A stretch of DNA of 64,000 nucleotides, taken from an uncultured Flavobacteriaceae bacterium (lineage in GTDB: Bacteria > Bacteroidota > Bacteroidia > Flavobacteriales > Flavobacteriaceae). Below are positions 1-64,000 of this stretch, piece after piece; positions within the stretch are counted from its first letter, which is position 1, and each line of letters starts with the position of its first letter. The notes under the pieces were generated by a model, which saw only the letters and a program-made list of their open reading frames with translations, searched no databases and was not told where the DNA came from. The stretch spans positions 1 to 64,000 of the forward strand of contig CALLVX010000076.1 of the NCBI GenBank assembly GCA_938010765.1, in the 5' to 3' direction. The position numbers and the translations under genes are program-made.

Positions 1-1
1 T

Positions 2-256
2 ATCCTAAAAAGCATGGAGGAAAAAGGATTGATTCAACGAAAACCCAATCCGAAAGATGGTAGAGGGGTACTGATTCATCTTACGAATTTTGGGCTGGAA
101 AAAAGAAAAGATTCCAAAGATGTAGTGCTACGTTTTAATGAAGTAATAAGGAACAACATTAGCAAAGAGCAGTTACATTCCTTTTTTGAGGTGATGGAAA
201 CGATCAACAACCTGGTTGTTGAAAAAAAAATATATATCACAGAGACAACTAATTAA
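2..256 (+). CDS. MarR-family transcriptional regulator, C-terminal part (5' end outside window)
   Basis: The reading frame is open from the window edge, so this is the C-terminal 84 residues of a longer protein and the ATG at 14 is internal. The segment MEEKGLIQRKPNPKDGRG followed by VLIHLT is the recognition helix and wing of a MarR-type winged helix; the rest is the dimerising C-terminal helix. MarR proteins are small dimeric DNA-binding regulators that release DNA on binding a ligand. It ends 14 nt before the beta-oxidation operon on the same strand, so it probably controls that operon in response to an acyl-CoA or fatty acid. The ligand is inference; the family call is fairly safe. Confidence 0.85.
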   Translation: MLKSMEEKGLIQRKPNPKDGRGVLIHLTNFGLEKRKDSKDVVLRFNEVIRNNISKEQLHSFFEVMETINNLVVEKKIYITETTN

Positions 257-270
257 TCCTAATACGTTAG

Positions 271-2676
271 ATGAACAAACATATTAAAAAGGTGGCGGTC
301 ATAGGCTCCGGAATTATGGGTAGCGGTATCGCCTGTCATTTTGCCAATATCGGAGTAGAAGTTTTATTGTTAGATATTGTTCCAAGAGAACTAAATGACA
401 AAGAAAAGGCCAAAGGCCTTACGCTCGAAGATGCGGCAGTACGAAATCGTTTGGTCAATGGTTCATTGGTCGCAGCCTTAAAGTCAAAACCCTCCCCTAT
501 TTATCACAAAAAATTCGCCAGTAGAATCGTGACCGGGAATTTGGAAGATGATATCGCTAAGGTATCGGAAGTTGATTGGATTATCGAGGTAGTGGTAGAA
601 CGCTTGGATATCAAGAAAATAGTTTTCGAAAATCTTGAGAAGCACCGAACCCCGGGCACCTTAATTACTTCGAATACTTCAGGGATTCCTATCAAGTTTA
701 TGAGTGAAGGTCGCAGCGAGGATTTTCAGAAACACTTCTGCGGAACACATTTCTTTAACCCAGCACGTTACCTAAAATTGTTTGAAATAATCCCTGGTCC
801 AGAAACATCGACCGAAGTATTGGATTTTCTGAACGGATACGGGGAACAATTTTTGGGAAAAACATCGGTCGTTGCCAAAGACACACCAGCATTTATTGGA
901 AACCGTATCGGTATCTTCAGTATTCAAAGTCTCTTCCATATGGTAAAGGATATGGGAATGACGGTAGAGGAGGTCGATAAACTAACAGGTCCTGTAATAG
1001 GTCGTCCAAAATCGGCCACCTTCCGAACCGTAGATGTCGTTGGTTTGGATACCTTGGTACATGTAGCCAACGGTATTGCAGAAAACTGTAAGGACGACGA
1101 GCAACATGCCTTGTTCCAATTACCCGATTTCATTAATACCCTAATCGAAAATAAATGGTTGGGCAGCAAATCTGGCCAAGGTTTTTATAAGAAATCGAAG
1201 GGAGCCAATGGTAAAACAGAGATTCTTACGCTTGATTTGGATACGATGGATTATCGTTCTAAAAAAAGTGCCAAATTCGCGACGCTTGAACTTACCAAGA
1301 CCATTGATAAGGTAGTAGATCGGTTCAAAGTACTTGTAGGAGGAAAAGACAAGGCAGGGGAATTCTACAGAAAAAGTTTTGCAGCCTTATTTGCGTATGT
1401 ATCACATAGAATTCCGGAAATAACCGATGAGCTGTATAAGATAGATGATGCCATGAAAGCGGGCTTCGGTTGGGAACATGGTCCGTTTCAAATTTGGGAT
1501 GCTATTGGTGTAGAAGAAGGTTTGGCGATCATGAAGGCAGAAAATGCAGAAGCGGCTCCTTGGGTCGCCGAAATGGTATCATCCGGTCAAAAATCGTTTT
1601 ATGCGATTAAGGACGGGGCTACCTATTTCTATGATGTCCCTAAAAAATCAATCGAAAAAATACCTGGACAGGATTCGTTTATCATCTTGGATAATATTCG
1701 AAAGTCGAACGAAGTCTTTAAAAATAGTGGTGTTGTTATCGAAGATATCGGTGATGGAATTTTGAATGTTGAATTCCAATCAAAAATGAATACCATCGGT
1801 GGCGATGTGTTGGCAGGCTTGAACAAGGCTATTGACCTAGCGGAAAAAGACTATCAAGGGGTTGTTGTCGGGAATCAGGGGACAAACTTCTCGGTGGGAG
1901 CCAATATTGGGATGATTTTCATGATGGCCGTTGAGCAGGAATATGATGAACTGAACATGGCTATCAAAATGTTTCAGGATACGATGATGCGTATGCGTTA
2001 CTCTTCGATTCCTACAATATCAGCCCCGCACGGGATGACCTTGGGTGGTGGTTGTGAATTATCACTACATGCCGATAAGGTTGTAGCTGCTGCGGAAACC
2101 TATACCGGCTTGGTCGAATTTGGCGTTGGTGTAATCCCTGGTGGCGGTGGTTCTAAGGAATTTGCGGTTCGAGCACAAGATACTTTTAAGAAAAATGATG
2201 TAGAATTAAATGTATTACAAGAATATTTCCTGACCATTGGTATGGCCAAAGTGTCAACCTCTGCCTACGAGGCCTATGACCTCGGCATTCTACAGCACGG
2301 TAAGGATATTATTGTGGTGAATAAAGATCGACAAATAGCAACAGCCAAGGCCCATGCCAAGCTAATGGCCGAGTCGGGCTACTCACAACCACCTAAAAGA
2401 AAAGATATTAAAGTACTTGGGAAACAAGCCTTGGGGATGTTCTTGGTCGGGACCGATTCGATGGAAGCAAGTCATTATATAAGCGAACACGACAAGAAAA
2501 TTGCCAATAAATTAGCCTATGTCATGGCGGGTGGCGATTTATCGGAACCTACACTTGTGTCAGAACAATATTTATTGGATTTGGAAAGAGAAGCCTTCCT
2601 TTCACTTTGCGGTGAAAAGAAAACTTTGGAGCGTATACAGCATATGTTGAAGACGGGGAAACCTTTAAGAAACTAG
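271..2676 (+). CDS. fadN: 3-hydroxyacyl-CoA dehydrogenase / enoyl-CoA hydratase (FadN-type beta-oxidation enzyme)
   Basis: This 801-residue enzyme carries out the hydration and NAD-dependent oxidation steps of fatty-acid beta-oxidation in the cytoplasm. The Rossmann motif VIGSGIMGSG lies at about residues 10-19, and the dehydrogenase NAD and C-terminal domains occupy roughly residues 1-420. A crotonase-like hydratase domain follows from about residue 490 (VVVGNQGTNFSVGANI, then GGGCELSLHAD and GVGVIPGGGG). The dehydrogenase-first order matches Bacillus FadN and is the reverse of E. coli FadB/FadJ. A thiolase and an acyl-CoA dehydrogenase follow, as in Bacillus fadNAE. The start is the first ATG, 14 nt after the MarR stop. 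Confidence 0.93.
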   Translation: MNKHIKKVAVIGSGIMGSGIACHFANIGVEVLLLDIVPRELNDKEKAKGLTLEDAAVRNRLVNGSLVAALKSKPSPIYHKKFASRIVTGNLEDDIAKVSEVDWIIEVVVERLDIKKIVFENLEKHRTPGTLITSNTSGIPIKFMSEGRSEDFQKHFCGTHFFNPARYLKLFEIIPGPETSTEVLDFLNGYGEQFLGKTSVVAKDTPAFIGNRIGIFSIQSLFHMVKDMGMTVEEVDKLTGPVIGRPKSATFRTVDVVGLDTLVHVANGIAENCKDDEQHALFQLPDFINTLIENKWLGSKSGQGFYKKSKGANGKTEILTLDLDTMDYRSKKSAKFATLELTKTIDKVVDRFKVLVGGKDKAGEFYRKSFAALFAYVSHRIPEITDELYKIDDAMKAGFGWEHGPFQIWDAIGVEEGLAIMKAENAEAAPWVAEMVSSGQKSFYAIKDGATYFYDVPKKSIEKIPGQDSFIILDNIRKSNEVFKNSGVVIEDIGDGILNVEFQSKMNTIGGDVLAGLNKAIDLAEKDYQGVVVGNQGTNFSVGANIGMIFMMAVEQEYDELNMAIKMFQDTMMRMRYSSIPTISAPHGMTLGGGCELSLHADKVVAAAETYTGLVEFGVGVIPGGGGSKEFAVRAQDTFKKNDVELNVLQEYFLTIGMAKVSTSAYEAYDLGILQHGKDIIVVNKDRQIATAKAHAKLMAESGYSQPPKRKDIKVLGKQALGMFLVGTDSMEASHYISEHDKKIANKLAYVMAGGDLSEPTLVSEQYLLDLEREAFLSLCGEKKTLERIQHMLKTGKPLRN

Positions 2677-2710
2677 TATTGAGTACTAAGTACTTCCAAT
2701 AACAAAAAAC
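2674..2710 (+). repeat. AGTACT-rich spacer repeat, upstream copy
   Basis: The spacer between fadN and the four-helix-bundle gene contains TAGTATTGAGTACTAAGTAC, which starts at the fadN stop codon itself. It is close to self-complementary around AGTACT. Similar wording (GTATTGAGTAC, ACTAAGTACC) recurs in the next two spacers of the operon and nowhere else that I noticed in the window. Confidence 0.6.
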
Positions 2711-3070
2711 ATGTATCGATTTGAAGACTTAAAAATTTGGGACAAAGCTATGGAAATAGTCCAGATGGTCTATGAATTATCTGCGTGGTTCCCGCAGGAA
2801 GAAAGGTATGGACTTACCAGTCAGATAAGACGAAGTGCGATATCCGTTCCTTCAAATATTGCAGAAGGTGCAGGAAGAAATATAAATGGGGAATTCAAGA
2901 ATTTCCTAGGAATTGCAAATGGTTCTTCTAATGAACTTCTAACTCAACTGGTTTTATCCCATAGGTTAAACTTTGCGAAAGAAAACGAGGTTCTACCAAT
3001 AATCGAGCGCGTAAAGGAAGTGCGAAAAATGAACTATAGCTTAACAAAATCATTAATAAAAACTAATTAG
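2711..3070 (+). CDS. Four-helix bundle protein (S23 / 23S rRNA intervening-sequence protein family)
   Basis: A 119-residue protein with the family signature: MYRFEDLKIWDKAMEIV at the start, then RYGLTSQIRRSAISVPSNIA followed by EGAGR. Family members fold as four-helix bundles that form pentamers. They include the ORF in rRNA intervening sequences and the Avd accessory protein of diversity-generating retroelements; most have no known role. No reverse transcriptase or template repeat is nearby, so this is not a DGR. It sits inside a beta-oxidation operon, between genes that are adjacent in other bacteria, and similar short AGTACT-rich repeats flank it on both sides. That placement suggests an inserted cassette rather than a metabolic partner. 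Confidence 0.9.
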   Translation: MYRFEDLKIWDKAMEIVQMVYELSAWFPQEERYGLTSQIRRSAISVPSNIAEGAGRNINGEFKNFLGIANGSSNELLTQLVLSHRLNFAKENEVLPIIERVKEVRKMNYSLTKSLIKTN

Positions 3071-3106
3071 TACTAATTACTTTGTACTGACTACTAAGTA
3101 CCATCT
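3068..3106 (+). repeat. AGTACT-rich spacer repeat, downstream copy
   Basis: The 39-nt spacer after the four-helix-bundle gene starts at its stop codon and reads TAGTACTAATTACTTTGTAC then TGACTACTAAGTACC. It shares TAGTA and ACTAAGTAC words with the spacer before the gene, so the ORF is bracketed by related sequence. Confidence 0.55.
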
Positions 3107-4297
3107 ATGAAAACAGCCTATATAGTAAAAGCATACAGAACAGCCGTCGGAAAAGCTCCTAAAGGGGTATTTCGTTTTAAGCGTACCGATGAATTGGCAG
3201 CGGAAACCATCGAATATATGATGAAAGAACTGCCTGATTTCGACAAGAAACGAATCGACGATGTAATTGTTGGTAACGCAATGCCAGAAGGGTCTCAAGG
3301 CTTGAATATGGCACGATTGATTTCCTTGATGGGATTGGATATTGTGGATGTTCCCGGAGTGACGGTTAATCGTTTTTGCTCTTCAGGAATCGAAACTATT
3401 GGAATAGCGACAGCAAAAATACAAGCTGGCATGGCCGATTGTATCATCGCCGGTGGTGCCGAAAGCATGAGCTCTGTCCCAATGACAGGTTATAAGACCG
3501 AATTGAACTATGATTTGGTCAATGCGGGCCATGAAGATTATTACTGGGGCATGGGAAATACCGCCGAAGCGGTTGCCAATGAGTACAAGGTTTCTCGTGA
3601 GGATCAAGATCAGTTCGCCTACAACTCGCATGTAAAAGCATTGAAGGCGCAGGCCGAGGATCGTTTTCAAAAGCAAATTGTACCCATTGAGGTAGAGCAG
3701 ACCTATATCGATGCGAATGGTAAGAAAGCCACAAAGAAATATACCGTTACCAAAGATGAAGGCCCAAGAAAAGGAACTTCTGTCGAGGTTCTAAATAAAT
3801 TACGGGCCGTTTTTGCCGCTGGCGGGAGTGTTACAGCCGGAAATTCTTCCCAAATGAGTGATGGCGCTGCATTCGTGATGGTAATGAGCGAAGAAATGGT
3901 AAAAGAGTTAAATCTTGTACCTATTGCCCGATTGGTAAATTATGCGGCAGCGGGTGTACCACCAAGAATCATGGGAATAGGACCTGTAGCCGCTATTCCT
4001 AAGGCACTTAAACAGGCCGGCCTTAAGCAAGACGCTATTGAATTAATCGAATTGAATGAAGCTTTTGCTTCCCAATCTCTTGCTGTTATGCGAGAATTAG
4101 ATTTAAACCAAGATATCGTAAATGTAAATGGAGGTGCTATTGCACTGGGACACCCTTTAGGTTGTACAGGAGCCAAATTATCCGTGCAATTATTCGATGA
4201 GATGCGCCAGCGAAACATGCAAGGAAAGTATGGTATGGTTACCATGTGCGTCGGCACGGGGCAAGGAGCTGCTGGAATTTTTGAATTTTTGAATTAA
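3107..4297 (+). CDS. fadA: Acetyl-CoA C-acyltransferase (3-ketoacyl-CoA thiolase)
   Basis: A 396-residue thiolase that cleaves 3-ketoacyl-CoA with CoA to give acetyl-CoA and a shortened acyl-CoA, the last step of each beta-oxidation round. The nucleophilic cysteine is C91 in VNRFCSSG. The C-terminal catalytic pair is visible as H349 in [15 protein letters not shown] and C381 in [11 protein letters not shown]. Length and motif order are normal for a type I thiolase. It lies between fadN and fadE in the order of the Bacillus operon, separated from fadN by the inserted four-helix-bundle gene. The start is the only ATG that gives the usual N-terminus ([16 protein letters not shown]). Confidence 0.95.
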
Positions 4298-4310
4298 TAG
4301 ATATAAGATG

Positions 4311-4378
4311 TTAGTATTGAGTACAAAGACATTAGCTAGGTCATCTCAATACGTAATACTAAATACTTAATACTAGTA
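4311..4378 (+). repeat. Third AGTACT-type spacer with an 8-bp inverted repeat
   Basis: The 85-nt spacer between fadA and fadE contains GTATTGAG at 4314-4321 and its reverse complement CTCAATAC at 4345-4352. These are followed by TAATACTAAATACTTAATAC. The wording matches the repeats flanking the four-helix-bundle gene, but no ORF is present here. It could be an empty or excised copy of the same element, or a spacer hairpin that tunes mRNA stability between the two genes. Confidence 0.5.
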
Positions 4379-4382
4379 AATA

Positions 4383-6194
4383 ATGAGCACAGAAACAGTA
4401 CAAAAAGATATTCTTAGAGGTGGACAGTTCCTCGTGAAAGAAACCAAATGTGAAGATGTATTTACTTTGGAAGACCTTTCCGAAGAGCAAAAAATGATGC
4501 GGGATAGTACCAAAGAATTTGTAGATAGGGAGTTATGGGCCCACTGGGAGCGATTCGAAAATAAAGACTACGCCTTTACAGAAGAGACCATGCGGAAAGC
4601 AGGCGAACTAGGTCTTTTGGGCATTGCAGTGCCCGAAGCATATGGCGGGCTTGGAATGGGGTTTGTTTCTACGATGCTCGTTTGCGACTATATCTCTGGT
4701 GCTACAGGATCTTTTAGCACCGCCTTTGGTGCCCATACAGGAATCGGGACCATGCCGATTACTTTGTACGGAAATGAAGAGCAAAAATTGAAATATGTGC
4801 CTAAGTTGGCCACTGGCGAATGGTTTGGAGCATATTGTTTAACGGAACCGGGAGCTGGGTCCGATGCCAATTCGGGTAAAACAAAAGCTGTCTTGTCCGA
4901 CGATGGAAAACACTATACTATCTCCGGTCAAAAAATGTGGATTTCAAATGCCGGTTTCTGTAATATGTTTATCGTATTTGCCCGTATTGAAGATGATAAG
5001 AACATTACCGGTTTTATTGTTGAAAACGACCCGAGTAATGGAATCAGCATGGGAGATGAAGAGAAAAAACTAGGAATTCACTCCTCCTCTACCCGTCAAG
5101 TATTCTTTAGTGAAACCAAGGTGCCTGTTGAAAACATGTTATCAGAACGAGGAAATGGTTTTAAAATAGCAATGAATGCCCTGAATATAGGGCGTATAAA
5201 ATTGGCCGCAGCATGCTTAGATGCGCAACGTCGTGTCATTACCGAAGCTGTTAAATATGCTAACGAACGCATTCAGTTTAAGACACCGATTATGAACTTT
5301 GGGGCCATTAAGTCGAAAATTGCGACGATGGCCACCAATGCCTATGTTGGAGAGTCGGCAAGTTACCGCGCCGCAAAAAATATCGAAGATCGCATCGCAA
5401 TACGCGAAGCGGAAGGCAATTCACACCAAGAGGCCGAATTAAAAGGAGTCGAAGAATATGCTATTGAGTGCTCTATCCTAAAAGTAGCGGTCTCTGAAGA
5501 TTGCCAGACGACTACCGATGAAGGGATTCAAATTTTTGGAGGAATGGGCTTTAGCGCCGACACTCCAATGGAGTCCGCCTGGAGAGACTCTCGTATCGCC
5601 CGTATCTATGAAGGCACCAATGAAATCAATCGAATGTTAGCGGTAGGCATGCTCGTCAAAAAAGCGATGAAAGGCCATGTGGACCTATTAGGTCCTGCGA
5701 CTGCTGTGGGTGAAGAATTGATGGGAATACCATCATTTGATTCCCCAGATTTTTCGGAACTTTTCGCAGAAGAAAAAGATTTGATAGCTCGATTGAAAAA
5801 AGTCTTCTTAATGGTCGCAGGTAGCGCCGTTCAGAAGTATGGTCCGGAATTGGAAAAACACCAACAACTCATGATGGCCGCTTCCGACATTCTAATTGAA
5901 GTATATATGGTAGAATCTGCCATATTAAGAACGGAGAAAAACTCGAAACGTTTTGGCGAAGAAGAACAAGCCACACAAATTGCCATGTCTAGATTGTACT
6001 TATACGAAGCCACCGATACAATCATTCGAAAAGGAAAAGAAGCAATTGTTTCTTTCTCAGAAGGCGATGAACAGCGCATGATGTTAATGGGACTCAAGCG
6101 TTTCACAAAATACACCAATAACCCTAACGTAGTAGCCTTGCGCACTCAAATTGCCGATAAGGTAGCTGCGGATAACGGTTATACCTTTGACTAA
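4383..6194 (+). CDS. fadE: Acyl-CoA dehydrogenase (FadE-type, long form)
   Basis: A 603-residue FAD-dependent acyl-CoA dehydrogenase that introduces the trans-2 double bond in the first step of beta-oxidation. The FAD/substrate segments GAYCLTEPGAGSDA and MWISNAGF are present. The catalytic base is E410 in RIYEGTNEINRM, preceded by the typical IFGGMGFS. The extra ~180 C-terminal residues make it the long type seen in Bacillus FadE rather than the ~380-residue short-chain enzymes. It is the last gene of the operon and is followed closely by a terminator. The chain-length range cannot be told from the sequence. Confidence 0.95.
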   Translation: MSTETVQKDILRGGQFLVKETKCEDVFTLEDLSEEQKMMRDSTKEFVDRELWAHWERFENKDYAFTEETMRKAGELGLLGIAVPEAYGGLGMGFVSTMLVCDYISGATGSFSTAFGAHTGIGTMPITLYGNEEQKLKYVPKLATGEWFGAYCLTEPGAGSDANSGKTKAVLSDDGKHYTISGQKMWISNAGFCNMFIVFARIEDDKNITGFIVENDPSNGISMGDEEKKLGIHSSSTRQVFFSETKVPVENMLSERGNGFKIAMNALNIGRIKLAAACLDAQRRVITEAVKYANERIQFKTPIMNFGAIKSKIATMATNAYVGESASYRAAKNIEDRIAIREAEGNSHQEAELKGVEEYAIECSILKVAVSEDCQTTTDEGIQIFGGMGFSADTPMESAWRDSRIARIYEGTNEINRMLAVGMLVKKAMKGHVDLLGPATAVGEELMGIPSFDSPDFSELFAEEKDLIARLKKVFLMVAGSAVQKYGPELEKHQQLMMAASDILIEVYMVESAILRTEKNSKRFGEEEQATQIAMSRLYLYEATDTIIRKGKEAIVSFSEGDEQRMMLMGLKRFTKYTNNPNVVALRTQIADKVAADNGYTFD

Positions 6195-6229
6195 TTCGGA
6201 TTGAACCCTTTTTTGGGACAGAAGGAAAG

Positions 6230-6258
6230 ACCGCTCCATTTTTTGGGGCGGTTTTTTT
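6230..6258 (+). terminator. Rho-independent terminator of the fad operon
   Basis: ACCGCTCC at 6230-6237 pairs with GGGGCGGT at 6245-6252 (one G-U pair). A short T-rich loop separates the arms and a seven-T run follows. It begins 36 nt after the fadE stop. Confidence 0.85.
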
Positions 6259-6312
6259 GTTAAAAAACGTCTTTTCACGGAATATAGAAAGTACTTCCTG
6301 CGAACACCCTAG

Positions 6313-6320
6313 TATCTTTG
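6313..6320 (+). promoter_or_regulatory. Bacteroidetes -7 promoter box TATCTTTG
   Basis: A perfect match to TAnnTTTG, 26 nt before the start codon of the DUF3829 lipoprotein gene and just after the fad operon terminator. The -33 element is weak (TTC rather than TTG around 6295). Confidence 0.65.
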
Positions 6321-6346
6321 TGTTATTCTAATAAAACACAAAACCA

Positions 6347-7348
6347 ATGAAAAGTACCCTCCTAATTTTAGCTACCGCCTTGGCCGTTGTTTCATTTCAA
6401 TCGTGCAAGGAAACCACAAAAACAAGCGAAACCAATGCTGCCGAATCAACAGGGGCAACAGATGAGAAAGCCGCGTTTATAAACAAATACAACGCCTATG
6501 TAGGTGTTTGGAACAAGGCGAGTCCGCGTGTAGAAAAGTCCTATTCATTTTTTACCCGCATACTGAACCCGGAGACCGGAGCACCTTTTAAGCAACAAGA
6601 GACTTACTTTATCCCAACAATTCCGGAGACTTCTGTCATCAATACTTTGGAGAAATTTGTTTCCCAGGAGCCTAAAATCAACGAGTTAGATGGTATTGGC
6701 TCACAGTTGGTAAAATCCTACAACAGCTTACAAACCCCATTGGAACAGCTATCGGACTATTACAAAAACAAATCGTATCTCGAAGATGATTTTAAAAAAT
6801 CGAAAGAACTGTATCCCATCGTCAACAAAGCTTTTAACGAATTTCTAACCGCCAATCAACAGCTTGGCACTGAAATCCAGAAAATCGATTTACGATTGTC
6901 CAACGAAGAATTACAGGGGTATAAGGAAGAAGGACTCGAGTTACTATATACACGAGGGATGTTGCTTAGCAGCCTGAAAAAACACAGCGCTCCCCTATAT
7001 TCGGCCACTTACGATTCCTATGAAGATATTGACATGGCATCCTACGACACCCATTTGGCGCAAGTAATAGAACAATATACGGCTTTTAAGGCATTGGCAA
7101 AAGACAAAGAGCGAGTAAAGCGCGAATTGAACATCAGCCGACCCTCTCCCTTCATTATCCTTTATAGCAACTTGGATGCCTACATTCGAGAAAGCCGTAA
7201 CCTAAAAAATTTGATACAAGACCCAAAGGACTATGCGCAGATGAAATCGACCGTAAGTAGCATGGGAATCAACTTTGCTAACAGCAGTCATGTAAAGGTT
7301 TTAAAAGCAGCAGAATCGGTCATCAATACCTCCAATAGCTTGAATTAG
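6347..7348 (+). CDS. DUF3829 lipoprotein (YiiG-like)
   Basis: A 333-residue exported protein with a lipoprotein signal: a hydrophobic stretch ending in SFQSC, with the lipidated cysteine near residue 20. The mature part is mostly helical, with the features of DUF3829 (E. coli YiiG family): an N-terminal INKYNAYVGVWN segment and long amphipathic helices through LSDYYKNKSYLEDDF. The function of the family is unknown. It has its own promoter box and terminator, so it is probably monocistronic. Confidence 0.8.
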   Translation: MKSTLLILATALAVVSFQSCKETTKTSETNAAESTGATDEKAAFINKYNAYVGVWNKASPRVEKSYSFFTRILNPETGAPFKQQETYFIPTIPETSVINTLEKFVSQEPKINELDGIGSQLVKSYNSLQTPLEQLSDYYKNKSYLEDDFKKSKELYPIVNKAFNEFLTANQQLGTEIQKIDLRLSNEELQGYKEEGLELLYTRGMLLSSLKKHSAPLYSATYDSYEDIDMASYDTHLAQVIEQYTAFKALAKDKERVKRELNISRPSPFIILYSNLDAYIRESRNLKNLIQDPKDYAQMKSTVSSMGINFANSSHVKVLKAAESVINTSNSLN

Positions 7349-7373
7349 TACGTCAAATGTCGAAATAGTGAAG

Positions 7374-7399
7374 ACCGCTCCCTTACAGAGTGGTTTTTT
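7374..7399 (+). terminator. Rho-independent terminator after the DUF3829 gene
   Basis: ACCGCTC (7374-7380) pairs with GAGTGGT (7388-7394) around a 7-nt loop and is followed by a T run. Confidence 0.75.
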
Positions 7400-7469
7400 G
7401 GGTTTTTCACTGTTTACAGGGATTCGGATACTTCCTAAATCCTGTACCTTATTGAAAAAGTAGAATCAA

Positions 7470-8258
7470 ATGCTGCAAAAAGAACCTCGAAAAAATAGAC
7501 ATCTATCCATTACTATCGTTGCCCTTCTTTTCCTAATCAGTCTGTGCTATGCCCTCTATCAAACCTATGGCCCCTTTGTTGCTGGTGCAGTAGTTGTTAT
7601 AGAACAGGAAGAGATTCCCGAGTACTTTGATTACGGCACACTCTCCGATAGTATCTATTGCAATGACTTTTTCGAGTTCAGTGTTCCGATTCTCAAAGGT
7701 CATGAAGCTACTTATAAGCAATACGATTATATAGAAAAGTCTATCTACGAAAGGGACTCCGTTTGGGCAACTCCGAAGCGGCCCTCTGTCATTCGCGACC
7801 AAGATTTGCTTATTGTTATACCCGAATTGGTGAAACTAGACTATGTCAAATCATTTATGGAGACCAGATCGATCGAGGGCTTTCAGAAATACAGCAAGGA
7901 AAAGACCAAAAGGGAAATGTTCGGGGCAGACTATCAATTGATCATAAGAGCCCATAACCTTGAGGGAAGCACTTCCAATGCCTATGCCACTAGATTCGAA
8001 AACTTACATAACCCTGATTATGGAGCTGCTAAATTTAAGGAGATTTCAGGGATTTCTTTCCGGGAGTATCAAGGCCTTGAAAGCCATGGTGGCTCCGTTC
8101 AACAAATTATGTTTCAGACAATGGGCGGAGAAAATAGAAAAATAATTTCCTATATCACCCAAATACATGGCTTTTCCTTGAGTATTGATTTGTTTTATTT
8201 AACCGAAGAACAGAAATGTATTCTCTTGGAAATGGTTGATTCAATTCAATTCAACTGA
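7470..8258 (+). CDS. Hypothetical membrane-anchored protein
   Basis: A 262-residue protein I do not recognise. A basic N-terminus (MLQKEPRKNRH) precedes one hydrophobic segment at about residues 13-42, which fits an uncleaved anchor or signal sequence with the rest outside the cytoplasm. The mature part is acidic and globular, with no motif I can assign and no cysteine pairs of note. It stands alone: a terminator lies before it and the next gene starts 82 nt later behind its own promoter-like box. Codon use looks like that of its neighbours, so it is probably a real gene. Confidence 0.7.
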   Translation: MLQKEPRKNRHLSITIVALLFLISLCYALYQTYGPFVAGAVVVIEQEEIPEYFDYGTLSDSIYCNDFFEFSVPILKGHEATYKQYDYIEKSIYERDSVWATPKRPSVIRDQDLLIVIPELVKLDYVKSFMETRSIEGFQKYSKEKTKREMFGADYQLIIRAHNLEGSTSNAYATRFENLHNPDYGAAKFKEISGISFREYQGLESHGGSVQQIMFQTMGGENRKIISYITQIHGFSLSIDLFYLTEEQKCILLEMVDSIQFN

Positions 8259-8328
8259 AACCCTTAAAAGTAAGGATGGAAATGACATAACCTTGAGTAT
8301 TACAATTTCCAAAAGTTTGAAAATGGCG

Positions 8329-8336
8329 TAACTTTA
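8329..8336 (+). promoter_or_regulatory. -7 box TAACTTTA directly before the decarboxylase start codon
   Basis: TAACTTTA matches TAnnTTTG in seven of eight positions and ends 4 nt before the ATG at 8341. A TTT at 8306-8308 lies 20 nt upstream, the usual place for the -33 element. If used, transcription would begin at or next to the ATG, giving a leaderless mRNA. Confidence 0.45.
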
Positions 8337-8340
8337 TACA

Positions 8341-9783
8341 ATGAAAATTCCGTTGCTCCAACAAGCCTATTCACCAGAAGATTTTAGAAAGCGTGGACAT
8401 CTACTTATCGATGAACTTGCAGACCATTTGGATGATAAACTAAAGGCAAAAACCTCCAAAGCCATTCACTGGAACGAACCCGAATTCGAATTACAATTTT
8501 GGAAAGATTTCTTAGAAACCGGAAGGGAAGAAACGCTGTTTTCCGAAATCACAAAACGAACCACCTATGTACACCACCCGCATTATATAGGACATCAGGT
8601 GAGCCCTACTGCACCTATAACCGCCTTAACAGGTGCCATTAGTTCACTCTTGAACAATGGCATGGCGGTCTATGAAATGGGAATGGCATCATCCGCTATT
8701 GAGCGCGTTGTGACCGATATGCTGTGCAAGCAAATAGGCTATGATACCAATTCAAGAGGTTTCCTCACTTCCGGAGGTACTTTAGCAAACTTAACAGCAT
8801 TACTGGGCGCTCGCAAGGCAGTACTTGACCATGATGTTTGGACTGAAGGGCATTCAAAACCTTTAGGGATTATGGTAAGTTCCGAAGCACATTATTGCGT
8901 AGAAAGGGCCGCTAAGATTATGGGCTTGGGTGAACAGGGCATTATTAAAATTCCGGTCACCAATGGGTATGCCATGGACGTTTCCCAGTTGAAAGCTAGG
9001 TTCGATGAGGCCGCCTCAAAAGGTGTTGAAATTTTTGCTATTATCGGAAGTGCACCTTCTACCGCAACGGGCGTATATGATGATTTAAAGGGTATAGGGC
9101 AATTTGCCAAAGCGCATAATCTGTGGTTCCATGTTGACGGTGCCCATGGGGGAGCTGCCATCTTCTCTCAAAAATATAGTCATACGGTAGCTGGCATGGA
9201 TCAGGCCGACTCCGTGGTAATCGATGGCCATAAAATGATGATGATGCCAACCATTACTACTGCCCTTTTAATGAAGAACGGTACCAATGCCAGCGCTACC
9301 TTTAGCCAAAAAGCAGATTACCTGTTAACGCAGGAAGATCATGAAGACTGGTACAATTCGGGGAAACGCACTTTTGAGTGTACCAAAAACATGATGAGTA
9401 TTCATTGGTATACATTATTGAAGGTATATGGTGTAGAAATTTTCGATGAATTCGTTACCCATTTGTATGATATGGGATATTTGTTCGGAGAAATCATTGC
9501 AAACCATCCCGATTTTGAACTGGCCGTTACCCCGGTTTCGAACATTGTTTGCTTTCGGTATAAAAACGATGCCTTAGACCTGGCATCTTTGAATAAGTTA
9601 AACGCGGCACTTCGGAGAGCTCTGTTAGAAGAGGGCGAATACTACATTGTTCAAACCAAATTACAAGGTATTCATTACCTACGAGTGACTGTCATGAATC
9701 CCTTTACGACAGAGGTTCACTTTCAAAGGTTGTTGGATAAGGTGATTGAATGGGTATTGGGCTATCCGACCGTTCAAGCCTAG
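8341..9783 (+). CDS. Pyridoxal-phosphate-dependent amino acid decarboxylase (group II)
   Basis: A 480-residue fold-type I PLP enzyme of the aromatic-amino-acid/diaminobutyrate/glutamate decarboxylase group. The PLP-binding lysine is K298 in VVIDGHKMMMMP. The cofactor aspartate lies in WFHVDGAHGGAAIF and the phosphate-binding segment is FLTSGGTLANLTALL. The HYIGHQVSPTAP segment near residue 80 is typical of the group and lies in the substrate region. The substrate cannot be fixed by eye; 2,4-diaminobutyrate, aspartate and aromatic amino acids are all possible. No transporter or partner gene is beside it. The gene appears monocistronic and converges on the GH15 gene. Confidence 0.88.
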   Translation: MKIPLLQQAYSPEDFRKRGHLLIDELADHLDDKLKAKTSKAIHWNEPEFELQFWKDFLETGREETLFSEITKRTTYVHHPHYIGHQVSPTAPITALTGAISSLLNNGMAVYEMGMASSAIERVVTDMLCKQIGYDTNSRGFLTSGGTLANLTALLGARKAVLDHDVWTEGHSKPLGIMVSSEAHYCVERAAKIMGLGEQGIIKIPVTNGYAMDVSQLKARFDEAASKGVEIFAIIGSAPSTATGVYDDLKGIGQFAKAHNLWFHVDGAHGGAAIFSQKYSHTVAGMDQADSVVIDGHKMMMMPTITTALLMKNGTNASATFSQKADYLLTQEDHEDWYNSGKRTFECTKNMMSIHWYTLLKVYGVEIFDEFVTHLYDMGYLFGEIIANHPDFELAVTPVSNIVCFRYKNDALDLASLNKLNAALRRALLEEGEYYIVQTKLQGIHYLRVTVMNPFTTEVHFQRLLDKVIEWVLGYPTVQA

Positions 9784-9824
9784 CGTTTATCCAGAAGATG
9801 TATGGTTGCATGCCGTATTCGAAC

Positions 9825-9850
9825 AGTAACAGTTCATTGAAGTTACTCTT
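9825..9850. terminator. Weak hairpin between convergent genes
   Basis: AGTAAC (9825-9830) pairs with GTTACT (9842-9847), followed by a short CTT run. It lies in the 108-nt gap between the decarboxylase and the convergent GH15 gene, where a terminator is expected. The stem is short, so this is tentative. Confidence 0.3.
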
Positions 9851-9891
9851 ATTTGCCAGCCCCACGCCTAAATAACGCAGTAGTAATAACC

Positions 9892-11691
9892 TTAACTCAT
9901 TGATTCCAGAATTTTTTCATCGCTCTCTTTTCTAGAGAAGTTAAGCGCACATTCGATCAGAGCCAAATGGGAATAGGCTTGTGGAAAGTTCCCCAGTAAC
10001 CGTTTGGTTTTAAAATCAATGTCTTCACTAAACAGCCCTAAGTGGTTGCTATAACCCAATAATTTATCAAAATGGGCCATGGCCTTCTCCTCTTCCCCTA
10101 TCTTAAAGAGACTATTGATAAACCAAAAAGTGCAGATGGTAAAGGAGGAAGAAGGCAATCCAAAATCATCTTCATTCTTGTACCTATAGAGAAGTCCATC
10201 GTTACTCAATTCTTTTTCGATGGCTTTTACGGTACTTACAAACTTCGGTTCTTTTGCATGAATAAAGCCATACGACTCCATTAACAAGACGGAGGCATCA
10301 AGATCCTTAGAGCCATAAGATTGTGTAAAGGCATTTACCTCAGGGTTCCAAGCATTGTCATGAATGTCTTTCTTGATTTCCTGTTCTAATTGTGTCCAGC
10401 GCTCTAACTTCGTTTTTTTATGCAGAATACGGGCAACTTTAATGGCTCTATCGATGGCGACCCAGCATAGTACTTTCGAAAAGGTGAAATGACGATCCTC
10501 GGTACGAAACTCCCAAATACCCTTATCTGCTTCTTTCCAGTGGTTCGAAACAATCCAAACGATACCCTTGGTGATTCCCCAGAGCTCTTCCCCATTTTCA
10601 ACATCGGTCGCATACTTGGCGAGTTGCTCATATATAACATCCATCAAAATTCCATAAATGTCATTCTGTTTCTGTTTATAAGCCGCATTACCAACTCGCA
10701 CAGGGCTTGAACCTTTATAACCACTTAAGTGGTCTAGCGTTTCTTCGGTTAGCTTCTTCTCTTTATTGATTCCGTACATGATTTGTAGTTTCTCATCCTT
10801 ATCAGGAATCAGATCCACGATAAATTGCAAATACCTGCGGGCAACGTTTTTATGCCCTAGTTCCCCTATGACTTTAATCACCATAGAAGCATCTCGGATC
10901 CAACAAAAGCGATAGTCCCAATTTCGTACTTCCCCAATCGTCTCAGGCAATGAGGTAGTCGCTGCGGCTAGAACGGCTCCTGTCTTATCGTAGCTCAGCA
11001 ATTTTAAGGTGATTGCACTTCGGCTTATCTCTGCATTGTACTGCTTAAAATTAGGAGTTTTGTTGCTCCAATTAAGCCAATACACCTTGGTACGTTCTAA
11101 CTCGGTATATATACTGCGAACGGTGGGCTTAAATATTTTCTCGTTATACCCTATCAATACATAGGCATCTTTCTTAAGTTCTATTTCCCGGCCCTGAAGT
11201 ACGGCATTTTTATTGAGTGATGTGTATAGAAATAAGGTATCGAATTTCTCCCCTTGGTTCAGGCTTACTATAAAGTTCTTTTTCACATAGGTCTTGGTTT
11301 CCCCTTGTGCATACTCAAGCCTAGGATCGTACTTCAAACTAAATTTAGGTTTCCCCGAGATATGTTTAAAATAGCGAACTACCTCGGGGGGCGAATTGTA
11401 ACCACCGCCTTCCTTTCTATACCGTGGCATAAAATCCCGAATCTCAAAACTATTTGCACCGTCTGAAAAGTGGGTAATCAATACAGCGGTATGTTTCTTG
11501 TAGCGCTGTTTAATAGTGTAGGTATCATTCACAAGGATTTCAAAGCTACCGCCTATTTTTTCGTCCAAGAGCTTTGCAAAAACCGAAGAAGAGTCAAACT
11601 CCGGTAAACAACACCAATCCAAACTGCCTATTTTCGAAATAAGCGCCGCACTTCTACAATTCCCTATAATTCCGTAGTCTAAATTATCCAT
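9892..11691 (-). CDS. GH15-family glycoside hydrolase (trehalase/glucoamylase-like)
   Basis: A 599-residue GH15 enzyme without a signal peptide, hence probably cytoplasmic. The N-terminal beta-sandwich domain starts with the family wording YGIIGNCRSAALISKIGSLD followed by WCCLPEFDSSS. The (alpha/alpha)6 catalytic domain contains NWDYRFCWIRDAS at about residue 260, the hallmark of bacterial GH15 enzymes. GH15 includes glucoamylases, glucodextranases and the trehalases of mycobacteria and archaea. The divergent neighbour makes trehalose, so trehalase is the favoured activity; that rests on context only. The gene pair shares a 103-nt intergenic region. Confidence 0.88.
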   Translation of the reverse strand: MDNLDYGIIGNCRSAALISKIGSLDWCCLPEFDSSSVFAKLLDEKIGGSFEILVNDTYTIKQRYKKHTAVLITHFSDGANSFEIRDFMPRYRKEGGGYNSPPEVVRYFKHISGKPKFSLKYDPRLEYAQGETKTYVKKNFIVSLNQGEKFDTLFLYTSLNKNAVLQGREIELKKDAYVLIGYNEKIFKPTVRSIYTELERTKVYWLNWSNKTPNFKQYNAEISRSAITLKLLSYDKTGAVLAAATTSLPETIGEVRNWDYRFCWIRDASMVIKVIGELGHKNVARRYLQFIVDLIPDKDEKLQIMYGINKEKKLTEETLDHLSGYKGSSPVRVGNAAYKQKQNDIYGILMDVIYEQLAKYATDVENGEELWGITKGIVWIVSNHWKEADKGIWEFRTEDRHFTFSKVLCWVAIDRAIKVARILHKKTKLERWTQLEQEIKKDIHDNAWNPEVNAFTQSYGSKDLDASVLLMESYGFIHAKEPKFVSTVKAIEKELSNDGLLYRYKNEDDFGLPSSSFTICTFWFINSLFKIGEEEKAMAHFDKLLGYSNHLGLFSEDIDFKTKRLLGNFPQAYSHLALIECALNFSRKESDEKILESMS

Positions 11692-11794
11692 TCCTTAAAA
11701 ATCTTGATTCAAAAAGGTTTTCAATTGGTTTTACCCTTGCTTTTGTCGAAATTTAGAGAAATTATTAGCAATACTTCGCAAAATCGATCACTTT

Positions 11795-14002
11795 ATGGGC
11801 AAAACTATCATAATCTCAAACAGACTACCTGTTCAATTGCAAATTAGCAATGGAAGCATCACCGCAATACCCAGTGTAGGTGGCCTGGCAACAGGAATGA
11901 AATCCGTTCACTCGGGAGGCGATAGCCTGTGGATTGGTTGGAGTGGTCTAACTGACGAAGAGATACCAGAGGAATTAGAGCCCCAAATTGATAAGGCACT
12001 TGCGAAACATGGTTCTTCCAAGGTACGCCTCAACAAGGCAGAAGTAGAAGGCTTTTATTTTGGTTTTAGCAACCGTACCATTTGGCCATTATTTCATTAT
12101 TTTTTGGAGTACTCAGAATTTGAACTAGCCAGCTGGAATACCTATCGGGCTGTCAACCAAAAATTTGCAGATGCAATTTTACAAGAAGCAAACGATGATG
12201 ATACCATATGGATACATGACTATCAACTCATGCTTGTGCCTCAAATGGTTAGAGCAAAGCGTCCTAGCATATCTATTGGTTTCTTTCTCCATATTCCTTT
12301 TCCCTCCTTTGAAATATTCAGAACGCTCCCATGGCGTGGTGAGATTCTACAGGGACTCTTAGGGTCTGACCTTATAGGATTTCATATCTATGACTATGAA
12401 CGTCACTTCTTAAGTTCGGTACGCCGTATTCTTGGTTTAGAAGTTAGTTTTAACGAAATCTATCAAGAAAACAGAGTTATTAAAGTGGATTCTTTCCCAA
12501 TGGGAATAGACTATAAAAAGTTTAGCAAAGCGGCTAGAGATCATGAGCAAAAAAGCGAAAAAGGACAATCAGAACTGCAACGACGCCTAAATGAACATAA
12601 AAAGAACGATCCCGAAGCAAAACTCTTACTTTCTATTGATCGATTAGATTATAGCAAGGGCATCGCCAAGCGCTTAAATGCCTTTGAATATTTTATGAAT
12701 AAGTACCCGCAGTACAAAGAAAAGGTGCGACTGATTATATTGGCGGTACCCTCACGGTCAAATGTACCACAGTACCAACTGTTAAAAAGGGAAATTGATG
12801 AACTGGTTGGACGGATCAATGGGGAATTTTCTACCGTTAGTTGGACTCCTATTTGGTATTTCTATCGATCCATGCCTTTTGAAAACCTCATCGATCTTTA
12901 TACTTCTAGTGATATTGCTTGGTTGACACCCTTAAGGGATGGTATGAACTTGGTAGCTAAGGAATATATTGCCACTAGAACAGATAAAACGGGCGTACTG
13001 ATTCTCAGTGAAATGGCGGGCTCGGCAAATGAAATGAATGAAGCCTTATTAATCAACCCCAATAATTTCGAACAGATCGCAGATACCCTACATGAAGCAA
13101 TCACCATGCCCAAAGAAGAACAGCAGGAACGTAATACTGTATTGCAGCAGCGTTTGGAACGCTACAACGTAGAAAGATGGGCTAATGACTTTATGTATTC
13201 CCTAAAAGTACAAAAGGATCGAGATGCGGCCAAAGTGTCGGCCAAAATGACCGACGCCCTGCTTTTAAAGGTTTCGCAAACCTATCAAAAAGCAAGCAGG
13301 CGTTTGTTATTCCTAGACTACGACGGTACCCTCGCCAGTTTCCATAACGATCCGCAAAAAGCGAGTCCAGATAAGGAGCTTTATGAACTTTTAGATACCC
13401 TACATACGCAAGAAGGTACCGATTTATATTTGATCAGTGGGCGCGATAAAGACACCTTCACAAGGTGGTTTCTGCCAAAAAAATATAATATGATCGTTGA
13501 GCATGGCGTATGGATATCGCAGAACGGAGAAGACTTTCGCCTTCTGGAAAATGTAAAAAATGACTGGATGGACAAGATACGACCAGTATTAGAGTCGTTT
13601 GTTGATCGCACACCAGGAAGCTTTATTGAAGAAAAAAACTATTCCCTTGCCTGGCACTATCGAAAAACAGATCCTGATTTCGGAAATTTACGTGCTAATG
13701 AACTGGCTACCGTATTAACAAGCCTTATTGGTACAGACGACCTTAGTGTCTTGAACGGCAATAAGGTCATGGAAGTAAAAAGTAGTAATGTAAACAAAGG
13801 AAGGGCATCTGTACGCATATTAGGTGAAGACACCTATGATTTTGTATTTGCCATTGGTGATGATTGGACGGATGAGTTTATGTTTCAAGAACTACCGGAT
13901 TCCGCAATTACGGTTAAAGTGGGTCGTCAGAAAACGCAAGCCAAGTACTTTGTTGAGAATACCAGCCAAGTACGTGAGTTGCTTCATTCTTTTTTAATCT
14001 GA
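11795..14002 (+). CDS. otsAB: Bifunctional trehalose-6-phosphate synthase / trehalose-6-phosphate phosphatase
   Basis: A 735-residue fusion that makes trehalose from UDP-glucose and glucose-6-phosphate. Residues 1 to about 470 are a GT20 synthase: ISNRLPVQL at the start, GGLATGM, and WIHDYQLMLVPQMVR. Sugar-nucleotide contacts are likely in LLSIDRLDYSKGIAKR and LRDGMNLVAKEY. From about residue 500 follows a HAD phosphatase: DYDGTLA with the nucleophile D508 and D510, LISGRD, and the Mg-binding GDDWTDE near the C-terminus. Both halves look catalytically complete. In E. coli these are separate proteins. It starts an apparent operon with three downstream genes spaced 3-8 nt apart. Confidence 0.95.
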   Translation: MGKTIIISNRLPVQLQISNGSITAIPSVGGLATGMKSVHSGGDSLWIGWSGLTDEEIPEELEPQIDKALAKHGSSKVRLNKAEVEGFYFGFSNRTIWPLFHYFLEYSEFELASWNTYRAVNQKFADAILQEANDDDTIWIHDYQLMLVPQMVRAKRPSISIGFFLHIPFPSFEIFRTLPWRGEILQGLLGSDLIGFHIYDYERHFLSSVRRILGLEVSFNEIYQENRVIKVDSFPMGIDYKKFSKAARDHEQKSEKGQSELQRRLNEHKKNDPEAKLLLSIDRLDYSKGIAKRLNAFEYFMNKYPQYKEKVRLIILAVPSRSNVPQYQLLKREIDELVGRINGEFSTVSWTPIWYFYRSMPFENLIDLYTSSDIAWLTPLRDGMNLVAKEYIATRTDKTGVLILSEMAGSANEMNEALLINPNNFEQIADTLHEAITMPKEEQQERNTVLQQRLERYNVERWANDFMYSLKVQKDRDAAKVSAKMTDALLLKVSQTYQKASRRLLFLDYDGTLASFHNDPQKASPDKELYELLDTLHTQEGTDLYLISGRDKDTFTRWFLPKKYNMIVEHGVWISQNGEDFRLLENVKNDWMDKIRPVLESFVDRTPGSFIEEKNYSLAWHYRKTDPDFGNLRANELATVLTSLIGTDDLSVLNGNKVMEVKSSNVNKGRASVRILGEDTYDFVFAIGDDWTDEFMFQELPDSAITVKVGRQKTQAKYFVENTSQVRELLHSFLI

Positions 14003-14005
14003 GTT

Positions 14006-14842
14006 ATGCGAAGAAAATTAAAAAGTTCCCGCTATATTGTCGCATTGCTTTTCATTCTATTACTGTGCGCCTGTGGTGGTAAAGACGATTCTCCAACAAA
14101 CCCGAACCCAGGTGGTAATGAGCAACCGGAAACACCACTATCTACCGAATTGCAGTTAGCACTAGAAGACATGACCCAACCGCACGAAGGAAAACCCAAA
14201 GGGGTACTAGATAGCGATGGATGGGGTGATAATCCTCGAATAGGGTATGGCAATACTCCACCAGATGGATGGAATGCAGTACTTCCCTGGGGGCAAGTGT
14301 ATACCGATTCACAAGGTAATCAAAGTACCAACACTCGTTTTCAGATCCGTAACATGCAACTATGGTACCTCAGCAAAACAGATGATACCTGGAAAAAATG
14401 GTCTTCGTCTTTTAATATAGTAGGGGCCAACTACGCCGAGGACTTTCAAAACGACACCAACATACCTGCCGACATTCGGGATGAAGGTAACAATGGCGGC
14501 GGTATGTCATCTACCTTGGTCGAAGGGTATAATTTTCATTTCTGGGATAGTGATGGCCGCACTGAGATAGCGCCAAACGACATTGCAGGTATATGGGCTT
14601 CCTTAGAGTCAAGATTGATTCTAGATGATAGCAACCAAGCAGATGATCGCGGGGAAGCACGACTAATGATGAGTGCAGGAGCCGACTATTGGGAAAATAC
14701 GACCGCACAATGGGATCAATGGAAAACCAATGGAGATATTTTTATTGGTAGGTTTCGTTATCTTTCGCCCGAATGGCAGACCTTTTATGGTCATACGCTA
14801 ACGGAAACACAATTAAAAAATAATCCGCCCCCGCTAAACTAA
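14006..14842 (+). CDS. Hypothetical lipoprotein
   Basis: A 278-residue exported protein. A basic start and hydrophobic core lead to a lipobox ending LLLCAC, followed by a GGKDDSP and Asn/Pro-rich linker, the usual surface-lipoprotein layout in Bacteroidota. The mature domain is rich in Trp, Tyr, Asp and Gly (DGWGDNPRIGYGN, GYNFHFWDSDGR, AQWDQWKTNGDIFIGRFRYL). That composition suits a beta-rich, possibly carbohydrate-binding fold, but I cannot assign a family. It starts 3 nt after otsAB and is probably co-transcribed with it. Confidence 0.75.
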   Translation: MRRKLKSSRYIVALLFILLLCACGGKDDSPTNPNPGGNEQPETPLSTELQLALEDMTQPHEGKPKGVLDSDGWGDNPRIGYGNTPPDGWNAVLPWGQVYTDSQGNQSTNTRFQIRNMQLWYLSKTDDTWKKWSSSFNIVGANYAEDFQNDTNIPADIRDEGNNGGGMSSTLVEGYNFHFWDSDGRTEIAPNDIAGIWASLESRLILDDSNQADDRGEARLMMSAGADYWENTTAQWDQWKTNGDIFIGRFRYLSPEWQTFYGHTLTETQLKNNPPPLN

Positions 14843-14848
14843 TCGTAA

Positions 14849-16372
14849 ATGAATATCAAGTTACCCACACTTCTATTGCTTTTTACCGTAGGTATTCAAG
14901 CACAAATGAACACAGAGGTATATCTCATGGATATTATTTCGGAGGATGGTAATCTTACCCTCGGGCAGGCCAAGAACATTTCCAACAATGAGGGCTATGA
15001 TAATCAACCTTCGTTTTATAACGACAATCTTATTCTGTTTGCCGCAACGAACAATGGTCAAACAGATATTGCAAAATACAACGTACGAGACTCGGCAATT
15101 CAATTGGTAAGTAATACGAAGCAAGGCAGCGAATACTCCCCGCTTAAGATTCCAGGTAAAAAGAAAGTTTCGGCAATTCGCCTAGATACTAATGGGCTAC
15201 AACGCCTGTACAGTTATGATATAGCGTCGGGGAAATACAACGTATTGTTGAAAGGTCAAAAGGTGGGATACCACTTGTGGTATAATGAAGCGGTATTGGT
15301 AACCACTGTTTTGGTCGACAATCGAATGGATTTGGTGGTTTCAAATTTAAAAGACAACACCAACCATACATTTCAAAAGAATGTAGGAAGATCATTGCAC
15401 AAAATCCCCAACAGCAATTTGATCAGTTTCATCAGTAAAGAGCAGAAAAACCAATGGGAAATCAAATCATTGAACCCAATAACCGGGGCTACCAAAACAA
15501 TTACTAAGATACCAGCGGCAGCCGAGGATATGTGTTGGCTACTCAATGGAAGTATTCTAATGCCACGTGGGAACATGCTTGTTAGCTTCAATCCGGATAA
15601 GGATGAAAATTGGAGCATATTCCACCAGTTTAAAGATAAAAATCTAGGAGCCATTTCTCGTTTACAAACCAATGCCAACGCATCAAAACTGGTCATCGTA
15701 TCAGAAGTGTCGCCCGAATTAGTGGTTCAAAAACAAGTAGAAGCTTTCAACGATAGGGATTTAGACCGGTTTGCGGCATGCTATTCTGAAAATGTATTGG
15801 TTCGTAATTTTCCCAACGACTCCCTCTATACCGGAAATGCTATCTTAAAGGAGAACTATAAAAAGTTTTATGAACAAACACCCCAAATAAAGGTCGAAGT
15901 GGTGAAGCGAATCAGTATCGGCAATAAAGTTATTGACGAAGAAAAAGTGACCCTTTCCGACAAAGAAAGGCGCCAAGTGGCCATATACGAAGTAAACAAT
16001 GGGCCGATTTCTAGTATGACCTTTCTCTTTGGCAAAAAGCCAACCCCCGATTCTGCCCTTATAATTGACAAACAGTTGGAAGTATACAATGGGAGAGACA
16101 TCGATGGCTTTGTAAGTATGTATTCCAAAGATATCGAGACCTACAATTTCCCGAACGAACTTCGGTCGAAGGGCCATCAGGAACTGCGAAAGGGGTATGA
16201 AGTTTTTTTTCAAAATACACCCGACCTAAATTGTAACATCTCCCAGCGAATTGTTCTGGGTGCTTTTGTGATAGATGAAGAAGATCTTACAATCAATGGT
16301 ACTAGCTTCAATACTATTGCAATATACGAAGTGGCGGAGGGAAAAATCGCCAAGGTCACTTTTGTACGTTAA
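14849..16372 (+). CDS. Secreted TolB-like beta-propeller protein with two C-terminal SnoaL-like domains
   Basis: A 507-residue protein with a cleavable signal (LLLFTVGIQAQ). Residues ~20-285 read as a PD40/TolB-like propeller with blades such as NEGYDNQPSFYNDNLILFAA and SEYSPLKIPGKKKVSAIRLD. Two copies of a SnoaL-like (NTF2-fold) domain follow, at about 292-395 and 402-507. They align as KQVEAFNDRDLDRFAACYSE with KQLEVYNGRDIDGFVSMYSK and share NFPN(D/E), LK/RK-Y and VIDEE. SnoaL folds bind small hydrophobic ligands or mediate dimers. No catalytic residues can be assigned. It lies 6 nt after the lipoprotein gene and 8 nt before the MFS gene. Confidence 0.8.
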   Translation: MNIKLPTLLLLFTVGIQAQMNTEVYLMDIISEDGNLTLGQAKNISNNEGYDNQPSFYNDNLILFAATNNGQTDIAKYNVRDSAIQLVSNTKQGSEYSPLKIPGKKKVSAIRLDTNGLQRLYSYDIASGKYNVLLKGQKVGYHLWYNEAVLVTTVLVDNRMDLVVSNLKDNTNHTFQKNVGRSLHKIPNSNLISFISKEQKNQWEIKSLNPITGATKTITKIPAAAEDMCWLLNGSILMPRGNMLVSFNPDKDENWSIFHQFKDKNLGAISRLQTNANASKLVIVSEVSPELVVQKQVEAFNDRDLDRFAACYSENVLVRNFPNDSLYTGNAILKENYKKFYEQTPQIKVEVVKRISIGNKVIDEEKVTLSDKERRQVAIYEVNNGPISSMTFLFGKKPTPDSALIIDKQLEVYNGRDIDGFVSMYSKDIETYNFPNELRSKGHQELRKGYEVFFQNTPDLNCNISQRIVLGAFVIDEEDLTINGTSFNTIAIYEVAEGKIAKVTFVR

Positions 16373-16380
16373 TCGTCGCA

Positions 16381-17550
16381 TTGAAACCTAAATCTCATAT
16401 TTTACCGGTAATAATACTCTCGCAGTTCGCCTCTACTTGTTTGTGGTTTGCAGGGAATGCAGTTGTTGATCAACTAGCGGACAAAACGGGTTTAGGAGCT
16501 GAGATTATTGGGTATGTTCTCTCTTCGGTACAACTGGGATTCATAGTGGGCACCTTGGTTTTTGCTTTTTTGATGATTGCAGACCGCTTCTCCCCTTCTA
16601 AGGTATTTCTGATTTGCGCACTGCTAGGAGCGGCCTGTAATATGGCCTTACTTTTCGAGGAAATTTCTAAATGGGAACTGCTTTCAGCCCGTTTCGGAAC
16701 GGGTTTTTTCTTAGCGGGCATCTACCCTGTGGGGATGAAAATCGCTGCTGACTATTACGAAAAGGGGTTGGGCAGGGCCTTAGGGTATTTGGTGGGGGCC
16801 TTGGTCCTTGGTACGGCCTTCCCCTATTTGGTGAAAGCCATGGCCTGGGGAGCAAATGATGCAATGGTCATTAAGACGACCTCTTTCCTAGCCATCATCG
16901 GCGGATTCTCTTTATGGTTGTTCGTACCCAACGGCCCTTTTCGAAAACCCAACAAAAAATTACAATTACGGGCCGGTCCCCGATTGTTTAAGGTCATCGG
17001 ATTTCGTAGGGCAGCGCTCGGCTACTTTGGCCATATGTGGGAATTGTATGCCTTTTGGGCGTTTACCCCGTTGGCCTTGCAAACATTCAACGAGCTACAC
17101 AGCACACAATTTTCAGTTCCTTTAGGAGCCTTTGCGGTCATCACCATGGGCGGGGTCTCTTGTATGTTAGGCGGACTTTTATCCCAGCGGTACGGGAGTG
17201 CGAAGGTGGCAACGGTGAGTCTTTCCGTTTCTGGTTTTTTCTGCCTAGCCTCCCCCTTTTTGTTTCAATTACACCCGATCATTTTTATTAGTTGTTGGTG
17301 TCTATGGGGTATGGCGGTTACGGCCGATTCTCCGCAATTTTCAACACTAGTCGCCGCAAACGCACCCATTGAACAGAAAGGCACCGCTCTTACATTGGTC
17401 AACTGTATCGGTTTCGCAATCAGCATTGTAAGCATTCAATTAATATCTTTTCTGGTTCTTGAAATGGCCACTCCATACATTTTCCTAGTTTTGGCATTAG
17501 GCCCAATGGCAGGATTGTGGCAGCTTAGCCGAAAAACCATTAATTTTTAA
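16381..17550 (+). CDS. MFS transporter
   Basis: A 389-residue polytopic membrane protein with about 12 hydrophobic segments and the MFS loop 2-3 region (MIADRFSPSKVFL), in place of the common G-x-x-x-D-R. The inner-membrane transporter call is secure; the substrate is not. The start is the TTG at 16381: no ATG lies upstream in frame, and the next one would remove the first two membrane helices. It ends the otsAB-led gene set, so export or uptake linked to osmolytes is possible but only by position. Confidence 0.85.
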   Translation: MKPKSHILPVIILSQFASTCLWFAGNAVVDQLADKTGLGAEIIGYVLSSVQLGFIVGTLVFAFLMIADRFSPSKVFLICALLGAACNMALLFEEISKWELLSARFGTGFFLAGIYPVGMKIAADYYEKGLGRALGYLVGALVLGTAFPYLVKAMAWGANDAMVIKTTSFLAIIGGFSLWLFVPNGPFRKPNKKLQLRAGPRLFKVIGFRRAALGYFGHMWELYAFWAFTPLALQTFNELHSTQFSVPLGAFAVITMGGVSCMLGGLLSQRYGSAKVATVSLSVSGFFCLASPFLFQLHPIIFISCWCLWGMAVTADSPQFSTLVAANAPIEQKGTALTLVNCIGFAISIVSIQLISFLVLEMATPYIFLVLALGPMAGLWQLSRKTINF

Positions 17551-17597
17551 TACATTGTATCCTTGAATCAAAGCACCCTAAGTTGGGCCTAAACGCT

Positions 17598-18221
17598 ATG
17601 AAATTTCCGCATAATATTAGTAGAATCGAAGCCTTTAGTGATGCCGTATTCGCTTTTGCCGCAACCTTGTTGGTCGTCTCCTTGGGTGCCGATTCCCAAG
17701 ATTCCGTTTTAAACTTAGATATTAAAGCCTTTTTAAGCTTTGGGGTCTGCTTTTTTGTTCTGGTCGGACTTTGGTTTGTACACTATAATTTTTTTAGACG
17801 AAACCAGTATGTTGATTCCTTGATGATAGGTATCAATTCCGTATTATTATTTGTAATCCTATACTACGTTTTTCCTTTGAAGTCGCTTATCAATTCCTGG
17901 GTCGGGTTCAACAGGTTGAGTATGGATGATTTTTCGAATTTGTTTCAACTATACAGCCTTGGTTTTTTTTTGATTTTCCTCTGTTTTTCTTCTATGTATT
18001 ATAGAGCCTATCTTAAAACCAAAAACACAAATTATAACAGCGATCTACTGTTTTATGCACGCCACTTCGCTATCTATTTTTTTGTTGCCCTAGTCTCAAT
18101 ATTTATTGCAAGATTGCAATTGGGTTTAAAGATAGCGCTGCCTGGTATGGTATATGCCCTTCTTGGGCCTCTTTGCTATTGGCACGGCGTATGGTTCGCT
18201 AAAAAGTATAAAAACAACTAA
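17598..18221 (+). CDS. TMEM175-family potassium channel-like membrane protein
   Basis: A 207-residue protein with six hydrophobic segments. The first carries RIEAFSDAVFAFAATLLVVS, the R-x-x-x-F-S-D signature of bacterial TMEM175 channels, in which the first helix lines a potassium pore. Bacterial members form tetramers and conduct K+ with low selectivity. I use the ATG at 17598 rather than the in-frame TTG at 17583, because the family starts a few residues before RIEAFSD. A TATCCTTG promoter-like box lies at 17558-17565. Confidence 0.85.
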   Translation: MKFPHNISRIEAFSDAVFAFAATLLVVSLGADSQDSVLNLDIKAFLSFGVCFFVLVGLWFVHYNFFRRNQYVDSLMIGINSVLLFVILYYVFPLKSLINSWVGFNRLSMDDFSNLFQLYSLGFFLIFLCFSSMYYRAYLKTKNTNYNSDLLFYARHFAIYFFVALVSIFIARLQLGLKIALPGMVYALLGPLCYWHGVWFAKKYKNN

Positions 18222-18237
18222 CACAAATCCAATTCCA

Positions 18238-18747
18238 ATGAAAAAATACACGTTTATTACCTGCCTATTTTTTGGAACACTGCTATTCGCTCAAAACACT
18301 ACTTCCAATTTTGACAAACCCACTATTTCTATTGGCCTGCTTGTATCCGATATGGATGCTTCCACTGCCTTCTACACCGGTATCATAGGAATGCAGGAAA
18401 CGGGAGGGTTCCCCGTAGATTCTGTTTTTGCAAAAGAATCGGGCCTCTCGGGAGGTGTTCCTTTTGATGTGAAAATTCTAAAACTAGAAAACAGCGAAGC
18501 GGCCTCCGAATTTAAAATGGTATCCTTCGGAAAGGAAACCATCGGAAAAGAGCAGGTAATTCAAGATCAAAACAGGATGCGCTACATGACAATTTTCGTA
18601 ACATCAATGACCCCTATCTTAGAACGGGTAAAAAAAGCGGGGATTCCGGTTTTAAGCGAACCAGGCCTAACGATTAGAGACGGACGCCAGTTCGTACTGC
18701 TGCAAGATCCGGACGGGGTCTTTGTTGAATTAATTGGAAACAAATAA
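18238..18747 (+). CDS. Exported VOC (glyoxalase/bleomycin-resistance fold) protein
   Basis: A 169-residue protein. A signal peptide (MKKYTFITCLFFGTLLFAQ) precedes one VOC module pair: ISIGLLVSDMDASTAFYTGI early and DGRQFVLLQDPDGVFVELIG at the end, the usual position of a metal-binding glutamate. VOC proteins include glyoxalases, dioxygenases and binding proteins; an exported one is less common. The reading frame is open further upstream to 18154, but that part overlaps the channel gene and the ATG at 18238 gives a clean signal peptide. It lies 16 nt after the TMEM175-like gene. Confidence 0.8.
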   Translation: MKKYTFITCLFFGTLLFAQNTTSNFDKPTISIGLLVSDMDASTAFYTGIIGMQETGGFPVDSVFAKESGLSGGVPFDVKILKLENSEAASEFKMVSFGKETIGKEQVIQDQNRMRYMTIFVTSMTPILERVKKAGIPVLSEPGLTIRDGRQFVLLQDPDGVFVELIGNK

Positions 18748-18766
18748 GACAATCCCCTGCCGACCT

Positions 18767-20098
18767 ATGAAAAAAGTCCTGATTTTTTTAGCATTTCTTA
18801 GCTGTACGTTCTCCTTCGCGCAAAGCGATGCACGCATCTATGAAATTATCGATGCCGTTTCTGCAGAACGAATTGAGAATGACATTACTAAACTGGCCAA
18901 TTTTGGCACACGCCATACCCTAAGCGATACTGTATCACAAACGAGGGGTATTGGCGCGGCACGCAGGTGGATCAAATCGGAATTTGAAAAAACGTCCGCC
19001 GCCTGTAGTAATTGTCTAGAAGTGTCCTTTCAAAAAAATTTAGTTCCAAAAGGAGACAACGACCGTATTGTAAATGATGTATGGGTGGTAAATGTATTGG
19101 CTGTAAAACGCGGCACAAAACACCCGAATCGTTATATTATTATGAGTGGGGATATTGATTCTCGAGTGAGTGACCCTAATAATTTCACCTCCGATTCCCC
19201 TGGTGCGAATGACAATGCCAGTGGTATGGCCGGTACTTTAGAAGCTGCAAGGATACTTTCAAAATATGATTTTGAAAATAGTATTTTGTTTGTAGGTCTT
19301 TCGGGAGAAGAACAGGGTCTTTACGGTGGAAAAGGGCTTGCAGCACATGCAAAAGAGCAGGGTTGGGACATCATTGGTATTTTCAACAACGATATGATCG
19401 GTAATATCACAGGAGTAGATGGGGTGGTCAGCAACGTTGATTTTCGCATTTTTTCAGAACCGGTTCCTCCTACGGAAACCGAAAGCGAACGCAGGTCCAG
19501 ACGTTTTTATGGTGGGGAGGTTGACGGTATTTCGAGACAACTTGCGCGGTACGTTCATAAAAATGTTCGTGCCTATATGCCCGAAATGAACCCCATGTTG
19601 ATTTATCGTCTAGATCGGTTTGGAAGAGGTGGGCATCACCGCCCTTTTAATGATGCAGGTTTCCCTGGTATTCGCATCATGGAATCGCATGAGAATTATA
19701 CCCAACAACATCAAGACATTCGAACCGAAAATGGCATCGCCTATGGGGATGTACTCGAGCATGTGAACTTCAATTATGCTAAAAAATTGACAGCCGTAAA
19801 TGCCCTTAACCTTGCTTCCATCGCATGGGCACCCCCCGCGCCTGCAGAAGTAAAAATCGGAGGCATCGTACAGCCTTCCGCCAAGTTTCAATGGAGCGCG
19901 GTCGAAGGAGCCATAGGTTACAAAATTTATTGGCGCGATACTACTTCACCGACTTGGGACCATAGTAAGTATGTAGGCGATGTAACCGAATATACCCTAA
20001 ACGGTATCGTTATTGATAATTACTTCTTCGGAGTGGCGGCGGTTGGCAAAGATGGTTTTGAAAGCCCCGTAGTATTCCCAAATGCCATTTTTAGATAG
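18767..20098 (+). CDS. Exported M28-family zinc aminopeptidase with C-terminal Fn3-like domain
   Basis: A 443-residue protein with a signal peptide (LIFLAFLSCTFSFAQ). The M28 catalytic core shows GDIDSR then PGANDNASGMAGTLEAARIL (bridging Asp), GLSGEEQGLYGG (catalytic Glu-Glu) and FNNDMIGN. A C-terminal RIMESHENYTQQHQD segment probably supplies the last zinc histidine. From about residue 365 a fibronectin-III-like module follows (FQWSAVEGAIGYKIYWRD, YFFGVAAVGKDGFESPVVFP). I chose the ATG at 18767 because the earlier in-frame codon overlaps the VOC gene and would precede the signal peptide. Likely role: trimming peptides in the periplasm or outside the cell. Confidence 0.88.
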   Translation: MKKVLIFLAFLSCTFSFAQSDARIYEIIDAVSAERIENDITKLANFGTRHTLSDTVSQTRGIGAARRWIKSEFEKTSAACSNCLEVSFQKNLVPKGDNDRIVNDVWVVNVLAVKRGTKHPNRYIIMSGDIDSRVSDPNNFTSDSPGANDNASGMAGTLEAARILSKYDFENSILFVGLSGEEQGLYGGKGLAAHAKEQGWDIIGIFNNDMIGNITGVDGVVSNVDFRIFSEPVPPTETESERRSRRFYGGEVDGISRQLARYVHKNVRAYMPEMNPMLIYRLDRFGRGGHHRPFNDAGFPGIRIMESHENYTQQHQDIRTENGIAYGDVLEHVNFNYAKKLTAVNALNLASIAWAPPAPAEVKIGGIVQPSAKFQWSAVEGAIGYKIYWRDTTSPTWDHSKYVGDVTEYTLNGIVIDNYFFGVAAVGKDGFESPVVFPNAIFR

Positions 20099-20186
20099 TT
20101 TGCCGAATAGAAATAATGGGGGAAATAAAAAGTACAACTAGGTCTCAACAGCCTTAGTCTCTTAGATATCCAATAAAGTTGAAATA

Positions 20187-21806
20187 ATGACCAAAAATTT
20201 GTTTTTAGTAAGTTTAATGTTGCTGGCTACTGGTTCAATTGCAGCTCAACAGTTCACAAAACAAGACACTTTACGAGGTAGTATTACCCCGGAACGAGCC
20301 TGGTGGGACCTCAACTACTATCACCTAAACATCGAAGTAGATCCCGACAAAAAGTATATTTCCGGGAGTAATATGATCCGATATCGGGTATTGGAAGAAG
20401 CACAACGCTTGCAAGTAGACCTACAACCCCCTTTAAAAATTGAAAAGGTAATACAAGACGGGAAATCACTGAAAGTTTCCTCAAACGGAAATGCTCACTT
20501 TATAACACTTGAAAAACCTCAAAAAAAAGGGGAATTCAATAAGTTGATCGTTCATTATTCCGGTAATCCAAAAGAGGCCGCCAATGCACCTTGGGATGGT
20601 GGTTTTTCGTGGAAAAAAGATGACAATGGCAAGCATTTCGTGGCAACTTCCTGTCAAGGTTTGGGGGCCAGTGTATGGTGGCCAAATAAAGACCATATGT
20701 ATGACGAGGTCGATAGCATGGCTATTAGTGTCAAAGTCCCCAAAGGCCTAATGAACGTATCCAACGGGCGATTACGTGCCGTAGACAAGACTACAAATAC
20801 CTATCACTGGTTCGTTTCAAACCCCATCAACAACTATGGGGTAAATGTGAATATAGGTGATTACGTTCACTTTGGAGAAAAGTATGAAGGAGAAAAAGGA
20901 CCTTTGGATATGGACTACTATGTCTTAAAAGATGATTTAGAAAAAGCCAAAGTTCATTTTACCGATTCCCCTAAAATGATGAAGGCATTTGAACATTGGT
21001 TCGGTCCCTACCCCTTTTACGAAGACAGTTTTAAGCTGGTACAGGTACCTTATTTGGGTATGGAACATCAAAGCTCGGTTACCTATGGCAATCAGTTTAA
21101 AAAAGGGTATTTAGGAAACGATCTTTCCGGCACCGGCTGGGGACTTAAATTCGATTTTATCATCATACACGAAGCGGGCCATGAATGGTTCGCAAACAAC
21201 ATTACCTATAAAGATGCTGCAGACATGTGGGTACATGAAGGTTTTACCGCCTATTCCGAAAGCTTGTTCCTTGACTATTATTATGGAAAAGAGGCGGCCG
21301 CCGACTATGTAATTGGGACACGTGGCAATATTCAAAATGACCGCCCTGTTATAGGCACTTACAATGTAAATCGTGAAGGTAGCAGTGATATGTATTACAA
21401 AGGGGCCAACCTCTTGCATACCATTCGGCAATTAGTGGCCGACGATGAAAAATGGCGTGCTATCTTGCGCGGATTGAATACCGCGTTTTACCACAGCACC
21501 GTAACCACTGCCGAAATCGAAAAGTACATTTCTGAACAGTCGGGAATAGCCTTATCAACGATTTTTGACCAATACTTACGTACCAGAAAAATACCCCTGC
21601 TACAGTATGAAATTGAAGGAACCATCCTCAAATACCGCTACAACAATACTATTAAGGGTTTTAAGATGCCTATAATGGTTAGTATTGCAGGAAATAGCTA
21701 TCAAATTACGCCATCTGCAGAATGGCAAATGATGGAGGTCGAAGAAAATTTAGATACTTTCAAAGTAGACCGCAATTTTTATATCAAAGTGATGCAGTTA
21801 AAGTAA
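20187..21806 (+). CDS. Exported M1-family metallopeptidase
   Basis: A 539-residue protein with a signal peptide (MTKNLFLVSLMLLATGSIAA). The zinc site is HEAGHEW with the third ligand 18 residues on in WVHEGFTAYSES (HExxH-x18-E). The exopeptidase motif appears as YLGMEHQSSVTYG, with GMEH in place of the classical GAMEN, as in other short M1 proteins of this phylum. An N-terminal beta-saddle domain precedes it and the usual long C-terminal helical domain is missing. It probably cleaves N-terminal residues from peptides outside the cytoplasm, next to the M28 enzyme. Confidence 0.9.
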   Translation: MTKNLFLVSLMLLATGSIAAQQFTKQDTLRGSITPERAWWDLNYYHLNIEVDPDKKYISGSNMIRYRVLEEAQRLQVDLQPPLKIEKVIQDGKSLKVSSNGNAHFITLEKPQKKGEFNKLIVHYSGNPKEAANAPWDGGFSWKKDDNGKHFVATSCQGLGASVWWPNKDHMYDEVDSMAISVKVPKGLMNVSNGRLRAVDKTTNTYHWFVSNPINNYGVNVNIGDYVHFGEKYEGEKGPLDMDYYVLKDDLEKAKVHFTDSPKMMKAFEHWFGPYPFYEDSFKLVQVPYLGMEHQSSVTYGNQFKKGYLGNDLSGTGWGLKFDFIIIHEAGHEWFANNITYKDAADMWVHEGFTAYSESLFLDYYYGKEAAADYVIGTRGNIQNDRPVIGTYNVNREGSSDMYYKGANLLHTIRQLVADDEKWRAILRGLNTAFYHSTVTTAEIEKYISEQSGIALSTIFDQYLRTRKIPLLQYEIEGTILKYRYNNTIKGFKMPIMVSIAGNSYQITPSAEWQMMEVEENLDTFKVDRNFYIKVMQLK

Positions 21807-21835
21807 GCATCATAAATGACAAAATCGAAGCTACA

Positions 21836-22213
21836 ATGAACCTTAATCAAATTACAGTACCTTCTCTAGATCTTGAAAAATCAGTCCCTTTTTACCAGCA
21901 ATTGGGTTTAAAACTGATTGTAAAAGCGTTGCCCCGTTACGCAAGGTTCGAATGTCCTGAAGGGAATGCAACGTTCTCAATTCACCAAACCAATAAGCGA
22001 CTAATAGGTGATGGGATTTATGTATATTTTGAATGTGTAAATTTAGATGAAAAGGTGGCATCTCTTGTTACGGAAGGCATACAATTCGAGGAAATGCCAA
22101 ATGATAAAAATTGGGGTTGGCGCGAAGCGAGGTTGAAAGATTTAGATGGCAATCAGCTGATTCTTTTTCTCGCAGGGGAAAACCGACTAAATCCGCCCTG
22201 GAGAATAGCATAA
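21836..22213 (+). CDS. VOC-family protein (cytoplasmic)
   Basis: A 125-residue single-domain VOC protein without signal peptide: ITVPSLDLEKSVPFYQQLGL at the start and RLKDLDGNQLILFLAGE at the end. The ITVPSLDLE start carries no His as first metal ligand, so a metal-dependent glyoxalase reaction is doubtful. The ATG at 21836 is the start; the frame opens earlier, but that stretch overlaps the M1 gene. It lies 34 nt before the nitrilase gene on the same strand and may be co-transcribed. Confidence 0.78.
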   Translation: MNLNQITVPSLDLEKSVPFYQQLGLKLIVKALPRYARFECPEGNATFSIHQTNKRLIGDGIYVYFECVNLDEKVASLVTEGIQFEEMPNDKNWGWREARLKDLDGNQLILFLAGENRLNPPWRIA

Positions 22214-22247
22214 TTAACAATACATGATTGGTGAATAATCTTAATAA

Positions 22248-23174
22248 ATGAAGGTAAAAGTAGGTCTCGTACAAGATAGTCCGGTTTTCTTTGATAAGGC
22301 AAAGACTTTCGCTAAGTTAGAAATACTTACTAAAAAGTATGTGCAAGAAGGTTGCGAATTGCTAGTATTTCCTGAGTCCTTTATTCCTGGATATCCACGG
22401 GGCTTTGATTTCGGGGCAAAAGTCGGAAGTAGAACGAATGAAGGTAGGGAGCTGTACGCTACCTATAGAGACAATAGCATTTCATTGGAAAACGAGGAAC
22501 TGAAACGGCTCGAAAAACTGGCTCGCTCTCAGAATGTGTATTTGGTAATAGGGGTTACTGAAAAAAAGGAAGACAATGGCAGTCTCTATTGTTCAATGCT
22601 TTATATTTCACCTACAGACGGCTTATTGGCAGTACATCGAAAAATAAGACCTACCGGAACCGAACGTATTATTTGGGCGGAAGCAGGGGCAGAATCAATG
22701 GTATGTTGCGATACGAAAATCGGTAAATTAGGTGGTCTTATATGTTGGGAAAATTATATGCCGCTGGCACGCATGGCCATGTATCGTAAAGGTGTGGAAC
22801 TCTATATTGCTCCAACCGCGGATTCAAGGGAGGAATGGACAGCAACCATGCAGCATATAGCGCTTGAAGGTCGCTGTTTTGTGCTTGGCTGCAATCAGTA
22901 TTACACAAAATCGATGTATCCTACAGCATATCTACAAATGGTAACTAACGAGCCCGAAGATTTATGCCCAGGCGGTAGTGTCATTGTTTCCCCTCTGGGA
23001 AAAATCATTGCAGGACCCTTATTTGGGGAGGCTGGTTTGGTTACAGCGGAACTTGATTTAGAGGAAGTAAGTAAAAGTAAACTTGATTTTGATGTGATAG
23101 GGCATTATTCAAGGAATGACCTATTTCAATATGACTTACCGAAGCAACCGGCCATGGTAAAAGAAAAAAAATAA
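22248..23174 (+). CDS. Nitrilase / carbon-nitrogen hydrolase
   Basis: A 308-residue enzyme with the full catalytic triad of the nitrilase superfamily: E43 in VFPESFIPGYPRG, K132 in HRKIRPTGTER and C166 in GGLICWENYMP. The wording around each residue (FPE-x-FIPGYP, CWENY) is that of true nitrilases (branch 1), which turn organic nitriles into carboxylic acids and ammonia, rather than amidases of other branches. Cytoplasmic. The natural substrate is unknown. The following 450 nt carry no clear gene. Confidence 0.9.
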   Translation: MKVKVGLVQDSPVFFDKAKTFAKLEILTKKYVQEGCELLVFPESFIPGYPRGFDFGAKVGSRTNEGRELYATYRDNSISLENEELKRLEKLARSQNVYLVIGVTEKKEDNGSLYCSMLYISPTDGLLAVHRKIRPTGTERIIWAEAGAESMVCCDTKIGKLGGLICWENYMPLARMAMYRKGVELYIAPTADSREEWTATMQHIALEGRCFVLGCNQYYTKSMYPTAYLQMVTNEPEDLCPGGSVIVSPLGKIIAGPLFGEAGLVTAELDLEEVSKSKLDFDVIGHYSRNDLFQYDLPKQPAMVKEKK

Positions 23175-23632
23175 GATTTCACAACTGGTCTCCCAGAATC
23201 GGAATGGGGCATAAAAACTCCTCTTTTTTTAAATCCGATGAATAAGTCTAAAACCTCGCACATATAATTATTTTTGAGAAAACCAGGTAAAAATTATAGG
23301 ACCCAATCATAGATTAGAAAGCTATAGCCATATTCTAAAAGAGACGTTAAAGGTTTGTAGCGAAGACATATAAGAAAAGAAAATGATGTGCTCTTCCAGT
23401 GTACTTCACGAAAGGGGTTAAAAAACGAGCAACTTTAAAAACTCGCGTTTTCTAATAGTGCGTTAACTCGTACATAGGGTTTATTACCAAAGAGGCATTC
23501 AAAGAATAATACAAAGTGGCTTTGCTACTTTTTTTACCACTTATAGGTTTTTTCTACCGATTATTACATAGCTACCTAACTTTTATATACAACCGGATTA
23601 TTTTAGAGGAAAATTAGGTTAAAATATACATA
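23175..23632. other. Gene-poor AT-rich intergenic stretch with promoter and terminator signals
   Basis: This 458-nt stretch has no convincing ORF on either strand. It holds a perfect -7 box TATTTTTG at 23269-23276, an imperfect hairpin (AAAACGAG at 23422-23429 with CTCG-CGTTTT at 23442-23451) and a good terminator at 23513-23535. Together these could mark a small RNA of roughly 250 nt, or a long 3' region of the nitrilase transcript. Confidence 0.4.
23513..23535 (+). terminator. Rho-independent terminator in the intergenic stretch
   Basis: AAAGTGGC (23513-23520) pairs fully with GCTACTTT (23524-23531), allowing one G-U, across a TTT loop. A T run follows to 23535. It lies 340 nt after the nitrilase stop, so either the 3' UTR is long or a separate small RNA ends here. 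Confidence 0.6.
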
Positions 23633-23893
23633 ATGCTGCAGTTTGCAAAATTTCGGACAACATTTTACTGTCTATTCCCGGCACTATTTACATCTTTCCT
23701 TGCCAAGGAAAAGGAGCAGGTAATCGATTGTATAGAATCGGAAAATATGACAGACGAAATTCTTTCGTTTTTAGCAAAGACATTTTATTTATCTGAAAGG
23801 CCTTTTGGGGTAAAAGAACGGAGCGGTTTAAGAACCTTGTATATAAAAGGGACCTATGATGTTTCTAAGGGGAGAAATGTTCAGTTGGAATAA
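23633..23893 (+). CDS. Small hypothetical ORF (doubtful)
   Basis: An 86-residue ORF in AT-rich sequence, unlike anything I recognise. It has a hydrophobic stretch near the N-terminus (FYCLFPALFTSFLA) and a basic C-terminus. No clear promoter box lies before it and the surrounding 260-450 nt on both sides lack genes. It may be a remnant or chance ORF; I list it because it is the only substantial frame in this region. Confidence 0.3.
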   Translation: MLQFAKFRTTFYCLFPALFTSFLAKEKEQVIDCIESENMTDEILSFLAKTFYLSERPFGVKERSGLRTLYIKGTYDVSKGRNVQLE

Positions 23894-24154
23894 AAACCTT
23901 ATGACTTCTTTACGTCCCGTCTCGTTAATTTTGAGTTTTCACAATGTGACGACTTGGGTAGAGATATAAAAGTGTCGTTTCACAAGAAACACAACCACTT
24001 AACCTAATTTTACATTAACGATTTAGAGTTGCTGCGAATCCTGTCCTAAAAACGTTTTCGACAAGATTGTCTTTTTTTAACGATTATTTTGGTATCGGAA
24101 AGCACGTAATTCTTTTTTTGAGCGTTAGCTTAGCATTCTAAAAAAATTGTCGCT

Positions 24155-24613
24155 TTGATTCAAGACTTCTTTTATGCATTTTTATGGAGTATTTCCCCTT
24201 TTGGCGAAGCCAAGATAGGCATTCCATTTGGTATGTTGAAGGGATTGAATATTTACATGGTCTTTGTTATTTGCTTTTGTGCGAATGTGCTGGTTTTTCC
24301 AATCATGTCCTTTTTTTTAGAAAGCGTGAACAAATATCTTCTCAAATGGAATTTCTATAAAAAGGCAGCAATTTTTGTTGCAAGAAAGGCAAAAACCGGA
24401 TCCGGGGATAAGATTAAGAAATACGGCTTCTGGGGGCTTATTTTCTTTGTAATGATTCCATTACCAGGAACAGGGGTTTATGCAGGAAGTATCGCTAGCT
24501 ACCTGTTTAAAATAGAAAAGCGGAAAGCTTTTGTGGCTAATACCATTGGCATCTTTTTCTCCTCGGTAATCGTATGGGTGATGACCTTGCTTACCATGAA
24601 AGGAATTGCTTAA
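24155..24613 (+). CDS. Small multidrug-export-like integral membrane protein (PF06695 family)
   Basis: A 152-residue protein with about four hydrophobic segments. The features ISPFGEAKIGIPFGM near the start and FVMIPLPGTGVYAGSIASYL in the middle are the conserved motifs of the family annotated as putative small multidrug export proteins. That name comes from annotation, not proven transport. The start is a TTG: the next in-frame ATG (residue 27) would cut into the first conserved motif. It stands alone between the gene-poor region and a small hypothetical gene. Confidence 0.82.
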   Translation: MIQDFFYAFLWSISPFGEAKIGIPFGMLKGLNIYMVFVICFCANVLVFPIMSFFLESVNKYLLKWNFYKKAAIFVARKAKTGSGDKIKKYGFWGLIFFVMIPLPGTGVYAGSIASYLFKIEKRKAFVANTIGIFFSSVIVWVMTLLTMKGIA

Positions 24614-24689
24614 GTTTTGTTAATAACTCATTGGGTACTTCTTTTTCCAGTTCAAAAACTCCTTTTAATTTTACCTGCTTTTGGTAACT

Positions 24690-25049
24690 ATGGAAAATTT
24701 AAAAGTCGGGGATAAGTTGTACAATGTAAAGCAAAATGGTTTCGCTGATTTCGCGCGTTATTCCTTTTCTGAGGTCGTAACGCTTACCAAGACGTTGGCA
24801 ATCTTAAAAAATGGTGTACGCCTGTACAACCAGCCGAAGGTATCATACATTATGGAAGACGTTGGCTATTCCGTTTCAAGAAAAAAAGGAACCCATTGGC
24901 ATTTGGTTTCATTACGGGCTATTCGCAATGCGCAAATCGAAAACGAAAAGATTGCTGCCAATGACTGGTTTGAAGCCAAAGAATTTACCATTCAAGAAAA
25001 ACAGTTGATCTACAAAGAGTTCAAAAAGTTAGAATCTGCCAATTCCTGA
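24690..25049 (+). CDS. Hypothetical protein
   Basis: A 119-residue soluble protein starting MENLKVGDKLYNVKQNG, with a basic middle and a lysine-rich helical C-terminus. The first ~65 residues read as a small beta barrel (KVGDKLY, TLAILKNGVRLYNQP). I do not recognise a family. No signal peptide. The ATG at 24690 is preferred over the in-frame TTG at 24681. It ends just before the structured intergenic region. Confidence 0.65.
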   Translation: MENLKVGDKLYNVKQNGFADFARYSFSEVVTLTKTLAILKNGVRLYNQPKVSYIMEDVGYSVSRKKGTHWHLVSLRAIRNAQIENEKIAANDWFEAKEFTIQEKQLIYKEFKKLESANS

Positions 25050-25059
25050 ACGTATAGTA

Positions 25060-25220
25060 GGGCTCGATGCTGAAAAAGTAGCGGAAGAAAAAAGGGGGCA
25101 AATATCGGGGCACTTTTAAGTAAAACACCTCGGGGCGAGCCCAGAAGGCATTAAAAGTAAATTTAGCATCGATTTCAGCACAGGCATGTCTGTACCCTCG
25201 TCGTTCAGGCCTGTCTGAAC
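25060..25220. other. Intergenic region with nested, partly exclusive inverted repeats
   Basis: Between two convergent genes lie several exact complementary pairs. GGGCTCG (25060-25066) pairs with CGAGCCC (25136-25142); TCGATGCT (25064-25071) with AGCATCGA (25165-25172); ACTTTTAA (25112-25119) with TTAAAAGT (25151-25158); and GTTCAG (25203-25208) with CTGAAC (25215-25220). The first two pairs share bases 25064-25066, so they cannot form together. TTCAGGC also occurs twice (from 25204 and 25228). It could be a structured RNA, a bidirectional terminator or a dispersed intergenic repeat. Confidence 0.5.
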
Positions 25221-25282
25221 ACTTGTCCTTCAGGCGTCGGAGTATTATAAATCTCGATTATCGAATACTTATATATAGCCGT

Positions 25283-28200
25283 CTATTTCCCATTAAACTT
25301 GACACTCATCAAAGCTACTTGCCCAATTACTTCCCCTTCTTTCGCTTTATAAACAAAATAAAGCTCTTCTACTTTCTCAGTAATCTGGGTATCAAGACCT
25401 ATTATTGCTATACCGCCCGGTTGCCCAGATACAGGAGCCGGCATACTGCCAGTACCCAACAACGGTCCGTCGGGTGCGTTCTTGCGCATTTCGAGCGTAA
25501 AACCAATTTTGGGAGCTTCCTGCCAGCCCGCCGTAACCATAACCGAATTCACCCCTTTCAAGTCGATTTCTTCGATTACAAACCAACCTCCTTCCGCAGG
25601 AATAACAAGTAGTTTCATACCACCAAATTCAACAGGCATAAAACCTTGGGTTTTATTATTTCCGGTAAATGGAACGGTACTACCACGCAAAGTAATTGAA
25701 TTCACCCCAGTTAACGGGATGGTACCTGGAGCACCTCCATCTGTGTAACTGGCCGTAAGCACCATGACATTGTCTGTTGGCGTAGGATTCGGTACAATGT
25801 TTCCCGCCAAGGGTAGCGATTTTTTCTTTACTCCCGTATCGATCAACGATTGAATGTACAATGCGATCTGTCGTGATTCATCGCTCGTAACATTTGGGTG
25901 CGCGGGCATCATTACCTCGCCCCAAACACCCGTTCCTCCTTCTATCACTTTTTTCTGAAGGTAACTAAGCGCACTCTTATCATCTTTGTATTTTTCTGCT
26001 ATTGCCAGATAGGTTGGGCCGATCGAGGCATCCACTTCCTTATGGCATGTTTTACAATCCATTGATTGGGTCAGTGCCTTACCGGTCACCGCAGCTGAGA
26101 CTTGTTGGTGTCCTAAGGACATGTTTACCTCATCCATCCCTTCCATATAATCAACCGAAACAAAGACATTACTTTCGTCAATGCTATCATTATTATCCGG
26201 GTCGGTTACGGAAACCTTGTAATTGATGGGCGTTCCTGCTATGAAAAAAGATGAATTACCACCACTGAGGTCAATTGCGATTTCAGGGCGGGAGTTGCCG
26301 GCCACGATAGTAGTAGCACTGCTTTTGATCGCCGCCCCTTTATCATCTTTCACCTCTACCGTTATCTTATAATCACCCGCCTTCTCATACGTATGAGTGA
26401 TGCCGGGTTCACTGGTTTCTTTGGTCTCACCATTGCCCAAATCCCATGCATAAGTGACGGCATCACCCTCTCGATCCATAGCATCTACCGTTGCCGTAAT
26501 TGTGAGCGGTAACTTCCCCGATGTTTGATCTACAATCATATTATCGATTACAGGGGCACGATTACCACCATTAAATTCTATATAACTTAAACCAGAATCT
26601 TCATTCTGGGCAAACCAGCCCGCACCATACTCAAGTAGATACATGCGCCCATCGGGCCCCATCTCCATATCAATTAAATTGCTTACTTCAATATCAGATG
26701 CAAAGGGTTCCATTTTATTAAAGGTACCGTCTTCGAAGAGTGTTACGGCCATCATCCAACCACGCATCCACTCATAAATAATTACTTTCCCATCGTAGTA
26801 GGAAGGAAGTCCACCACCATTTGGATACATATCCGAATAATAGGTGGGACCCGCCATCGCATTTCTACCACCGGTACCTACCTGCGGAAAGTCCCCTGTA
26901 TCCGCATACGGATAGAAAACATAGGCCGGTTGCGCTGGAGGTAGTTCGCGTAACCCCGTATTGTTTCTAGAATCGTTGATGGGTTTTTCAGGATCAAAGG
27001 CCTCACCGCTGACACCGGTCTCATAATCATAATCATTGTAAGGTTTATTGTCGCCTATAAAAAGTGGCCAGCCAAAGTTCCCTGCACTCCTTGCTTGATT
27101 CATTTCATCATACCCCCTTGGGCCTCGAACTCCTAGACTATCGGCTCTGGCATCGGGCCCTACGTCGCCCCAATACACATACCCTTTCTTGGGATCTACC
27201 GAAATACGATAGGGGTTACGGTGCCCCATAGTATAAATTTCCGGTCTTGTTTTTTCGGTCCCCACCGGAAAAAGGTTCCCATCAGGAATAGCATAACTAC
27301 CATCTTCGTTCACCTTAATTCTAAGTATTTTACCGCGTAGGTCATTGGTATTTCCCGATGAACGCCGCGCGTCGTACTGTTGATGCCCTGGAATATCGTT
27401 CAAAGGTGCGTAGCCATTGTTCACATATTTTACATTTTTCTCATTAAAAGGCGTGGAATTATCACCGGTAGAAACGTACAGCAAGTCGTCTGGACCGAAT
27501 GCAATAGAACCTCCGGTATGGCAACAGATTTCCCGTTGCGAATCTACATCGAGTATCACCTGTTCCGAATCCATATCAAAGGTGTCGTTCTGAAATTTGA
27601 AACGTGCCAATCGATTTACATCTTTATCTACAGTAGGTGCATAAAAGACATATACCCAATGATTGGTCGCAAAATTGGGGTCTTTTTGAATGCCCATCAG
27701 GCCTTCTTCCGCGTTTACCCCAGGTGTATTTAAAGTTTTATGGTACACATCTAACTTCGCCACCTCGGTCAACTCTTTGGTTTCGGCCTTGTACAATAAA
27801 ATTTCCCCGCGGCGTTGTGCAATCAGAATATCATTGTCTGGAAGTATGGTCATTTCCGTAGGTTCAAAAAAACCACCTTCGGACAGGCTTACTTTTGAAA
27901 AGCGGTCAATATCCGGCGGAATTTGGCTTGTCAATTTTTCATAGTTCAATTCTTTGTTATCTCCAATGGCATATTGAATACCTCCGAGAAGATGTTTCAA
28001 GAAGTCTTCCTCCATATAGCTTTCATCGGTATGACCTCCTCCTGTATAAAAGGCTCTTCCGCCATCAAACTCATGATACCAGGCAATCGGATGAAAATCC
28101 CCGTTTTCCCCGCCTTCATAAGTGCTTTCGTCTAAAGTCATCAACACATTCACATCTGGATTGATATTTTTGTAGTTGTAGAGTTCATCGGTACGATGCC

Positions 28201-28690
28201 ACACCGAATCGGTAAAATGCTTGGTGGCAATAAAATTTTGATCTTTTATAATGAAATCGGCTTCCGGTGTCCCTGAAGGGTGACTTAAAAATTGTGCCCC
28301 GACAAGTTTATTATACCAACCCCAATCATACTCGGTATCGCTGGCCGCGTGAATACCCACATAACCGCCTCCCGATTGAATATAGCGCTCAAAGGCCGCT
28401 TCTTGATGATGGTCCAATACATTACCGGTGGTACTTAAAAAAATTATCGAAGAATATTGCTTTAAATTTTCATCTTTGAAGAGTGCTGCATTTTTGGTCG
28501 TATCTACTTCAAAGCCATTTTCGGCTCCCAGCTTTTGAAGTGCTGCCATCCCTGCCGGGATCGATGCATGCTTAAAACCCATCGTCTTTGAAAAAACCAA
28601 TACTTTTGGGGTTCCTTCTCTTGTTTTATCCCCACAGCTTACAAAGCCCAAAAGGAATAAGGCCACCAAGGCAACTACTACTTTTTTCAT
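25283..28690 (-). CDS. ThuA / glucose-sorbosone dehydrogenase / PKD / cytochrome c multidomain lipoprotein
   Basis: An 1135-residue lipoprotein (signal ends LLGFVSC). Reading from the N-terminus: a ThuA-like trehalose-utilisation domain (~25-235, VLVFSKTMGFKHASIPAGMA). Then a PQQ-type glucose/sorbosone dehydrogenase beta-propeller (~255-680, FEPTEMTILPDNDILIAQRR, HTGGSIAFGPDDLLYVSTGD). Then a PKD domain (~690-790), a further Ig-like stretch, and a class I cytochrome c domain (heme motif CKTCH near residue 876, a Met ligand probably in VMMPAHP). The last ~150 residues read as a carbohydrate-binding module. It would oxidise a sugar and pass electrons to its own heme. Substrate unknown. All expected motifs look intact. 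Confidence 0.88.
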   Translation of the reverse strand: MKKVVVALVALFLLGFVSCGDKTREGTPKVLVFSKTMGFKHASIPAGMAALQKLGAENGFEVDTTKNAALFKDENLKQYSSIIFLSTTGNVLDHHQEAAFERYIQSGGGYVGIHAASDTEYDWGWYNKLVGAQFLSHPSGTPEADFIIKDQNFIATKHFTDSVWHRTDELYNYKNINPDVNVLMTLDESTYEGGENGDFHPIAWYHEFDGGRAFYTGGGHTDESYMEEDFLKHLLGGIQYAIGDNKELNYEKLTSQIPPDIDRFSKVSLSEGGFFEPTEMTILPDNDILIAQRRGEILLYKAETKELTEVAKLDVYHKTLNTPGVNAEEGLMGIQKDPNFATNHWVYVFYAPTVDKDVNRLARFKFQNDTFDMDSEQVILDVDSQREICCHTGGSIAFGPDDLLYVSTGDNSTPFNEKNVKYVNNGYAPLNDIPGHQQYDARRSSGNTNDLRGKILRIKVNEDGSYAIPDGNLFPVGTEKTRPEIYTMGHRNPYRISVDPKKGYVYWGDVGPDARADSLGVRGPRGYDEMNQARSAGNFGWPLFIGDNKPYNDYDYETGVSGEAFDPEKPINDSRNNTGLRELPPAQPAYVFYPYADTGDFPQVGTGGRNAMAGPTYYSDMYPNGGGLPSYYDGKVIIYEWMRGWMMAVTLFEDGTFNKMEPFASDIEVSNLIDMEMGPDGRMYLLEYGAGWFAQNEDSGLSYIEFNGGNRAPVIDNMIVDQTSGKLPLTITATVDAMDREGDAVTYAWDLGNGETKETSEPGITHTYEKAGDYKITVEVKDDKGAAIKSSATTIVAGNSRPEIAIDLSGGNSSFFIAGTPINYKVSVTDPDNNDSIDESNVFVSVDYMEGMDEVNMSLGHQQVSAAVTGKALTQSMDCKTCHKEVDASIGPTYLAIAEKYKDDKSALSYLQKKVIEGGTGVWGEVMMPAHPNVTSDESRQIALYIQSLIDTGVKKKSLPLAGNIVPNPTPTDNVMVLTASYTDGGAPGTIPLTGVNSITLRGSTVPFTGNNKTQGFMPVEFGGMKLLVIPAEGGWFVIEEIDLKGVNSVMVTAGWQEAPKIGFTLEMRKNAPDGPLLGTGSMPAPVSGQPGGIAIIGLDTQITEKVEELYFVYKAKEGEVIGQVALMSVKFNGK

Positions 28691-28775
28691 TTTTCGTTTT
28701 TTAATTGATTTGTTTGAAGGGTACTTAACTAGTTCAAAACCATTCTCGGAGCAGTTTCAAAAACACATAGTCACC

Positions 28776-28783
28776 CAAATATA
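28776..28783 (-). promoter_or_regulatory. -7 promoter box TATATTTG for the ThuA/dehydrogenase gene
   Basis: On the minus strand this reads TATATTTG, a perfect TAnnTTTG, about 85 nt before the start codon at 28690. A TTG (28808-28810 on the minus strand) lies 24 nt upstream, slightly further than usual for -33. The box separates this gene from the Nudix regulator gene upstream. Confidence 0.6.
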
Positions 28784-28827
28784 ATGCTTTATTGCGTTTC
28801 ATATACACAATGAGAATAATTTTAAGT

Positions 28828-29577
28828 CTATAGTACCAAAATAATACCTTCCCTTAGGGCCTGGTCATATTTCTCCTTATTAAATTCATATAATTTCGGC
28901 GAACGGTGTTGGCCAATTTTACGCACCTTTGAGGTATCTTTTATGAGTTCAAGATTCATTAGTTTTTTAGGAAAGTTTCGACGATCCAGTTTCTTTCCTA
29001 GAATTGTCTCATACAATGATTGTATTTCGGGCAAGGTAAACCTTCGTTCAAGTAATTCATACCCTATTGGCTTATGATATAGGTTAAGACGCATATGGCG
29101 CAATGCTTCTTCGATCATTTCATTATGGTCGAATAATAGCTGAGGAACCGTATCTACATCTTGCCAATGGTAATCTTCATAAAAAAAATCGGTCCTAATT
29201 GCGACTTTAGAGAATTCGACCAGTGCGTAGTAGCCGATACCAAAGGTGCGTTTTCGCAGCCAATTGTCTTTCGGTAACCAGGGCATCCCTTTTTTTTCCT
29301 TCAATCGGAATTCGCTTTCCCCAAAGGTTTTAAATTGCTCTAAATAAACGTTGTCAAGCGAAGTTTTGTCTTTCAGTATTCGGGTGGCGGCCGTTGCCAG
29401 CGATTCTTCCAAACCAATAAACCCACCGGGAAGGCCCCAACCATCAAGTTGCTTCCACTTGGCCAGCAAAATCTTCAGTTCCTTATCATGATACCCGAAA
29501 ATTACACAGTCGATACTTAAATTCTGAAAATATCGTTCGTGGCCGTTGTTTATAAAGTCCGATAGCTCTTCTTCCAA
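28828..29577 (-). CDS. Nudix-related transcriptional regulator (NrtR/AraR-like)
   Basis: A 249-residue protein. Residues ~20-160 are a Nudix fold (SIDCVIFGYHDKELKILLAK, then WGLPGGFIGLEESL) and ~165-249 a winged-helix domain (YELLERRFTLPEIQSLYETI, LDRRNFPKKLMNL). This layout is that of NrtR and of the Bacteroides arabinose regulator AraR. The Nudix box starts well (G52-x5-E58) but the catalytic R-E-U-x-E-E-x-G-U part reads RILKDKTSL (66-74). The metal-binding glutamates are lost, so it should sense a ligand, not hydrolyse it. It lies upstream of the sugar-dehydrogenase lipoprotein on the same strand, a plausible target. Confidence 0.85.
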   Translation of the reverse strand: MEEELSDFINNGHERYFQNLSIDCVIFGYHDKELKILLAKWKQLDGWGLPGGFIGLEESLATAATRILKDKTSLDNVYLEQFKTFGESEFRLKEKKGMPWLPKDNWLRKRTFGIGYYALVEFSKVAIRTDFFYEDYHWQDVDTVPQLLFDHNEMIEEALRHMRLNLYHKPIGYELLERRFTLPEIQSLYETILGKKLDRRNFPKKLMNLELIKDTSKVRKIGQHRSPKLYEFNKEKYDQALREGIILVL

Positions 29578-29653
29578 ATGTATTCCTTTTTTCTACTGTG
29601 TTAAATATAGGAACTTCTAGTTGTTTTCTTATTTTTAACAGATTTAAAACCAA

Positions 29654-29661
29654 TATCTTTA
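29654..29661 (+). promoter_or_regulatory. -7 box TATCTTTA abutting the YdeI-type gene start
   Basis: TATCTTTA matches TAnnTTTG in seven of eight positions and ends one base before the ATG at 29663. Transcription from it would start inside or at the first codon. Confidence 0.4.
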
Positions 29662-29662
29662 A

Positions 29663-30244
29663 ATGATCGATGTTCCCGAGCATTATTTTAAAAACGATAC
29701 TTCATTTCGACAATGGCTTCATAAAAACCATATGCAGGAAGAAGGCATTTATTTGATTTTCTATAAAATTGCGCATGAAAAGGAGAGTATGCGTTGGGAA
29801 GAGGCCGTAAAAGTTGCCATTTGTTACGGTTGGATCGATAGTACGGTTAAAAGTTTAGGAGACGGTAAGCGCCGACAATATTTTTGTCCGCGAAAACCTA
29901 AAAGTGTTTGGAGCAAAGTTAACAAGGAGTACATTAAGGATTTGATAGCCAAAGGCTTGATGCATTCAAGCGGATTTAATAAAATAACGGCGGCCAAAAC
30001 CGATGGCTCATGGACCGCCCTTGACGATGTTGAAAATGGTGTAATTCCCCTAGCACTTAAACAAGCATTCGATAAAGCCCCCGATGCCTTCAAGAATTTC
30101 AACACCTTTACGCGAGGTCAGCGAAAAAGCTATCTTTATTGGCTAAACCAAGCAAAGCGCCAAGAAACCCAGCAAAAACGGATTTCCGAAATCGTACGGC
30201 TCTCATCAGAAAATATTAAAACTCGCCCAGGAACAGAGCGCTGA
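29663..30244 (+). CDS. YdeI/OmpD-associated family protein
   Basis: A 193-residue cytoplasmic protein with the family layout: an N-terminal SFRQWLHKNHMQEEGIYLIF segment, WEEAVKVAICYGWIDS (a strongly conserved motif), FCPRKPKSVWSKVNKEYI, and a C-terminal FTRGQRKSYLYWLNQAKRQE. The last part is the bacteriocin-resistance-type YdeI domain. The biochemical function is unknown. It is divergent from the Nudix regulator and 16 nt before an M28 peptidase gene. If the ATG at 29663 is correct, the promoter box directly before it implies a leaderless message; the next in-frame ATG (residue 32) would lose the N-terminal domain. Confidence 0.85.
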   Translation: MIDVPEHYFKNDTSFRQWLHKNHMQEEGIYLIFYKIAHEKESMRWEEAVKVAICYGWIDSTVKSLGDGKRRQYFCPRKPKSVWSKVNKEYIKDLIAKGLMHSSGFNKITAAKTDGSWTALDDVENGVIPLALKQAFDKAPDAFKNFNTFTRGQRKSYLYWLNQAKRQETQQKRISEIVRLSSENIKTRPGTER

Positions 30245-30260
30245 TCAAAAAACGAAATTC

Positions 30261-31802
30261 ATGAATTATAGAAAACGTATTTTATCATTCTTAGTACTTC
30301 TTATAAGCACCCTTAGTTCTTCGCAAACGGCTAATTCAGCTGATCAATTGGCCGCTATTCGCAGTGAAGGATTTGTAAATTCGCAAGCCTATGGTATTCT
30401 TAGCGAGCTTACCGATGTGTATGGACAACGCCTTACCGGCAGTCGAGAATACCTGGCTGCCGCGCAATGGATGTCGGAAAAAATGAAAAGTGTCGGTTTG
30501 CAAAAAGTACATTTTGAAAACTATTGCGATGATTGCCGTGGGTGGAGCATTAAAGGCTTTAATGTTGAAATGGTCGCACCGAACTATATGAACATCAACG
30601 CTTATCCCCTGGCTATGGCAGAAAGCACCCCTGGTATTGTCGAAGGGGAAGTAATTCATATTCGGAACATATGGGACCTTAAGAAAATAAAAGAAGCATA
30701 TGCCGGCAAACTCAAAGGTAAGATTGTATTTGCAGGAAAAACACCTACTAAAAAACGTCTGACCGATACCATTTTAGATAGGTATACAGATGCAGAGCTC
30801 ACTAAAATGGAAACACAATTAACACCTCAAAAAGAGGTTACCCCCTTGCCCGAATTAATAAAATCTTGGGAAACATCCGATAGATGGGATCAAGAGTTTC
30901 TTGAATTTGCAAAAGCAGAGGGTGCCCTTGCGGTTTTTCGAATGTTGGCGAGAGAGAGTGAAGTACCTGGAATTTTCCATCCCGGAGGTACCTACTATTA
31001 TTTGGAAGACGATATAAAGCCCCTGCCTTATTTTACCATTTCGCCCGAGCATTTTGGCCGTATCACAAGAGCCATTAAACATAATAAAACACCAAGATTG
31101 CGCTTAAATTTAGAAACCGAATTTTATTTAGAACCGGAGAACAACGTTAACATCATCGGTGAACTCACAGGAAAGGATTCAAAACTTAGGACAGAAACAG
31201 TACTGATCGGTGGTCATTTCGACTCTTGGCATGCAGCAACCGGGGCTACCGATAATGCCGCGAGCTGTGTAATACTTTTAGAAGCACTGCGAATTCTCAA
31301 AGCTACCGGCTTACACCTAAAAAGAACGGTTAAAATAGGCCTTTGGGGAGGTGAAGAACAGGCTTTCTTAGGATCTGTAGCCTATGCCAAACAACATTTC
31401 GGCCCCTTGGAAGAAAAACCGAATGCAGCTTCTAAAAAAATCTCGGCCTATCTAAATTTAGACAATGGTACTGGAGCTATTAGAGGCGTTTATTTACAGG
31501 GCAATGAATTTGCCCGACCCACTTTTGAAGCTGCTTTTTCGAAGTTAGGTGCCTTGAGCGAAGGCGCCCTCACTATTGAAAATACACTCTCTACAGACCA
31601 TGAAACCTTTGATCATTACAATATCCCCGCATTTCAATTCATACAAGATGTGTTGACCTATGAAACGGTTACCCATCACACCAATATGGATTTTATCGAA
31701 TACGTACCAAAGGAAGACCTTATGAAAAACGCCGTCATCATGGCTTGGACGATTTATACCCTGGCCAATACCACTCAAAAAGTTCCCAGAAAAAAGAACT
31801 GA
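30261..31802 (+). CDS. Exported M28-family metallopeptidase (carboxypeptidase Q-like)
   Basis: A 513-residue protein with a signal peptide ending TLSSSQ. A protease-associated (PA) insertion of about 130 residues lies in the first half. The catalytic part has LIGGHFDSWHAATGATDNAA (zinc His and bridging Asp), IGLWGGEEQAFLGS (Glu pair) and YLNLDNGTGAI. A late FETFDHYN/THHTNMDF region holds the last ligand. The PA-M28 order matches plasma glutamate carboxypeptidase (carboxypeptidase Q), which cleaves dipeptides. It lies 15 nt before a TolB-amidohydrolase gene, likely the same transcript. Confidence 0.9.
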   Translation: MNYRKRILSFLVLLISTLSSSQTANSADQLAAIRSEGFVNSQAYGILSELTDVYGQRLTGSREYLAAAQWMSEKMKSVGLQKVHFENYCDDCRGWSIKGFNVEMVAPNYMNINAYPLAMAESTPGIVEGEVIHIRNIWDLKKIKEAYAGKLKGKIVFAGKTPTKKRLTDTILDRYTDAELTKMETQLTPQKEVTPLPELIKSWETSDRWDQEFLEFAKAEGALAVFRMLARESEVPGIFHPGGTYYYLEDDIKPLPYFTISPEHFGRITRAIKHNKTPRLRLNLETEFYLEPENNVNIIGELTGKDSKLRTETVLIGGHFDSWHAATGATDNAASCVILLEALRILKATGLHLKRTVKIGLWGGEEQAFLGSVAYAKQHFGPLEEKPNAASKKISAYLNLDNGTGAIRGVYLQGNEFARPTFEAAFSKLGALSEGALTIENTLSTDHETFDHYNIPAFQFIQDVLTYETVTHHTNMDFIEYVPKEDLMKNAVIMAWTIYTLANTTQKVPRKKN

Positions 31803-31817
31803 TTTAACCCAAACCTA

Positions 31818-34800
31818 ATGAAACAAAATTCTATGCGAACCTTTTTAACTACCTGTCTGCTAAGTGTTTTCTGCTCAACTTCGTTATGGAGCCAAGAAAA
31901 GAAAGCTGCCGAAAAGAAAACCACTTGGGACGTTTCGAACCCCGGTGATACCTTCAAGTACCAAAGTCATAAATTTACTACAGAGGAAGGTACCTGGATG
32001 AATTTAGATGTTAGCCCCGACGGGAAAACCATTGTTTTTGATCTTTTAGGTGATATCTATACGATACCCATGACCGGTGGAAAAGCACAACCATTGCGAA
32101 CAGGTATTCCTTTTGAGGTGCAGCCTAGGTTTAGCCCCGACGGTACCAAAATCTCTTTTACGAGCGATGCCGATGGCGGAGATAATATTTGGGTCATGAA
32201 TGCCGATGGAACGGACGCTAAGCAATTGACCAAAGAAAAATTTAACCTGCTCAACAATGCTGTGTGGGCATCCAATGGCAATTATTTGATTGCCAGAAAA
32301 CACTTCACCTCTCAACGTTCTGTCGGTGCCGGCGAGCTTTGGCAATACCACATTACAGGAGGTTCTGGCCTTCAGATTACTAAACGTAAGAACGATCAGC
32401 AAGATGTGAACGAACCTACGATTTCTCCAGATGGGCGCTATCTGTTCTATAGTGAAGATATGTATCCAGGCGGCTTTTTTCAATACAATAAAGACCCCAA
32501 TAAGCAGATTTATGTCATTAATCGATATGACTTTGAAACAGGAAAAACCACTCGGGTAACGGGCGGACCTGGTGGTGCTGCGCGCCCTCAAATTTCTAGG
32601 GATGGAAAAAAAATGGCGTTTGTAAAAAGGGTACGTACCAAATCTGTTCTGTTTGTTCATGATTTGACAACCGGAGAAGAATGGCCCTTGTACGATGCAC
32701 TGAACAAAGACCAACAGGAAGCTTGGGCTATTTTTGGTGTGTACCCGAACTTTAGCTGGGGGCCAAATGATACCAACATCCTATTTTGGGCCGATGGAAA
32801 AATCAATTCCATTAATATTTCCAGTTTGGAGGTTAGCAATATTCCCTTTTCGGTAGCGGCCGATATCAAAATTGCGGAACGGGTGCATTTCGCGAGTCCC
32901 GTAGCTCCCGATGAATTTGAATCCAAAGTAATAAGACAAGCCGTCACGGCTCCTGATGGAAAGACCGTTGTCTTTAGTGCCATGGGCCAATTGTGGGCCA
33001 AAAAATTACCAAGTGGCACTCCCAAACGACTCACCAAAGGAACCGATTTAGAGTTTGAGCCTACTTTTTCCCCCGATGGTAAATCGATTGTTTTTGTGAG
33101 TTGGAACGACGAACAATTGGGTGCTATACATATTGTATCGGCCTCTGGTGGCACCCCTGCTCGCTTGACAAAAGAAAAGGGCATCTACCGAACCCCAAGT
33201 TTTTCAGGGGATGGAAATCTCATTGCCTATGTAAAGGAAAGCGGGAATCTTGACCAAGGAAGAACCTTCGCCAAAAATACCGGTATCTATCTGATGTCTA
33301 AAACAGGGGCAAACGCCAAACTACTTGCTCCACAAGGGGAATACCCTATGTTTACCAAAGACAACAAACGTATTTTTTATCAATCGGGAGGTACTTATTT
33401 TGGCAGCTTGACCAAAAGTCTACATTCGGTCGATTTAAATGGAAAAGACCAAAAAACCCATATTAAGTCGAAGTATGCCAATCGCCTGGTACCAAGTCCT
33501 GACAATGAATGGATTGCATTCACGAATTTGCACAAGGCCTATATCGCCCCTTTGGTGATGACCGGAAAAGAAATTGATCTTGACAATAAATCGAAAGCCG
33601 TACCGGTGTCCCAAATAGCCAAAGATGCAGGGATCAACTTGCATTGGTCTGCAGATAGTAAAACTGTTTTTTGGACGCTTGGAGACACCTATTTTTCGAA
33701 CAAAATAAAAGATCGCTTTACCTTTTTGCCGAATTCTCCCGACAGTATCGCCAAAATGGATACCGTTGGTATACGCATGAATCTTAAAGTTACCGGCGAC
33801 AAGCCCAAGGGTACCATTGCATTCACGAATGCCCGAATCATTACAATGGAGGGTGATCAAGTAATAGAACAAGGGACTTTGGTAGTAGACGGTAACCGAA
33901 TTGCTGCTGTTGGCAAGGCTTCCGAAGTAACTATTCCAAAGGGTGCCAAAGTATATGATTTGGAAGGAAAAACGATTATGCCGGGGCTTGTAGATGCCCA
34001 TGCCCATGTAGGAGGTTTTAGATACGGCTTGGCAACTCAAAAACACTGGCAATTGTATGCCAACCTAGCGTTCGGGGTTACCACTGCCCATGACCCTTCG
34101 GCCAACACCGAAAGTATTTTTACCCTATCCGAAATGATTCGTAGTGGTAAGATGGTAGGACCACGATTATATTCAACCGGTATCATCCTCTACGGTGCCG
34201 AAGGAGATTTTAAGGCCGTTATCAATTCGTTGGAAGATGCGCGGTCTTCAATTCGCCGTACTAAGGCATTTGGTGCCAAATCGGTAAAGAGTTATAATCA
34301 ACCCCGAAGGAATCAACGACAACAGGTAATGCAAGCCGCACGCGAATTAGGAATCAATGTGGTGCCCGAAGGGGGATCCAACTTCTATCACAATATGACC
34401 ATGTTAATGGATGGCCATACCGGAATCGAACACAATATCCCCGTAGCCCCCGTATACAAAGATGTACTAGAACTTTGGAAAACAAGTAAGTCGGGCTATA
34501 CCCCAACCCTGATCGTAAACTATGGCGGTATGAACGGGGAGTATTATTTTTATCAAAAAGACAATGTTTGGGAAAACGAAAAACTATTGAAGTATACCCC
34601 GCGTTCTATTGTTGATGCCCGGGCAAGACACCGTACAATGGTGCCCGAAGAGGAGTATGAAAACGGCCATATCTTGGTGTCAAAAACAGCCACTGCCCTT
34701 GCAAAGGAAGGCGTAAAAGTAAATCTAGGAGCACATGGTCAATTACAAGGGTTAGGCGCACATTGGGAATTATGGTTATTGCACCAAGGTGGTATGTCGA

Positions 34801-35129
34801 ATCTGGAAGCGCTTCGCGCAGCGACCCTCAACGGGGCAGAATATATTGGCGCAGGGAAGGAAATAGGATCCTTGGTAAAAGGAAAGTTGGCCGATTTGAT
34901 CGTTTTGGACGAAAACCCTTTGGAGGATATTCGAAATACCGAAACCGTAAAGTATACCATGGTTAACGGAAGATTGTACGATACTGCCACCATGAACGAA
35001 ATTGGCAACACAAATCAAGAGCGTAGCAAATTTTGGTGGGAAAACAACAAGTACAACCAAGCCTTTCCGTGGCACGAAGCCTCGCAAAGTTTTATGCGGG
35101 CCGGTTGTGGTTGTCATCTAGGACACTAG
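31818..35129 (+). CDS. Exported TolB/PD40 beta-propeller fused to an amidohydrolase
   Basis: A 1103-residue protein with a signal peptide (LLSVFCSTSLWSQ). Residues ~55-640 hold many PD40 repeats (DVSPDGKTIVFD, RFSPDGTKISFTSDADGG, TFSPDGKSIVFVSWND) as a double propeller. Residues ~665-1050 are an amidohydrolase-superfamily barrel of the imidazolonepropionase/prolidase-like branch. H728 and H730 in VDAHAHVGG are metal ligands, and the closing strand is GSLVKGKLADLIVLDENPLE. The protein ends in AGCGCHLGH, a Cys/His tail of unknown purpose. Related enzymes hydrolyse Xaa-Pro or Xaa-Arg dipeptides, which fits the peptidase genes around it. A terminator follows. Confidence 0.88.
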   Translation: MKQNSMRTFLTTCLLSVFCSTSLWSQEKKAAEKKTTWDVSNPGDTFKYQSHKFTTEEGTWMNLDVSPDGKTIVFDLLGDIYTIPMTGGKAQPLRTGIPFEVQPRFSPDGTKISFTSDADGGDNIWVMNADGTDAKQLTKEKFNLLNNAVWASNGNYLIARKHFTSQRSVGAGELWQYHITGGSGLQITKRKNDQQDVNEPTISPDGRYLFYSEDMYPGGFFQYNKDPNKQIYVINRYDFETGKTTRVTGGPGGAARPQISRDGKKMAFVKRVRTKSVLFVHDLTTGEEWPLYDALNKDQQEAWAIFGVYPNFSWGPNDTNILFWADGKINSINISSLEVSNIPFSVAADIKIAERVHFASPVAPDEFESKVIRQAVTAPDGKTVVFSAMGQLWAKKLPSGTPKRLTKGTDLEFEPTFSPDGKSIVFVSWNDEQLGAIHIVSASGGTPARLTKEKGIYRTPSFSGDGNLIAYVKESGNLDQGRTFAKNTGIYLMSKTGANAKLLAPQGEYPMFTKDNKRIFYQSGGTYFGSLTKSLHSVDLNGKDQKTHIKSKYANRLVPSPDNEWIAFTNLHKAYIAPLVMTGKEIDLDNKSKAVPVSQIAKDAGINLHWSADSKTVFWTLGDTYFSNKIKDRFTFLPNSPDSIAKMDTVGIRMNLKVTGDKPKGTIAFTNARIITMEGDQVIEQGTLVVDGNRIAAVGKASEVTIPKGAKVYDLEGKTIMPGLVDAHAHVGGFRYGLATQKHWQLYANLAFGVTTAHDPSANTESIFTLSEMIRSGKMVGPRLYSTGIILYGAEGDFKAVINSLEDARSSIRRTKAFGAKSVKSYNQPRRNQRQQVMQAARELGINVVPEGGSNFYHNMTMLMDGHTGIEHNIPVAPVYKDVLELWKTSKSGYTPTLIVNYGGMNGEYYFYQKDNVWENEKLLKYTPRSIVDARARHRTMVPEEEYENGHILVSKTATALAKEGVKVNLGAHGQLQGLGAHWELWLLHQGGMSNLEALRAATLNGAEYIGAGKEIGSLVKGKLADLIVLDENPLEDIRNTETVKYTMVNGRLYDTATMNEIGNTNQERSKFWWENNKYNQAFPWHEASQSFMRAGCGCHLGH

Positions 35130-35143
35130 TACTTAAAAAAATG

Positions 35144-35181
35144 GGGCAATGGTTTTATAGTTAGAAGCCATTGCCCTTTTT
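35144..35181 (+). terminator. Rho-independent terminator
   Basis: GGGCAATGG (35144-35152) and CCATTGCCC (35168-35176) form a perfect 9-bp stem followed by five T. It ends the YdeI-M28-amidohydrolase gene set. Confidence 0.85.
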
Positions 35182-35202
35182 AATAAATTGCAAATTTAAG
35201 CT

Positions 35203-35210
35203 TACCTTTG
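35203..35210 (+). promoter_or_regulatory. -7 promoter box TACCTTTG
   Basis: A perfect TAnnTTTG just after the preceding terminator and 73 nt before the phosphatidyltransferase start, leaving a leader of about 70 nt. No good -33 TTG sits at the standard distance. Confidence 0.55.
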
Positions 35211-35283
35211 TATTAGGTGTAAGGAGAGTGCTTCGGGCCAGCGTGTTTTCGTTCCCTAATTTTCTGTTCTTCACTTTTTCGAA

Positions 35284-36051
35284 ATGTCCAAGTTACCGAA
35301 GGAAAATCAATTTTTAGATCTCTCCGATTATGGCCGACCTATTGCCAAACTCATTGCCAAAAGTTTAAAAAACACCGCGTTTACCCCCATACATGTTACG
35401 GTAGGTTTTATAGTGGCAGGTTTGATGGCAATCGTTTGTCTCCTGTATCACTATTATTGGGCTACCGTATTTTTTTTGGTTTTAAAATCTATCTTAGATG
35501 CAGCCGACGGGGAATTGGCGCGTATTAAAAAAACACCAAGCCATACAGGGCGTTATCTTGATTCCGTATCTGATATTCTATTAAACCTTTTGATTCTAAT
35601 TACCATTTGGTACGTTACCGATGGTTCTCTTATTTATACCATTATCGCCTTTTTTGGTATTCAGTTACAGGGCACTTTGTACAATTACTATTACGTTATC
35701 TTACGAAATCGACATAATGGGGATACTACCAGCCGGGTTTTCGAAGAAGGCGCACCTATTGCCATGAAAGGTGAAAAACAACGCAACGTTGATATTCTTT
35801 ATGGTCTGTACAGTATTCTATATGGCGTTTTCGATAAGATTATTTACCGTTTGGACCGAAAAGCGGTGGAAAGCGAGAACTTACCCAATTGGTTAATGAC
35901 CGCAGTATCTACATTCGGCCTTGGTTTCCAATTGTTAATAATCGGTCTCATGCTCGTTTTCGGACTTCAAAATTTTATTGTGCCTTTCTTTATCGGTTAC
36001 TCCCTGTGGATCTTTGTTTTTATTGCGCTTCGTAGGCTCGTCAACCAGTAA
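35284..36051 (+). CDS. CDP-alcohol phosphatidyltransferase family protein
   Basis: A 255-residue inner-membrane enzyme with about six hydrophobic segments. The family motif D-G-x2-A-R-x8-G-x3-D-x3-D is complete, running from DGELAR through TGRYLDSVSD (about residues 78-100). Such enzymes move a phosphatidyl or related group from a CDP-alcohol to a second alcohol in phospholipid synthesis. The acceptor (glycerol phosphate, serine, inositol, other) is not evident. An insertion between the later helices (RNRHNGDTTSRVFEEGAP) is unlike the housekeeping PgsA or PssA. It has its own promoter, so it is unlikely to belong with the peptidase genes. Confidence 0.88.
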   Translation: MSKLPKENQFLDLSDYGRPIAKLIAKSLKNTAFTPIHVTVGFIVAGLMAIVCLLYHYYWATVFFLVLKSILDAADGELARIKKTPSHTGRYLDSVSDILLNLLILITIWYVTDGSLIYTIIAFFGIQLQGTLYNYYYVILRNRHNGDTTSRVFEEGAPIAMKGEKQRNVDILYGLYSILYGVFDKIIYRLDRKAVESENLPNWLMTAVSTFGLGFQLLIIGLMLVFGLQNFIVPFFIGYSLWIFVFIALRRLVNQ

Positions 36052-36125
36052 TTTTTTTACATTAGACCGTCGGTATTCGGAGGTTGTTTGTTCTATCCCA
36101 GTGCATTGTGAAAAAAATTACCGTT

Positions 36126-37505
36126 ATGAGAAAAGTACTTGTCATCCTAGTCCTTGCCATTTTTTCCGGCTGTGCGCAAACTGCAGAAAAGAATATAAGT
36201 AAAACGGCTCTTCTTATTTCCAACGTCAATATTGTTGATGTACGTTCTGGTAGCATACATGAAAAACAACAGGTGGTAATCGACTCTGGAATCATCAAAC
36301 GTATTTCGAAAACTGTTGCTACTCCTGAAGGTTACAGCACTGTCATTGACGGAAGCGAAAAATACCTCTCCCCTGGCCTTGCCGAAATGCATGCCCATAT
36401 TCCACCTCCGACCACCGATTCGCTCCGCATCCAAGAAACCTTGTTCTTATACCTTTCCAATGGTGTAACTACCATTCGAGGTATGTTAGGAGATCCGGCA
36501 CATTTACTACTTCGAAAAAATGCGGCTGAAGGAGCTATTTTGAGTCCACGAATTTTCACCTCGAGCCCTTCATTAAATGGTAATTCGGTAACCAGTAAAG
36601 AACAAGCAAAGGAAAAAGTGACGGAATACCAAAATGCAGGGTACGATTTTTTAAAAATACATCCCGGTATTCAAAGAGACGTATTCGATCAGGTCGTTCG
36701 TACGGCAAACGAAGTAGGAATCCCATTTGCAGGCCATGTCCCCGTTGCTGTAGGTATTCGCCATGCTTTGAAGAGCAAGTATGCGTCTATTGACCACGTC
36801 GATGGGTTCTTGGAGGGTTTGGTTCCCGGGTCGGCGAACGTTCTTGCTTCCGAAAACGGTTTTTTTGGATATAATTTTACCGCCCTGACCGATTTGGAAA
36901 AAGTGGACGAGCTGGTGGCAATGGCCAAAGCCAATAAAGTGTGCATCGTTGCTACCCAAAGCTTGTTCGAACGCTGGTTTGCCCCGGTATCTGCCGATGA
37001 CTTATTGAAACAACCAGAAATGACATACATGCCCGCTTCGACCTTGGCCAATTGGAAAGAAAGAAAAAATGCGTCAACGGAAGAAAGTACGCGCTTTACC
37101 GAAAAGAAATGGAACAACTTCACCCATATTCGCAGAACACTGATCAAAGCCCTTCAGGAAAATGGCCATGGTATGTTATTGGGATCCGATGCACCGCAAC
37201 TTTTCAATGTACCCGGGTTTTCGATTCATCATGAAATAGACGGAATGGAAGCTGCTGGCCTTACTCCTTTACAAATACTGCAATCGGGCACTTTGAACCC
37301 GGCTAGGTACTTTGGAATGGAAGCCGAATTCGGTTCGGTAGCGGAAGGACTTGCGGCCGACCTCCTGCTATTGGAGAGCAATCCCTTGGAAGATCTGGAT
37401 GCCTTGAAGCAACTAAGCGGAGTGATGGTGAAAGGGAAATGGCTTAGCAAGGAAACCATCGATGGAAAACTTAAAGAAATTGCTAAAAACGCCGCCAAAA
37501 ACTAG
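36126..37505 (+). CDS. Exported amidohydrolase (imidazolonepropionase/prolidase-like), lipoprotein
   Basis: A 459-residue protein with a lipoprotein signal (VLAIFSGCAQ). The metal site is complete: H89 and H91 in EMHAHIPPP, a lysine-region FLKIHPG, His residues in FAGHVPVAVG and SIDHVDGF, and the catalytic aspartate in LLGSDAPQ. The closing segment GSVAEGLAADLLLLESNPLE is standard for this branch. Enzymes of this group cleave dipeptides or other N-acyl bonds. The start at 36126 gives the lipoprotein signal; the frame is open 14 codons further up but without such logic. The stop codon abuts the start of a decayed paralogue. Confidence 0.88.
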   Translation: MRKVLVILVLAIFSGCAQTAEKNISKTALLISNVNIVDVRSGSIHEKQQVVIDSGIIKRISKTVATPEGYSTVIDGSEKYLSPGLAEMHAHIPPPTTDSLRIQETLFLYLSNGVTTIRGMLGDPAHLLLRKNAAEGAILSPRIFTSSPSLNGNSVTSKEQAKEKVTEYQNAGYDFLKIHPGIQRDVFDQVVRTANEVGIPFAGHVPVAVGIRHALKSKYASIDHVDGFLEGLVPGSANVLASENGFFGYNFTALTDLEKVDELVAMAKANKVCIVATQSLFERWFAPVSADDLLKQPEMTYMPASTLANWKERKNASTEESTRFTEKKWNNFTHIRRTLIKALQENGHGMLLGSDAPQLFNVPGFSIHHEIDGMEAAGLTPLQILQSGTLNPARYFGMEAEFGSVAEGLAADLLLLESNPLEDLDALKQLSGVMVKGKWLSKETIDGKLKEIAKNAAKN

Positions 37506-38768
37506 ATGATAAAATTACTTTTTTTCTTAGCCACCAGCCTACTATACCTAAACACATATCCTCAGGTACTCTTAAAACCGAACAGGTTTTTGATGGTATG
37601 GAATTACATAATGGTCGGGTCGTTCTGGTCGAAGGTACACGCATTACCTATGTTGGTAGCGAAACCGATTTGAAGATTCAAAAAGATGTACAACAAATAG
37701 ATTTAAAGGGCATTCCTATTTTGTTGTTGCACCCATACAACGAAACTAGTTGGAATGATCAAGTATTGAAGGAATCCGGGGTAGAAAGGGCGATTGGAGG
37801 TACCGTACATGCTAAAAATTCCTTATTGGCAGGTGTTACTACCATGCGTGATCTAGGCGCCGTAGGGGCGGGGTATACCGATGTATATCTAAAAAAGACC
37901 ATCGAAGAAGGCATTGTACTCGGGCCTCGACTGTTGGTAGGCAGGTCGGGCCATCGTGACTACGGGGGCCTATGGCCCATGATGGGGTCGATGTTCCTGT
38001 AGGAGCAGAACCAGTAAGTGAGGTCGATGAGGCGATAAGAGCCGTACGACGACAATTGGGTAATGGGGCCGACTTTATAGGATTACCGTTGGGGAGAACC
38101 TTCACATGCAACTTTTCTACAAGAAGAAATCGACGCCATGGTTGCGGCAGCGACCAGCGCAGGGCGCTATGTAGTGGCCCATGCGGGAACTCCGGAAAGT
38201 ATGAAACGTGCTATTGCAGGAGGAATAGAAACAATTGAGCACGGAGATGGTGGCACCGCCGAAATATTCAGTTAGATGAAAGAAACAAGGTGGCATTATG
38301 CGTAACGCTCGTGGCCGGGAATGCTATTTCCCAATACCGTAGTTGGCAAAAGGCACCGACCCCGAACCGGTACGAATTACAAATAAGAAAAAATCGTTCA
38401 AACTTGCCCTTCAATCTGACGTGAAAATTGTCTTTGGCCGAGATGTGGACGTTTTTACCCATGGAGAAAACTACCGTGAAATGGAGTTGATGATCAACTA
38501 TGGAATGAAGTCCTTGGGTGTGCTAAAATCGGCTACTTCTGGCAATGCCGAAATCTTTCATTTAAATGATTTGGGAAACCTATTAAAAGGTTTTACAGCT
38601 GATATCATTGCTGTGGAAGGTGACCCAACAAAAGCTCCTATTGAACAAATGCGTGAGGTTACGTTTGTAAGGAAAGACGGAAAAGTGGTGAAGAATATCT
38701 ATTGCCCCTTGCTATTCAAAATGCTAGAAAGAGTACATGAAACACCTATAAAAGTGAGCCTTAAATAG
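37506..38768 (+). pseudogene. Frameshifted amidohydrolase pseudogene
   Basis: An ATG and signal-like segment (MIKLLFFLATSLLYLN) start right after the previous stop. The amidohydrolase sequence then continues only if the frame is changed at about 37564, 37970, 38085-38105 (with loss of a few codons), 38270 and 38350. Frames are terminated by stops at 38000-38002 and 38273-38275. The conserved segment that should carry the HxH metal motif is also missing: LKGIPILLLHPYNETSW joins what should be about a dozen residues apart. The later motifs YVVAHAGTPE, TIEHGDGG, FGRDVDVF and GFTADIIAVEGDPTK are still readable. It was a paralogue of the intact gene upstream and cannot make a working enzyme. Confidence 0.88.
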
Positions 38769-38814
38769 ATGAAAGCTCCAGTGACCTGCGTACATTCGGC
38801 TTCTGTTTGGATAC

Positions 38815-41800
38815 TTAATCTAAACCATTCATAAGCTCCAAAATAGATCTTTCTAATTGCTCATCACGCCCTTTGTCTATAATTCCCGGCATGTTTTTTA
38901 TTTCAATTTCGGGATCTGTCTCGTTGTTTTCCATCCACTCCCCTGCTTTGTTCTTGGCACTTACGGGGACCACACCCCAAACACCGCCGTTCGGAAGCTG
39001 TTCCCATCCTGCAAAGCTGCAGGTTCCCGGTACCGGCATACCCACCGTTTTTCCGATTTTCAGATCAACATAGCCGCTGGCAAAACAGGAGCCATCGCTG
39101 TACATAGATTCGTTGAACATGGCCAAGGTAGGTTTTGTCCACCTTGAAGTAGGTTCACCCCCTACTACTTTCGCCTCAGTTTCATAGGACAAGAAAGGCA
39201 CACCCGTAAAGAACATGGCCAAATCGGCTACCAAATCCCCTCCTTTGTTAAAACGTGTATCAACAATAACGGCTTTTTTGTCCGAGAATTTGCCCATCAT
39301 TCTTTCATAGATAGAACGGTATGGACCATCGCTCATACCCGGAATATGCACATATCCGAGTACGCCCTTGCTTTTTTCTGCAACTTCTTTTTCGTTTTTT
39401 CGCACCCAACGCCTGTATAGCAAACCGTTTTCTTCACGGATCGTAATAGGTTTTACGGTCAACTGTTTTTTACCACCGTTGGTCCCTACCACATCTAACA
39501 ATGTAAAATTACCCGCTTTCCGATTTAAGTAACTGGCAACATCGCGGTCAGGCGTAATTGTTTCGCCATCGATTTTCTCAATAATGGTTCCAGGCTTTAG
39601 CTTAAAAGTGGCCTTGTCCAATGGGCCTCCCTTAATGACCTCGGCGACCTTAATACCATTCCCCTGATGTGAGTAATCCATAAAAATTCCGATAGAGGCG
39701 GTAGCATCTCCATTGGGCATACTGCTGTTAAAACGTACTCCAGCATGCGAGACATTAAGTTCACCCAAAAGTTCGGAAGTCATTTCTGCAAACTCGAACG
39801 AGTTACCGATATGTGGTAAATATTTTTCGTAGGAAGTGCGCATGGCTTTCCAATCGATTCCATGAAAATTGGAGTGATAAAAAATTGCATTGGTCCGCAA
39901 CCAGATATGATCAAACATATACTTTCGTTCCGCATCTGTATCGAGCATCATTTCAGACTTGATCGCTACCGGTTTTGTTTTTGAACCTGCCAAATCTACC
40001 TTGGCAATTTTTCCATCACTTAGTAAGAACAGGTTTTCCTGCTCTGAATCCCACTGCAAGCTACCGGTTCGAGCCCCTAATGAGATGAGCATTTTTGTGT
40101 TTTTTGTACGTAGCTCCGTTTCCCAAAGATTTAAATCTTTTTCAAATCGCGCTAAATAATATAGTTTTTCCCCATCTTTTGACAGGACAGCATCGCTTAA
40201 TCTGGAGGAATGAATCGTCAATCTACTTCTTCGTAGTTCCAAATCCTCCCAGTCGAATTTTAATGGTGTCATTTTTTTCTTCTGCTTATCTTCCTTGTCA
40301 TCTTTCCTCTTTCCTTTTTTAGCGTCTTTCCCATCTTCTTTTTTATCATCGTCTTCCTTCTTATCACCCTCTTCGATCAACTTCATCAAGTCGTATTCTT
40401 CTTTCGATAAATTGAACTTATCCCAGCTATCTTGAGTAAAAAACATGCTATACGCGTCGAACTCGCTACTTCCGCTGGTAGCATAACTTTTTAAACCATC
40501 TCTATTTGCAAACCACAAAAGCTGCTTGCCCCCGTTCACCCACTTGGGTGCTACATCGTAATATCCGCTTTGGGTGAGGTTCGTTCGTTTGGAGCCATCG
40601 GCTGCTAAAAGCAGAATTTCACTATTACTTAAAGTAGCTCCCCAATCTACCAGTAACCACTTACTATCCGGACTCCATTTAAAGTACTTATCCCCGTCAG
40701 AGAAATGGTATAAATCATCGGGCGTTAAAAGAGTGATAGTCTTTTTGGTTTTTAAGTCCATCACTTTTAAGGTTCTGCGTCCTTCAATAAAGGCTATAGA
40801 TTTCCCGTCTGGCGAAAATTCCGGTAAATAATTATCCAGCGTATTACTAATTAGCGGTTCTTCTTTGAACAAAGTGGCCGCAAAGAAAAAAGGTTCTTCC
40901 TTACGAACTTTTTGCGTTTTATAAATGCCCCATTTGCCATTGCGTTCGCTTGCGTACGCCACCGCTTTTCCATCATGGGTGAATTTAACAAAACGCTCTT
41001 GTTCAGGAGTATTGGTTAGCCTTTTGGTCAATGAGCCCTTGACCGAGGTAACAAATACTTCTCCCCGTGAAATAAAGGCAATTTGTTTTCCGTCGGGAGA
41101 AATATCCATTTCTTGTACCCCTCCGTTTACAGATACGAATTTATCGGTATTACTAGTAGCTTGTGTTCGAATGTTCATAATCACTTTCTTCGGATCTTCC
41201 CCCTCTTTGAATGTATACAATTCCCCATCATAGCTAAAGGCCATTGTACCATTTCCGATACTCAAAGAACGCATAGGGTGTATTTTAAAGCTAGTCAGCT
41301 GTTGGTTGCTCGCGGAATTTCCCAATACTAACTTGTGAATATTGAAAGTGCCACTTTCCTCGCTCAGATAGTAAATCGATCGCTGGTCTTTTGCAAATAC
41401 CGGTGTCCGATCTTCCCCTGCGAAAGAGCTGATTTTTTTATGGGTGTCATTTTGCACATCATAGCTCCATAGATCTCGTGTAATTGCAGATACATGGTGT
41501 TTTCTAAATTCGTCTTCATACCCTTTTAAATCGTGATAAATCATTGTACTGCCATCCTCGCTTATTTGAACATCTTCGGCTGGCACTGTCAATACCTGCC
41601 CTACTCGACCACCATTTATTGGTACACTATAAAGTTCTGGTTGTCCGCCCGTAGGGTACTGACGATGCAACACATCATCTTGCCTGGCCGCACCGAATAA
41701 AATCGATGTATTATCTGCTGAAAAAGAATAGGGCCTTTCATTGGCACTGTGAAAGGTAAGCCGTGTAGCGGGGCCTCCCTTGGCATCCATCGTGTACACA

Positions 41801-42066
41801 TCAAAGTTTCCGTAGCGATTAGACGCGAAAGCCAGCCACTTCCCATCCTTACTCCACACCACTTGTTTGTCATGTGCTTCGTGAAAGGTTAACTGAGTGG
41901 CATCCCCACCGAGGGTAGTAACACTGTATAAATTTCCTTTGTAGGTAAATGCGATGGTCGTTCCATCGGGCGATATTGCCGGATAACGCACCCATTGCGG
42001 ACTTATTTGAGCATAGCTAAAAAATGAAAAAAGTACGGTAATCAGAAAAAACGGCTTGGTAGTCAT
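38815..42066 (-). CDS. Tricorn-like S41 peptidase with PD40 propeller
   Basis: A 1083-residue exported protein (signal ends FSYAQ). Residues ~25-560 hold PD40 repeats (AISPDGTTIAFTYKGN, FSPDGKSIAFIEG). A very charged Lys/Asp/Glu linker lies at about 565-600. Then come a tricorn core domain, a PDZ domain (GIKVAEVIKGGPLDKATF, LKPGTIIEKIDG) and an S41 catalytic domain (VIVDTRFNKGGDLVADLAMF). A serine in FNESMYSDGSCFA near residue 990 is the likely nucleophile, followed by GKTVGMPVPGT. This is the tricorn-protease order, placed outside the cytoplasm. It probably degrades oligopeptides. It faces the pseudogene end to end. Confidence 0.9.
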   Translation of the reverse strand: MTTKPFFLITVLFSFFSYAQISPQWVRYPAISPDGTTIAFTYKGNLYSVTTLGGDATQLTFHEAHDKQVVWSKDGKWLAFASNRYGNFDVYTMDAKGGPATRLTFHSANERPYSFSADNTSILFGAARQDDVLHRQYPTGGQPELYSVPINGGRVGQVLTVPAEDVQISEDGSTMIYHDLKGYEDEFRKHHVSAITRDLWSYDVQNDTHKKISSFAGEDRTPVFAKDQRSIYYLSEESGTFNIHKLVLGNSASNQQLTSFKIHPMRSLSIGNGTMAFSYDGELYTFKEGEDPKKVIMNIRTQATSNTDKFVSVNGGVQEMDISPDGKQIAFISRGEVFVTSVKGSLTKRLTNTPEQERFVKFTHDGKAVAYASERNGKWGIYKTQKVRKEEPFFFAATLFKEEPLISNTLDNYLPEFSPDGKSIAFIEGRRTLKVMDLKTKKTITLLTPDDLYHFSDGDKYFKWSPDSKWLLVDWGATLSNSEILLLAADGSKRTNLTQSGYYDVAPKWVNGGKQLLWFANRDGLKSYATSGSSEFDAYSMFFTQDSWDKFNLSKEEYDLMKLIEEGDKKEDDDKKEDGKDAKKGKRKDDKEDKQKKKMTPLKFDWEDLELRRSRLTIHSSRLSDAVLSKDGEKLYYLARFEKDLNLWETELRTKNTKMLISLGARTGSLQWDSEQENLFLLSDGKIAKVDLAGSKTKPVAIKSEMMLDTDAERKYMFDHIWLRTNAIFYHSNFHGIDWKAMRTSYEKYLPHIGNSFEFAEMTSELLGELNVSHAGVRFNSSMPNGDATASIGIFMDYSHQGNGIKVAEVIKGGPLDKATFKLKPGTIIEKIDGETITPDRDVASYLNRKAGNFTLLDVVGTNGGKKQLTVKPITIREENGLLYRRWVRKNEKEVAEKSKGVLGYVHIPGMSDGPYRSIYERMMGKFSDKKAVIVDTRFNKGGDLVADLAMFFTGVPFLSYETEAKVVGGEPTSRWTKPTLAMFNESMYSDGSCFASGYVDLKIGKTVGMPVPGTCSFAGWEQLPNGGVWGVVPVSAKNKAGEWMENNETDPEIEIKNMPGIIDKGRDEQLERSILELMNGLD

Positions 42067-42094
42067 ACGGCTAGGTACAGATTAATAGTGCCGT

Positions 42095-42102
42095 GAAAGA
42101 TA
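42095..42102 (-). promoter_or_regulatory. -7 box TATCTTTC for the tricorn-like gene
   Basis: The minus strand reads TATCTTTC (seven of eight matches to TAnnTTTG), about 29 nt before the start codon at 42066. This is a sensible distance for a short leader. Confidence 0.45.
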
Positions 42103-42312
42103 GGGAAAGAGACAAAATAAGTAGGGCGTTTTTAGATTTATTTAAGAGTGTTTATTTATCTTAACAAGCCTTAAACTCAAAGGCTAATCATACTCGGAAA
42201 ACTTGATCTAAGAGAATGTTTTCAAAATTATAAAACAGAGTAGTCAGATATCGTTTAATATAGTATTTATATAAGATCTTCAGAATTTTAACTATACACA
42301 AGTAAACTTATT

Positions 42313-43560
42313 ATGCTTATAAAGAATAAAATTCTATTCCGCTTTTTCTTTCTTCTATCTTGTTTATTGGTTTTCCCTTTTCCTTTTAATCTAAGCGAGA
42401 AATTTACCTGGCCGGATGAGGTTATGCAATCGATTTATCATAAACTTATTCCGTGGATTGGTAAAAACATACTATCTCTCGAAAATGACATCACCAATTT
42501 TACTGGAGGAAGTGGAGACACTACCTACGATTATGTATTACTGCTCTTTTTTGTAATCATCTCGGCATTGGCTACTCTCATTTGGAGTATTTTAGAAAAA
42601 AACAAAGTTGAATATCAAAATCTAAACTACATTTTCGAAATTGTACTGAGCTATTTTTTAGGTGCTGTTATGATTAGTTACGGGCTCTACAAAGTAGTCC
42701 CATTACAGTTTTCCGAACCTTCATTCTTTAGACTTCTTCAACCTTATGGTTCATCTAGCCCAATGGGATTAGCTTGGACTTTTCTAGGGGCGTCCAAAGG
42801 CTATGTTATATTTAGCGGCTTGGCCGAGACCATAGGGGGCATTCTTTTATTTCATAAAAAAACAAGATTACTGGGAAGCTTAATATTAGTACCGGTAATT
42901 GTAAACGTTGTTGCTATTAACTTCTTTTACGATGTTCCCGTAAAACTATTTTCTTCTCAATTGTTAGTGTTTGCAATTCTTTTAATTCTTCCAGATTTTA
43001 AACGTCTTAAAAATGTTATTCTTAATACAAACGGGACGGTTACAACTAAATACCATTCACTTTTTGAAAGAAGTAAATGGAAGATTACGATCAAATGGTT
43101 ATTCTTCGCATATGTACTGTTAAGCTGTGTTTATGACGTTTATAATACAAATAAACTATACGGCCCAGATTCTCCAAAGCCACCACTATATGGGCTTTAT
43201 GAAATTTCCAATTTTGTTATAAATAAAGACACAATTCCTCCTCATCATAAAGATACTGTTGGTTGGCGGTATCTTACAATAGAGCGGTTAGAGTCTATTC
43301 AAATTCATCGGAATGACATGAAGCGAAGAGGCTACAAGTCAAAGATTGACACGGTACATAACAAAATTATGATGGAGAGTTTTAGAGATTCTACCAAAAA
43401 GTCTATTTTAAACTATTTAAAAACAGATTCAACTTTGACTATTTCCGGGTTTTTAGAAAAAGATACCATTTACTTTGAGACAAAAAGGGTAGAGAAAAAG
43501 GATTTCCTGCTAATGAATCGCGGGTTTCATTGGATAAACGAAAGGCCGTTTAATAGATAA
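42313..43560 (+). CDS. DoxX-like integral membrane protein
   Basis: A 415-residue protein with about eight hydrophobic segments in the first 260 residues, then a basic soluble tail of about 150 residues. The middle part has the wording of DoxX-like membrane proteins of this phylum: FLGAVMISYGLYKVVPLQF, FSGLAETIGGILLFHKKTRL, LGSLILVPVIVNVVAINFFY. Their function is unknown. Base composition is more AT-rich than its neighbours. It stands alone, 246 nt from the divergent tricorn-like gene. Confidence 0.75.
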   Translation: MLIKNKILFRFFFLLSCLLVFPFPFNLSEKFTWPDEVMQSIYHKLIPWIGKNILSLENDITNFTGGSGDTTYDYVLLLFFVIISALATLIWSILEKNKVEYQNLNYIFEIVLSYFLGAVMISYGLYKVVPLQFSEPSFFRLLQPYGSSSPMGLAWTFLGASKGYVIFSGLAETIGGILLFHKKTRLLGSLILVPVIVNVVAINFFYDVPVKLFSSQLLVFAILLILPDFKRLKNVILNTNGTVTTKYHSLFERSKWKITIKWLFFAYVLLSCVYDVYNTNKLYGPDSPKPPLYGLYEISNFVINKDTIPPHHKDTVGWRYLTIERLESIQIHRNDMKRRGYKSKIDTVHNKIMMESFRDSTKKSILNYLKTDSTLTISGFLEKDTIYFETKRVEKKDFLLMNRGFHWINERPFNR

Positions 43561-43611
43561 TAAAGGCTTTTATTGATTATTTAGGCACTGATCAATAGAA
43601 AAATGTACCAC

Positions 43612-44208
43612 ATGAAAAACAAAAATGAAACCTACTGGAGCCAACGCTATTTGCAAGAACGCACCGGTTGGGATATTGGATACCCCTCAACTCCCCTGAA
43701 AGGATACATTGATCAATTAGAAGATAAAACACGCGTTATTTTGATTCCTGGCGCCGGCAACGCTTACGAGGCCGAGTATCTATGGGGAAAGGGTTTTAAG
43801 AACATTTACGTGATGGATATCTCGGAAATTCCGTTACTGAAATTCAAAAATCGAAATCCGGATTTTCCCGAAGCGCAATTGCTTTTCACTGATTTTTTTA
43901 AATATTCGGGGCAGTTTGACCTGATTTTAGAGCAGACCTTTTTCTGCTCCTTTGTACCCACCACTCAAAATAGAAGTGCCTATGCCAGGCAGATGGCAAA
44001 CCTTTTAAAACCCAAAGGCAAACTCGTTGGCGTCTGGTTCGATATTCCTTTGACAAGTGATATGGAAAAACGCCCGTTCGGGGGTACCAAGGAACTTTAT
44101 CTGAACTATCTAGAACCACACCTGGTACCTGTCACCTTTGAAAGGTGTTACAACAGCATAGCCCCTCGGCAAGGAAATGAATTGTTTGGGATTTTCACAA
44201 AAAAATAA
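43612..44208 (+). CDS. TPMT-family SAM-dependent methyltransferase
   Basis: A 198-residue class I methyltransferase of the thiopurine S-methyltransferase family. It starts ETYWSQRYLQERTGWDIGYP (the substrate-entry signature W-x-x-R-Y), with the SAM-binding loop VILIPGAGNAYEAEYLW and IYVMDIS, then DLILEQTFFCS. Bacterial members methylate thiols, tellurite/selenite or thiocyanate. The start could equally be the in-frame ATG at 43603, three codons up. It ends at a strong hairpin shared with the convergent astacin gene. Confidence 0.88.
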   Translation: MKNKNETYWSQRYLQERTGWDIGYPSTPLKGYIDQLEDKTRVILIPGAGNAYEAEYLWGKGFKNIYVMDISEIPLLKFKNRNPDFPEAQLLFTDFFKYSGQFDLILEQTFFCSFVPTTQNRSAYARQMANLLKPKGKLVGVWFDIPLTSDMEKRPFGGTKELYLNYLEPHLVPVTFERCYNSIAPRQGNELFGIFTKK

Positions 44209-44235
44209 AGCCCCGACCTATACGGTCAGGGCTTT
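44207..44235. terminator. Bidirectional terminator between convergent genes
   Basis: AAAGCCCCGACC (44207-44218) pairs with GGTCAGGGCTTT (44224-44235) with one mismatch. The flanking A and T runs make it suitable for both directions. It overlaps the methyltransferase stop codon and lies 20 nt past the astacin stop. Confidence 0.85.
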
Positions 44236-44255
44236 CCAATTTCAAAGCGTTGTTC

Positions 44256-45299
44256 TTAGTTACAAAACTTAATGAATGTCCACCGTGTAAAATCGCGCTC
44301 AAAAAGGTTGCCACGATAGGTAACCCTATCACCCACACTATACCTAGTGTTTCTAGACCATTCTTCTACACCGTCACAGGCGTTGCCATTCCCAGGGTCG
44401 CCACCACCGTCTCCAGGATACGCCTGGTTAGTTCCGGCAATATCTAAAGCAGAGATGCGTGCCCGTCGCGGGGGAAGCAAATTCCCATTGATATCGGTAA
44501 TCGTAGGTTGTCCGTTTTTGCTAAACGTAAAACTACCGTACATCATGGTCGAATTAATATCGAATTGCCCGGTAAGAAAGGTCGCCGAGTTACTCTTAAA
44601 AAATTGATCCACGGCATTGTCCTGTACATTGTCAAAATTGATAATAATAAAGTTATCCCTATCGGATCGGTTTTGCTCGTGAAGATACCCTAAGGTATGT
44701 CCTAACTCATGTATGATCACCACTGCGGTCGCACGGGTGCCCAATCGAATAAAACCACGTGAGCCGTTCATACCCAAGGTAGCAACTCCTGAGTTGCTAT
44801 TGGACCCCGAGCTCGAAATGGTTACATAGTTAGATTCATTGGTACGTTCTACAAAACGTACATTTGTCTTGCTCGTCCATTCAACCATAGATCGTTGCAA
44901 TTCAGATCTTACGGTACCGCTTAGGCCACTAATCCGATACACTACGGTATTGTTGGTCCATTTACGAACCCCACCGCCCAAGGCAAGGGCAGTCTGGTCG
45001 GCATCTGGAACCGGATTTGGGTCATACGAAGAAGCAGTGTCAGCTAATTGGTCCTCAAAAAGTCGCGCGTCAGTTCCGGCGAGACTGTAGGTACCATCCG
45101 CTTCCTTTCTTACCTTTACTTTTTCACCAAGAAAATACTTGCTTACAAATTTGTTTTCCTGATCTTCGACCGAGACAACGTCTTCGGTTATCGTTTCTTC
45201 CTTTTCACAGGACGTAAATGTTAGGCCAATAGCCAAAACACCTAGCAGGAAGAGTTTCCTAGCATTTTGTCGCTTCAATTTTTCATTTTTAGTATTCAT
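44256..45299 (-). CDS. Astacin-like (M12A) zinc metalloprotease, lipoprotein
   Basis: A 347-residue protein with a lipoprotein signal (LAIGLTFTSC, then acidic EKEET). The astacin zinc motif is complete, IIHELGHTLGYLHEQNRSDR, and the Met-turn is present as INSTMMYGSF. A pro-like region (~30-110) precedes the catalytic domain. After it come a Gly/Asp linker and a short C-terminal module (VEEWSRNTRYSVGDRVTYRG) of the chitin-binding type (ChiC/CBM5/12-like wording). I start at the ATG at 45299 rather than the upstream TTG. It probably cleaves proteins at the cell surface. Confidence 0.9.
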   Translation of the reverse strand: MNTKNEKLKRQNARKLFLLGVLAIGLTFTSCEKEETITEDVVSVEDQENKFVSKYFLGEKVKVRKEADGTYSLAGTDARLFEDQLADTASSYDPNPVPDADQTALALGGGVRKWTNNTVVYRISGLSGTVRSELQRSMVEWTSKTNVRFVERTNESNYVTISSSGSNSNSGVATLGMNGSRGFIRLGTRATAVVIIHELGHTLGYLHEQNRSDRDNFIIINFDNVQDNAVDQFFKSNSATFLTGQFDINSTMMYGSFTFSKNGQPTITDINGNLLPPRRARISALDIAGTNQAYPGDGGGDPGNGNACDGVEEWSRNTRYSVGDRVTYRGNLFERDFTRWTFIKFCN

Positions 45300-45614
45300 G
45301 TTAAAAAATTTTGGGGTTAACAATGAAATGAAATTAGGTAATTGGATATGGGAAAAAAGTTAAAATTTTATATTTTCGACGTATGGTAAGGGAATCTTAA
45401 AATCCATTTTCAAAAGAAAATACACTCTTCAAAAAACAAAACCCTATTTTTCCTTAACAAGCCTTTAAGAAATGCCGCTAAAGTTTTTGGTATATTTAGC
45501 TTGACTAATTAAATAAGTGAAAAGGCCAAGATAATATGAGGAAAATACCCTAGTGATAGCGTAATTTTCTATTGTATTGGTTACGGTTATTTTCCAACCC
45601 AAAAACGAACTGAC
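45300..45614. other. Divergent AT-rich intergenic region
   Basis: This 315-nt stretch between the divergent astacin and VPS10-like genes has no ORF I support. For the astacin gene, TAACTTTT on the minus strand (45355-45362) is a possible -7 box with a leader of about 50 nt. On the plus strand TATATTTA (45491-45498) is a weaker candidate. Nothing else stands out. Confidence 0.4.
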
Positions 45615-48600
45615 TTGAAAAAACAACTACTCGCTGCTTTGATGCTTTTTGCATCCCTTACCCTATTTTCACAAGAATTTAAAATGGACCTGGTTCAGGA
45701 CATGAAACCCCGTAATATAGGCCCTGGCGGCATGAGCGGGCGGGTCACTGCCATTGATGCGGTCCACGCCAACCCCGATATCATGTATGTCGGAACCGCT
45801 TCCGGAGGCCTTTGGAAATCGAACTCGGGCGGCATTAAATGGGAACCTATCTTTGACAAGGAACTTACTGCTTCGGTAGGGGCCGTTGCCATACAACAGA
45901 GCAACCCTTCGGTTCTATGGGTAGGTACAGGGGAAGGAAACCCTCGTAATAGTCTTAATGGTGGCTACGGAATTTACAAATCCCTGGATGGCGGCAAAAA
46001 TTGGAAGGCTATGGGCCTTGAAAATACGCGGCACATTCACCGAATTAAGATAGATCCTACCGACCCGAATACCGTTTACGTTGGTGCTATCGGCTCTCCT
46101 TGGGGCACCCATCCCGAAAGAGGCGTATTTAAAACCACCGATGGAGGGGAAACATGGGAAAAAGTACTCTTCGTAAATAATAAGACCGGTGTAGCCGACT
46201 TGGTTATGGATCCAACCAATCCTAACAAATTGATCGCTGCGATGTGGGAACACAAACGAGATCCCTGGTTCTTTAACTCAGGAGGGAAAGGCAGTGGCCT
46301 TTTTATGACACATGATGGCGGTAAAAATTGGAAAAAACTCACCGATGAGGACGGGCTCCCCAAAGGTAACCTGGGGCGTATCGGTGTTGCCATTGCACCC
46401 GGTAAGCCCAATGTGGTATATGCGTTGGTAGAGGCAAAAAAGAATGCCCTTTACAAATCTGTGGATGGTGGTTTTAAATGGAAAAAAATAAACGATAAAA
46501 GTGATATTGGCAATCGCCCCTTTTACTACTCGGAGATTTATGTAGACCCACAAAATGAAAATCGAGTCTACTCCGTATTTACCTATGTCAACGTATCGGA
46601 GGACGGTGGGAAGAATTTTACCCAGCTCATGCCCGCCTATGCGGTCGACAATGGCGTACATCCCGACCACCATGCCTGGTGGATCCACCCAAAAAATGGC
46701 CAGTTCATGATGGATGGGAACGACGGCGGTATGAACATCACGAAAGACGGTGGAAAATCATGGCGATTTATCGGGAACATTCCCGTTGCCCAGTTTTACC
46801 ATATAAATGTAGACAACGAATACCCTTACAATGTATATGGCGGTATGCAAGACAATGGCTCATGGCGTGGTCCCGCCTATGTTTGGAGAGCTCAGGGAAT
46901 ACGCAACAGCTATTGGCAAGAAATCGCCTTTGGTGATGGTTTTGATGTAGTACCGGATAAGGATGACTCCCAATTTGGGTATGCCATGAGCCAGCAAGGC
47001 TTTGTTTCCCGTTATGATTGGAAAACGGGCAATAATTATATTGTTCGCCCTACCCCTCCCGATGCAAAAACAAAACTGCGCTTTAACTGGAATGCCGCCA
47101 TAGGACAAGACCCTTTTGACAATGGCACGGTATACTTCGGAAGTCAATTCGTGCATAAAAGTACCGATAAAGGGCTTACTTGGCAGGTTATTTCGCCAGA
47201 TTTGACCACGAACGATCGCGAAAAGCAGAAACAAAGCGAAAGCGGAGGACTTACCATGGACGCTACGGGTGCAGAAAATCACTGTACCTTATTGGTTATA
47301 GAGCCATCGACCCTGGAAAAAGATATGCTTTGGACCGCTTCCGACGACGGAAGGGTACATTATACCACTACTGGCGGGAACGATTGGGTCGAAGTGACCC
47401 AAAATATCAAAGGGCTTCCCAAGGGCAGTTGGATTACCCAGGTAAAAGCCTCCAATAAGAATAAAGGAGAGGCATTGTTGGTGGCCAATGACTATCGCCG
47501 TTTCAACTATACGCCTTATGCCTACCGTACTAAGAACTATGGTAAAAGCTGGGAACGTATCGTTGATGGTACCGATGTAAAAAGCTACGTGCTCTCTATT
47601 GTAGAAGATATTGAAAACCCGAACCTGGTATTTCTCGGAACAGATGACGGGCTTTATTTATCCTTTAATGCAGGCGCCAAATGGCAAAAATGGACCGAAG
47701 GCTTTCCTACTGTGTCTACCAAAGACTTGGTAATACAGCCTCGGGAGCATGATTTGGTCATCGGTACCTTTGGAAGGGCCGCTTGGGTATTGGATGATAT
47801 TAGACCCTTACGCGCTTTGGCGAAAGATCCGAGCATATTACAAAAAGAAATCAAGCTCTTTGACTCCCCGACCGCATACCAAGCTGCCTACCAGCAGCCT
47901 ACCGGAAGTAGGTTTGGCGGGGATGCGATGTACAATGCCGAAAACCGGAAGTACGGAGCTATGATTACCTATTACCTTAAGGAAGGAAAGAAAAAGAAAG
48001 ATACGACAGACGGAAAGGCCGATGATAAAAAACAGGATGTAGCAAAAAAAGAACCGGAGAGTACTGTTGAAAAAGCAAAGGAAGACAAACCAAAACTCAC
48101 CGGAGTACAAAAGAAAGATTCCATTCAGTTTGATTTTTACGACGGGGAACGGTTGATTCGTACCCTGAAGTATAAAACTCCTGAAAAGGCTGGTTTTCAT
48201 AGGGTGTATTGGAGTATGAATGAAAAAGGACCAGACCGCCCTGCCCGCAAAATTAGCAAGAGTAAACGGGAGCGCGGTGGTATGGATGTAAAACCCGGCA
48301 CTTACAAAGTGAAAGTTCATTTTGGAAAAGTTTCTGATGAAACCACGATCGAGGTGAAATCAGATCCTCGATTGAACATTCCTCAAAAAACAATTGACGA
48401 GGCCTATGCATTCGGTCAAAAGGTGCAAAAGATTACGCAAACCGCCGCAGATGCTGTAAAACAACTAGTAGAAAACAAGAAGGTAGCCGAAAAATATAGT
48501 AAGGAATTAAAGGAGGAGGATGAAAAAAAATACAAAGATCAAATTAAGGCCTCAAAGAATATTGTAAAAGCCATCGATTCTGTGGTTGCCCTCTATATTG

Positions 48601-48869
48601 GCAAAGAAGACAAACGGCAAGGTATTACCCGAAACCCCGAAATTACCGTCATGCAGCGGGTAGGCAATGCCGGTTATTATGGTGCTACCAGACCTAATGG
48701 GATTACAAATACCGAGAAAAAATTATTAGGATTTGCAGAGGAAGAATTAAAAACGGCCCTTTCAAAGACCAATACTTTTTTCTCCGACCGGTGGAAGGCT
48801 TACAGAGAGGATATGGAAGAACTAACAATCTCTCCCTTTAAAGAAGTTAAGACTTTTAGTTTGGATTAA
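45615..48869 (+). CDS. Exported VPS10/BNR-repeat (sialidase-like propeller) protein
   Basis: A 1084-residue exported protein (signal MKKQLLAALMLFASLTLFSQ; TTG start, with no better ATG upstream). Residues ~25-760 carry many BNR/sortilin-type repeats such as GLWKSNSGG, GIYKSLDGGKNWKAMG, VFKTTDGGETWEKV and GLFMTHDGGKNWKKL, forming two propellers as in VPS10-domain and xyloglucanase-like proteins. Catalytic residues are not evident. A Lys/Asp/Glu-rich linker lies at ~790-840, then a C-terminal helical part. Its partner gene, an S9 peptidase, starts 45 nt downstream. The common annotation as glycosyl hydrolase is unproven. Confidence 0.82.
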   Translation: MKKQLLAALMLFASLTLFSQEFKMDLVQDMKPRNIGPGGMSGRVTAIDAVHANPDIMYVGTASGGLWKSNSGGIKWEPIFDKELTASVGAVAIQQSNPSVLWVGTGEGNPRNSLNGGYGIYKSLDGGKNWKAMGLENTRHIHRIKIDPTDPNTVYVGAIGSPWGTHPERGVFKTTDGGETWEKVLFVNNKTGVADLVMDPTNPNKLIAAMWEHKRDPWFFNSGGKGSGLFMTHDGGKNWKKLTDEDGLPKGNLGRIGVAIAPGKPNVVYALVEAKKNALYKSVDGGFKWKKINDKSDIGNRPFYYSEIYVDPQNENRVYSVFTYVNVSEDGGKNFTQLMPAYAVDNGVHPDHHAWWIHPKNGQFMMDGNDGGMNITKDGGKSWRFIGNIPVAQFYHINVDNEYPYNVYGGMQDNGSWRGPAYVWRAQGIRNSYWQEIAFGDGFDVVPDKDDSQFGYAMSQQGFVSRYDWKTGNNYIVRPTPPDAKTKLRFNWNAAIGQDPFDNGTVYFGSQFVHKSTDKGLTWQVISPDLTTNDREKQKQSESGGLTMDATGAENHCTLLVIEPSTLEKDMLWTASDDGRVHYTTTGGNDWVEVTQNIKGLPKGSWITQVKASNKNKGEALLVANDYRRFNYTPYAYRTKNYGKSWERIVDGTDVKSYVLSIVEDIENPNLVFLGTDDGLYLSFNAGAKWQKWTEGFPTVSTKDLVIQPREHDLVIGTFGRAAWVLDDIRPLRALAKDPSILQKEIKLFDSPTAYQAAYQQPTGSRFGGDAMYNAENRKYGAMITYYLKEGKKKKDTTDGKADDKKQDVAKKEPESTVEKAKEDKPKLTGVQKKDSIQFDFYDGERLIRTLKYKTPEKAGFHRVYWSMNEKGPDRPARKISKSKRERGGMDVKPGTYKVKVHFGKVSDETTIEVKSDPRLNIPQKTIDEAYAFGQKVQKITQTAADAVKQLVENKKVAEKYSKELKEEDEKKYKDQIKASKNIVKAIDSVVALYIGKEDKRQGITRNPEITVMQRVGNAGYYGATRPNGITNTEKKLLGFAEEELKTALSKTNTFFSDRWKAYREDMEELTISPFKEVKTFSLD

Positions 48870-48914
48870 AGAATGTTTCCCTTCATATCAAAAACATCAA
48901 TTAAAAAAAGTATC

Positions 48915-50867
48915 ATGAAAAAAATCATTGCAGTTTGCATTGTTGCACTCGTTTGGGGGTGCAAAGAGAAAGAGGCACCGGCCGCACCTTCCATTGCCGA
49001 AACCATGAAAACCTATACCATTGAACAAATGATGAACAATGAAGCCATAGGAGGTGGTAGTTTTTCGCCGGACAAGTCAAAATTGCTTGTTTCGAGCAAT
49101 CGTTCCGGAATTTACAATATGTATACGGTTCCTGCCTCTGGAGGTGATATGAAACCGGTTACCGCTTCGGACAGTTCCTCGGTTTTCGGAATTTCCTATT
49201 TCCCCCGAGACGAACGCATGCTTTTCAGAATGGATGGCAATGGAGATGAGATTTATCATATTTATCTAAGGGATTTGGATGGTTCTCAAAGAGATTTGAC
49301 GCCGTACGAAGGTAAAAGAGCGAGTTTTTATGGTTGGACAAAAGAAAAAAACAGTTTTCTTTTCTCCTCCAACAAACGCGATGACCGTTACACAGACCTA
49401 TATGAGATGGATCTTGAAACCTTCGACGCAAAATTGCTTTATACGAACGAAGACGGCTATTTCTTAGGAGGTCTTTCAAACGACAAAAAATACCTTCCAC
49501 TTATAAAACCCATAAATACCAATGATGCTGACCTATTCCTTTATAATATGGAAGACAGATCGTTGGCCAAGATTAACCAAAACCAAAGTGCCAATAGTCC
49601 AGAAGATTTCTCTCCCGATGGAAAATATTTCTATTATACAACGGACGACGGCGAAGAATTCAGCCAGCTAATGCGCTATCGCATCGAGGATAAAACAGTT
49701 GAAAAAGTACTTCAGCGAGAATGGGATATCCAAGGAAGTTATTTTACGGAGAACGGCACTTACCAGGTCACCTACATCAATGAAGACGCAAAGAATGTGA
49801 TAGAGGTCATGGATGTCGCCACTGGCAAGAACATCGAATTGCCTTCTTTTAACGGTATGGATATTACCAATGTAGGCTTTTCGGAAGACGAAAAAACGAT
49901 GCGATTTTATGCAGGTGGCTCCCATACCCCATCAAACCTATTTGTATATGACCTTGAGACAAAAGAACAGACAAAACTTACCGATGTATTGAACAATGAA
50001 ATCGAAGGGGAAGATTTAGTGAATGCCGAAGTAGTTCGGTACAAATCGTTCGATGGGCTTGAAATTCCCGCTATTTATTATAAGCCTCATCAAGCTTCCG
50101 AAGACAGCAAGGTACCGGCCTTGGTATGGGTTCATGGTGGTCCCGGAGGGCAATCGCGCCAAAATTTCAGCTCCTTGATCCAGTATATAGTAAATCACGG
50201 ATATGCGGTGCTAGCGGTCAATAACAGAGGTAGTAGTGGGTACGGAAAGAGTTTTTATCAAATGGACGATTTAAACCATGGTGATAAAGATCTCAAAGAC
50301 TGTGTGGAAGGTAAAAATTGGTTGGCCCGGCAAAAGGAAATCGATGCGGAAAAAATCGGAATCATAGGAGGCTCTTATGGCGGATATATGACCATGGCAG
50401 CTTTGACCTACACACCTAAAGAATTTGATGTAGGGGTCAACCTGTTCGGAGTAACCAATTGGATTCGTACGTTGAGAAGTATTCCGCCTTGGTGGGAAGC
50501 GCAAAAGGAAGCACTTTATTTAGAGTTGGGTGACCCCAATACTGCCGATTCTGTGCGTTTGCGTGCCATTTCTCCTCTATTCCATACCGATAAGGTAACA
50601 AAACCACTGATTGTACTTCAGGGTTCCAAAGATCCCAGAGTACTTCAAGTTGAGTCCGACGAAATCGTAGCCGGGGTCAAAGCGAATGAAGTGCCCGTAG
50701 AATATGTGCTTTTCGAAGATGAAGGGCATGGTTTTGTCAAGAAAGAAAATCAAATTGAAGCATATAGCAGAATTTTAGCCTTTTTAGAAATGTATTTGAA
50801 AGGTGATAAAGGCCAACCCATACAAGACGGGCAGTCAATGACAGCTGATCCGGACACGAAATCTTAA
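48915..50867 (+). CDS. S9-family peptidase (prolyl-oligopeptidase type), lipoprotein
   Basis: A 650-residue lipoprotein (signal VCIVALVWGC). A seven-bladed PD40-like propeller (residues ~30-380) guards an alpha/beta-hydrolase domain. The nucleophile is S487 in IIGGSYGGYMTM. The acid lies in VLQGSKDPRV and the histidine in EDEGHGFV. The oxyanion region WVHGGPGGQSRQ is typical of acylaminoacyl-/dipeptidyl peptidases of this group. I start at the ATG at 48915, which gives the lipobox; the upstream in-frame ATG (48873) would add 14 residues before the signal. Co-transcribed with the VPS10-like gene. Confidence 0.92.
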   Translation: MKKIIAVCIVALVWGCKEKEAPAAPSIAETMKTYTIEQMMNNEAIGGGSFSPDKSKLLVSSNRSGIYNMYTVPASGGDMKPVTASDSSSVFGISYFPRDERMLFRMDGNGDEIYHIYLRDLDGSQRDLTPYEGKRASFYGWTKEKNSFLFSSNKRDDRYTDLYEMDLETFDAKLLYTNEDGYFLGGLSNDKKYLPLIKPINTNDADLFLYNMEDRSLAKINQNQSANSPEDFSPDGKYFYYTTDDGEEFSQLMRYRIEDKTVEKVLQREWDIQGSYFTENGTYQVTYINEDAKNVIEVMDVATGKNIELPSFNGMDITNVGFSEDEKTMRFYAGGSHTPSNLFVYDLETKEQTKLTDVLNNEIEGEDLVNAEVVRYKSFDGLEIPAIYYKPHQASEDSKVPALVWVHGGPGGQSRQNFSSLIQYIVNHGYAVLAVNNRGSSGYGKSFYQMDDLNHGDKDLKDCVEGKNWLARQKEIDAEKIGIIGGSYGGYMTMAALTYTPKEFDVGVNLFGVTNWIRTLRSIPPWWEAQKEALYLELGDPNTADSVRLRAISPLFHTDKVTKPLIVLQGSKDPRVLQVESDEIVAGVKANEVPVEYVLFEDEGHGFVKKENQIEAYSRILAFLEMYLKGDKGQPIQDGQSMTADPDTKS

Positions 50868-50883
50868 ACACAGCTTAGCATAC

Positions 50884-51564
50884 ATGAAAAGAATTTTAAT
50901 AAATATGTTCCTATGGCTTTTTGCCTTAGGATTAACTGCCCAAAATACTGGAGAAGACGAATTGGGTTCATGGCATATGATTTTTAGTACCCTTCGAATG
51001 ACCAACAAGTTGAGCATTCATGCCGAAGGGCAGTTACGGTATTATGAGGCAGGTAAAAACTTCAACCAATTGTTGTTGCGTACGGGGCTCAACTATCACA
51101 TAAACGAAAATGCCATTGGTACCATTGGATACGGGTTTATTGATACCGATAGTGCTTTCGAGGAATTCCCCGAAGAGGAGAATATCAAAGAATATCGCAT
51201 CTTTGAGCAGTTCATCTTAAAAAATAAAGTCTGGGAACTTGGCTTCGAACATCGCTATCGTTTGGAACAGCGTTTTCTTGATTTTGGTTCTAATGGAGGA
51301 ACCGATGTACAGCATAGGGCGCGATATCGTTTACAGGTAACACTGCCACTTACCGATATTTTATTTCTGAATTTTTATGACGAAGTTTTCCTGAACCTGC
51401 AGGGCAATGTCTTTGGCCAAAACCGGTTGTACGCAGCAGTGGGTTTAAACATTACCGATAAATTAAGTGTGCAATCTGGTTATCTAAAAAATCATTTCAA
51501 CTCGGCCAATTTTGACCGTTTGCAGGTGGCTGTTTTTTATAATCCCGACTTCAGGAAAAAGTAG
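50884..51564 (+). CDS. DUF2490 outer-membrane-type beta-barrel protein
   Basis: A 226-residue exported protein (signal MFLWLFALGLTAQ). It is made of alternating beta strands with aromatic ends, for example LGSWHMIFSTLRMTNKLSIH, LLLRTGLNYHINENAIGTIG and RLYAAVGLNITDKLSVQSGY, and ends in a charged FRKK. This is the pattern of DUF2490, predicted small outer-membrane barrels. Role unknown. It lies 16 nt after the S9 peptidase gene and may be the last gene of that transcript. Confidence 0.82.
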   Translation: MKRILINMFLWLFALGLTAQNTGEDELGSWHMIFSTLRMTNKLSIHAEGQLRYYEAGKNFNQLLLRTGLNYHINENAIGTIGYGFIDTDSAFEEFPEEENIKEYRIFEQFILKNKVWELGFEHRYRLEQRFLDFGSNGGTDVQHRARYRLQVTLPLTDILFLNFYDEVFLNLQGNVFGQNRLYAAVGLNITDKLSVQSGYLKNHFNSANFDRLQVAVFYNPDFRKK

Positions 51565-51725
51565 TTGACATGTGCTGGTATCCAACTTAAGAAGTGAATG
51601 TTGTTTGCAGCTAAATGATAGTTGGGAAAGCACTGAAATGAATCGTCCCTTTTTTCGACCTAAAGATTGTTCTCGGCATACTGTCGGGTAGCAATTTGTT
51701 TATTAGTATTTAAAATGACAATGAC

Positions 51726-52943
51726 ATGAGTCTCGAAAAAGTTACTTTTTACAACAAGGAAGGGCATAATCTGGTTGGGCGAATAGAACTGCCCGCGAAT
51801 AAGAGCCCCCATAATTTTGTCATTTTTGCGCATTGTTTTACATGTAACAAAAACCTAACGGCCGTGCGAAATATCGGAAAGGCATTCACATCGAATGGTT
51901 TTGGTGTACTTCGGTTCGACTTTACCGGTTTGGGTGAAAGTGAGGGTGATTTTGCAGATTCCAATTTTTCCGGAAACGTAGAGGATCTAGTGGCAGCAGC
52001 ACGGTTTTTGGAAGAAAACTATAGCGCCCCTACCCTATTGGTTGGACATTCATTGGGAGGTGCCGCCGTTATATTCGCTGCTGAAAGAATAAATTCGATA
52101 CAAGTACTTGCCACCATTGGCGCCCCATCGGATCCCAGTCACGTTCAACACTTATTAAGAAGTGGTTTGCAAGAAATCGAGGCGACCGGCAAAGCAACCG
52201 TCAACTTAAGCGGAAGGGATTTTACTATTAAAAAACAGTTTCTAGAGGACTTACGATCTAAATCACTACCCGAAACAGTAAAAAAACTACGTAAACCGCT
52301 ATTAATTTTGCATTCCCCACAAGACGATACGGTAGGGATTAAAAATGCCGAACAAATATACGTTGCTGCGCATCATCCGAAAAGTTTTGTATCGTTAGAT
52401 GGCGCAGATCACTTGTTAACCGATAAAAGAGATTCTATCTATGCAGGTAGCGTCATTTCGGGATGGGCTCAACGGTATGTGGAGGTTCCCAAACAGACCG
52501 AGCTAAAATCCCAGCACCAAGTCGTTGCCAGTTTGGACGATGCGGATGGTTTTACGACCGCAATGAAGGTTGGCAACCATTATCTTGTTGCCGATGAACC
52601 TGTGGAATTTGGAGGGAATGATTATGGCCCTTCCCCTTATGAATTGGTATCCGCGGGCTTATCAGCTTGTACGGCGATGACGGTGCAGATGTATGTTCGT
52701 CGTAAAGGGTGGCCCCTAGAAAACATTGAAGTTCATACATCATATGGTAAATCACATGCCGTAGATTGTGAAGATTGCGAATCAACAAACGCAAAGATAG
52801 ATACATTTAACAGGGCTATTAAACTTACGGGAAACTTAGACGAATCACAGGCAAAACGTATTTTAGAAATAGCCAACAAATGCCCGATACATCGCACGCT
52901 GCATAGCGAGACACAGGTAATAACCCAATTGGTGGAATCATGA
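51726..52943 (+). CDS. Alpha/beta hydrolase - OsmC fusion protein
   Basis: A 405-residue cytoplasmic protein in two parts. Residues 1 to ~250 are an alpha/beta hydrolase with nucleophile S109 in LVGHSLGGAAV, an acid in LHSPQDDTVG and a histidine in LDGADHLL. Residues ~275-405 are an OsmC/Ohr domain with the two redox cysteines in LSACTAMTVQMYVRRKGWPL and NKCPIHRTL. OsmC proteins reduce organic peroxides. The fusion suggests release of an acyl-peroxide or thioester-linked substrate by the hydrolase part, followed by reduction; that is inference. It overlaps the next gene by 4 nt. Confidence 0.92.
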   Translation: MSLEKVTFYNKEGHNLVGRIELPANKSPHNFVIFAHCFTCNKNLTAVRNIGKAFTSNGFGVLRFDFTGLGESEGDFADSNFSGNVEDLVAAARFLEENYSAPTLLVGHSLGGAAVIFAAERINSIQVLATIGAPSDPSHVQHLLRSGLQEIEATGKATVNLSGRDFTIKKQFLEDLRSKSLPETVKKLRKPLLILHSPQDDTVGIKNAEQIYVAAHHPKSFVSLDGADHLLTDKRDSIYAGSVISGWAQRYVEVPKQTELKSQHQVVASLDDADGFTTAMKVGNHYLVADEPVEFGGNDYGPSPYELVSAGLSACTAMTVQMYVRRKGWPLENIEVHTSYGKSHAVDCEDCESTNAKIDTFNRAIKLTGNLDESQAKRILEIANKCPIHRTLHSETQVITQLVES

Positions 52944-53422
52944 AAAGCCCGCTTTTTGAAGTATCCCTAAATAGTGAATATGGTATCTTGCTACCCAAAA
53001 CGATCATTGCGCCATTTTTACAGAAAAATCAAAAAAGGGTAAAGGTCGAGGCGCATTTTGAGGGTAAAACCATCACTTTGCATGCCGCTATTCAGAGAAG
53101 AGGAGATAATCATTATATGATGTTTGGTAAAAGCAACCAAAAAGCCCTGGGCATATTCCCAAATGACTATTTTCAATTACAGTTTTTTGAGGATGATTCT
53201 AAGTACGGAGTGGAAATATCGGAGGAATTAGAGGCGGTTTTTTTGAGTGATTATGAGGCATACCAAATTTTTGAATCGTTCACTGATGGAAAAAAGCGAG
53301 GAATCATCTATATGATTTCAAGATACAAGGTATCCCAGACCCGAATTGACAAATCTATTTTACTATGCGAAAACCTAAAAAAGGGGATTCAGGACAACAT
53401 GGATCTATTAAAGGTATTTTGA
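52940..53422 (+). CDS. DUF1905/YdeI-domain protein
   Basis: A 160-residue protein. An N-terminal DUF1905-like barrel (FEVSLNSEYGILLPKTII, HYMMFGKSNQKALGI) is followed by a YdeI/OmdA-type C-terminus (ELEAVFLSDYEAYQIFESFT, then DGKKRGIIYMISRYKVSQTR). Function unknown; the family is linked to bacteriocin resistance by name only. The ATGA overlap with the hydrolase-OsmC stop shows translational coupling. The window contains a second YdeI-type gene at 29.7 kb. Confidence 0.85.
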   Translation: MKSPLFEVSLNSEYGILLPKTIIAPFLQKNQKRVKVEAHFEGKTITLHAAIQRRGDNHYMMFGKSNQKALGIFPNDYFQLQFFEDDSKYGVEISEELEAVFLSDYEAYQIFESFTDGKKRGIIYMISRYKVSQTRIDKSILLCENLKKGIQDNMDLLKVF

Positions 53423-53455
53423 AACAATAGCTTCAGCTTGCCGCAAAATATTACG

Positions 53456-53463
53456 TAACTTTA
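53456..53463 (+). promoter_or_regulatory. -7 box TAACTTTA before the superoxide dismutase gene
   Basis: TAACTTTA matches seven of eight positions of TAnnTTTG, 26 nt before the start codon at 53490. A TTG at 53438-53440 lies 15 nt upstream, a little close for -33. Confidence 0.5.
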
Positions 53464-53489
53464 GGCCAGAATAACTTAAAAACCTGGAA

Positions 53490-54077
53490 ATGAAAAAAAT
53501 AAAGCTAGTAGCGCTCGCCCTAGTTGTAGGTGCATTTTACAACTGCAAGGAAGTAAAAAAAGAAGCGCAAGAAGTCACCGAGGAGGCCGAAGCGGCGGTT
53601 GAAGAAATGAAGGAAGAGGTATCTATAGAAAGTATCAAGTTTTCCATGGAACCCAAAAGTGAAAGCACCGTTAAAGGCGAAGTAAGTTTTACGGAAGAAA
53701 ATGGTGAAGTTAAAATGATAGCTGTTCTTACCGGACTTACAGAAGGGGAACATGCGATTCATATTCATGACAAGGCCGATTGTTCATCTGCAGACGGTAA
53801 ATCTACGGGAGGGCATTGGAACCCTACTTCCGAACCACATGGAAAATGGGGTGCAGCTGAAGGATATCACAAAGGAGATATAGGTAATTTTATAGCAGAT
53901 GCCGAGGGGAATGCTACAAAAGAATTTGTAACAGACCAATGGTGTATTGGTTGTGATGATGCCAATAAAAACATTGTAGGGAAGGCGGTAATCGTGCATC
54001 AGGGTGTCGATGATTTCGAATCGCAGCCGAGCGGAGATGCTGGTGCAAGAGTAAGCTGTACCGGTATTATAAATTAA
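53490..54077 (+). CDS. sodC: Cu-Zn superoxide dismutase, lipoprotein
   Basis: A 195-residue protein with a lipoprotein signal (ALALVVGAFYNC), then a Lys/Glu-rich helical linker of about 30 residues and a SodC domain. Copper and zinc ligands are visible in HAIHIHDKADC, GGHWNPTSEPHGKWG, GYHKGDIGNF and VIVHQGVDD. The electrostatic-guidance region GDAGARVSCTGII is present, with the disulfide pair in DKADC and VSC. It removes superoxide outside the cytoplasm. The upstream OsmC fusion and this gene may together serve oxidative-stress defence, though each has its own signals. Confidence 0.93.
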   Translation: MKKIKLVALALVVGAFYNCKEVKKEAQEVTEEAEAAVEEMKEEVSIESIKFSMEPKSESTVKGEVSFTEENGEVKMIAVLTGLTEGEHAIHIHDKADCSSADGKSTGGHWNPTSEPHGKWGAAEGYHKGDIGNFIADAEGNATKEFVTDQWCIGCDDANKNIVGKAVIVHQGVDDFESQPSGDAGARVSCTGIIN

Positions 54078-54095
54078 ATTAGAAACAAGACTAAT

Positions 54096-54128
54096 AAAAA
54101 AAGCTACCTAAATATAGGTAGCTTTTTT
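54096..54128. terminator. Strong hairpin terminator after sodC
   Basis: A near-perfect palindrome: AAAAAAGCTACCTA, a 4-nt loop, TAGGTAGCTTTTTTT. A and T runs on both sides allow termination in either direction, though its stem begins 19 nt after the sodC stop. Confidence 0.88.
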
Positions 54129-54164
54129 TAGTTTAAATGGTCAGTTATGACCTTTATACTAGCA

Positions 54165-54281
54165 CTATAAGTGCTCTTCTTTTGGCTTTAAAGCTTTGTT
54201 AAGCGATTTTTGAGCCAAAAACAAACGGTATCCTACAAACAACATTGCAGCAAACCAAACAGTAAATAAAATGTATTCCAT
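54165..54281 (-). CDS. Small single-pass membrane protein (38 residues)
   Basis: A short ORF starting MEYILFTVWFAAMLFVGYRL, then a basic tail ending KPKEEHL: one membrane helix of about 20 residues followed by a charged helix. The frame is open upstream to 54491, but that part is low-complexity and AT-rich, so the ATG at 54281 is the better start. Small proteins of this type are often missed. It is downstream of the sodC terminator on the opposite strand. Function unknown. Confidence 0.45.
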   Translation of the reverse strand: MEYILFTVWFAAMLFVGYRLFLAQKSLNKALKPKEEHL

Positions 54282-54529
54282 AACGTTGGGGGATTTTGGT
54301 GGAACATTTAGGTTAAATTCAATTTTGCTCTTACATACTTGGGGCATTAAAGAGCGGTAAATAAAATAATTGAACGATAAATATAGGAAATAGCTTTCTA
54401 TTTTCCTACAATAAATTAAAAATAACCTCTTACAAAATTTCTTTTTCATCAACATCCCTGTAAAATACCTTCTGTTTTTAGAATCTTCCAAAAATCAGAA
54501 CAACATGGCGTAAGTACACTTATTTCCCT

Positions 54530-54537
54530 TATTTTTG
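54530..54537 (+). promoter_or_regulatory. -7 promoter box TATTTTTG
   Basis: A perfect TAnnTTTG, 19 nt before the start of the LETM1-related gene. Confidence 0.6.
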
Positions 54538-54556
54538 CCCTCTTAAGTACTGTGCT

Positions 54557-55744
54557 ATGAACCCTTCGGCAACTGGATGGATCGATAAATTTGGATCTTT
54601 GGTAAAGGTGCGACCAGACGCATATACCGATTTCAGGGATTTGTATAGCGGCTTAAAGAAAGCGGGCTTTGTTTATGGTGTTAATACTCAAATTCCAAGA
54701 TTCATAGAGGCCGAACACATACTCTCTGAGGATGAAAAAGCAAAAATTAATCTACTAAACGCTTTATACTACACTTATTTATTAGAAAAAAAAGAGATCG
54801 ACTTCATCGTTTTTCTTGAGGAAGTGTTTCAGTTTTATAGTGCACTCAAAATCAATCAGATTTCTTTCCTATCGGGACTTTTTTCTGAAAAGAAAACTTC
54901 GAGTCAACTTGAAAAACTAATAGATTCCCGTGTGTATTTAGAGGATAACGTCATCAGCAAGACCTTTAATAGCATTATCACCAATTCCCTGTTGTTTGTA
55001 GATATATTACTTTTTAAACAATATCTTCAAGAAAAGGACACTATCTATCAACATGCACAATTGCTCGAATACTTGGCAATAAATATTACGTACCATGCAC
55101 TAAACTCGAAAGAAAAGAACAAAAGCGATGAAAAGTTGGCACAGCTTTTCGCCTCCTCCCTTACATTTATAGATAGCGACCTACAGCATTTTGATGGTTC
55201 TTATAGGAATAAATTGTTTCAAGTACGGAGTGTTTGGGAAAATAGGTATTTTTTAGATATTGCCTGTTTGGCGGTGTATGAAGATAGTTCGTTGGAATAC
55301 AAGGAATCAGAGTTCATTTTTGGCATTGGGAAAGACCTAGGTTTTGAAAGAAAACAGATTACCAGGTCTTTGGAAGAAATTAGTTATTTTTTCAAAAAAA
55401 ATGCACGCATTATTCCGTTTTTAAAAGACCAAAATTTGGCTGTACAGTTTTACGACAGCATGTCTAAAGTTGTTAATAAGTTGATTCTAAGAAATAGTAG
55501 ACGCTTGCAAAAAGAACTTTCAGAAAGCAAGGAATTAGTAGCCTTAATTTCCAAATCGACCGTCAAAGATTTAAGTCCAGAGGAAAGAAAAAAAATACGT
55601 CATCAGCTACTTGATATTTTTAAAACCATCCCATCGTTGGCAATTTTTATTTTGCCGGGCGGGGCCGTTTTGTTACCAATTTTCATTAAATTGATACCGA
55701 AATTACTACCTTCTTCATTTGATGATAATCGTGTGGAAAAATAA
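54557..55744 (+). CDS. LETM1-related biofilm-type protein
   Basis: A 395-residue largely helical protein. The last ~70 residues read SPEERKKIRHQLLDIFKTIP, then SLAIFILPGGAVLLPIFIKL, the LETM1-like signature of a polar helix followed by one hydrophobic segment with Pro-Gly-Gly. Flavobacterial relatives are annotated as LETM1-related biofilm-associated proteins. Mitochondrial LETM1 is a cation/proton exchanger, but these bacterial proteins share only the end. The N-terminal 320 residues are soluble helical repeats without known motifs. Monocistronic, with a clear -7 box. Confidence 0.78.
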   Translation: MNPSATGWIDKFGSLVKVRPDAYTDFRDLYSGLKKAGFVYGVNTQIPRFIEAEHILSEDEKAKINLLNALYYTYLLEKKEIDFIVFLEEVFQFYSALKINQISFLSGLFSEKKTSSQLEKLIDSRVYLEDNVISKTFNSIITNSLLFVDILLFKQYLQEKDTIYQHAQLLEYLAINITYHALNSKEKNKSDEKLAQLFASSLTFIDSDLQHFDGSYRNKLFQVRSVWENRYFLDIACLAVYEDSSLEYKESEFIFGIGKDLGFERKQITRSLEEISYFFKKNARIIPFLKDQNLAVQFYDSMSKVVNKLILRNSRRLQKELSESKELVALISKSTVKDLSPEERKKIRHQLLDIFKTIPSLAIFILPGGAVLLPIFIKLIPKLLPSSFDDNRVEK

Positions 55745-55824
55745 ATTTTTTCTTGTTAATTTTTTAGTATAAGAAAAATCTATCGCAGCATTTATCTATT
55801 TAATAACCAAATATCTAACAACAC

Positions 55825-56580
55825 CTACTCTAACCAAAACTTGAAGTCACGAACACGCTCTCTACTCACAATGATTTCTTGTTCGGAAAAGCGATTAAGT
55901 TTAATTTGAAGACGCGAATTGGTATAGGCTACGATGTCTTTTATGTGATTGATGTTGATATAGAATTTACGACTTACCCTGAAAAATATTTTAGGCTCCA
56001 ATTCAGATTCAAGATGCTCTAACGTGGTTTCCAATAAATAATTTCTACCATCCGTTGTCGCCGCATAGGTCCCTTTGTTTTCACTATAAAAACACTCAAC
56101 CTCATCGGCATTGATAATTTTGAGATGCTGCCCTACCCTAGCAGTAAATCTCTTTTTATATTCTCGCTCAAGCGGATTCACTAAAAGCTTTTTGATGTCA
56201 TCAAAATCTAAAGCTATTTTTTGGGTTTCGGGCTTAAATTCTTTATACTTCTTTACAGCAACTTCAAGGTCTTCATCATCGATGGGTTTCAATAGATAAT
56301 CAATGCTATTCAACTTAAACGCCTGTAAAGCATATTCATCATAAGCGGTAGTAAAAATGATAGCGCTGTTTACATCTACGACTTCAAAAATTTCGAAAGA
56401 CAGGCCATCCGACAATTGTATATCCAAAAAAATCAGGTCGGGATGAGGGTTTCCCTGAAACCACTCGATTGCCTCCTCTACAGAGTGCAACATTACCGAT
56501 ACGGGAACATCGAGGTCAGACAAGAGTCTAGACAAGCGCCTCGCAGCCGGTTTTTCATCTTCTATAATAATTGTAGTCAT
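55825..56580 (-). CDS. LytTR-family response regulator
   Basis: A 251-residue regulator. The receiver domain (1-~120) has the acidic pocket at E7/D8/E9, the phosphoacceptor D53 in DLIFLDIQLSDG, and a lysine in DYLLKPIDDED. The LytTR DNA-binding domain (~145-251) shows FTARVGQHLKIINADEVECF, then YLLETTLEHLE and FRVSRKFYININHI. It lies last in the 2TM operon and should be the partner of the kinase at its head. The 51-nt gap to the preceding 2TM gene suggests co-transcription. Confidence 0.93.
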   Translation of the reverse strand: MTTIIIEDEKPAARRLSRLLSDLDVPVSVMLHSVEEAIEWFQGNPHPDLIFLDIQLSDGLSFEIFEVVDVNSAIIFTTAYDEYALQAFKLNSIDYLLKPIDDEDLEVAVKKYKEFKPETQKIALDFDDIKKLLVNPLEREYKKRFTARVGQHLKIINADEVECFYSENKGTYAATTDGRNYLLETTLEHLESELEPKIFFRVSRKFYININHIKDIVAYTNSRLQIKLNRFSEQEIIVSRERVRDFKFWLE

Positions 56581-56631
56581 CTGCTGGTGTTTGGTATTTG
56601 GTGAAAGAAAAGCGCAGTGGCCTTTAAGAAT

Positions 56632-56976
56632 CTATTGTTCCTCTTCCATATATTTTTTTATTTGTCGCTCTTCCCATTCACTTAGAAAGTTTGGTTTAAA
56701 GCTCTTAGCGCCAGACTCATAAACAAAAACATAAAATGCATGACAAGCAAGGCCAATACCCCAAAGAATGGGAGTGCCAATTACGTTCCATTCGAACCAA
56801 TTCAAAAAGCCGGGCTCATTATTGCCATTTTCAAGTAGTATTTCAAGCACGCGCCATTTTACGATAAGTAGTAGAATATTGACCACAATATATGCGGTCA
56901 AATGTTTATAAAAACCTTTTATACTGTCGACTCGTTTCTTTGCTTTGATAAACAAATCGGATTGTTGATTTTTCAT
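56632..56976 (-). CDS. 2TM-domain protein (fourth free copy)
   Basis: A 114-residue protein made of one 2TM domain (PF13239 type). It starts FIKAKKRVDSIKGFYKHLTA, has two membrane helices with YIVVNILLLIVKWRV in the first and TPILWGIGLACHAFYVFV in the second, and ends with WEERQIKKYMEEE. The same frame of conserved residues (basic R-V helix, F-Y, W-G-I-G-L, W-E-x-R) occurs in three neighbours and in the kinase. Its closest relative here is the next gene upstream (both have TPI-WGIGL). Confidence 0.88.
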   Translation of the reverse strand: MKNQQSDLFIKAKKRVDSIKGFYKHLTAYIVVNILLLIVKWRVLEILLENGNNEPGFLNWFEWNVIGTPILWGIGLACHAFYVFVYESGAKSFKPNFLSEWEERQIKKYMEEEQ

Positions 56977-56998
56977 TGGTATTCAGATTACGTTTTTT

Positions 56999-57334
56999 TT
57001 AATTTTCGCTGTCTTCCCGTATAAATTTCTGCAGTTGGCGCTCTTCCCATTTCTGTCCAAAAAATGAACCACCACGAAGTATTTTGATGCCATGTATACA
57101 GAGTCCAATCCCCCAAATAATGGGAGTGCCGTACAGATTCCAGTCAATCCAATCAAGGAAGGCCGGATCGCCCATTACTCTTTTACTGAGTAAAACGAAT
57201 GTAAAGTGGTCCCTTAAAAGTAGTAAAAGTGCATTGACGACAAAATAGGTCGCTACATGATTATAGAAATACTTAAGCTCGGCCACTCGAACCTTGGCCC
57301 TTTGGTACTTTGATTTTTCTTCGGTTGTCTTCAT
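56999..57334 (-). CDS. 2TM-domain protein (third free copy)
   Basis: A 111-residue 2TM-domain protein: YQRAKVRVAELKYFYNHVAT, FVVNALLLLLRDHF, GTPIIWGIGLCIHGIKIL and KWEERQLQKFIRED. Its start codon overlaps the stop of the preceding 2TM gene (TAATG), which couples translation. It pairs with the following copy by sequence, suggesting recent duplication. Confidence 0.88.
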   Translation of the reverse strand: MKTTEEKSKYQRAKVRVAELKYFYNHVATYFVVNALLLLLRDHFTFVLLSKRVMGDPAFLDWIDWNLYGTPIIWGIGLCIHGIKILRGGSFFGQKWEERQLQKFIREDSEN

Positions 57335-57672
57335 TAGAATCGCTTGTTAAATTTATCGGCCTCTCGTTCGTCCTCCTCTACATATTTTTGAATTTGGCGC
57401 TGCTCCCAATCTTTACTGAACAAACTATACCCGAAAACTTTCGCTGCGTGAAACCCTAAACCGATGCCCCATGCGCCCCATACAAAAAAAGTACCCAGAT
57501 CAAAGAAGGCTTCATTAAAGCTTTCACCATTTTCTAAGTTTCTTATTATTTTACTGGTGGTTATAAACGTATTAACGACCACATACACCGTTAAATGAAC
57601 ATAAAACCCTTTTAACTCCTCGACCCGTTTTCGGGCCCTAGCTATTTTTTTACCATCTGAAAATTCTTGCAT
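57334..57672 (-). CDS. 2TM-domain protein (second free copy)
   Basis: A 112-residue 2TM-domain protein: KIARARKRVEELKGFYVHLT, VYVVVNTFITTSKII, then VWGAWGIGLGFHAAKVFGYS and DWEQRQIQKYVEED. It differs from the other copies in the loop between helices, which is longer and Asn/Glu-rich (NLENGESFNEAFFDLG). I start at the ATG at 57672; the frame is open to an in-frame start at 57702, which would overlap the previous gene by 10 nt. Confidence 0.86.
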   Translation of the reverse strand: MQEFSDGKKIARARKRVEELKGFYVHLTVYVVVNTFITTSKIIRNLENGESFNEAFFDLGTFFVWGAWGIGLGFHAAKVFGYSLFSKDWEQRQIQKYVEEDEREADKFNKRF

Positions 57673-57692
57673 AACCTTTGTATTTGGTATTA

Positions 57693-57995
57693 CTATTCCC
57701 ATTTGTTACTAACTTTATCATCCTTCATGAACTCTTTAATTTTTCGGTCTTCCCAACTTTTACCAAAAAAAGGGTTCATATCAAAAGCTTTGATGCCTTG
57801 AAAGACTAGACCAATGCCCCAGCCTAAAGCGGGCCAAAGAAACCAGGCATAACGCCACTCATCTGCATAATAGTTCAACCCGGCCAAAAAAGATATGACC
57901 AGTATATAAGAAACTAAGCTTGTATAAAATTTCTTCACTTCGGCCACTCGCTCTTTGGCCCTAAGATATTTGTTATCGCCGTCTAGAAAATTCAT
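57693..57995 (-). CDS. 2TM-domain protein (first free copy)
   Basis: A 100-residue 2TM-domain protein: DNKYLRAKERVAEVKKFYTS, SYILVISFLAGLNYY, then LWPALGWGIGLVFQGIKAFD and SWEDRKIKEFMKDD. This is the copy most like the C-terminal domain of the kinase encoded next upstream (both GWGIGL, both with a short interhelical loop and F/W-GK-x-WE). It lies 125 nt after the kinase gene. Confidence 0.87.
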   Translation of the reverse strand: MNFLDGDNKYLRAKERVAEVKKFYTSLVSYILVISFLAGLNYYADEWRYAWFLWPALGWGIGLVFQGIKAFDMNPFFGKSWEDRKIKEFMKDDKVSNKWE

Positions 57996-58120
57996 TTAGT
58001 TTATTTTTATTATTGTACCCTACAAATCTCTTAAAGAAACCTTTTATTTAAAAAATCGTTTTCCCGAACTGTAATTTTTAGAGGACGAATCGTAGAATCA
58101 ACAGCAAACTATAAGTACAT

Positions 58121-59458
58121 TCAGAAGTTCTCATCCTCCATATACCTCCGTATCTTGCGTTCTTCCCAACGTTTTCCCCATAATGGGTGGCGCCCGAAGG
58201 CTTCCATGCCATGAGCGGTCAACCCAATACCCCATCCTATCATAGGAAAAAGTACCCATGGAAAACTTGTTCCTTGATAATTGAGATAGGCCAAAAAGGG
58301 TATGACAATGCAATAACTGATCAAATTTCCATAAAAACCCTTGATTTTTTCTACTCGCTCCTTGGCCTTTTCATACCGTTTGTCATCTATAAACGACTTT
58401 TGCGTCTCAAGGACCGAAACTTGTTTTTTAAGTATAGGTAGGTGCACGCTAAACCCGGTTGCCGATTTATGAATACTTACTTTTTTATTCGAGAGAATAT
58501 CGTACCGCTGTCGAATATTTTGTAGGCCCACCCCACTGCTTTTTTTAACAACTTGCTTCTCTTGTAGATTATTACGAACCACCAACGCCCCGTCTTCTTC
58601 AATAACAGAGATATGAAGCGGTTTCGATTTCGTTACAATGTTATGTTTCACTGCATTCTCTAGTAATAACTGAAGTGATAGTGGAACGATTTTAGCCTCG
58701 GGGTCGCTACTTTTTTCAGGTATATCTAGCACAATACTTTCTTCAAAACGCATTTTCAATAAACGCACATAGGTTCTGGCAAATTCTAGCTCCTCATCTA
58801 CCGAGACCAAGTCTTTATTCTTTTGTTCCAAAACATATCGGTAGATCTTACTAAGTGAAGTGGTAAATTTCTGTGCCTGATAAGGGTCTTCCTCGATCAA
58901 GCTGGTCAATACATTTAAACTATTGAATAAGAAATGAGGGTCGAGTTGGTTCTTGAGGGCATCGAATTTGGCAGAAGCGGTGCCAGCAATGATCTTTTGT
59001 TCCTTGACCTTGGCTTCTTGGCGATGTTTATAATACCAAACAGCATAAAAAATTAAAGACACTACTAAGGCGATTACCATAGATATCCAATAGTCTTCGA
59101 TACGCTCTCCCATTAAAAAATCGCCAACACCCCTCTTATAAACACCGACCAAGAGTATGAACCTGGCCACAAACACCCCTATCAATGATACGACTACGTT
59201 GCCGGCAATACCAATTGAAAACCGTTTTAAAGTAAAAAGATCTTGTCTGTAATTGTTCAATAAATACTGAAACCACAGAGCATTGACCATATAAAGGATT
59301 ACCGAAAAAATCATGTTCTCCCAAAAATCTTCCAATAGCTGCGCCCAATCGACACCGTCATCAAACTTCCCGTAGAAGAAATAGATAAGAATGAAAACAC
59401 CATATACAAGGACACCAATCAATACGGCATTAAACAAGTCTTTTCTTAATCGCTGCAT
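58121..59458 (-). CDS. LytS-type histidine kinase with C-terminal 2TM domain
   Basis: A 445-residue kinase. Four hydrophobic segments lie in the first ~150 residues. Then comes a His_kinase domain with the phosphorylated H175 in LDPHFLFNSLNVLTSLI, and an ATPase part (LLLENAVKHNIV, GVGLQNIRQRYDILSN). The last ~85 residues, after FIDDKRYEKAKERVEKIKGF, are a complete 2TM domain with FPMIGWGIGLTAHGMEAF and RWEERKIRRYMEDE. The kinase thus carries the same module as the four small proteins that follow it. It starts 5 nt after a TPR-protein gene. Likely partner: the LytTR regulator at the operon end. Confidence 0.93.
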   Translation of the reverse strand: MQRLRKDLFNAVLIGVLVYGVFILIYFFYGKFDDGVDWAQLLEDFWENMIFSVILYMVNALWFQYLLNNYRQDLFTLKRFSIGIAGNVVVSLIGVFVARFILLVGVYKRGVGDFLMGERIEDYWISMVIALVVSLIFYAVWYYKHRQEAKVKEQKIIAGTASAKFDALKNQLDPHFLFNSLNVLTSLIEEDPYQAQKFTTSLSKIYRYVLEQKNKDLVSVDEELEFARTYVRLLKMRFEESIVLDIPEKSSDPEAKIVPLSLQLLLENAVKHNIVTKSKPLHISVIEEDGALVVRNNLQEKQVVKKSSGVGLQNIRQRYDILSNKKVSIHKSATGFSVHLPILKKQVSVLETQKSFIDDKRYEKAKERVEKIKGFYGNLISYCIVIPFLAYLNYQGTSFPWVLFPMIGWGIGLTAHGMEAFGRHPLWGKRWEERKIRRYMEDENF

Positions 59459-59463
59459 TCTTT

Positions 59464-60087
59464 TTATTTAGTACAATTCGCCAGTGTCGATTCCGCTCTG
59501 TCTTTACCCCAATTAGGGTGAAAATCGCTCTCAGGTTTAAAGTTAGCAAAAAGTTCTATGGAACGCTCTACATCTTTACAGTAAGGAGCCGTATCTTGCC
59601 CGAAATAACTCGCAGACCCCATATCCCATTCCGCTTTCGAAAATACGACCCTTGGGTTCTCCGGAGCCAATTGCAAAGCTTGGCTATACAAAGCCGCGAC
59701 TTTTCCTGAAAGCGACATACCATAGGTAGCACCATCGAAGGCGATCCAGGCCGTATGAATCATAGCCTGTTGCACTAGAATTTCAGGGTTATCAGGTGAA
59801 ATAGTCTTCGCAATGTCTATAAACTCTTGCGCCTTTTCCAATTGCTGACTTAGTATGGTTTTGTCTTTTTCATTAAAAGATAAGATGGTATTTATCTGGG
59901 CCACATAATAGTGGGGCAACCAATTGTCTAACTCGACCGAGCCAATTCGTTCGAACATATTCGACGCTTCTACCGCTTTGCCTTCTCCCCATAACTGAAA
60001 TGCCTTTTGCATCCCCTTGGCGTATTGACCCTGCCCGAAAGTAAGGGTCGACATTAAAAAAACTGTAATTGCAACTAGATTCTTCAT
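59464..60087 (-). CDS. Exported TPR-like protein
   Basis: A 207-residue protein with a signal peptide (AITVFLMSTLTFGQ). The mature part reads as helical repeats of TPR type (AFQLWGEGKAVEASNMFERI, SPDNPEILVQQAMIHTAWIA, LYSQALQLAPENPRVVFSKA). A cysteine pair near the end (YCKDVER, LANC) could form a disulfide. It lies 5 nt before the kinase gene and 10 nt after the DUF2141 gene, so it belongs to the same operon. It may be the periplasmic part of the sensory system. Confidence 0.8.
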   Translation of the reverse strand: MKNLVAITVFLMSTLTFGQGQYAKGMQKAFQLWGEGKAVEASNMFERIGSVELDNWLPHYYVAQINTILSFNEKDKTILSQQLEKAQEFIDIAKTISPDNPEILVQQAMIHTAWIAFDGATYGMSLSGKVAALYSQALQLAPENPRVVFSKAEWDMGSASYFGQDTAPYCKDVERSIELFANFKPESDFHPNWGKDRAESTLANCTK

Positions 60088-60097
60088 GGTATTCGTT

Positions 60098-60517
60098 TTA
60101 TAGTTTAATGATTTGTTTTACTGTTTTCCCTTTTACTTGAAATTTCGCATCCTCCCATTTTGGAGGACCAAAACGGGCCGGCGCATTGTTTGAAGCACCT
60201 GTATCTTCCGTAGGTATCCCAAAAAGGGCATCTAATTTTCCATCATTGTCTTTATCATGGCACAACGAAATAGCATAGGTACCGTCGGGAACATTCTCAA
60301 AAACGACTTTTGACTCCCCATTTTTTATTTCCCCATGCGTACCCATCTTAATTTTCTTTAACCATTGACTCTTGGCGACATATAGGCCTACAACCAACAA
60401 TCCTTTATACGAACTTATATTTAGCACCTCCACTTCAGTCGTGGCGGTATCTTTTTCTTGTGTAGAAGCGAATTGGTTTATTAGAAAAAGAAGGCAGAGT
60501 AAAAAAGCTTTTTGCAT
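60098..60517 (-). CDS. DUF2141 exported protein
   Basis: A 139-residue protein with a signal peptide (LLCLLFLINQFAST). The mature part is a beta-sandwich with the DUF2141 wording: NISSYKGLLVVGLYVAKSQW, FENVPDGTYAISLCHDKDND, then GKLDALFGIPTEDTGASNNA and FGPPKWEDAKFQV. Function unknown. It is the first gene of the 2TM/two-component operon. On the minus strand a CAAATTTG box (seven of eight to TAnnTTTG) lies about 25-30 nt upstream of its start. Confidence 0.85.
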   Translation of the reverse strand: MQKAFLLCLLFLINQFASTQEKDTATTEVEVLNISSYKGLLVVGLYVAKSQWLKKIKMGTHGEIKNGESKVVFENVPDGTYAISLCHDKDNDGKLDALFGIPTEDTGASNNAPARFGPPKWEDAKFQVKGKTVKQIIKL

Positions 60518-60690
60518 TTTTAGAGAATATTATTAGACAGCACAAATTTGATACAATCGAACCGGGAATTGAAAAAAGTACTACCGAACTGTTGGTTTTT
60601 AGGATTGAATCGTAACCAATGCTTAACAGCTGTTCAAAAGCGTACCGATATCGGTTGAAATACCAACTAAAATTCCAGTAATTTCACCCC

Positions 60691-62244
60691 ATGGTCAAAA
60701 ACATTCAGTTGCGGGTACCCCTTAAAGAAGAAGAACAAACGGGCATACTTGCGCAAAAAGTGTCCCGCCACTTGGGCATTCCAAGCACGGACTTTGCATA
60801 CAAAGTACTTCGAAAATCGATCGACGCCCGAAAATCCACCATCTACTTCAATTACAAATTGGAAGTGTACATAAATGAACCCGCTCCCGTAACCGAGAAA
60901 TACACCTTTGCCTACCAAAATGTTTCCAATGCAAAACCAATTCACATCATTGGCTTCGGTCCGGCAGGAATGTGGGCGGCCTTGCGTTGTTTAGAGCTCG
61001 GCTTCAAACCTATTGTCATTGAGCGAGGAAAGGATGTTAGAGAGCGCCGAAGAGACTTAAAAGCAATCAATAGAGATCACCTTGTCGACCCGGACAGCAA
61101 CTATTGTTTCGGAGAAGGAGGTGCAGGCACCTATTCAGATGGAAAATTATATACCCGAAGTCTAAAGCGCGGTGATGTAAGGCGCGTTTTTGAAAGTTTG
61201 GTACATCATGGCGCCACCGATCAGATATTAATAGATGCGCACCCCCATATTGGCACAAATAAGCTACCCAAAATAGTCCAAAATATACGGGAAACAATTT
61301 TACAACATGGCGGCGAAGTACATTTCAATACTAAAGTAACAGATTTTATAATACATGGTAATCGACTGAAATCTATTATTTTAAACAACTCAACAGAAGT
61401 GAGTACCAATCGAACGATCCTGGCCACTGGGCATTCAGCAAGAGATATTTTTCACCTATTAAACGAAAAACGAGTTTTGTTAAAAGCAAAGTCTTTTGCG
61501 ATGGGGGTTCGCGTAGAACATCCGCAACACATTATCGACTCGGTACAATACCATTGCAAAAGTACTCGTAACCACCTACTCCCCGCAGCTGCCTACAGCC
61601 TAGTGCATCAGGTAAAAGAGCGAGGCGTCTACTCGTTTTGTATGTGCCCGGGCGGGTTTATCGTTCCTGCCGCAACGGCGCCAGGTGAAGTGGTCGTCAA
61701 CGGCATGTCGCCTTCAAAAAGGAACAACCTATATGCAAATTCTGGTATTGTGGTCGAAATTAACGCCGAAAAAGACCTTGGCAACTATGAGAAATATGGT
61801 GTATTTAAGGCATTGCAGTATCAAAAAGATCTAGAACGACTTGCCTTTACGGCAGGTGGCAGAACCCAGGTAGCCCCTGCCCAACGACTTACCGATTTTG
61901 TAGAAGGGAAAGTGTCGAACGATTTGAATGCTACAAGCTATCAACCAGGATTACAATCTGCCCCCTTACACTCATTGCTCCCAAAATTGATTGGCGGTAG
62001 ATTACGACAGGGGTTTAAGGAATTCGGAAAAAAGATGAAAGGCTACTATACCAAGGAGGCGAACATCGTGGGAGTTGAATCACGCACCTCATCACCTGTA
62101 AGCATTCCAAGGAACGAACGGCTAGAGCATCCCGAAATCAAAGGTCTTTTCCCCTGCGGCGAGGGTGGTGGTTACGCCGGCGGCATTATCTCTGCAGCGA
62201 TGGATGGGGAGCGATGTGCAGAAGCTGCCGCGAGTGCCCTGTAA
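60691..62244 (+). CDS. FAD-dependent dehydrogenase-like protein (COG2509 type)
   Basis: A 517-residue cytoplasmic flavoprotein. An N-terminal ~80-residue domain (NIQLRVPLKEEEQTGILAQK) precedes the FAD-binding motif GFGPAGMWAALRCLELGFKP (GxGxxG at residues 88-93). It is followed by VIERGKDVRERRRDLKAINR and GEGGAGTYSDGKLYTR, and near the end by LFPCGEGGGYAGGIISAAMD. This set is that of COG2509 proteins, whose substrate is unknown. The motif CMCPGGFIVPAATAPG is also typical. It is 75 nt before the acyl-CoA synthetase gene on the same strand. Confidence 0.9.
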   Translation: MVKNIQLRVPLKEEEQTGILAQKVSRHLGIPSTDFAYKVLRKSIDARKSTIYFNYKLEVYINEPAPVTEKYTFAYQNVSNAKPIHIIGFGPAGMWAALRCLELGFKPIVIERGKDVRERRRDLKAINRDHLVDPDSNYCFGEGGAGTYSDGKLYTRSLKRGDVRRVFESLVHHGATDQILIDAHPHIGTNKLPKIVQNIRETILQHGGEVHFNTKVTDFIIHGNRLKSIILNNSTEVSTNRTILATGHSARDIFHLLNEKRVLLKAKSFAMGVRVEHPQHIIDSVQYHCKSTRNHLLPAAAYSLVHQVKERGVYSFCMCPGGFIVPAATAPGEVVVNGMSPSKRNNLYANSGIVVEINAEKDLGNYEKYGVFKALQYQKDLERLAFTAGGRTQVAPAQRLTDFVEGKVSNDLNATSYQPGLQSAPLHSLLPKLIGGRLRQGFKEFGKKMKGYYTKEANIVGVESRTSSPVSIPRNERLEHPEIKGLFPCGEGGGYAGGIISAAMDGERCAEAAASAL

Positions 62245-62288
62245 ATGGGGTTTATGAAAGAAGAAGTATGGTACGTAGATAAAATACT

Positions 62289-62296
62289 TATCTTTA
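62289..62296 (+). promoter_or_regulatory. -7 box TATCTTTA before the acyl-CoA synthetase gene
   Basis: TATCTTTA matches seven of eight positions of TAnnTTTG and lies 22 nt before the ATG at 62319. The gene may therefore have its own promoter in addition to read-through from the flavoprotein gene. Confidence 0.45.
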
Positions 62297-62318
62297 GGAA
62301 AATGTACCATCTTTCTTT

Positions 62319-63962
62319 ATGATTCAATTCAATACCCCCCTAGAGGCGTTCTTGCATTGGGAAACAAAAAGCCCAGAACGTATTTTTTTCAACCAGCCCA
62401 TTCAAGGCACTATTAAAACATTCACGTACGCAGAAGTAGGCATAGAGGCACGCTGTATTGCCAATGCGCTTTCTAACTATCAATTGCCTAATCAAAGCCA
62501 TATTGCGCTTCTTTCCAAAAATTGCGCCCATTGGATTATTGCAGATTTGGCGATCATGATGGCCGGACATGTTTCCATACCCATTTACCCGACCCTTAAT
62601 GCGCAATCTATTGAACAAATATTGGCTTTGAGTCATACCAAGCTAATTATTATAGGTAAGTTAGATGATTTTGCATCGCAGGAACCGGGAATACGGTACA
62701 TCCCTAAAATAAGTATCGGTTTGTACGGCGAGAGTACAGGAGATTTATGGGAAGATTTGCTCGGACGGCACAAACCTATTGCCACAATCCATCAACAGCG
62801 GCAAGAAGATCTGGCAACCTTGATCTACACCTCTGGTACAACGGGGATACCAAAAGGGGTAATGCATAGTACCGGTAATTTTATGCGCAGTGCGTATCAA
62901 CTAGCCGAACTTGTTGTCTTGCCCGACCCTCCCAAACTATTCTCTTACCTACCCTTATCACATATCGCGGAACGCGCTGGTGTAGAGATGAGAGGTATGG
63001 CGATGGGTGCCTGTATATCGTTTGCCGAGTCTTTAGATACCTTTGCCAAGGATTTAGAGAACACCCAACCACATTCGTTCGGGGCCGTACCTCGAATAAT
63101 GACAAAATTTCAAGAGAAAATACTCGAAAGTATCCCTCAGAAAAAACTAAATGTTTTACTTAAGATTCCGATATTAAAAAGTCTGATTAAAAACAAGTTA
63201 CGAACAAAATTAGGCCTTAGAGATGCATTGATAATCGTGTGTGGGGCGGCCCCTATGGCGCCAAGTCTTATTCGCTGGTACAGGACGTTGGGAATCGAGG
63301 TTAACCAGATGTACGGTATGACCGAGGACTGTATTGTTTCGCACTCCAATTTACCCGGTGCGGATAGAATAGGTTCCGTAGGCAAGCCATTGCCCAAAGT
63401 ACAGGCCAAACTATCTGCCGAAGGAGAAATTTGTATCAAGAATGATTGCCTAATGCTGGGGTACTTTGAAAACCCTGAAGCCACCACCGACGCATTTACG
63501 GAAGATGGCTTTTTAAAGACAGGGGATATTGGCGAATATGACCACGACGGTTACCTTACGATTACCGGAAGGGCTAAGGACCAATTTAAGACCGACAAAG
63601 GAAAATACATATCGCCAGCTCCCATTGAATTGGAACTTTCCAAGAACACCGATATTGATCAAGTCTGTATTGTTGGCACGGGCATTCCACAACCCATCGC
63701 CTTAATAACCCCTTCGATACTGGCCAAGGCAAAAAACCAGGAAATGCTAATCAAGAGTTTGGGCGATACCTTGGCCGCGCTCAATCCACATTTGGAAAAA
63801 CATGAGAAGATTGAAAAGATCGTCATTATGAAAGAGGACTGGACGGTTGATAACGGCCTTATTACCCCAACCCTAAAAGTGAAGCGTACCAGTATCGAAA
63901 AAATACACCAACCCCTTTACAAATTGTGGTTCGACCTAGAAGATCATGTGATTTTCGAATAG
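62319..63962 (+). CDS. Long-chain acyl-CoA synthetase (AMP-binding)
   Basis: A 547-residue adenylate-forming enzyme that activates fatty acids with ATP and CoA. The P-loop-like motif is LIYTSGTTGIPKGVMHS at about residue 170. YGMTEDCIVSHSN, KTGDIGEYDHDGYLTITGRA and DQFKTDKGKYISPAPIE are the later signature segments, as in the FAA1/long-chain branch. The C-terminal catalytic lysine appears in LTPTLKVKR-type wording (ITPTLKVKRTSIEK). It could supply acyl-CoA to the beta-oxidation operon at the start of the window. The stop lies 38 nt before the window end. Confidence 0.92.
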   Translation: MIQFNTPLEAFLHWETKSPERIFFNQPIQGTIKTFTYAEVGIEARCIANALSNYQLPNQSHIALLSKNCAHWIIADLAIMMAGHVSIPIYPTLNAQSIEQILALSHTKLIIIGKLDDFASQEPGIRYIPKISIGLYGESTGDLWEDLLGRHKPIATIHQQRQEDLATLIYTSGTTGIPKGVMHSTGNFMRSAYQLAELVVLPDPPKLFSYLPLSHIAERAGVEMRGMAMGACISFAESLDTFAKDLENTQPHSFGAVPRIMTKFQEKILESIPQKKLNVLLKIPILKSLIKNKLRTKLGLRDALIIVCGAAPMAPSLIRWYRTLGIEVNQMYGMTEDCIVSHSNLPGADRIGSVGKPLPKVQAKLSAEGEICIKNDCLMLGYFENPEATTDAFTEDGFLKTGDIGEYDHDGYLTITGRAKDQFKTDKGKYISPAPIELELSKNTDIDQVCIVGTGIPQPIALITPSILAKAKNQEMLIKSLGDTLAALNPHLEKHEKIEKIVIMKEDWTVDNGLITPTLKVKRTSIEKIHQPLYKLWFDLEDHVIFE

Positions 63963-64000
63963 GTAGTGGCCGGTACCAAAGTAATATCCGATCTATTGGG

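Follow-up and report, generated by a model that had tools for sequence, protein, structure and literature searches.

The operon analysed here is, on balance, probably the Flavobacteriaceae form of a conserved LytS/LytTR two-component system, in which the 2TM domain would be a membrane subunit of the kinase that has been duplicated and feeds back on the kinase. It lies in a stretch of 64,000 nucleotides, referred to as the window. The partnership of 2TM proteins and kinase rests on several genomic lines; the sign and the nature of the control are putative. A tandem LytTR-type operator is present ahead of the operon and again inside the gap between the kinase and the first free 2TM gene, and it was overlooked in the preliminary description of this DNA. 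Our literature search, mainly of open-access papers, found no published account of the function of the 2TM domain or of this operon.

Operon layout and gene products

Eight genes in one direction had been described, and their coordinates and their position on the minus strand were confirmed from the sequence and with Pfam. The genes and the predicted control sites are as follows.

60584-60613, minus strand: operon operator, a tandem LytTR-type repeat with a 21-nt period and one mismatch, 96 nt before the DUF2141 start
60543-60550, minus strand: CAAATTTG, candidate promoter box, 63 nt after the start of the operon operator; fits the operator-anchored profile
60098-60517, minus strand: DUF2141 protein (PF09912, E 4.5e-28) with a signal-like N-terminus; probable output
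59464-60087, minus strand: TPR-like protein with a signal-like N-terminus, a frequent operon partner; resembles PG_2227 (6bqs/6crl, E 8.7e-10)
58121-59458, minus strand: LytS-type kinase; His_kinase PF06580 at residues 163-241, DPHFLFNSLN with His175, C-terminal 2TM at residues 363-441
58136-58372, minus strand: kinase-fused 2TM domain, class K (PF13239, E 2.5e-29 to 3.4e-30; trees)
58064-58093, minus strand: internal operator, an exact match, 98 nt before the start of the first free 2TM
58023-58030, minus strand: GAGATTTG, candidate promoter box, 63 nt after the start of the internal operator; fits the operator-anchored profile
57693-57995, minus strand: free 2TM 1, class A, kinase-like (PF13239, E 1.1e-28)
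57334-57702, minus strand: free 2TM 2, class B, with H36 and H85 (PF13239; tree; model)
56999-57334, minus strand: free 2TM 3, class C (PF13239; trees)
56632-56976, minus strand: free 2TM 4, class C (PF13239; trees)
55825-56580, minus strand: response regulator (LytTR PF04397, E 3.3e-20; Response_reg PF00072, E 8.6e-13)

The four small proteins match PF13239 in Pfam with E values from 5.8e-19 to 1.1e-28, and all five 2TM units of the operon exceed the curated cut-off of this family. The R-V...F-Y, W-G-I-G-L and W-E-x-R motifs, noticed earlier as shared, could be read directly in all five. The intergenic gaps in gene order are 10, 5, 125, -10, -1, 22 and 51 nt. The genes had been said to follow each other with short gaps, which holds for most junctions but not for the 125 nt between the kinase and the first free 2TM, where the internal operator is found.

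The TPR-like protein had no Pfam match at E 0.01 and resembles a solved P. gingivalis protein, PG_2227 (6bqs, E 8.7e-10). A PDB sequence search with the DUF2141 protein gave no match up to E 1, and with the first free 2TM the best values were only E 0.67 and 0.79. Past the regulator, genes for a Cu/Zn superoxide dismutase and a LETM1-like protein follow (window 53490-55744), and by eye their look-alikes occupy the same place in another genus (L300:4946-7452).

Kinase and regulator

The kinase carries PF06580, the phosphoacceptor histidine within DPHFLFNSLN and the N-box asparagine, and the regulator combines a receiver with a LytTR DNA-binding domain. H175 and N268 are invariant among 62 kinases. 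The tail is also constrained, and A365, K373, F375, W401, P405, W409, G410, G428 and W431 are invariant in the 62 aligned sequences. The kinase core, the regulator domains and the tandem direct-repeat operator with a 12-nt spacer are the same as in LytS/LytTR systems. Unlike in those systems, the kinase ends in a membrane hairpin, free copies of this hairpin lie beside it at every locus examined (152/152), and the operator also stands before DUF2141, DUF2807 and TonB-receptor genes.

A kinase model built with 62 sequences (mean pLDDT 82.3, pTM 0.46) shows four long helices at the N-terminus and C-terminal helices at 352-396, 403-420 and 431-441, and its catalytic core matches GanS (6swk, E 1e-8). 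The class B 2TM was modelled with helices at 9-57, 69-89 and 97-121 (mean pLDDT 86.5, pTM 0.60); no PDB fold matched this model at E <= 0.001. Judging from the kinase fusion, both ends of the hairpin would be cytoplasmic. The kinase of locus L096 is found as two frames (113 and 312 aa), which is either a broken gene or a sequencing error.

Free 2TM copies beside the kinase

A 2TM match was found in 106 of 120 Flavobacteriaceae genomes and in 92 of the 99 of good quality. The 14 genomes without a match are small (1.3-2.3 Mb). The copy-number survey proposed in the preliminary description was run on 77 kinase loci among the matches listed in the family survey, on the best 80 of 577 relatives (from Maribacter, Arenibacter, Allomuricauda, Flagellimonas, Robiginitalea, Lacinutrix, Flavobacterium and others) and on the window. 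Removing loci with identical kinase ends left 152 distinct loci, and each of them has between one and seven free 2TMs beside the kinase: one in 26 loci, two in 48, three in 42, four in 20, five in 9, six in 6 and seven in a single locus. Multiplied free 2TMs beside the kinase are no oddity of the window.

The neighbouring genes recur as well. Counted over all 152 loci, those at contig ends included, 106 have a TPR-like gene ahead of the kinase at no more than 300 nt and 43 a DUF2141 gene at no more than 1500 nt; in 147 the regulator follows within 5 kb. Fused forms were also observed: L087 (514 aa) is a kinase with two tandem 2TM domains and L098 (214 aa) is a free protein consisting of a double 2TM. 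In genome G207, which has six 2TM matches, a first kinase match is followed some 3 kb on by another, more distant one in a frame of 460 aa (contig 2:206066-211141).

Split form and 2TM domains outside the Flavobacteriaceae

Across a draw of the phylum, 2TM was found in 45 of 198 genomes. A kinase-length 2TM frame was present in 19 of these 45, all of them members of the Flavobacteriaceae or of a single further family in this order. In another family of the class, 9 of 61 genomes had a 2TM over the cut-off. We fetched eight other-family loci from four genera (L289, L340-L346; L346 stops at a contig edge), and five of them have a split form, in which the 2TM gene is followed by that of a tail-less kinase (343-360 aa) and then by the regulator gene; the single 2TM gene abuts or overlaps the kinase gene. 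At L343 and L344 the 2TM match, covered by an over-long frame, follows the TPR-like gene and precedes the kinase, and no regulator was recognised after the kinase of L344. Five of the eight also have a TPR-like gene ahead of these genes. The operator is exact in four loci, has one mismatch in two and is not found in the fetched piece of the remaining two. Since the 2TM stands here as a separate gene next to a tail-less kinase, the kinase tail looks like a fused subunit. No 2TM was found in the ~4 kb pieces around 18 kinase loci of other families (L313-L330).

That the free 2TMs work with the kinase had been proposed earlier, and the gene context argues for it: they are beside the kinase in 152/152 loci, they have the split form as a counterpart in the other family, and fusions such as L087 and L098 exist. 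The free copies are probably partners of the kinase, and those that resemble its tail probably act in feedback.

It speaks against the subunit reading that the 2TM domain also occurs without a 2TM-kinase, adjoining or fused to dihydrofolate-reductase-like genes and beside DUF2306. The window's own genome has one further 2TM elsewhere (G000 contig 88:12930-13172; L113:4874-5263), directly followed by a gene that, from its sequence, we take to be dihydrofolate reductase. This is a separate kind of 2TM, which in three genomes (L281, L282, L283) is fused with the dihydrofolate-reductase-like gene into proteins of 288-310 aa, and some pairs of 2TM and dihydrofolate-reductase-like genes have nearby what is, from its sequence, presumably a thymidylate-synthase-like gene. 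By eye, a 2TM gene of another family overlaps a DUF2306-like membrane gene (L287:3221-3998). More distant members of the phylum have a short N-terminal domain followed by 2TM in proteins of 184-188 aa (L292:3253-3819, L293:2999-3553). At L285, L286, L341 and L343, from other families, a TonB-type receptor gene is directly before the TPR-like gene.

Two branches of 2TM domains

On a rooted tree the 2TM domains form two sister branches, one with the kinase tails and the free copies of classes A and K' (303 leaves, support 0.935) and one with the free copies of classes B and C (267 leaves, support 0.939); these supports are modest, for a domain of ~80 residues, and the root was imposed on other-family single 2TMs, six of the eight, which do not group together at the root. 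Class B is present in 123 of the 152 loci, class A in 88 and class C in 66. When a locus has a sole free copy, it belongs to class B in 25 of 26 cases.

The branches keep different residues. Kinase tails have Asn or Ser at alignment column 56 (His 0.12), together with Asn71 (0.97), Trp100 (1.00), Pro110 (0.99) and His121 (0.84). Class B has His56 (1.00), Asn64 (0.97) and His121 (0.98) and is mostly without Asn71, Trp100 and Pro110; class C has His56 at 0.90 and His121 at 0.82. The six outside 2TMs combine His56, Trp100, Pro110, Gly113 and His121. It looks as if one ancestral residue set had been divided between the fused and the free form. Competition of the small proteins for the 2TM of the kinase, as proposed earlier, is most plausible for classes A and K', here the copy at 57693-57995; copies 2-4 belong to a distinct branch with its own conserved residues.

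Operators and promoter boxes

The operator pattern is ACRRTTCRK-N12-ACARTTSRG. LytTR sites have the consensus [TA][AC][CA]GTTN[AG][TG] and are arranged as tandem 9-nt direct repeats ~12 nt apart. Our sites show such tandem 9-nt repeats, with a second half-site that fits this consensus and a first one that fits only in part. The 64-kb window contains just the two sites with up to two mismatches, vs 0.21 expected. Two of the 152 loci had too little upstream DNA; among the other 150, 125 have an operator with up to two mismatches in the 300 nt before the operon, at a median of 97 nt to the start. The same holds for 57 of 70 kinase/2TM gaps of 50-700 nt, also with a median of 97 nt. Markov-sampled controls gave 0.13% (upstream) and 0% (gaps). 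As the site is absent from 25 of the 150 upstream regions and 13 of the 70 longer gaps, and the kinase-2TM gap is below 50 nt in 81 of the 152 loci, neither operator is universal.

A profile anchored on the operator gave a box near cAtaTTTG at 63-70 nt, which is a candidate promoter element. The -7 box of Bacteroidota is TAnnTTTG, and exact copies of it were few. A scan for sigma-70 promoters and terminators stayed near the shuffled background and was discarded.

Sorted by the class of the first free 2TM, A-first loci have the internal operator in 31 cases, a longer gap without it in 8 and a short gap in 10; for K'-first loci the numbers are 26, 6 and 14. None of the 48 B-first loci has an internal operator, and all 48 gaps are below 50 nt. 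The nine loci that are C-first or unclassed all have short gaps. The internal operator suggests that the regulator of this same sensor turns on some of the free 2TMs, and the half of the operon with the 2TM and regulator genes probably has its own regulator-controlled promoter. The preliminary description regarded independent transcription of the small genes as evidence against its proposal. Half of this is predicted here, in that an internal promoter is likely, but it would be under the system's own regulator.

The internal operator also bears on a possible but doubtful explanation, namely that the free 2TMs are obligatory positive subunits for assembly or sensing, that the kinase is dead without them, and that the internal promoter does no more than raise capacity, competition and damping playing no part. 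Such a role would agree with a free 2TM being missing in none of the 152 loci, with class B as the sole copy in 25 of the 26 single-copy loci and with its near-invariant histidine pair, but it leaves unexplained why kinase-like copies stand behind a separate operator.

Genes behind the operator in other genomes

We counted 68 exact operators in 44 of the 62 genomes with the system, and none of the reversed pattern in the 62; the other 18 genomes, the same-genus G018 among them, have no exact site. No exact operator was found in 27 Flavobacteriaceae genomes (18 of good quality) without a kinase match at 1e-60, an absence search that had no positive of its own, the same query finding family members at 1e-74 or better elsewhere. 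This co-occurrence (44/62 with the kinase vs 0/27 without) is what points to the regulator acting at the predicted operator. Some of these loci had served to derive the pattern; its independent tests are the exact count across whole genomes, the control with 27 genomes and the loci of the other family.

Thirty of the 68 exact sites are the operon's own. The genes behind the other 38, assigned by Pfam on representatives and otherwise by phmmer or HMM, are 12 DUF2141, 13 DUF2807, 6 TonB-type receptors with CarbopepD_reg, 2 DUF2306, 1 RDD and 4 unassigned or other genes; 33 of the 38 thus precede DUF2141, DUF2807, TonB-receptor or DUF2306 genes. The sites at L137, L158, L162 and L171 stand before two TonB receptors, one DUF2141 and one unassigned gene. 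Seven sites (four receptors, two DUF2141 and the RDD) are within 8 kb of the kinase tail, and 31 are further off or on other contigs. Four of the six receptors behind the operator in Flavobacteriaceae lie within 6 kb of the kinase. Operator-bearing DUF2306 genes of this family are at L141 and L145, and one is at the operon head in L153.

The genome of the window has just one further exact site, on contig 116, 121 nt before a second DUF2141 gene. Allowing two mismatches, this genome gives 19 operator matches vs 7 for the reversed pattern; the other-than-exact matches among the 17 outside the window were set aside, being inside genes or in an unconvincing position. The exported proteins had been proposed as input or output of the system. 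For DUF2141 the output side is favoured, because the same operator precedes DUF2141 genes elsewhere, including the second one in this genome, and the TPR-like protein may be the input. The regulator probably controls its own operon, separately the 2TM-regulator half, and a small set of envelope genes.

These sites also speak to an unlikely explanation, in which the free 2TMs are effectors, membrane-protecting outputs that share the domain with the kinase by chance and do not regulate it. It would account for the internal operator before 2TM genes, for the envelope-type genes behind other sites and for a copy number that varies from 1 to 7. However, a 2TM is the first gene behind 0 of the 38 other sites, so the 2TM stays with the kinase and is not a scattered output. 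The single 2TM of the other family abuts or overlaps the gene of a kinase that has no 2TM of its own, and a kinase+2TM+2TM fusion exists. That the extra copies are passengers of neutral tandem duplication is highly improbable, for although copy number varies and some same-locus copies cluster in the tree, class B keeps near-invariant residues at columns 56 (His, 1.00) and 64 (Asn, 0.97), the classes are common to 66-123 of the 152 loci and the operators are conserved.

Comparison with envelope stress systems

The envelope-type genes behind the operator suggest that the system could serve an envelope-stress response. In LiaFSR and phage-shock systems, too, the genes of a two-component system are accompanied by one for an accessory protein of the membrane (PMC11237479). 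The same paper unifies DUF2807 with the domain of LiaF as Toastrack, and DUF2807 (Toastrack) genes carry the operator here, which forms a link to LiaFSR. Unlike in LiaFSR and phage-shock systems, a Pfam scan of the eight operon proteins found neither LiaF/Toastrack nor PspA or PspC. Bacteroidales have putative adhesins with DUF2807, PGN_1547 among them (PMC10949514). PGN_1547 shares its Pfam family with the genes at 13 of the 38 non-operon sites; it comes from different organisms, and the accessible part of PMC10949514 has no tie to the 2TM-kinase.

Proposed mechanism

For the feedback system that we favour, the following course may be envisaged. Judging from the other family, the ancestor would have had a tail-less kinase with a single 2TM encoded by a gene of its own next to it. 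The 2TM would then have been duplicated, one copy becoming the C-terminal tail of the kinase and the other staying free as classes B and C, and the tail would later have given rise to the further free copies A and K'. The free hairpins would pack with the kinase's own tail into one membrane complex, where B and C with their histidine pair might define or detect the resting state. Once phosphorylated, the regulator would bind the tandem operators and switch on the operon together with DUF2141, DUF2807, TonB-receptor and DUF2306 genes. From the internal site more class A 2TM and regulator would be made, and the kinase-like hairpins would feed back on the kinase, more likely by damping it.

A more specific version is put forward tentatively. 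The 2TM may be a dedicated family of kinase subunits, an ancestral hairpin split by duplication into kinase-borne and free halves, which form a mixed bundle whose composition is changed by the internal promoter and in which the B/C histidine pair is a sensing site for a ligand (metal, haem or proton). If this were true, the mix of 2TM copies would set the threshold of the sensor.

For the Flavobacteriaceae, a domain without an assigned function that is present in 92 of the 99 good-quality genomes would become a testable part of a sensor. For the regulator, a binding site and a small number of target genes are predicted, and the DUF2141, DUF2807 and DUF2306 families would be tied to one circuit. 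With the split and fused forms, and with a separate operator before the kinase-like copies, the role of the extra copies becomes directly answerable.
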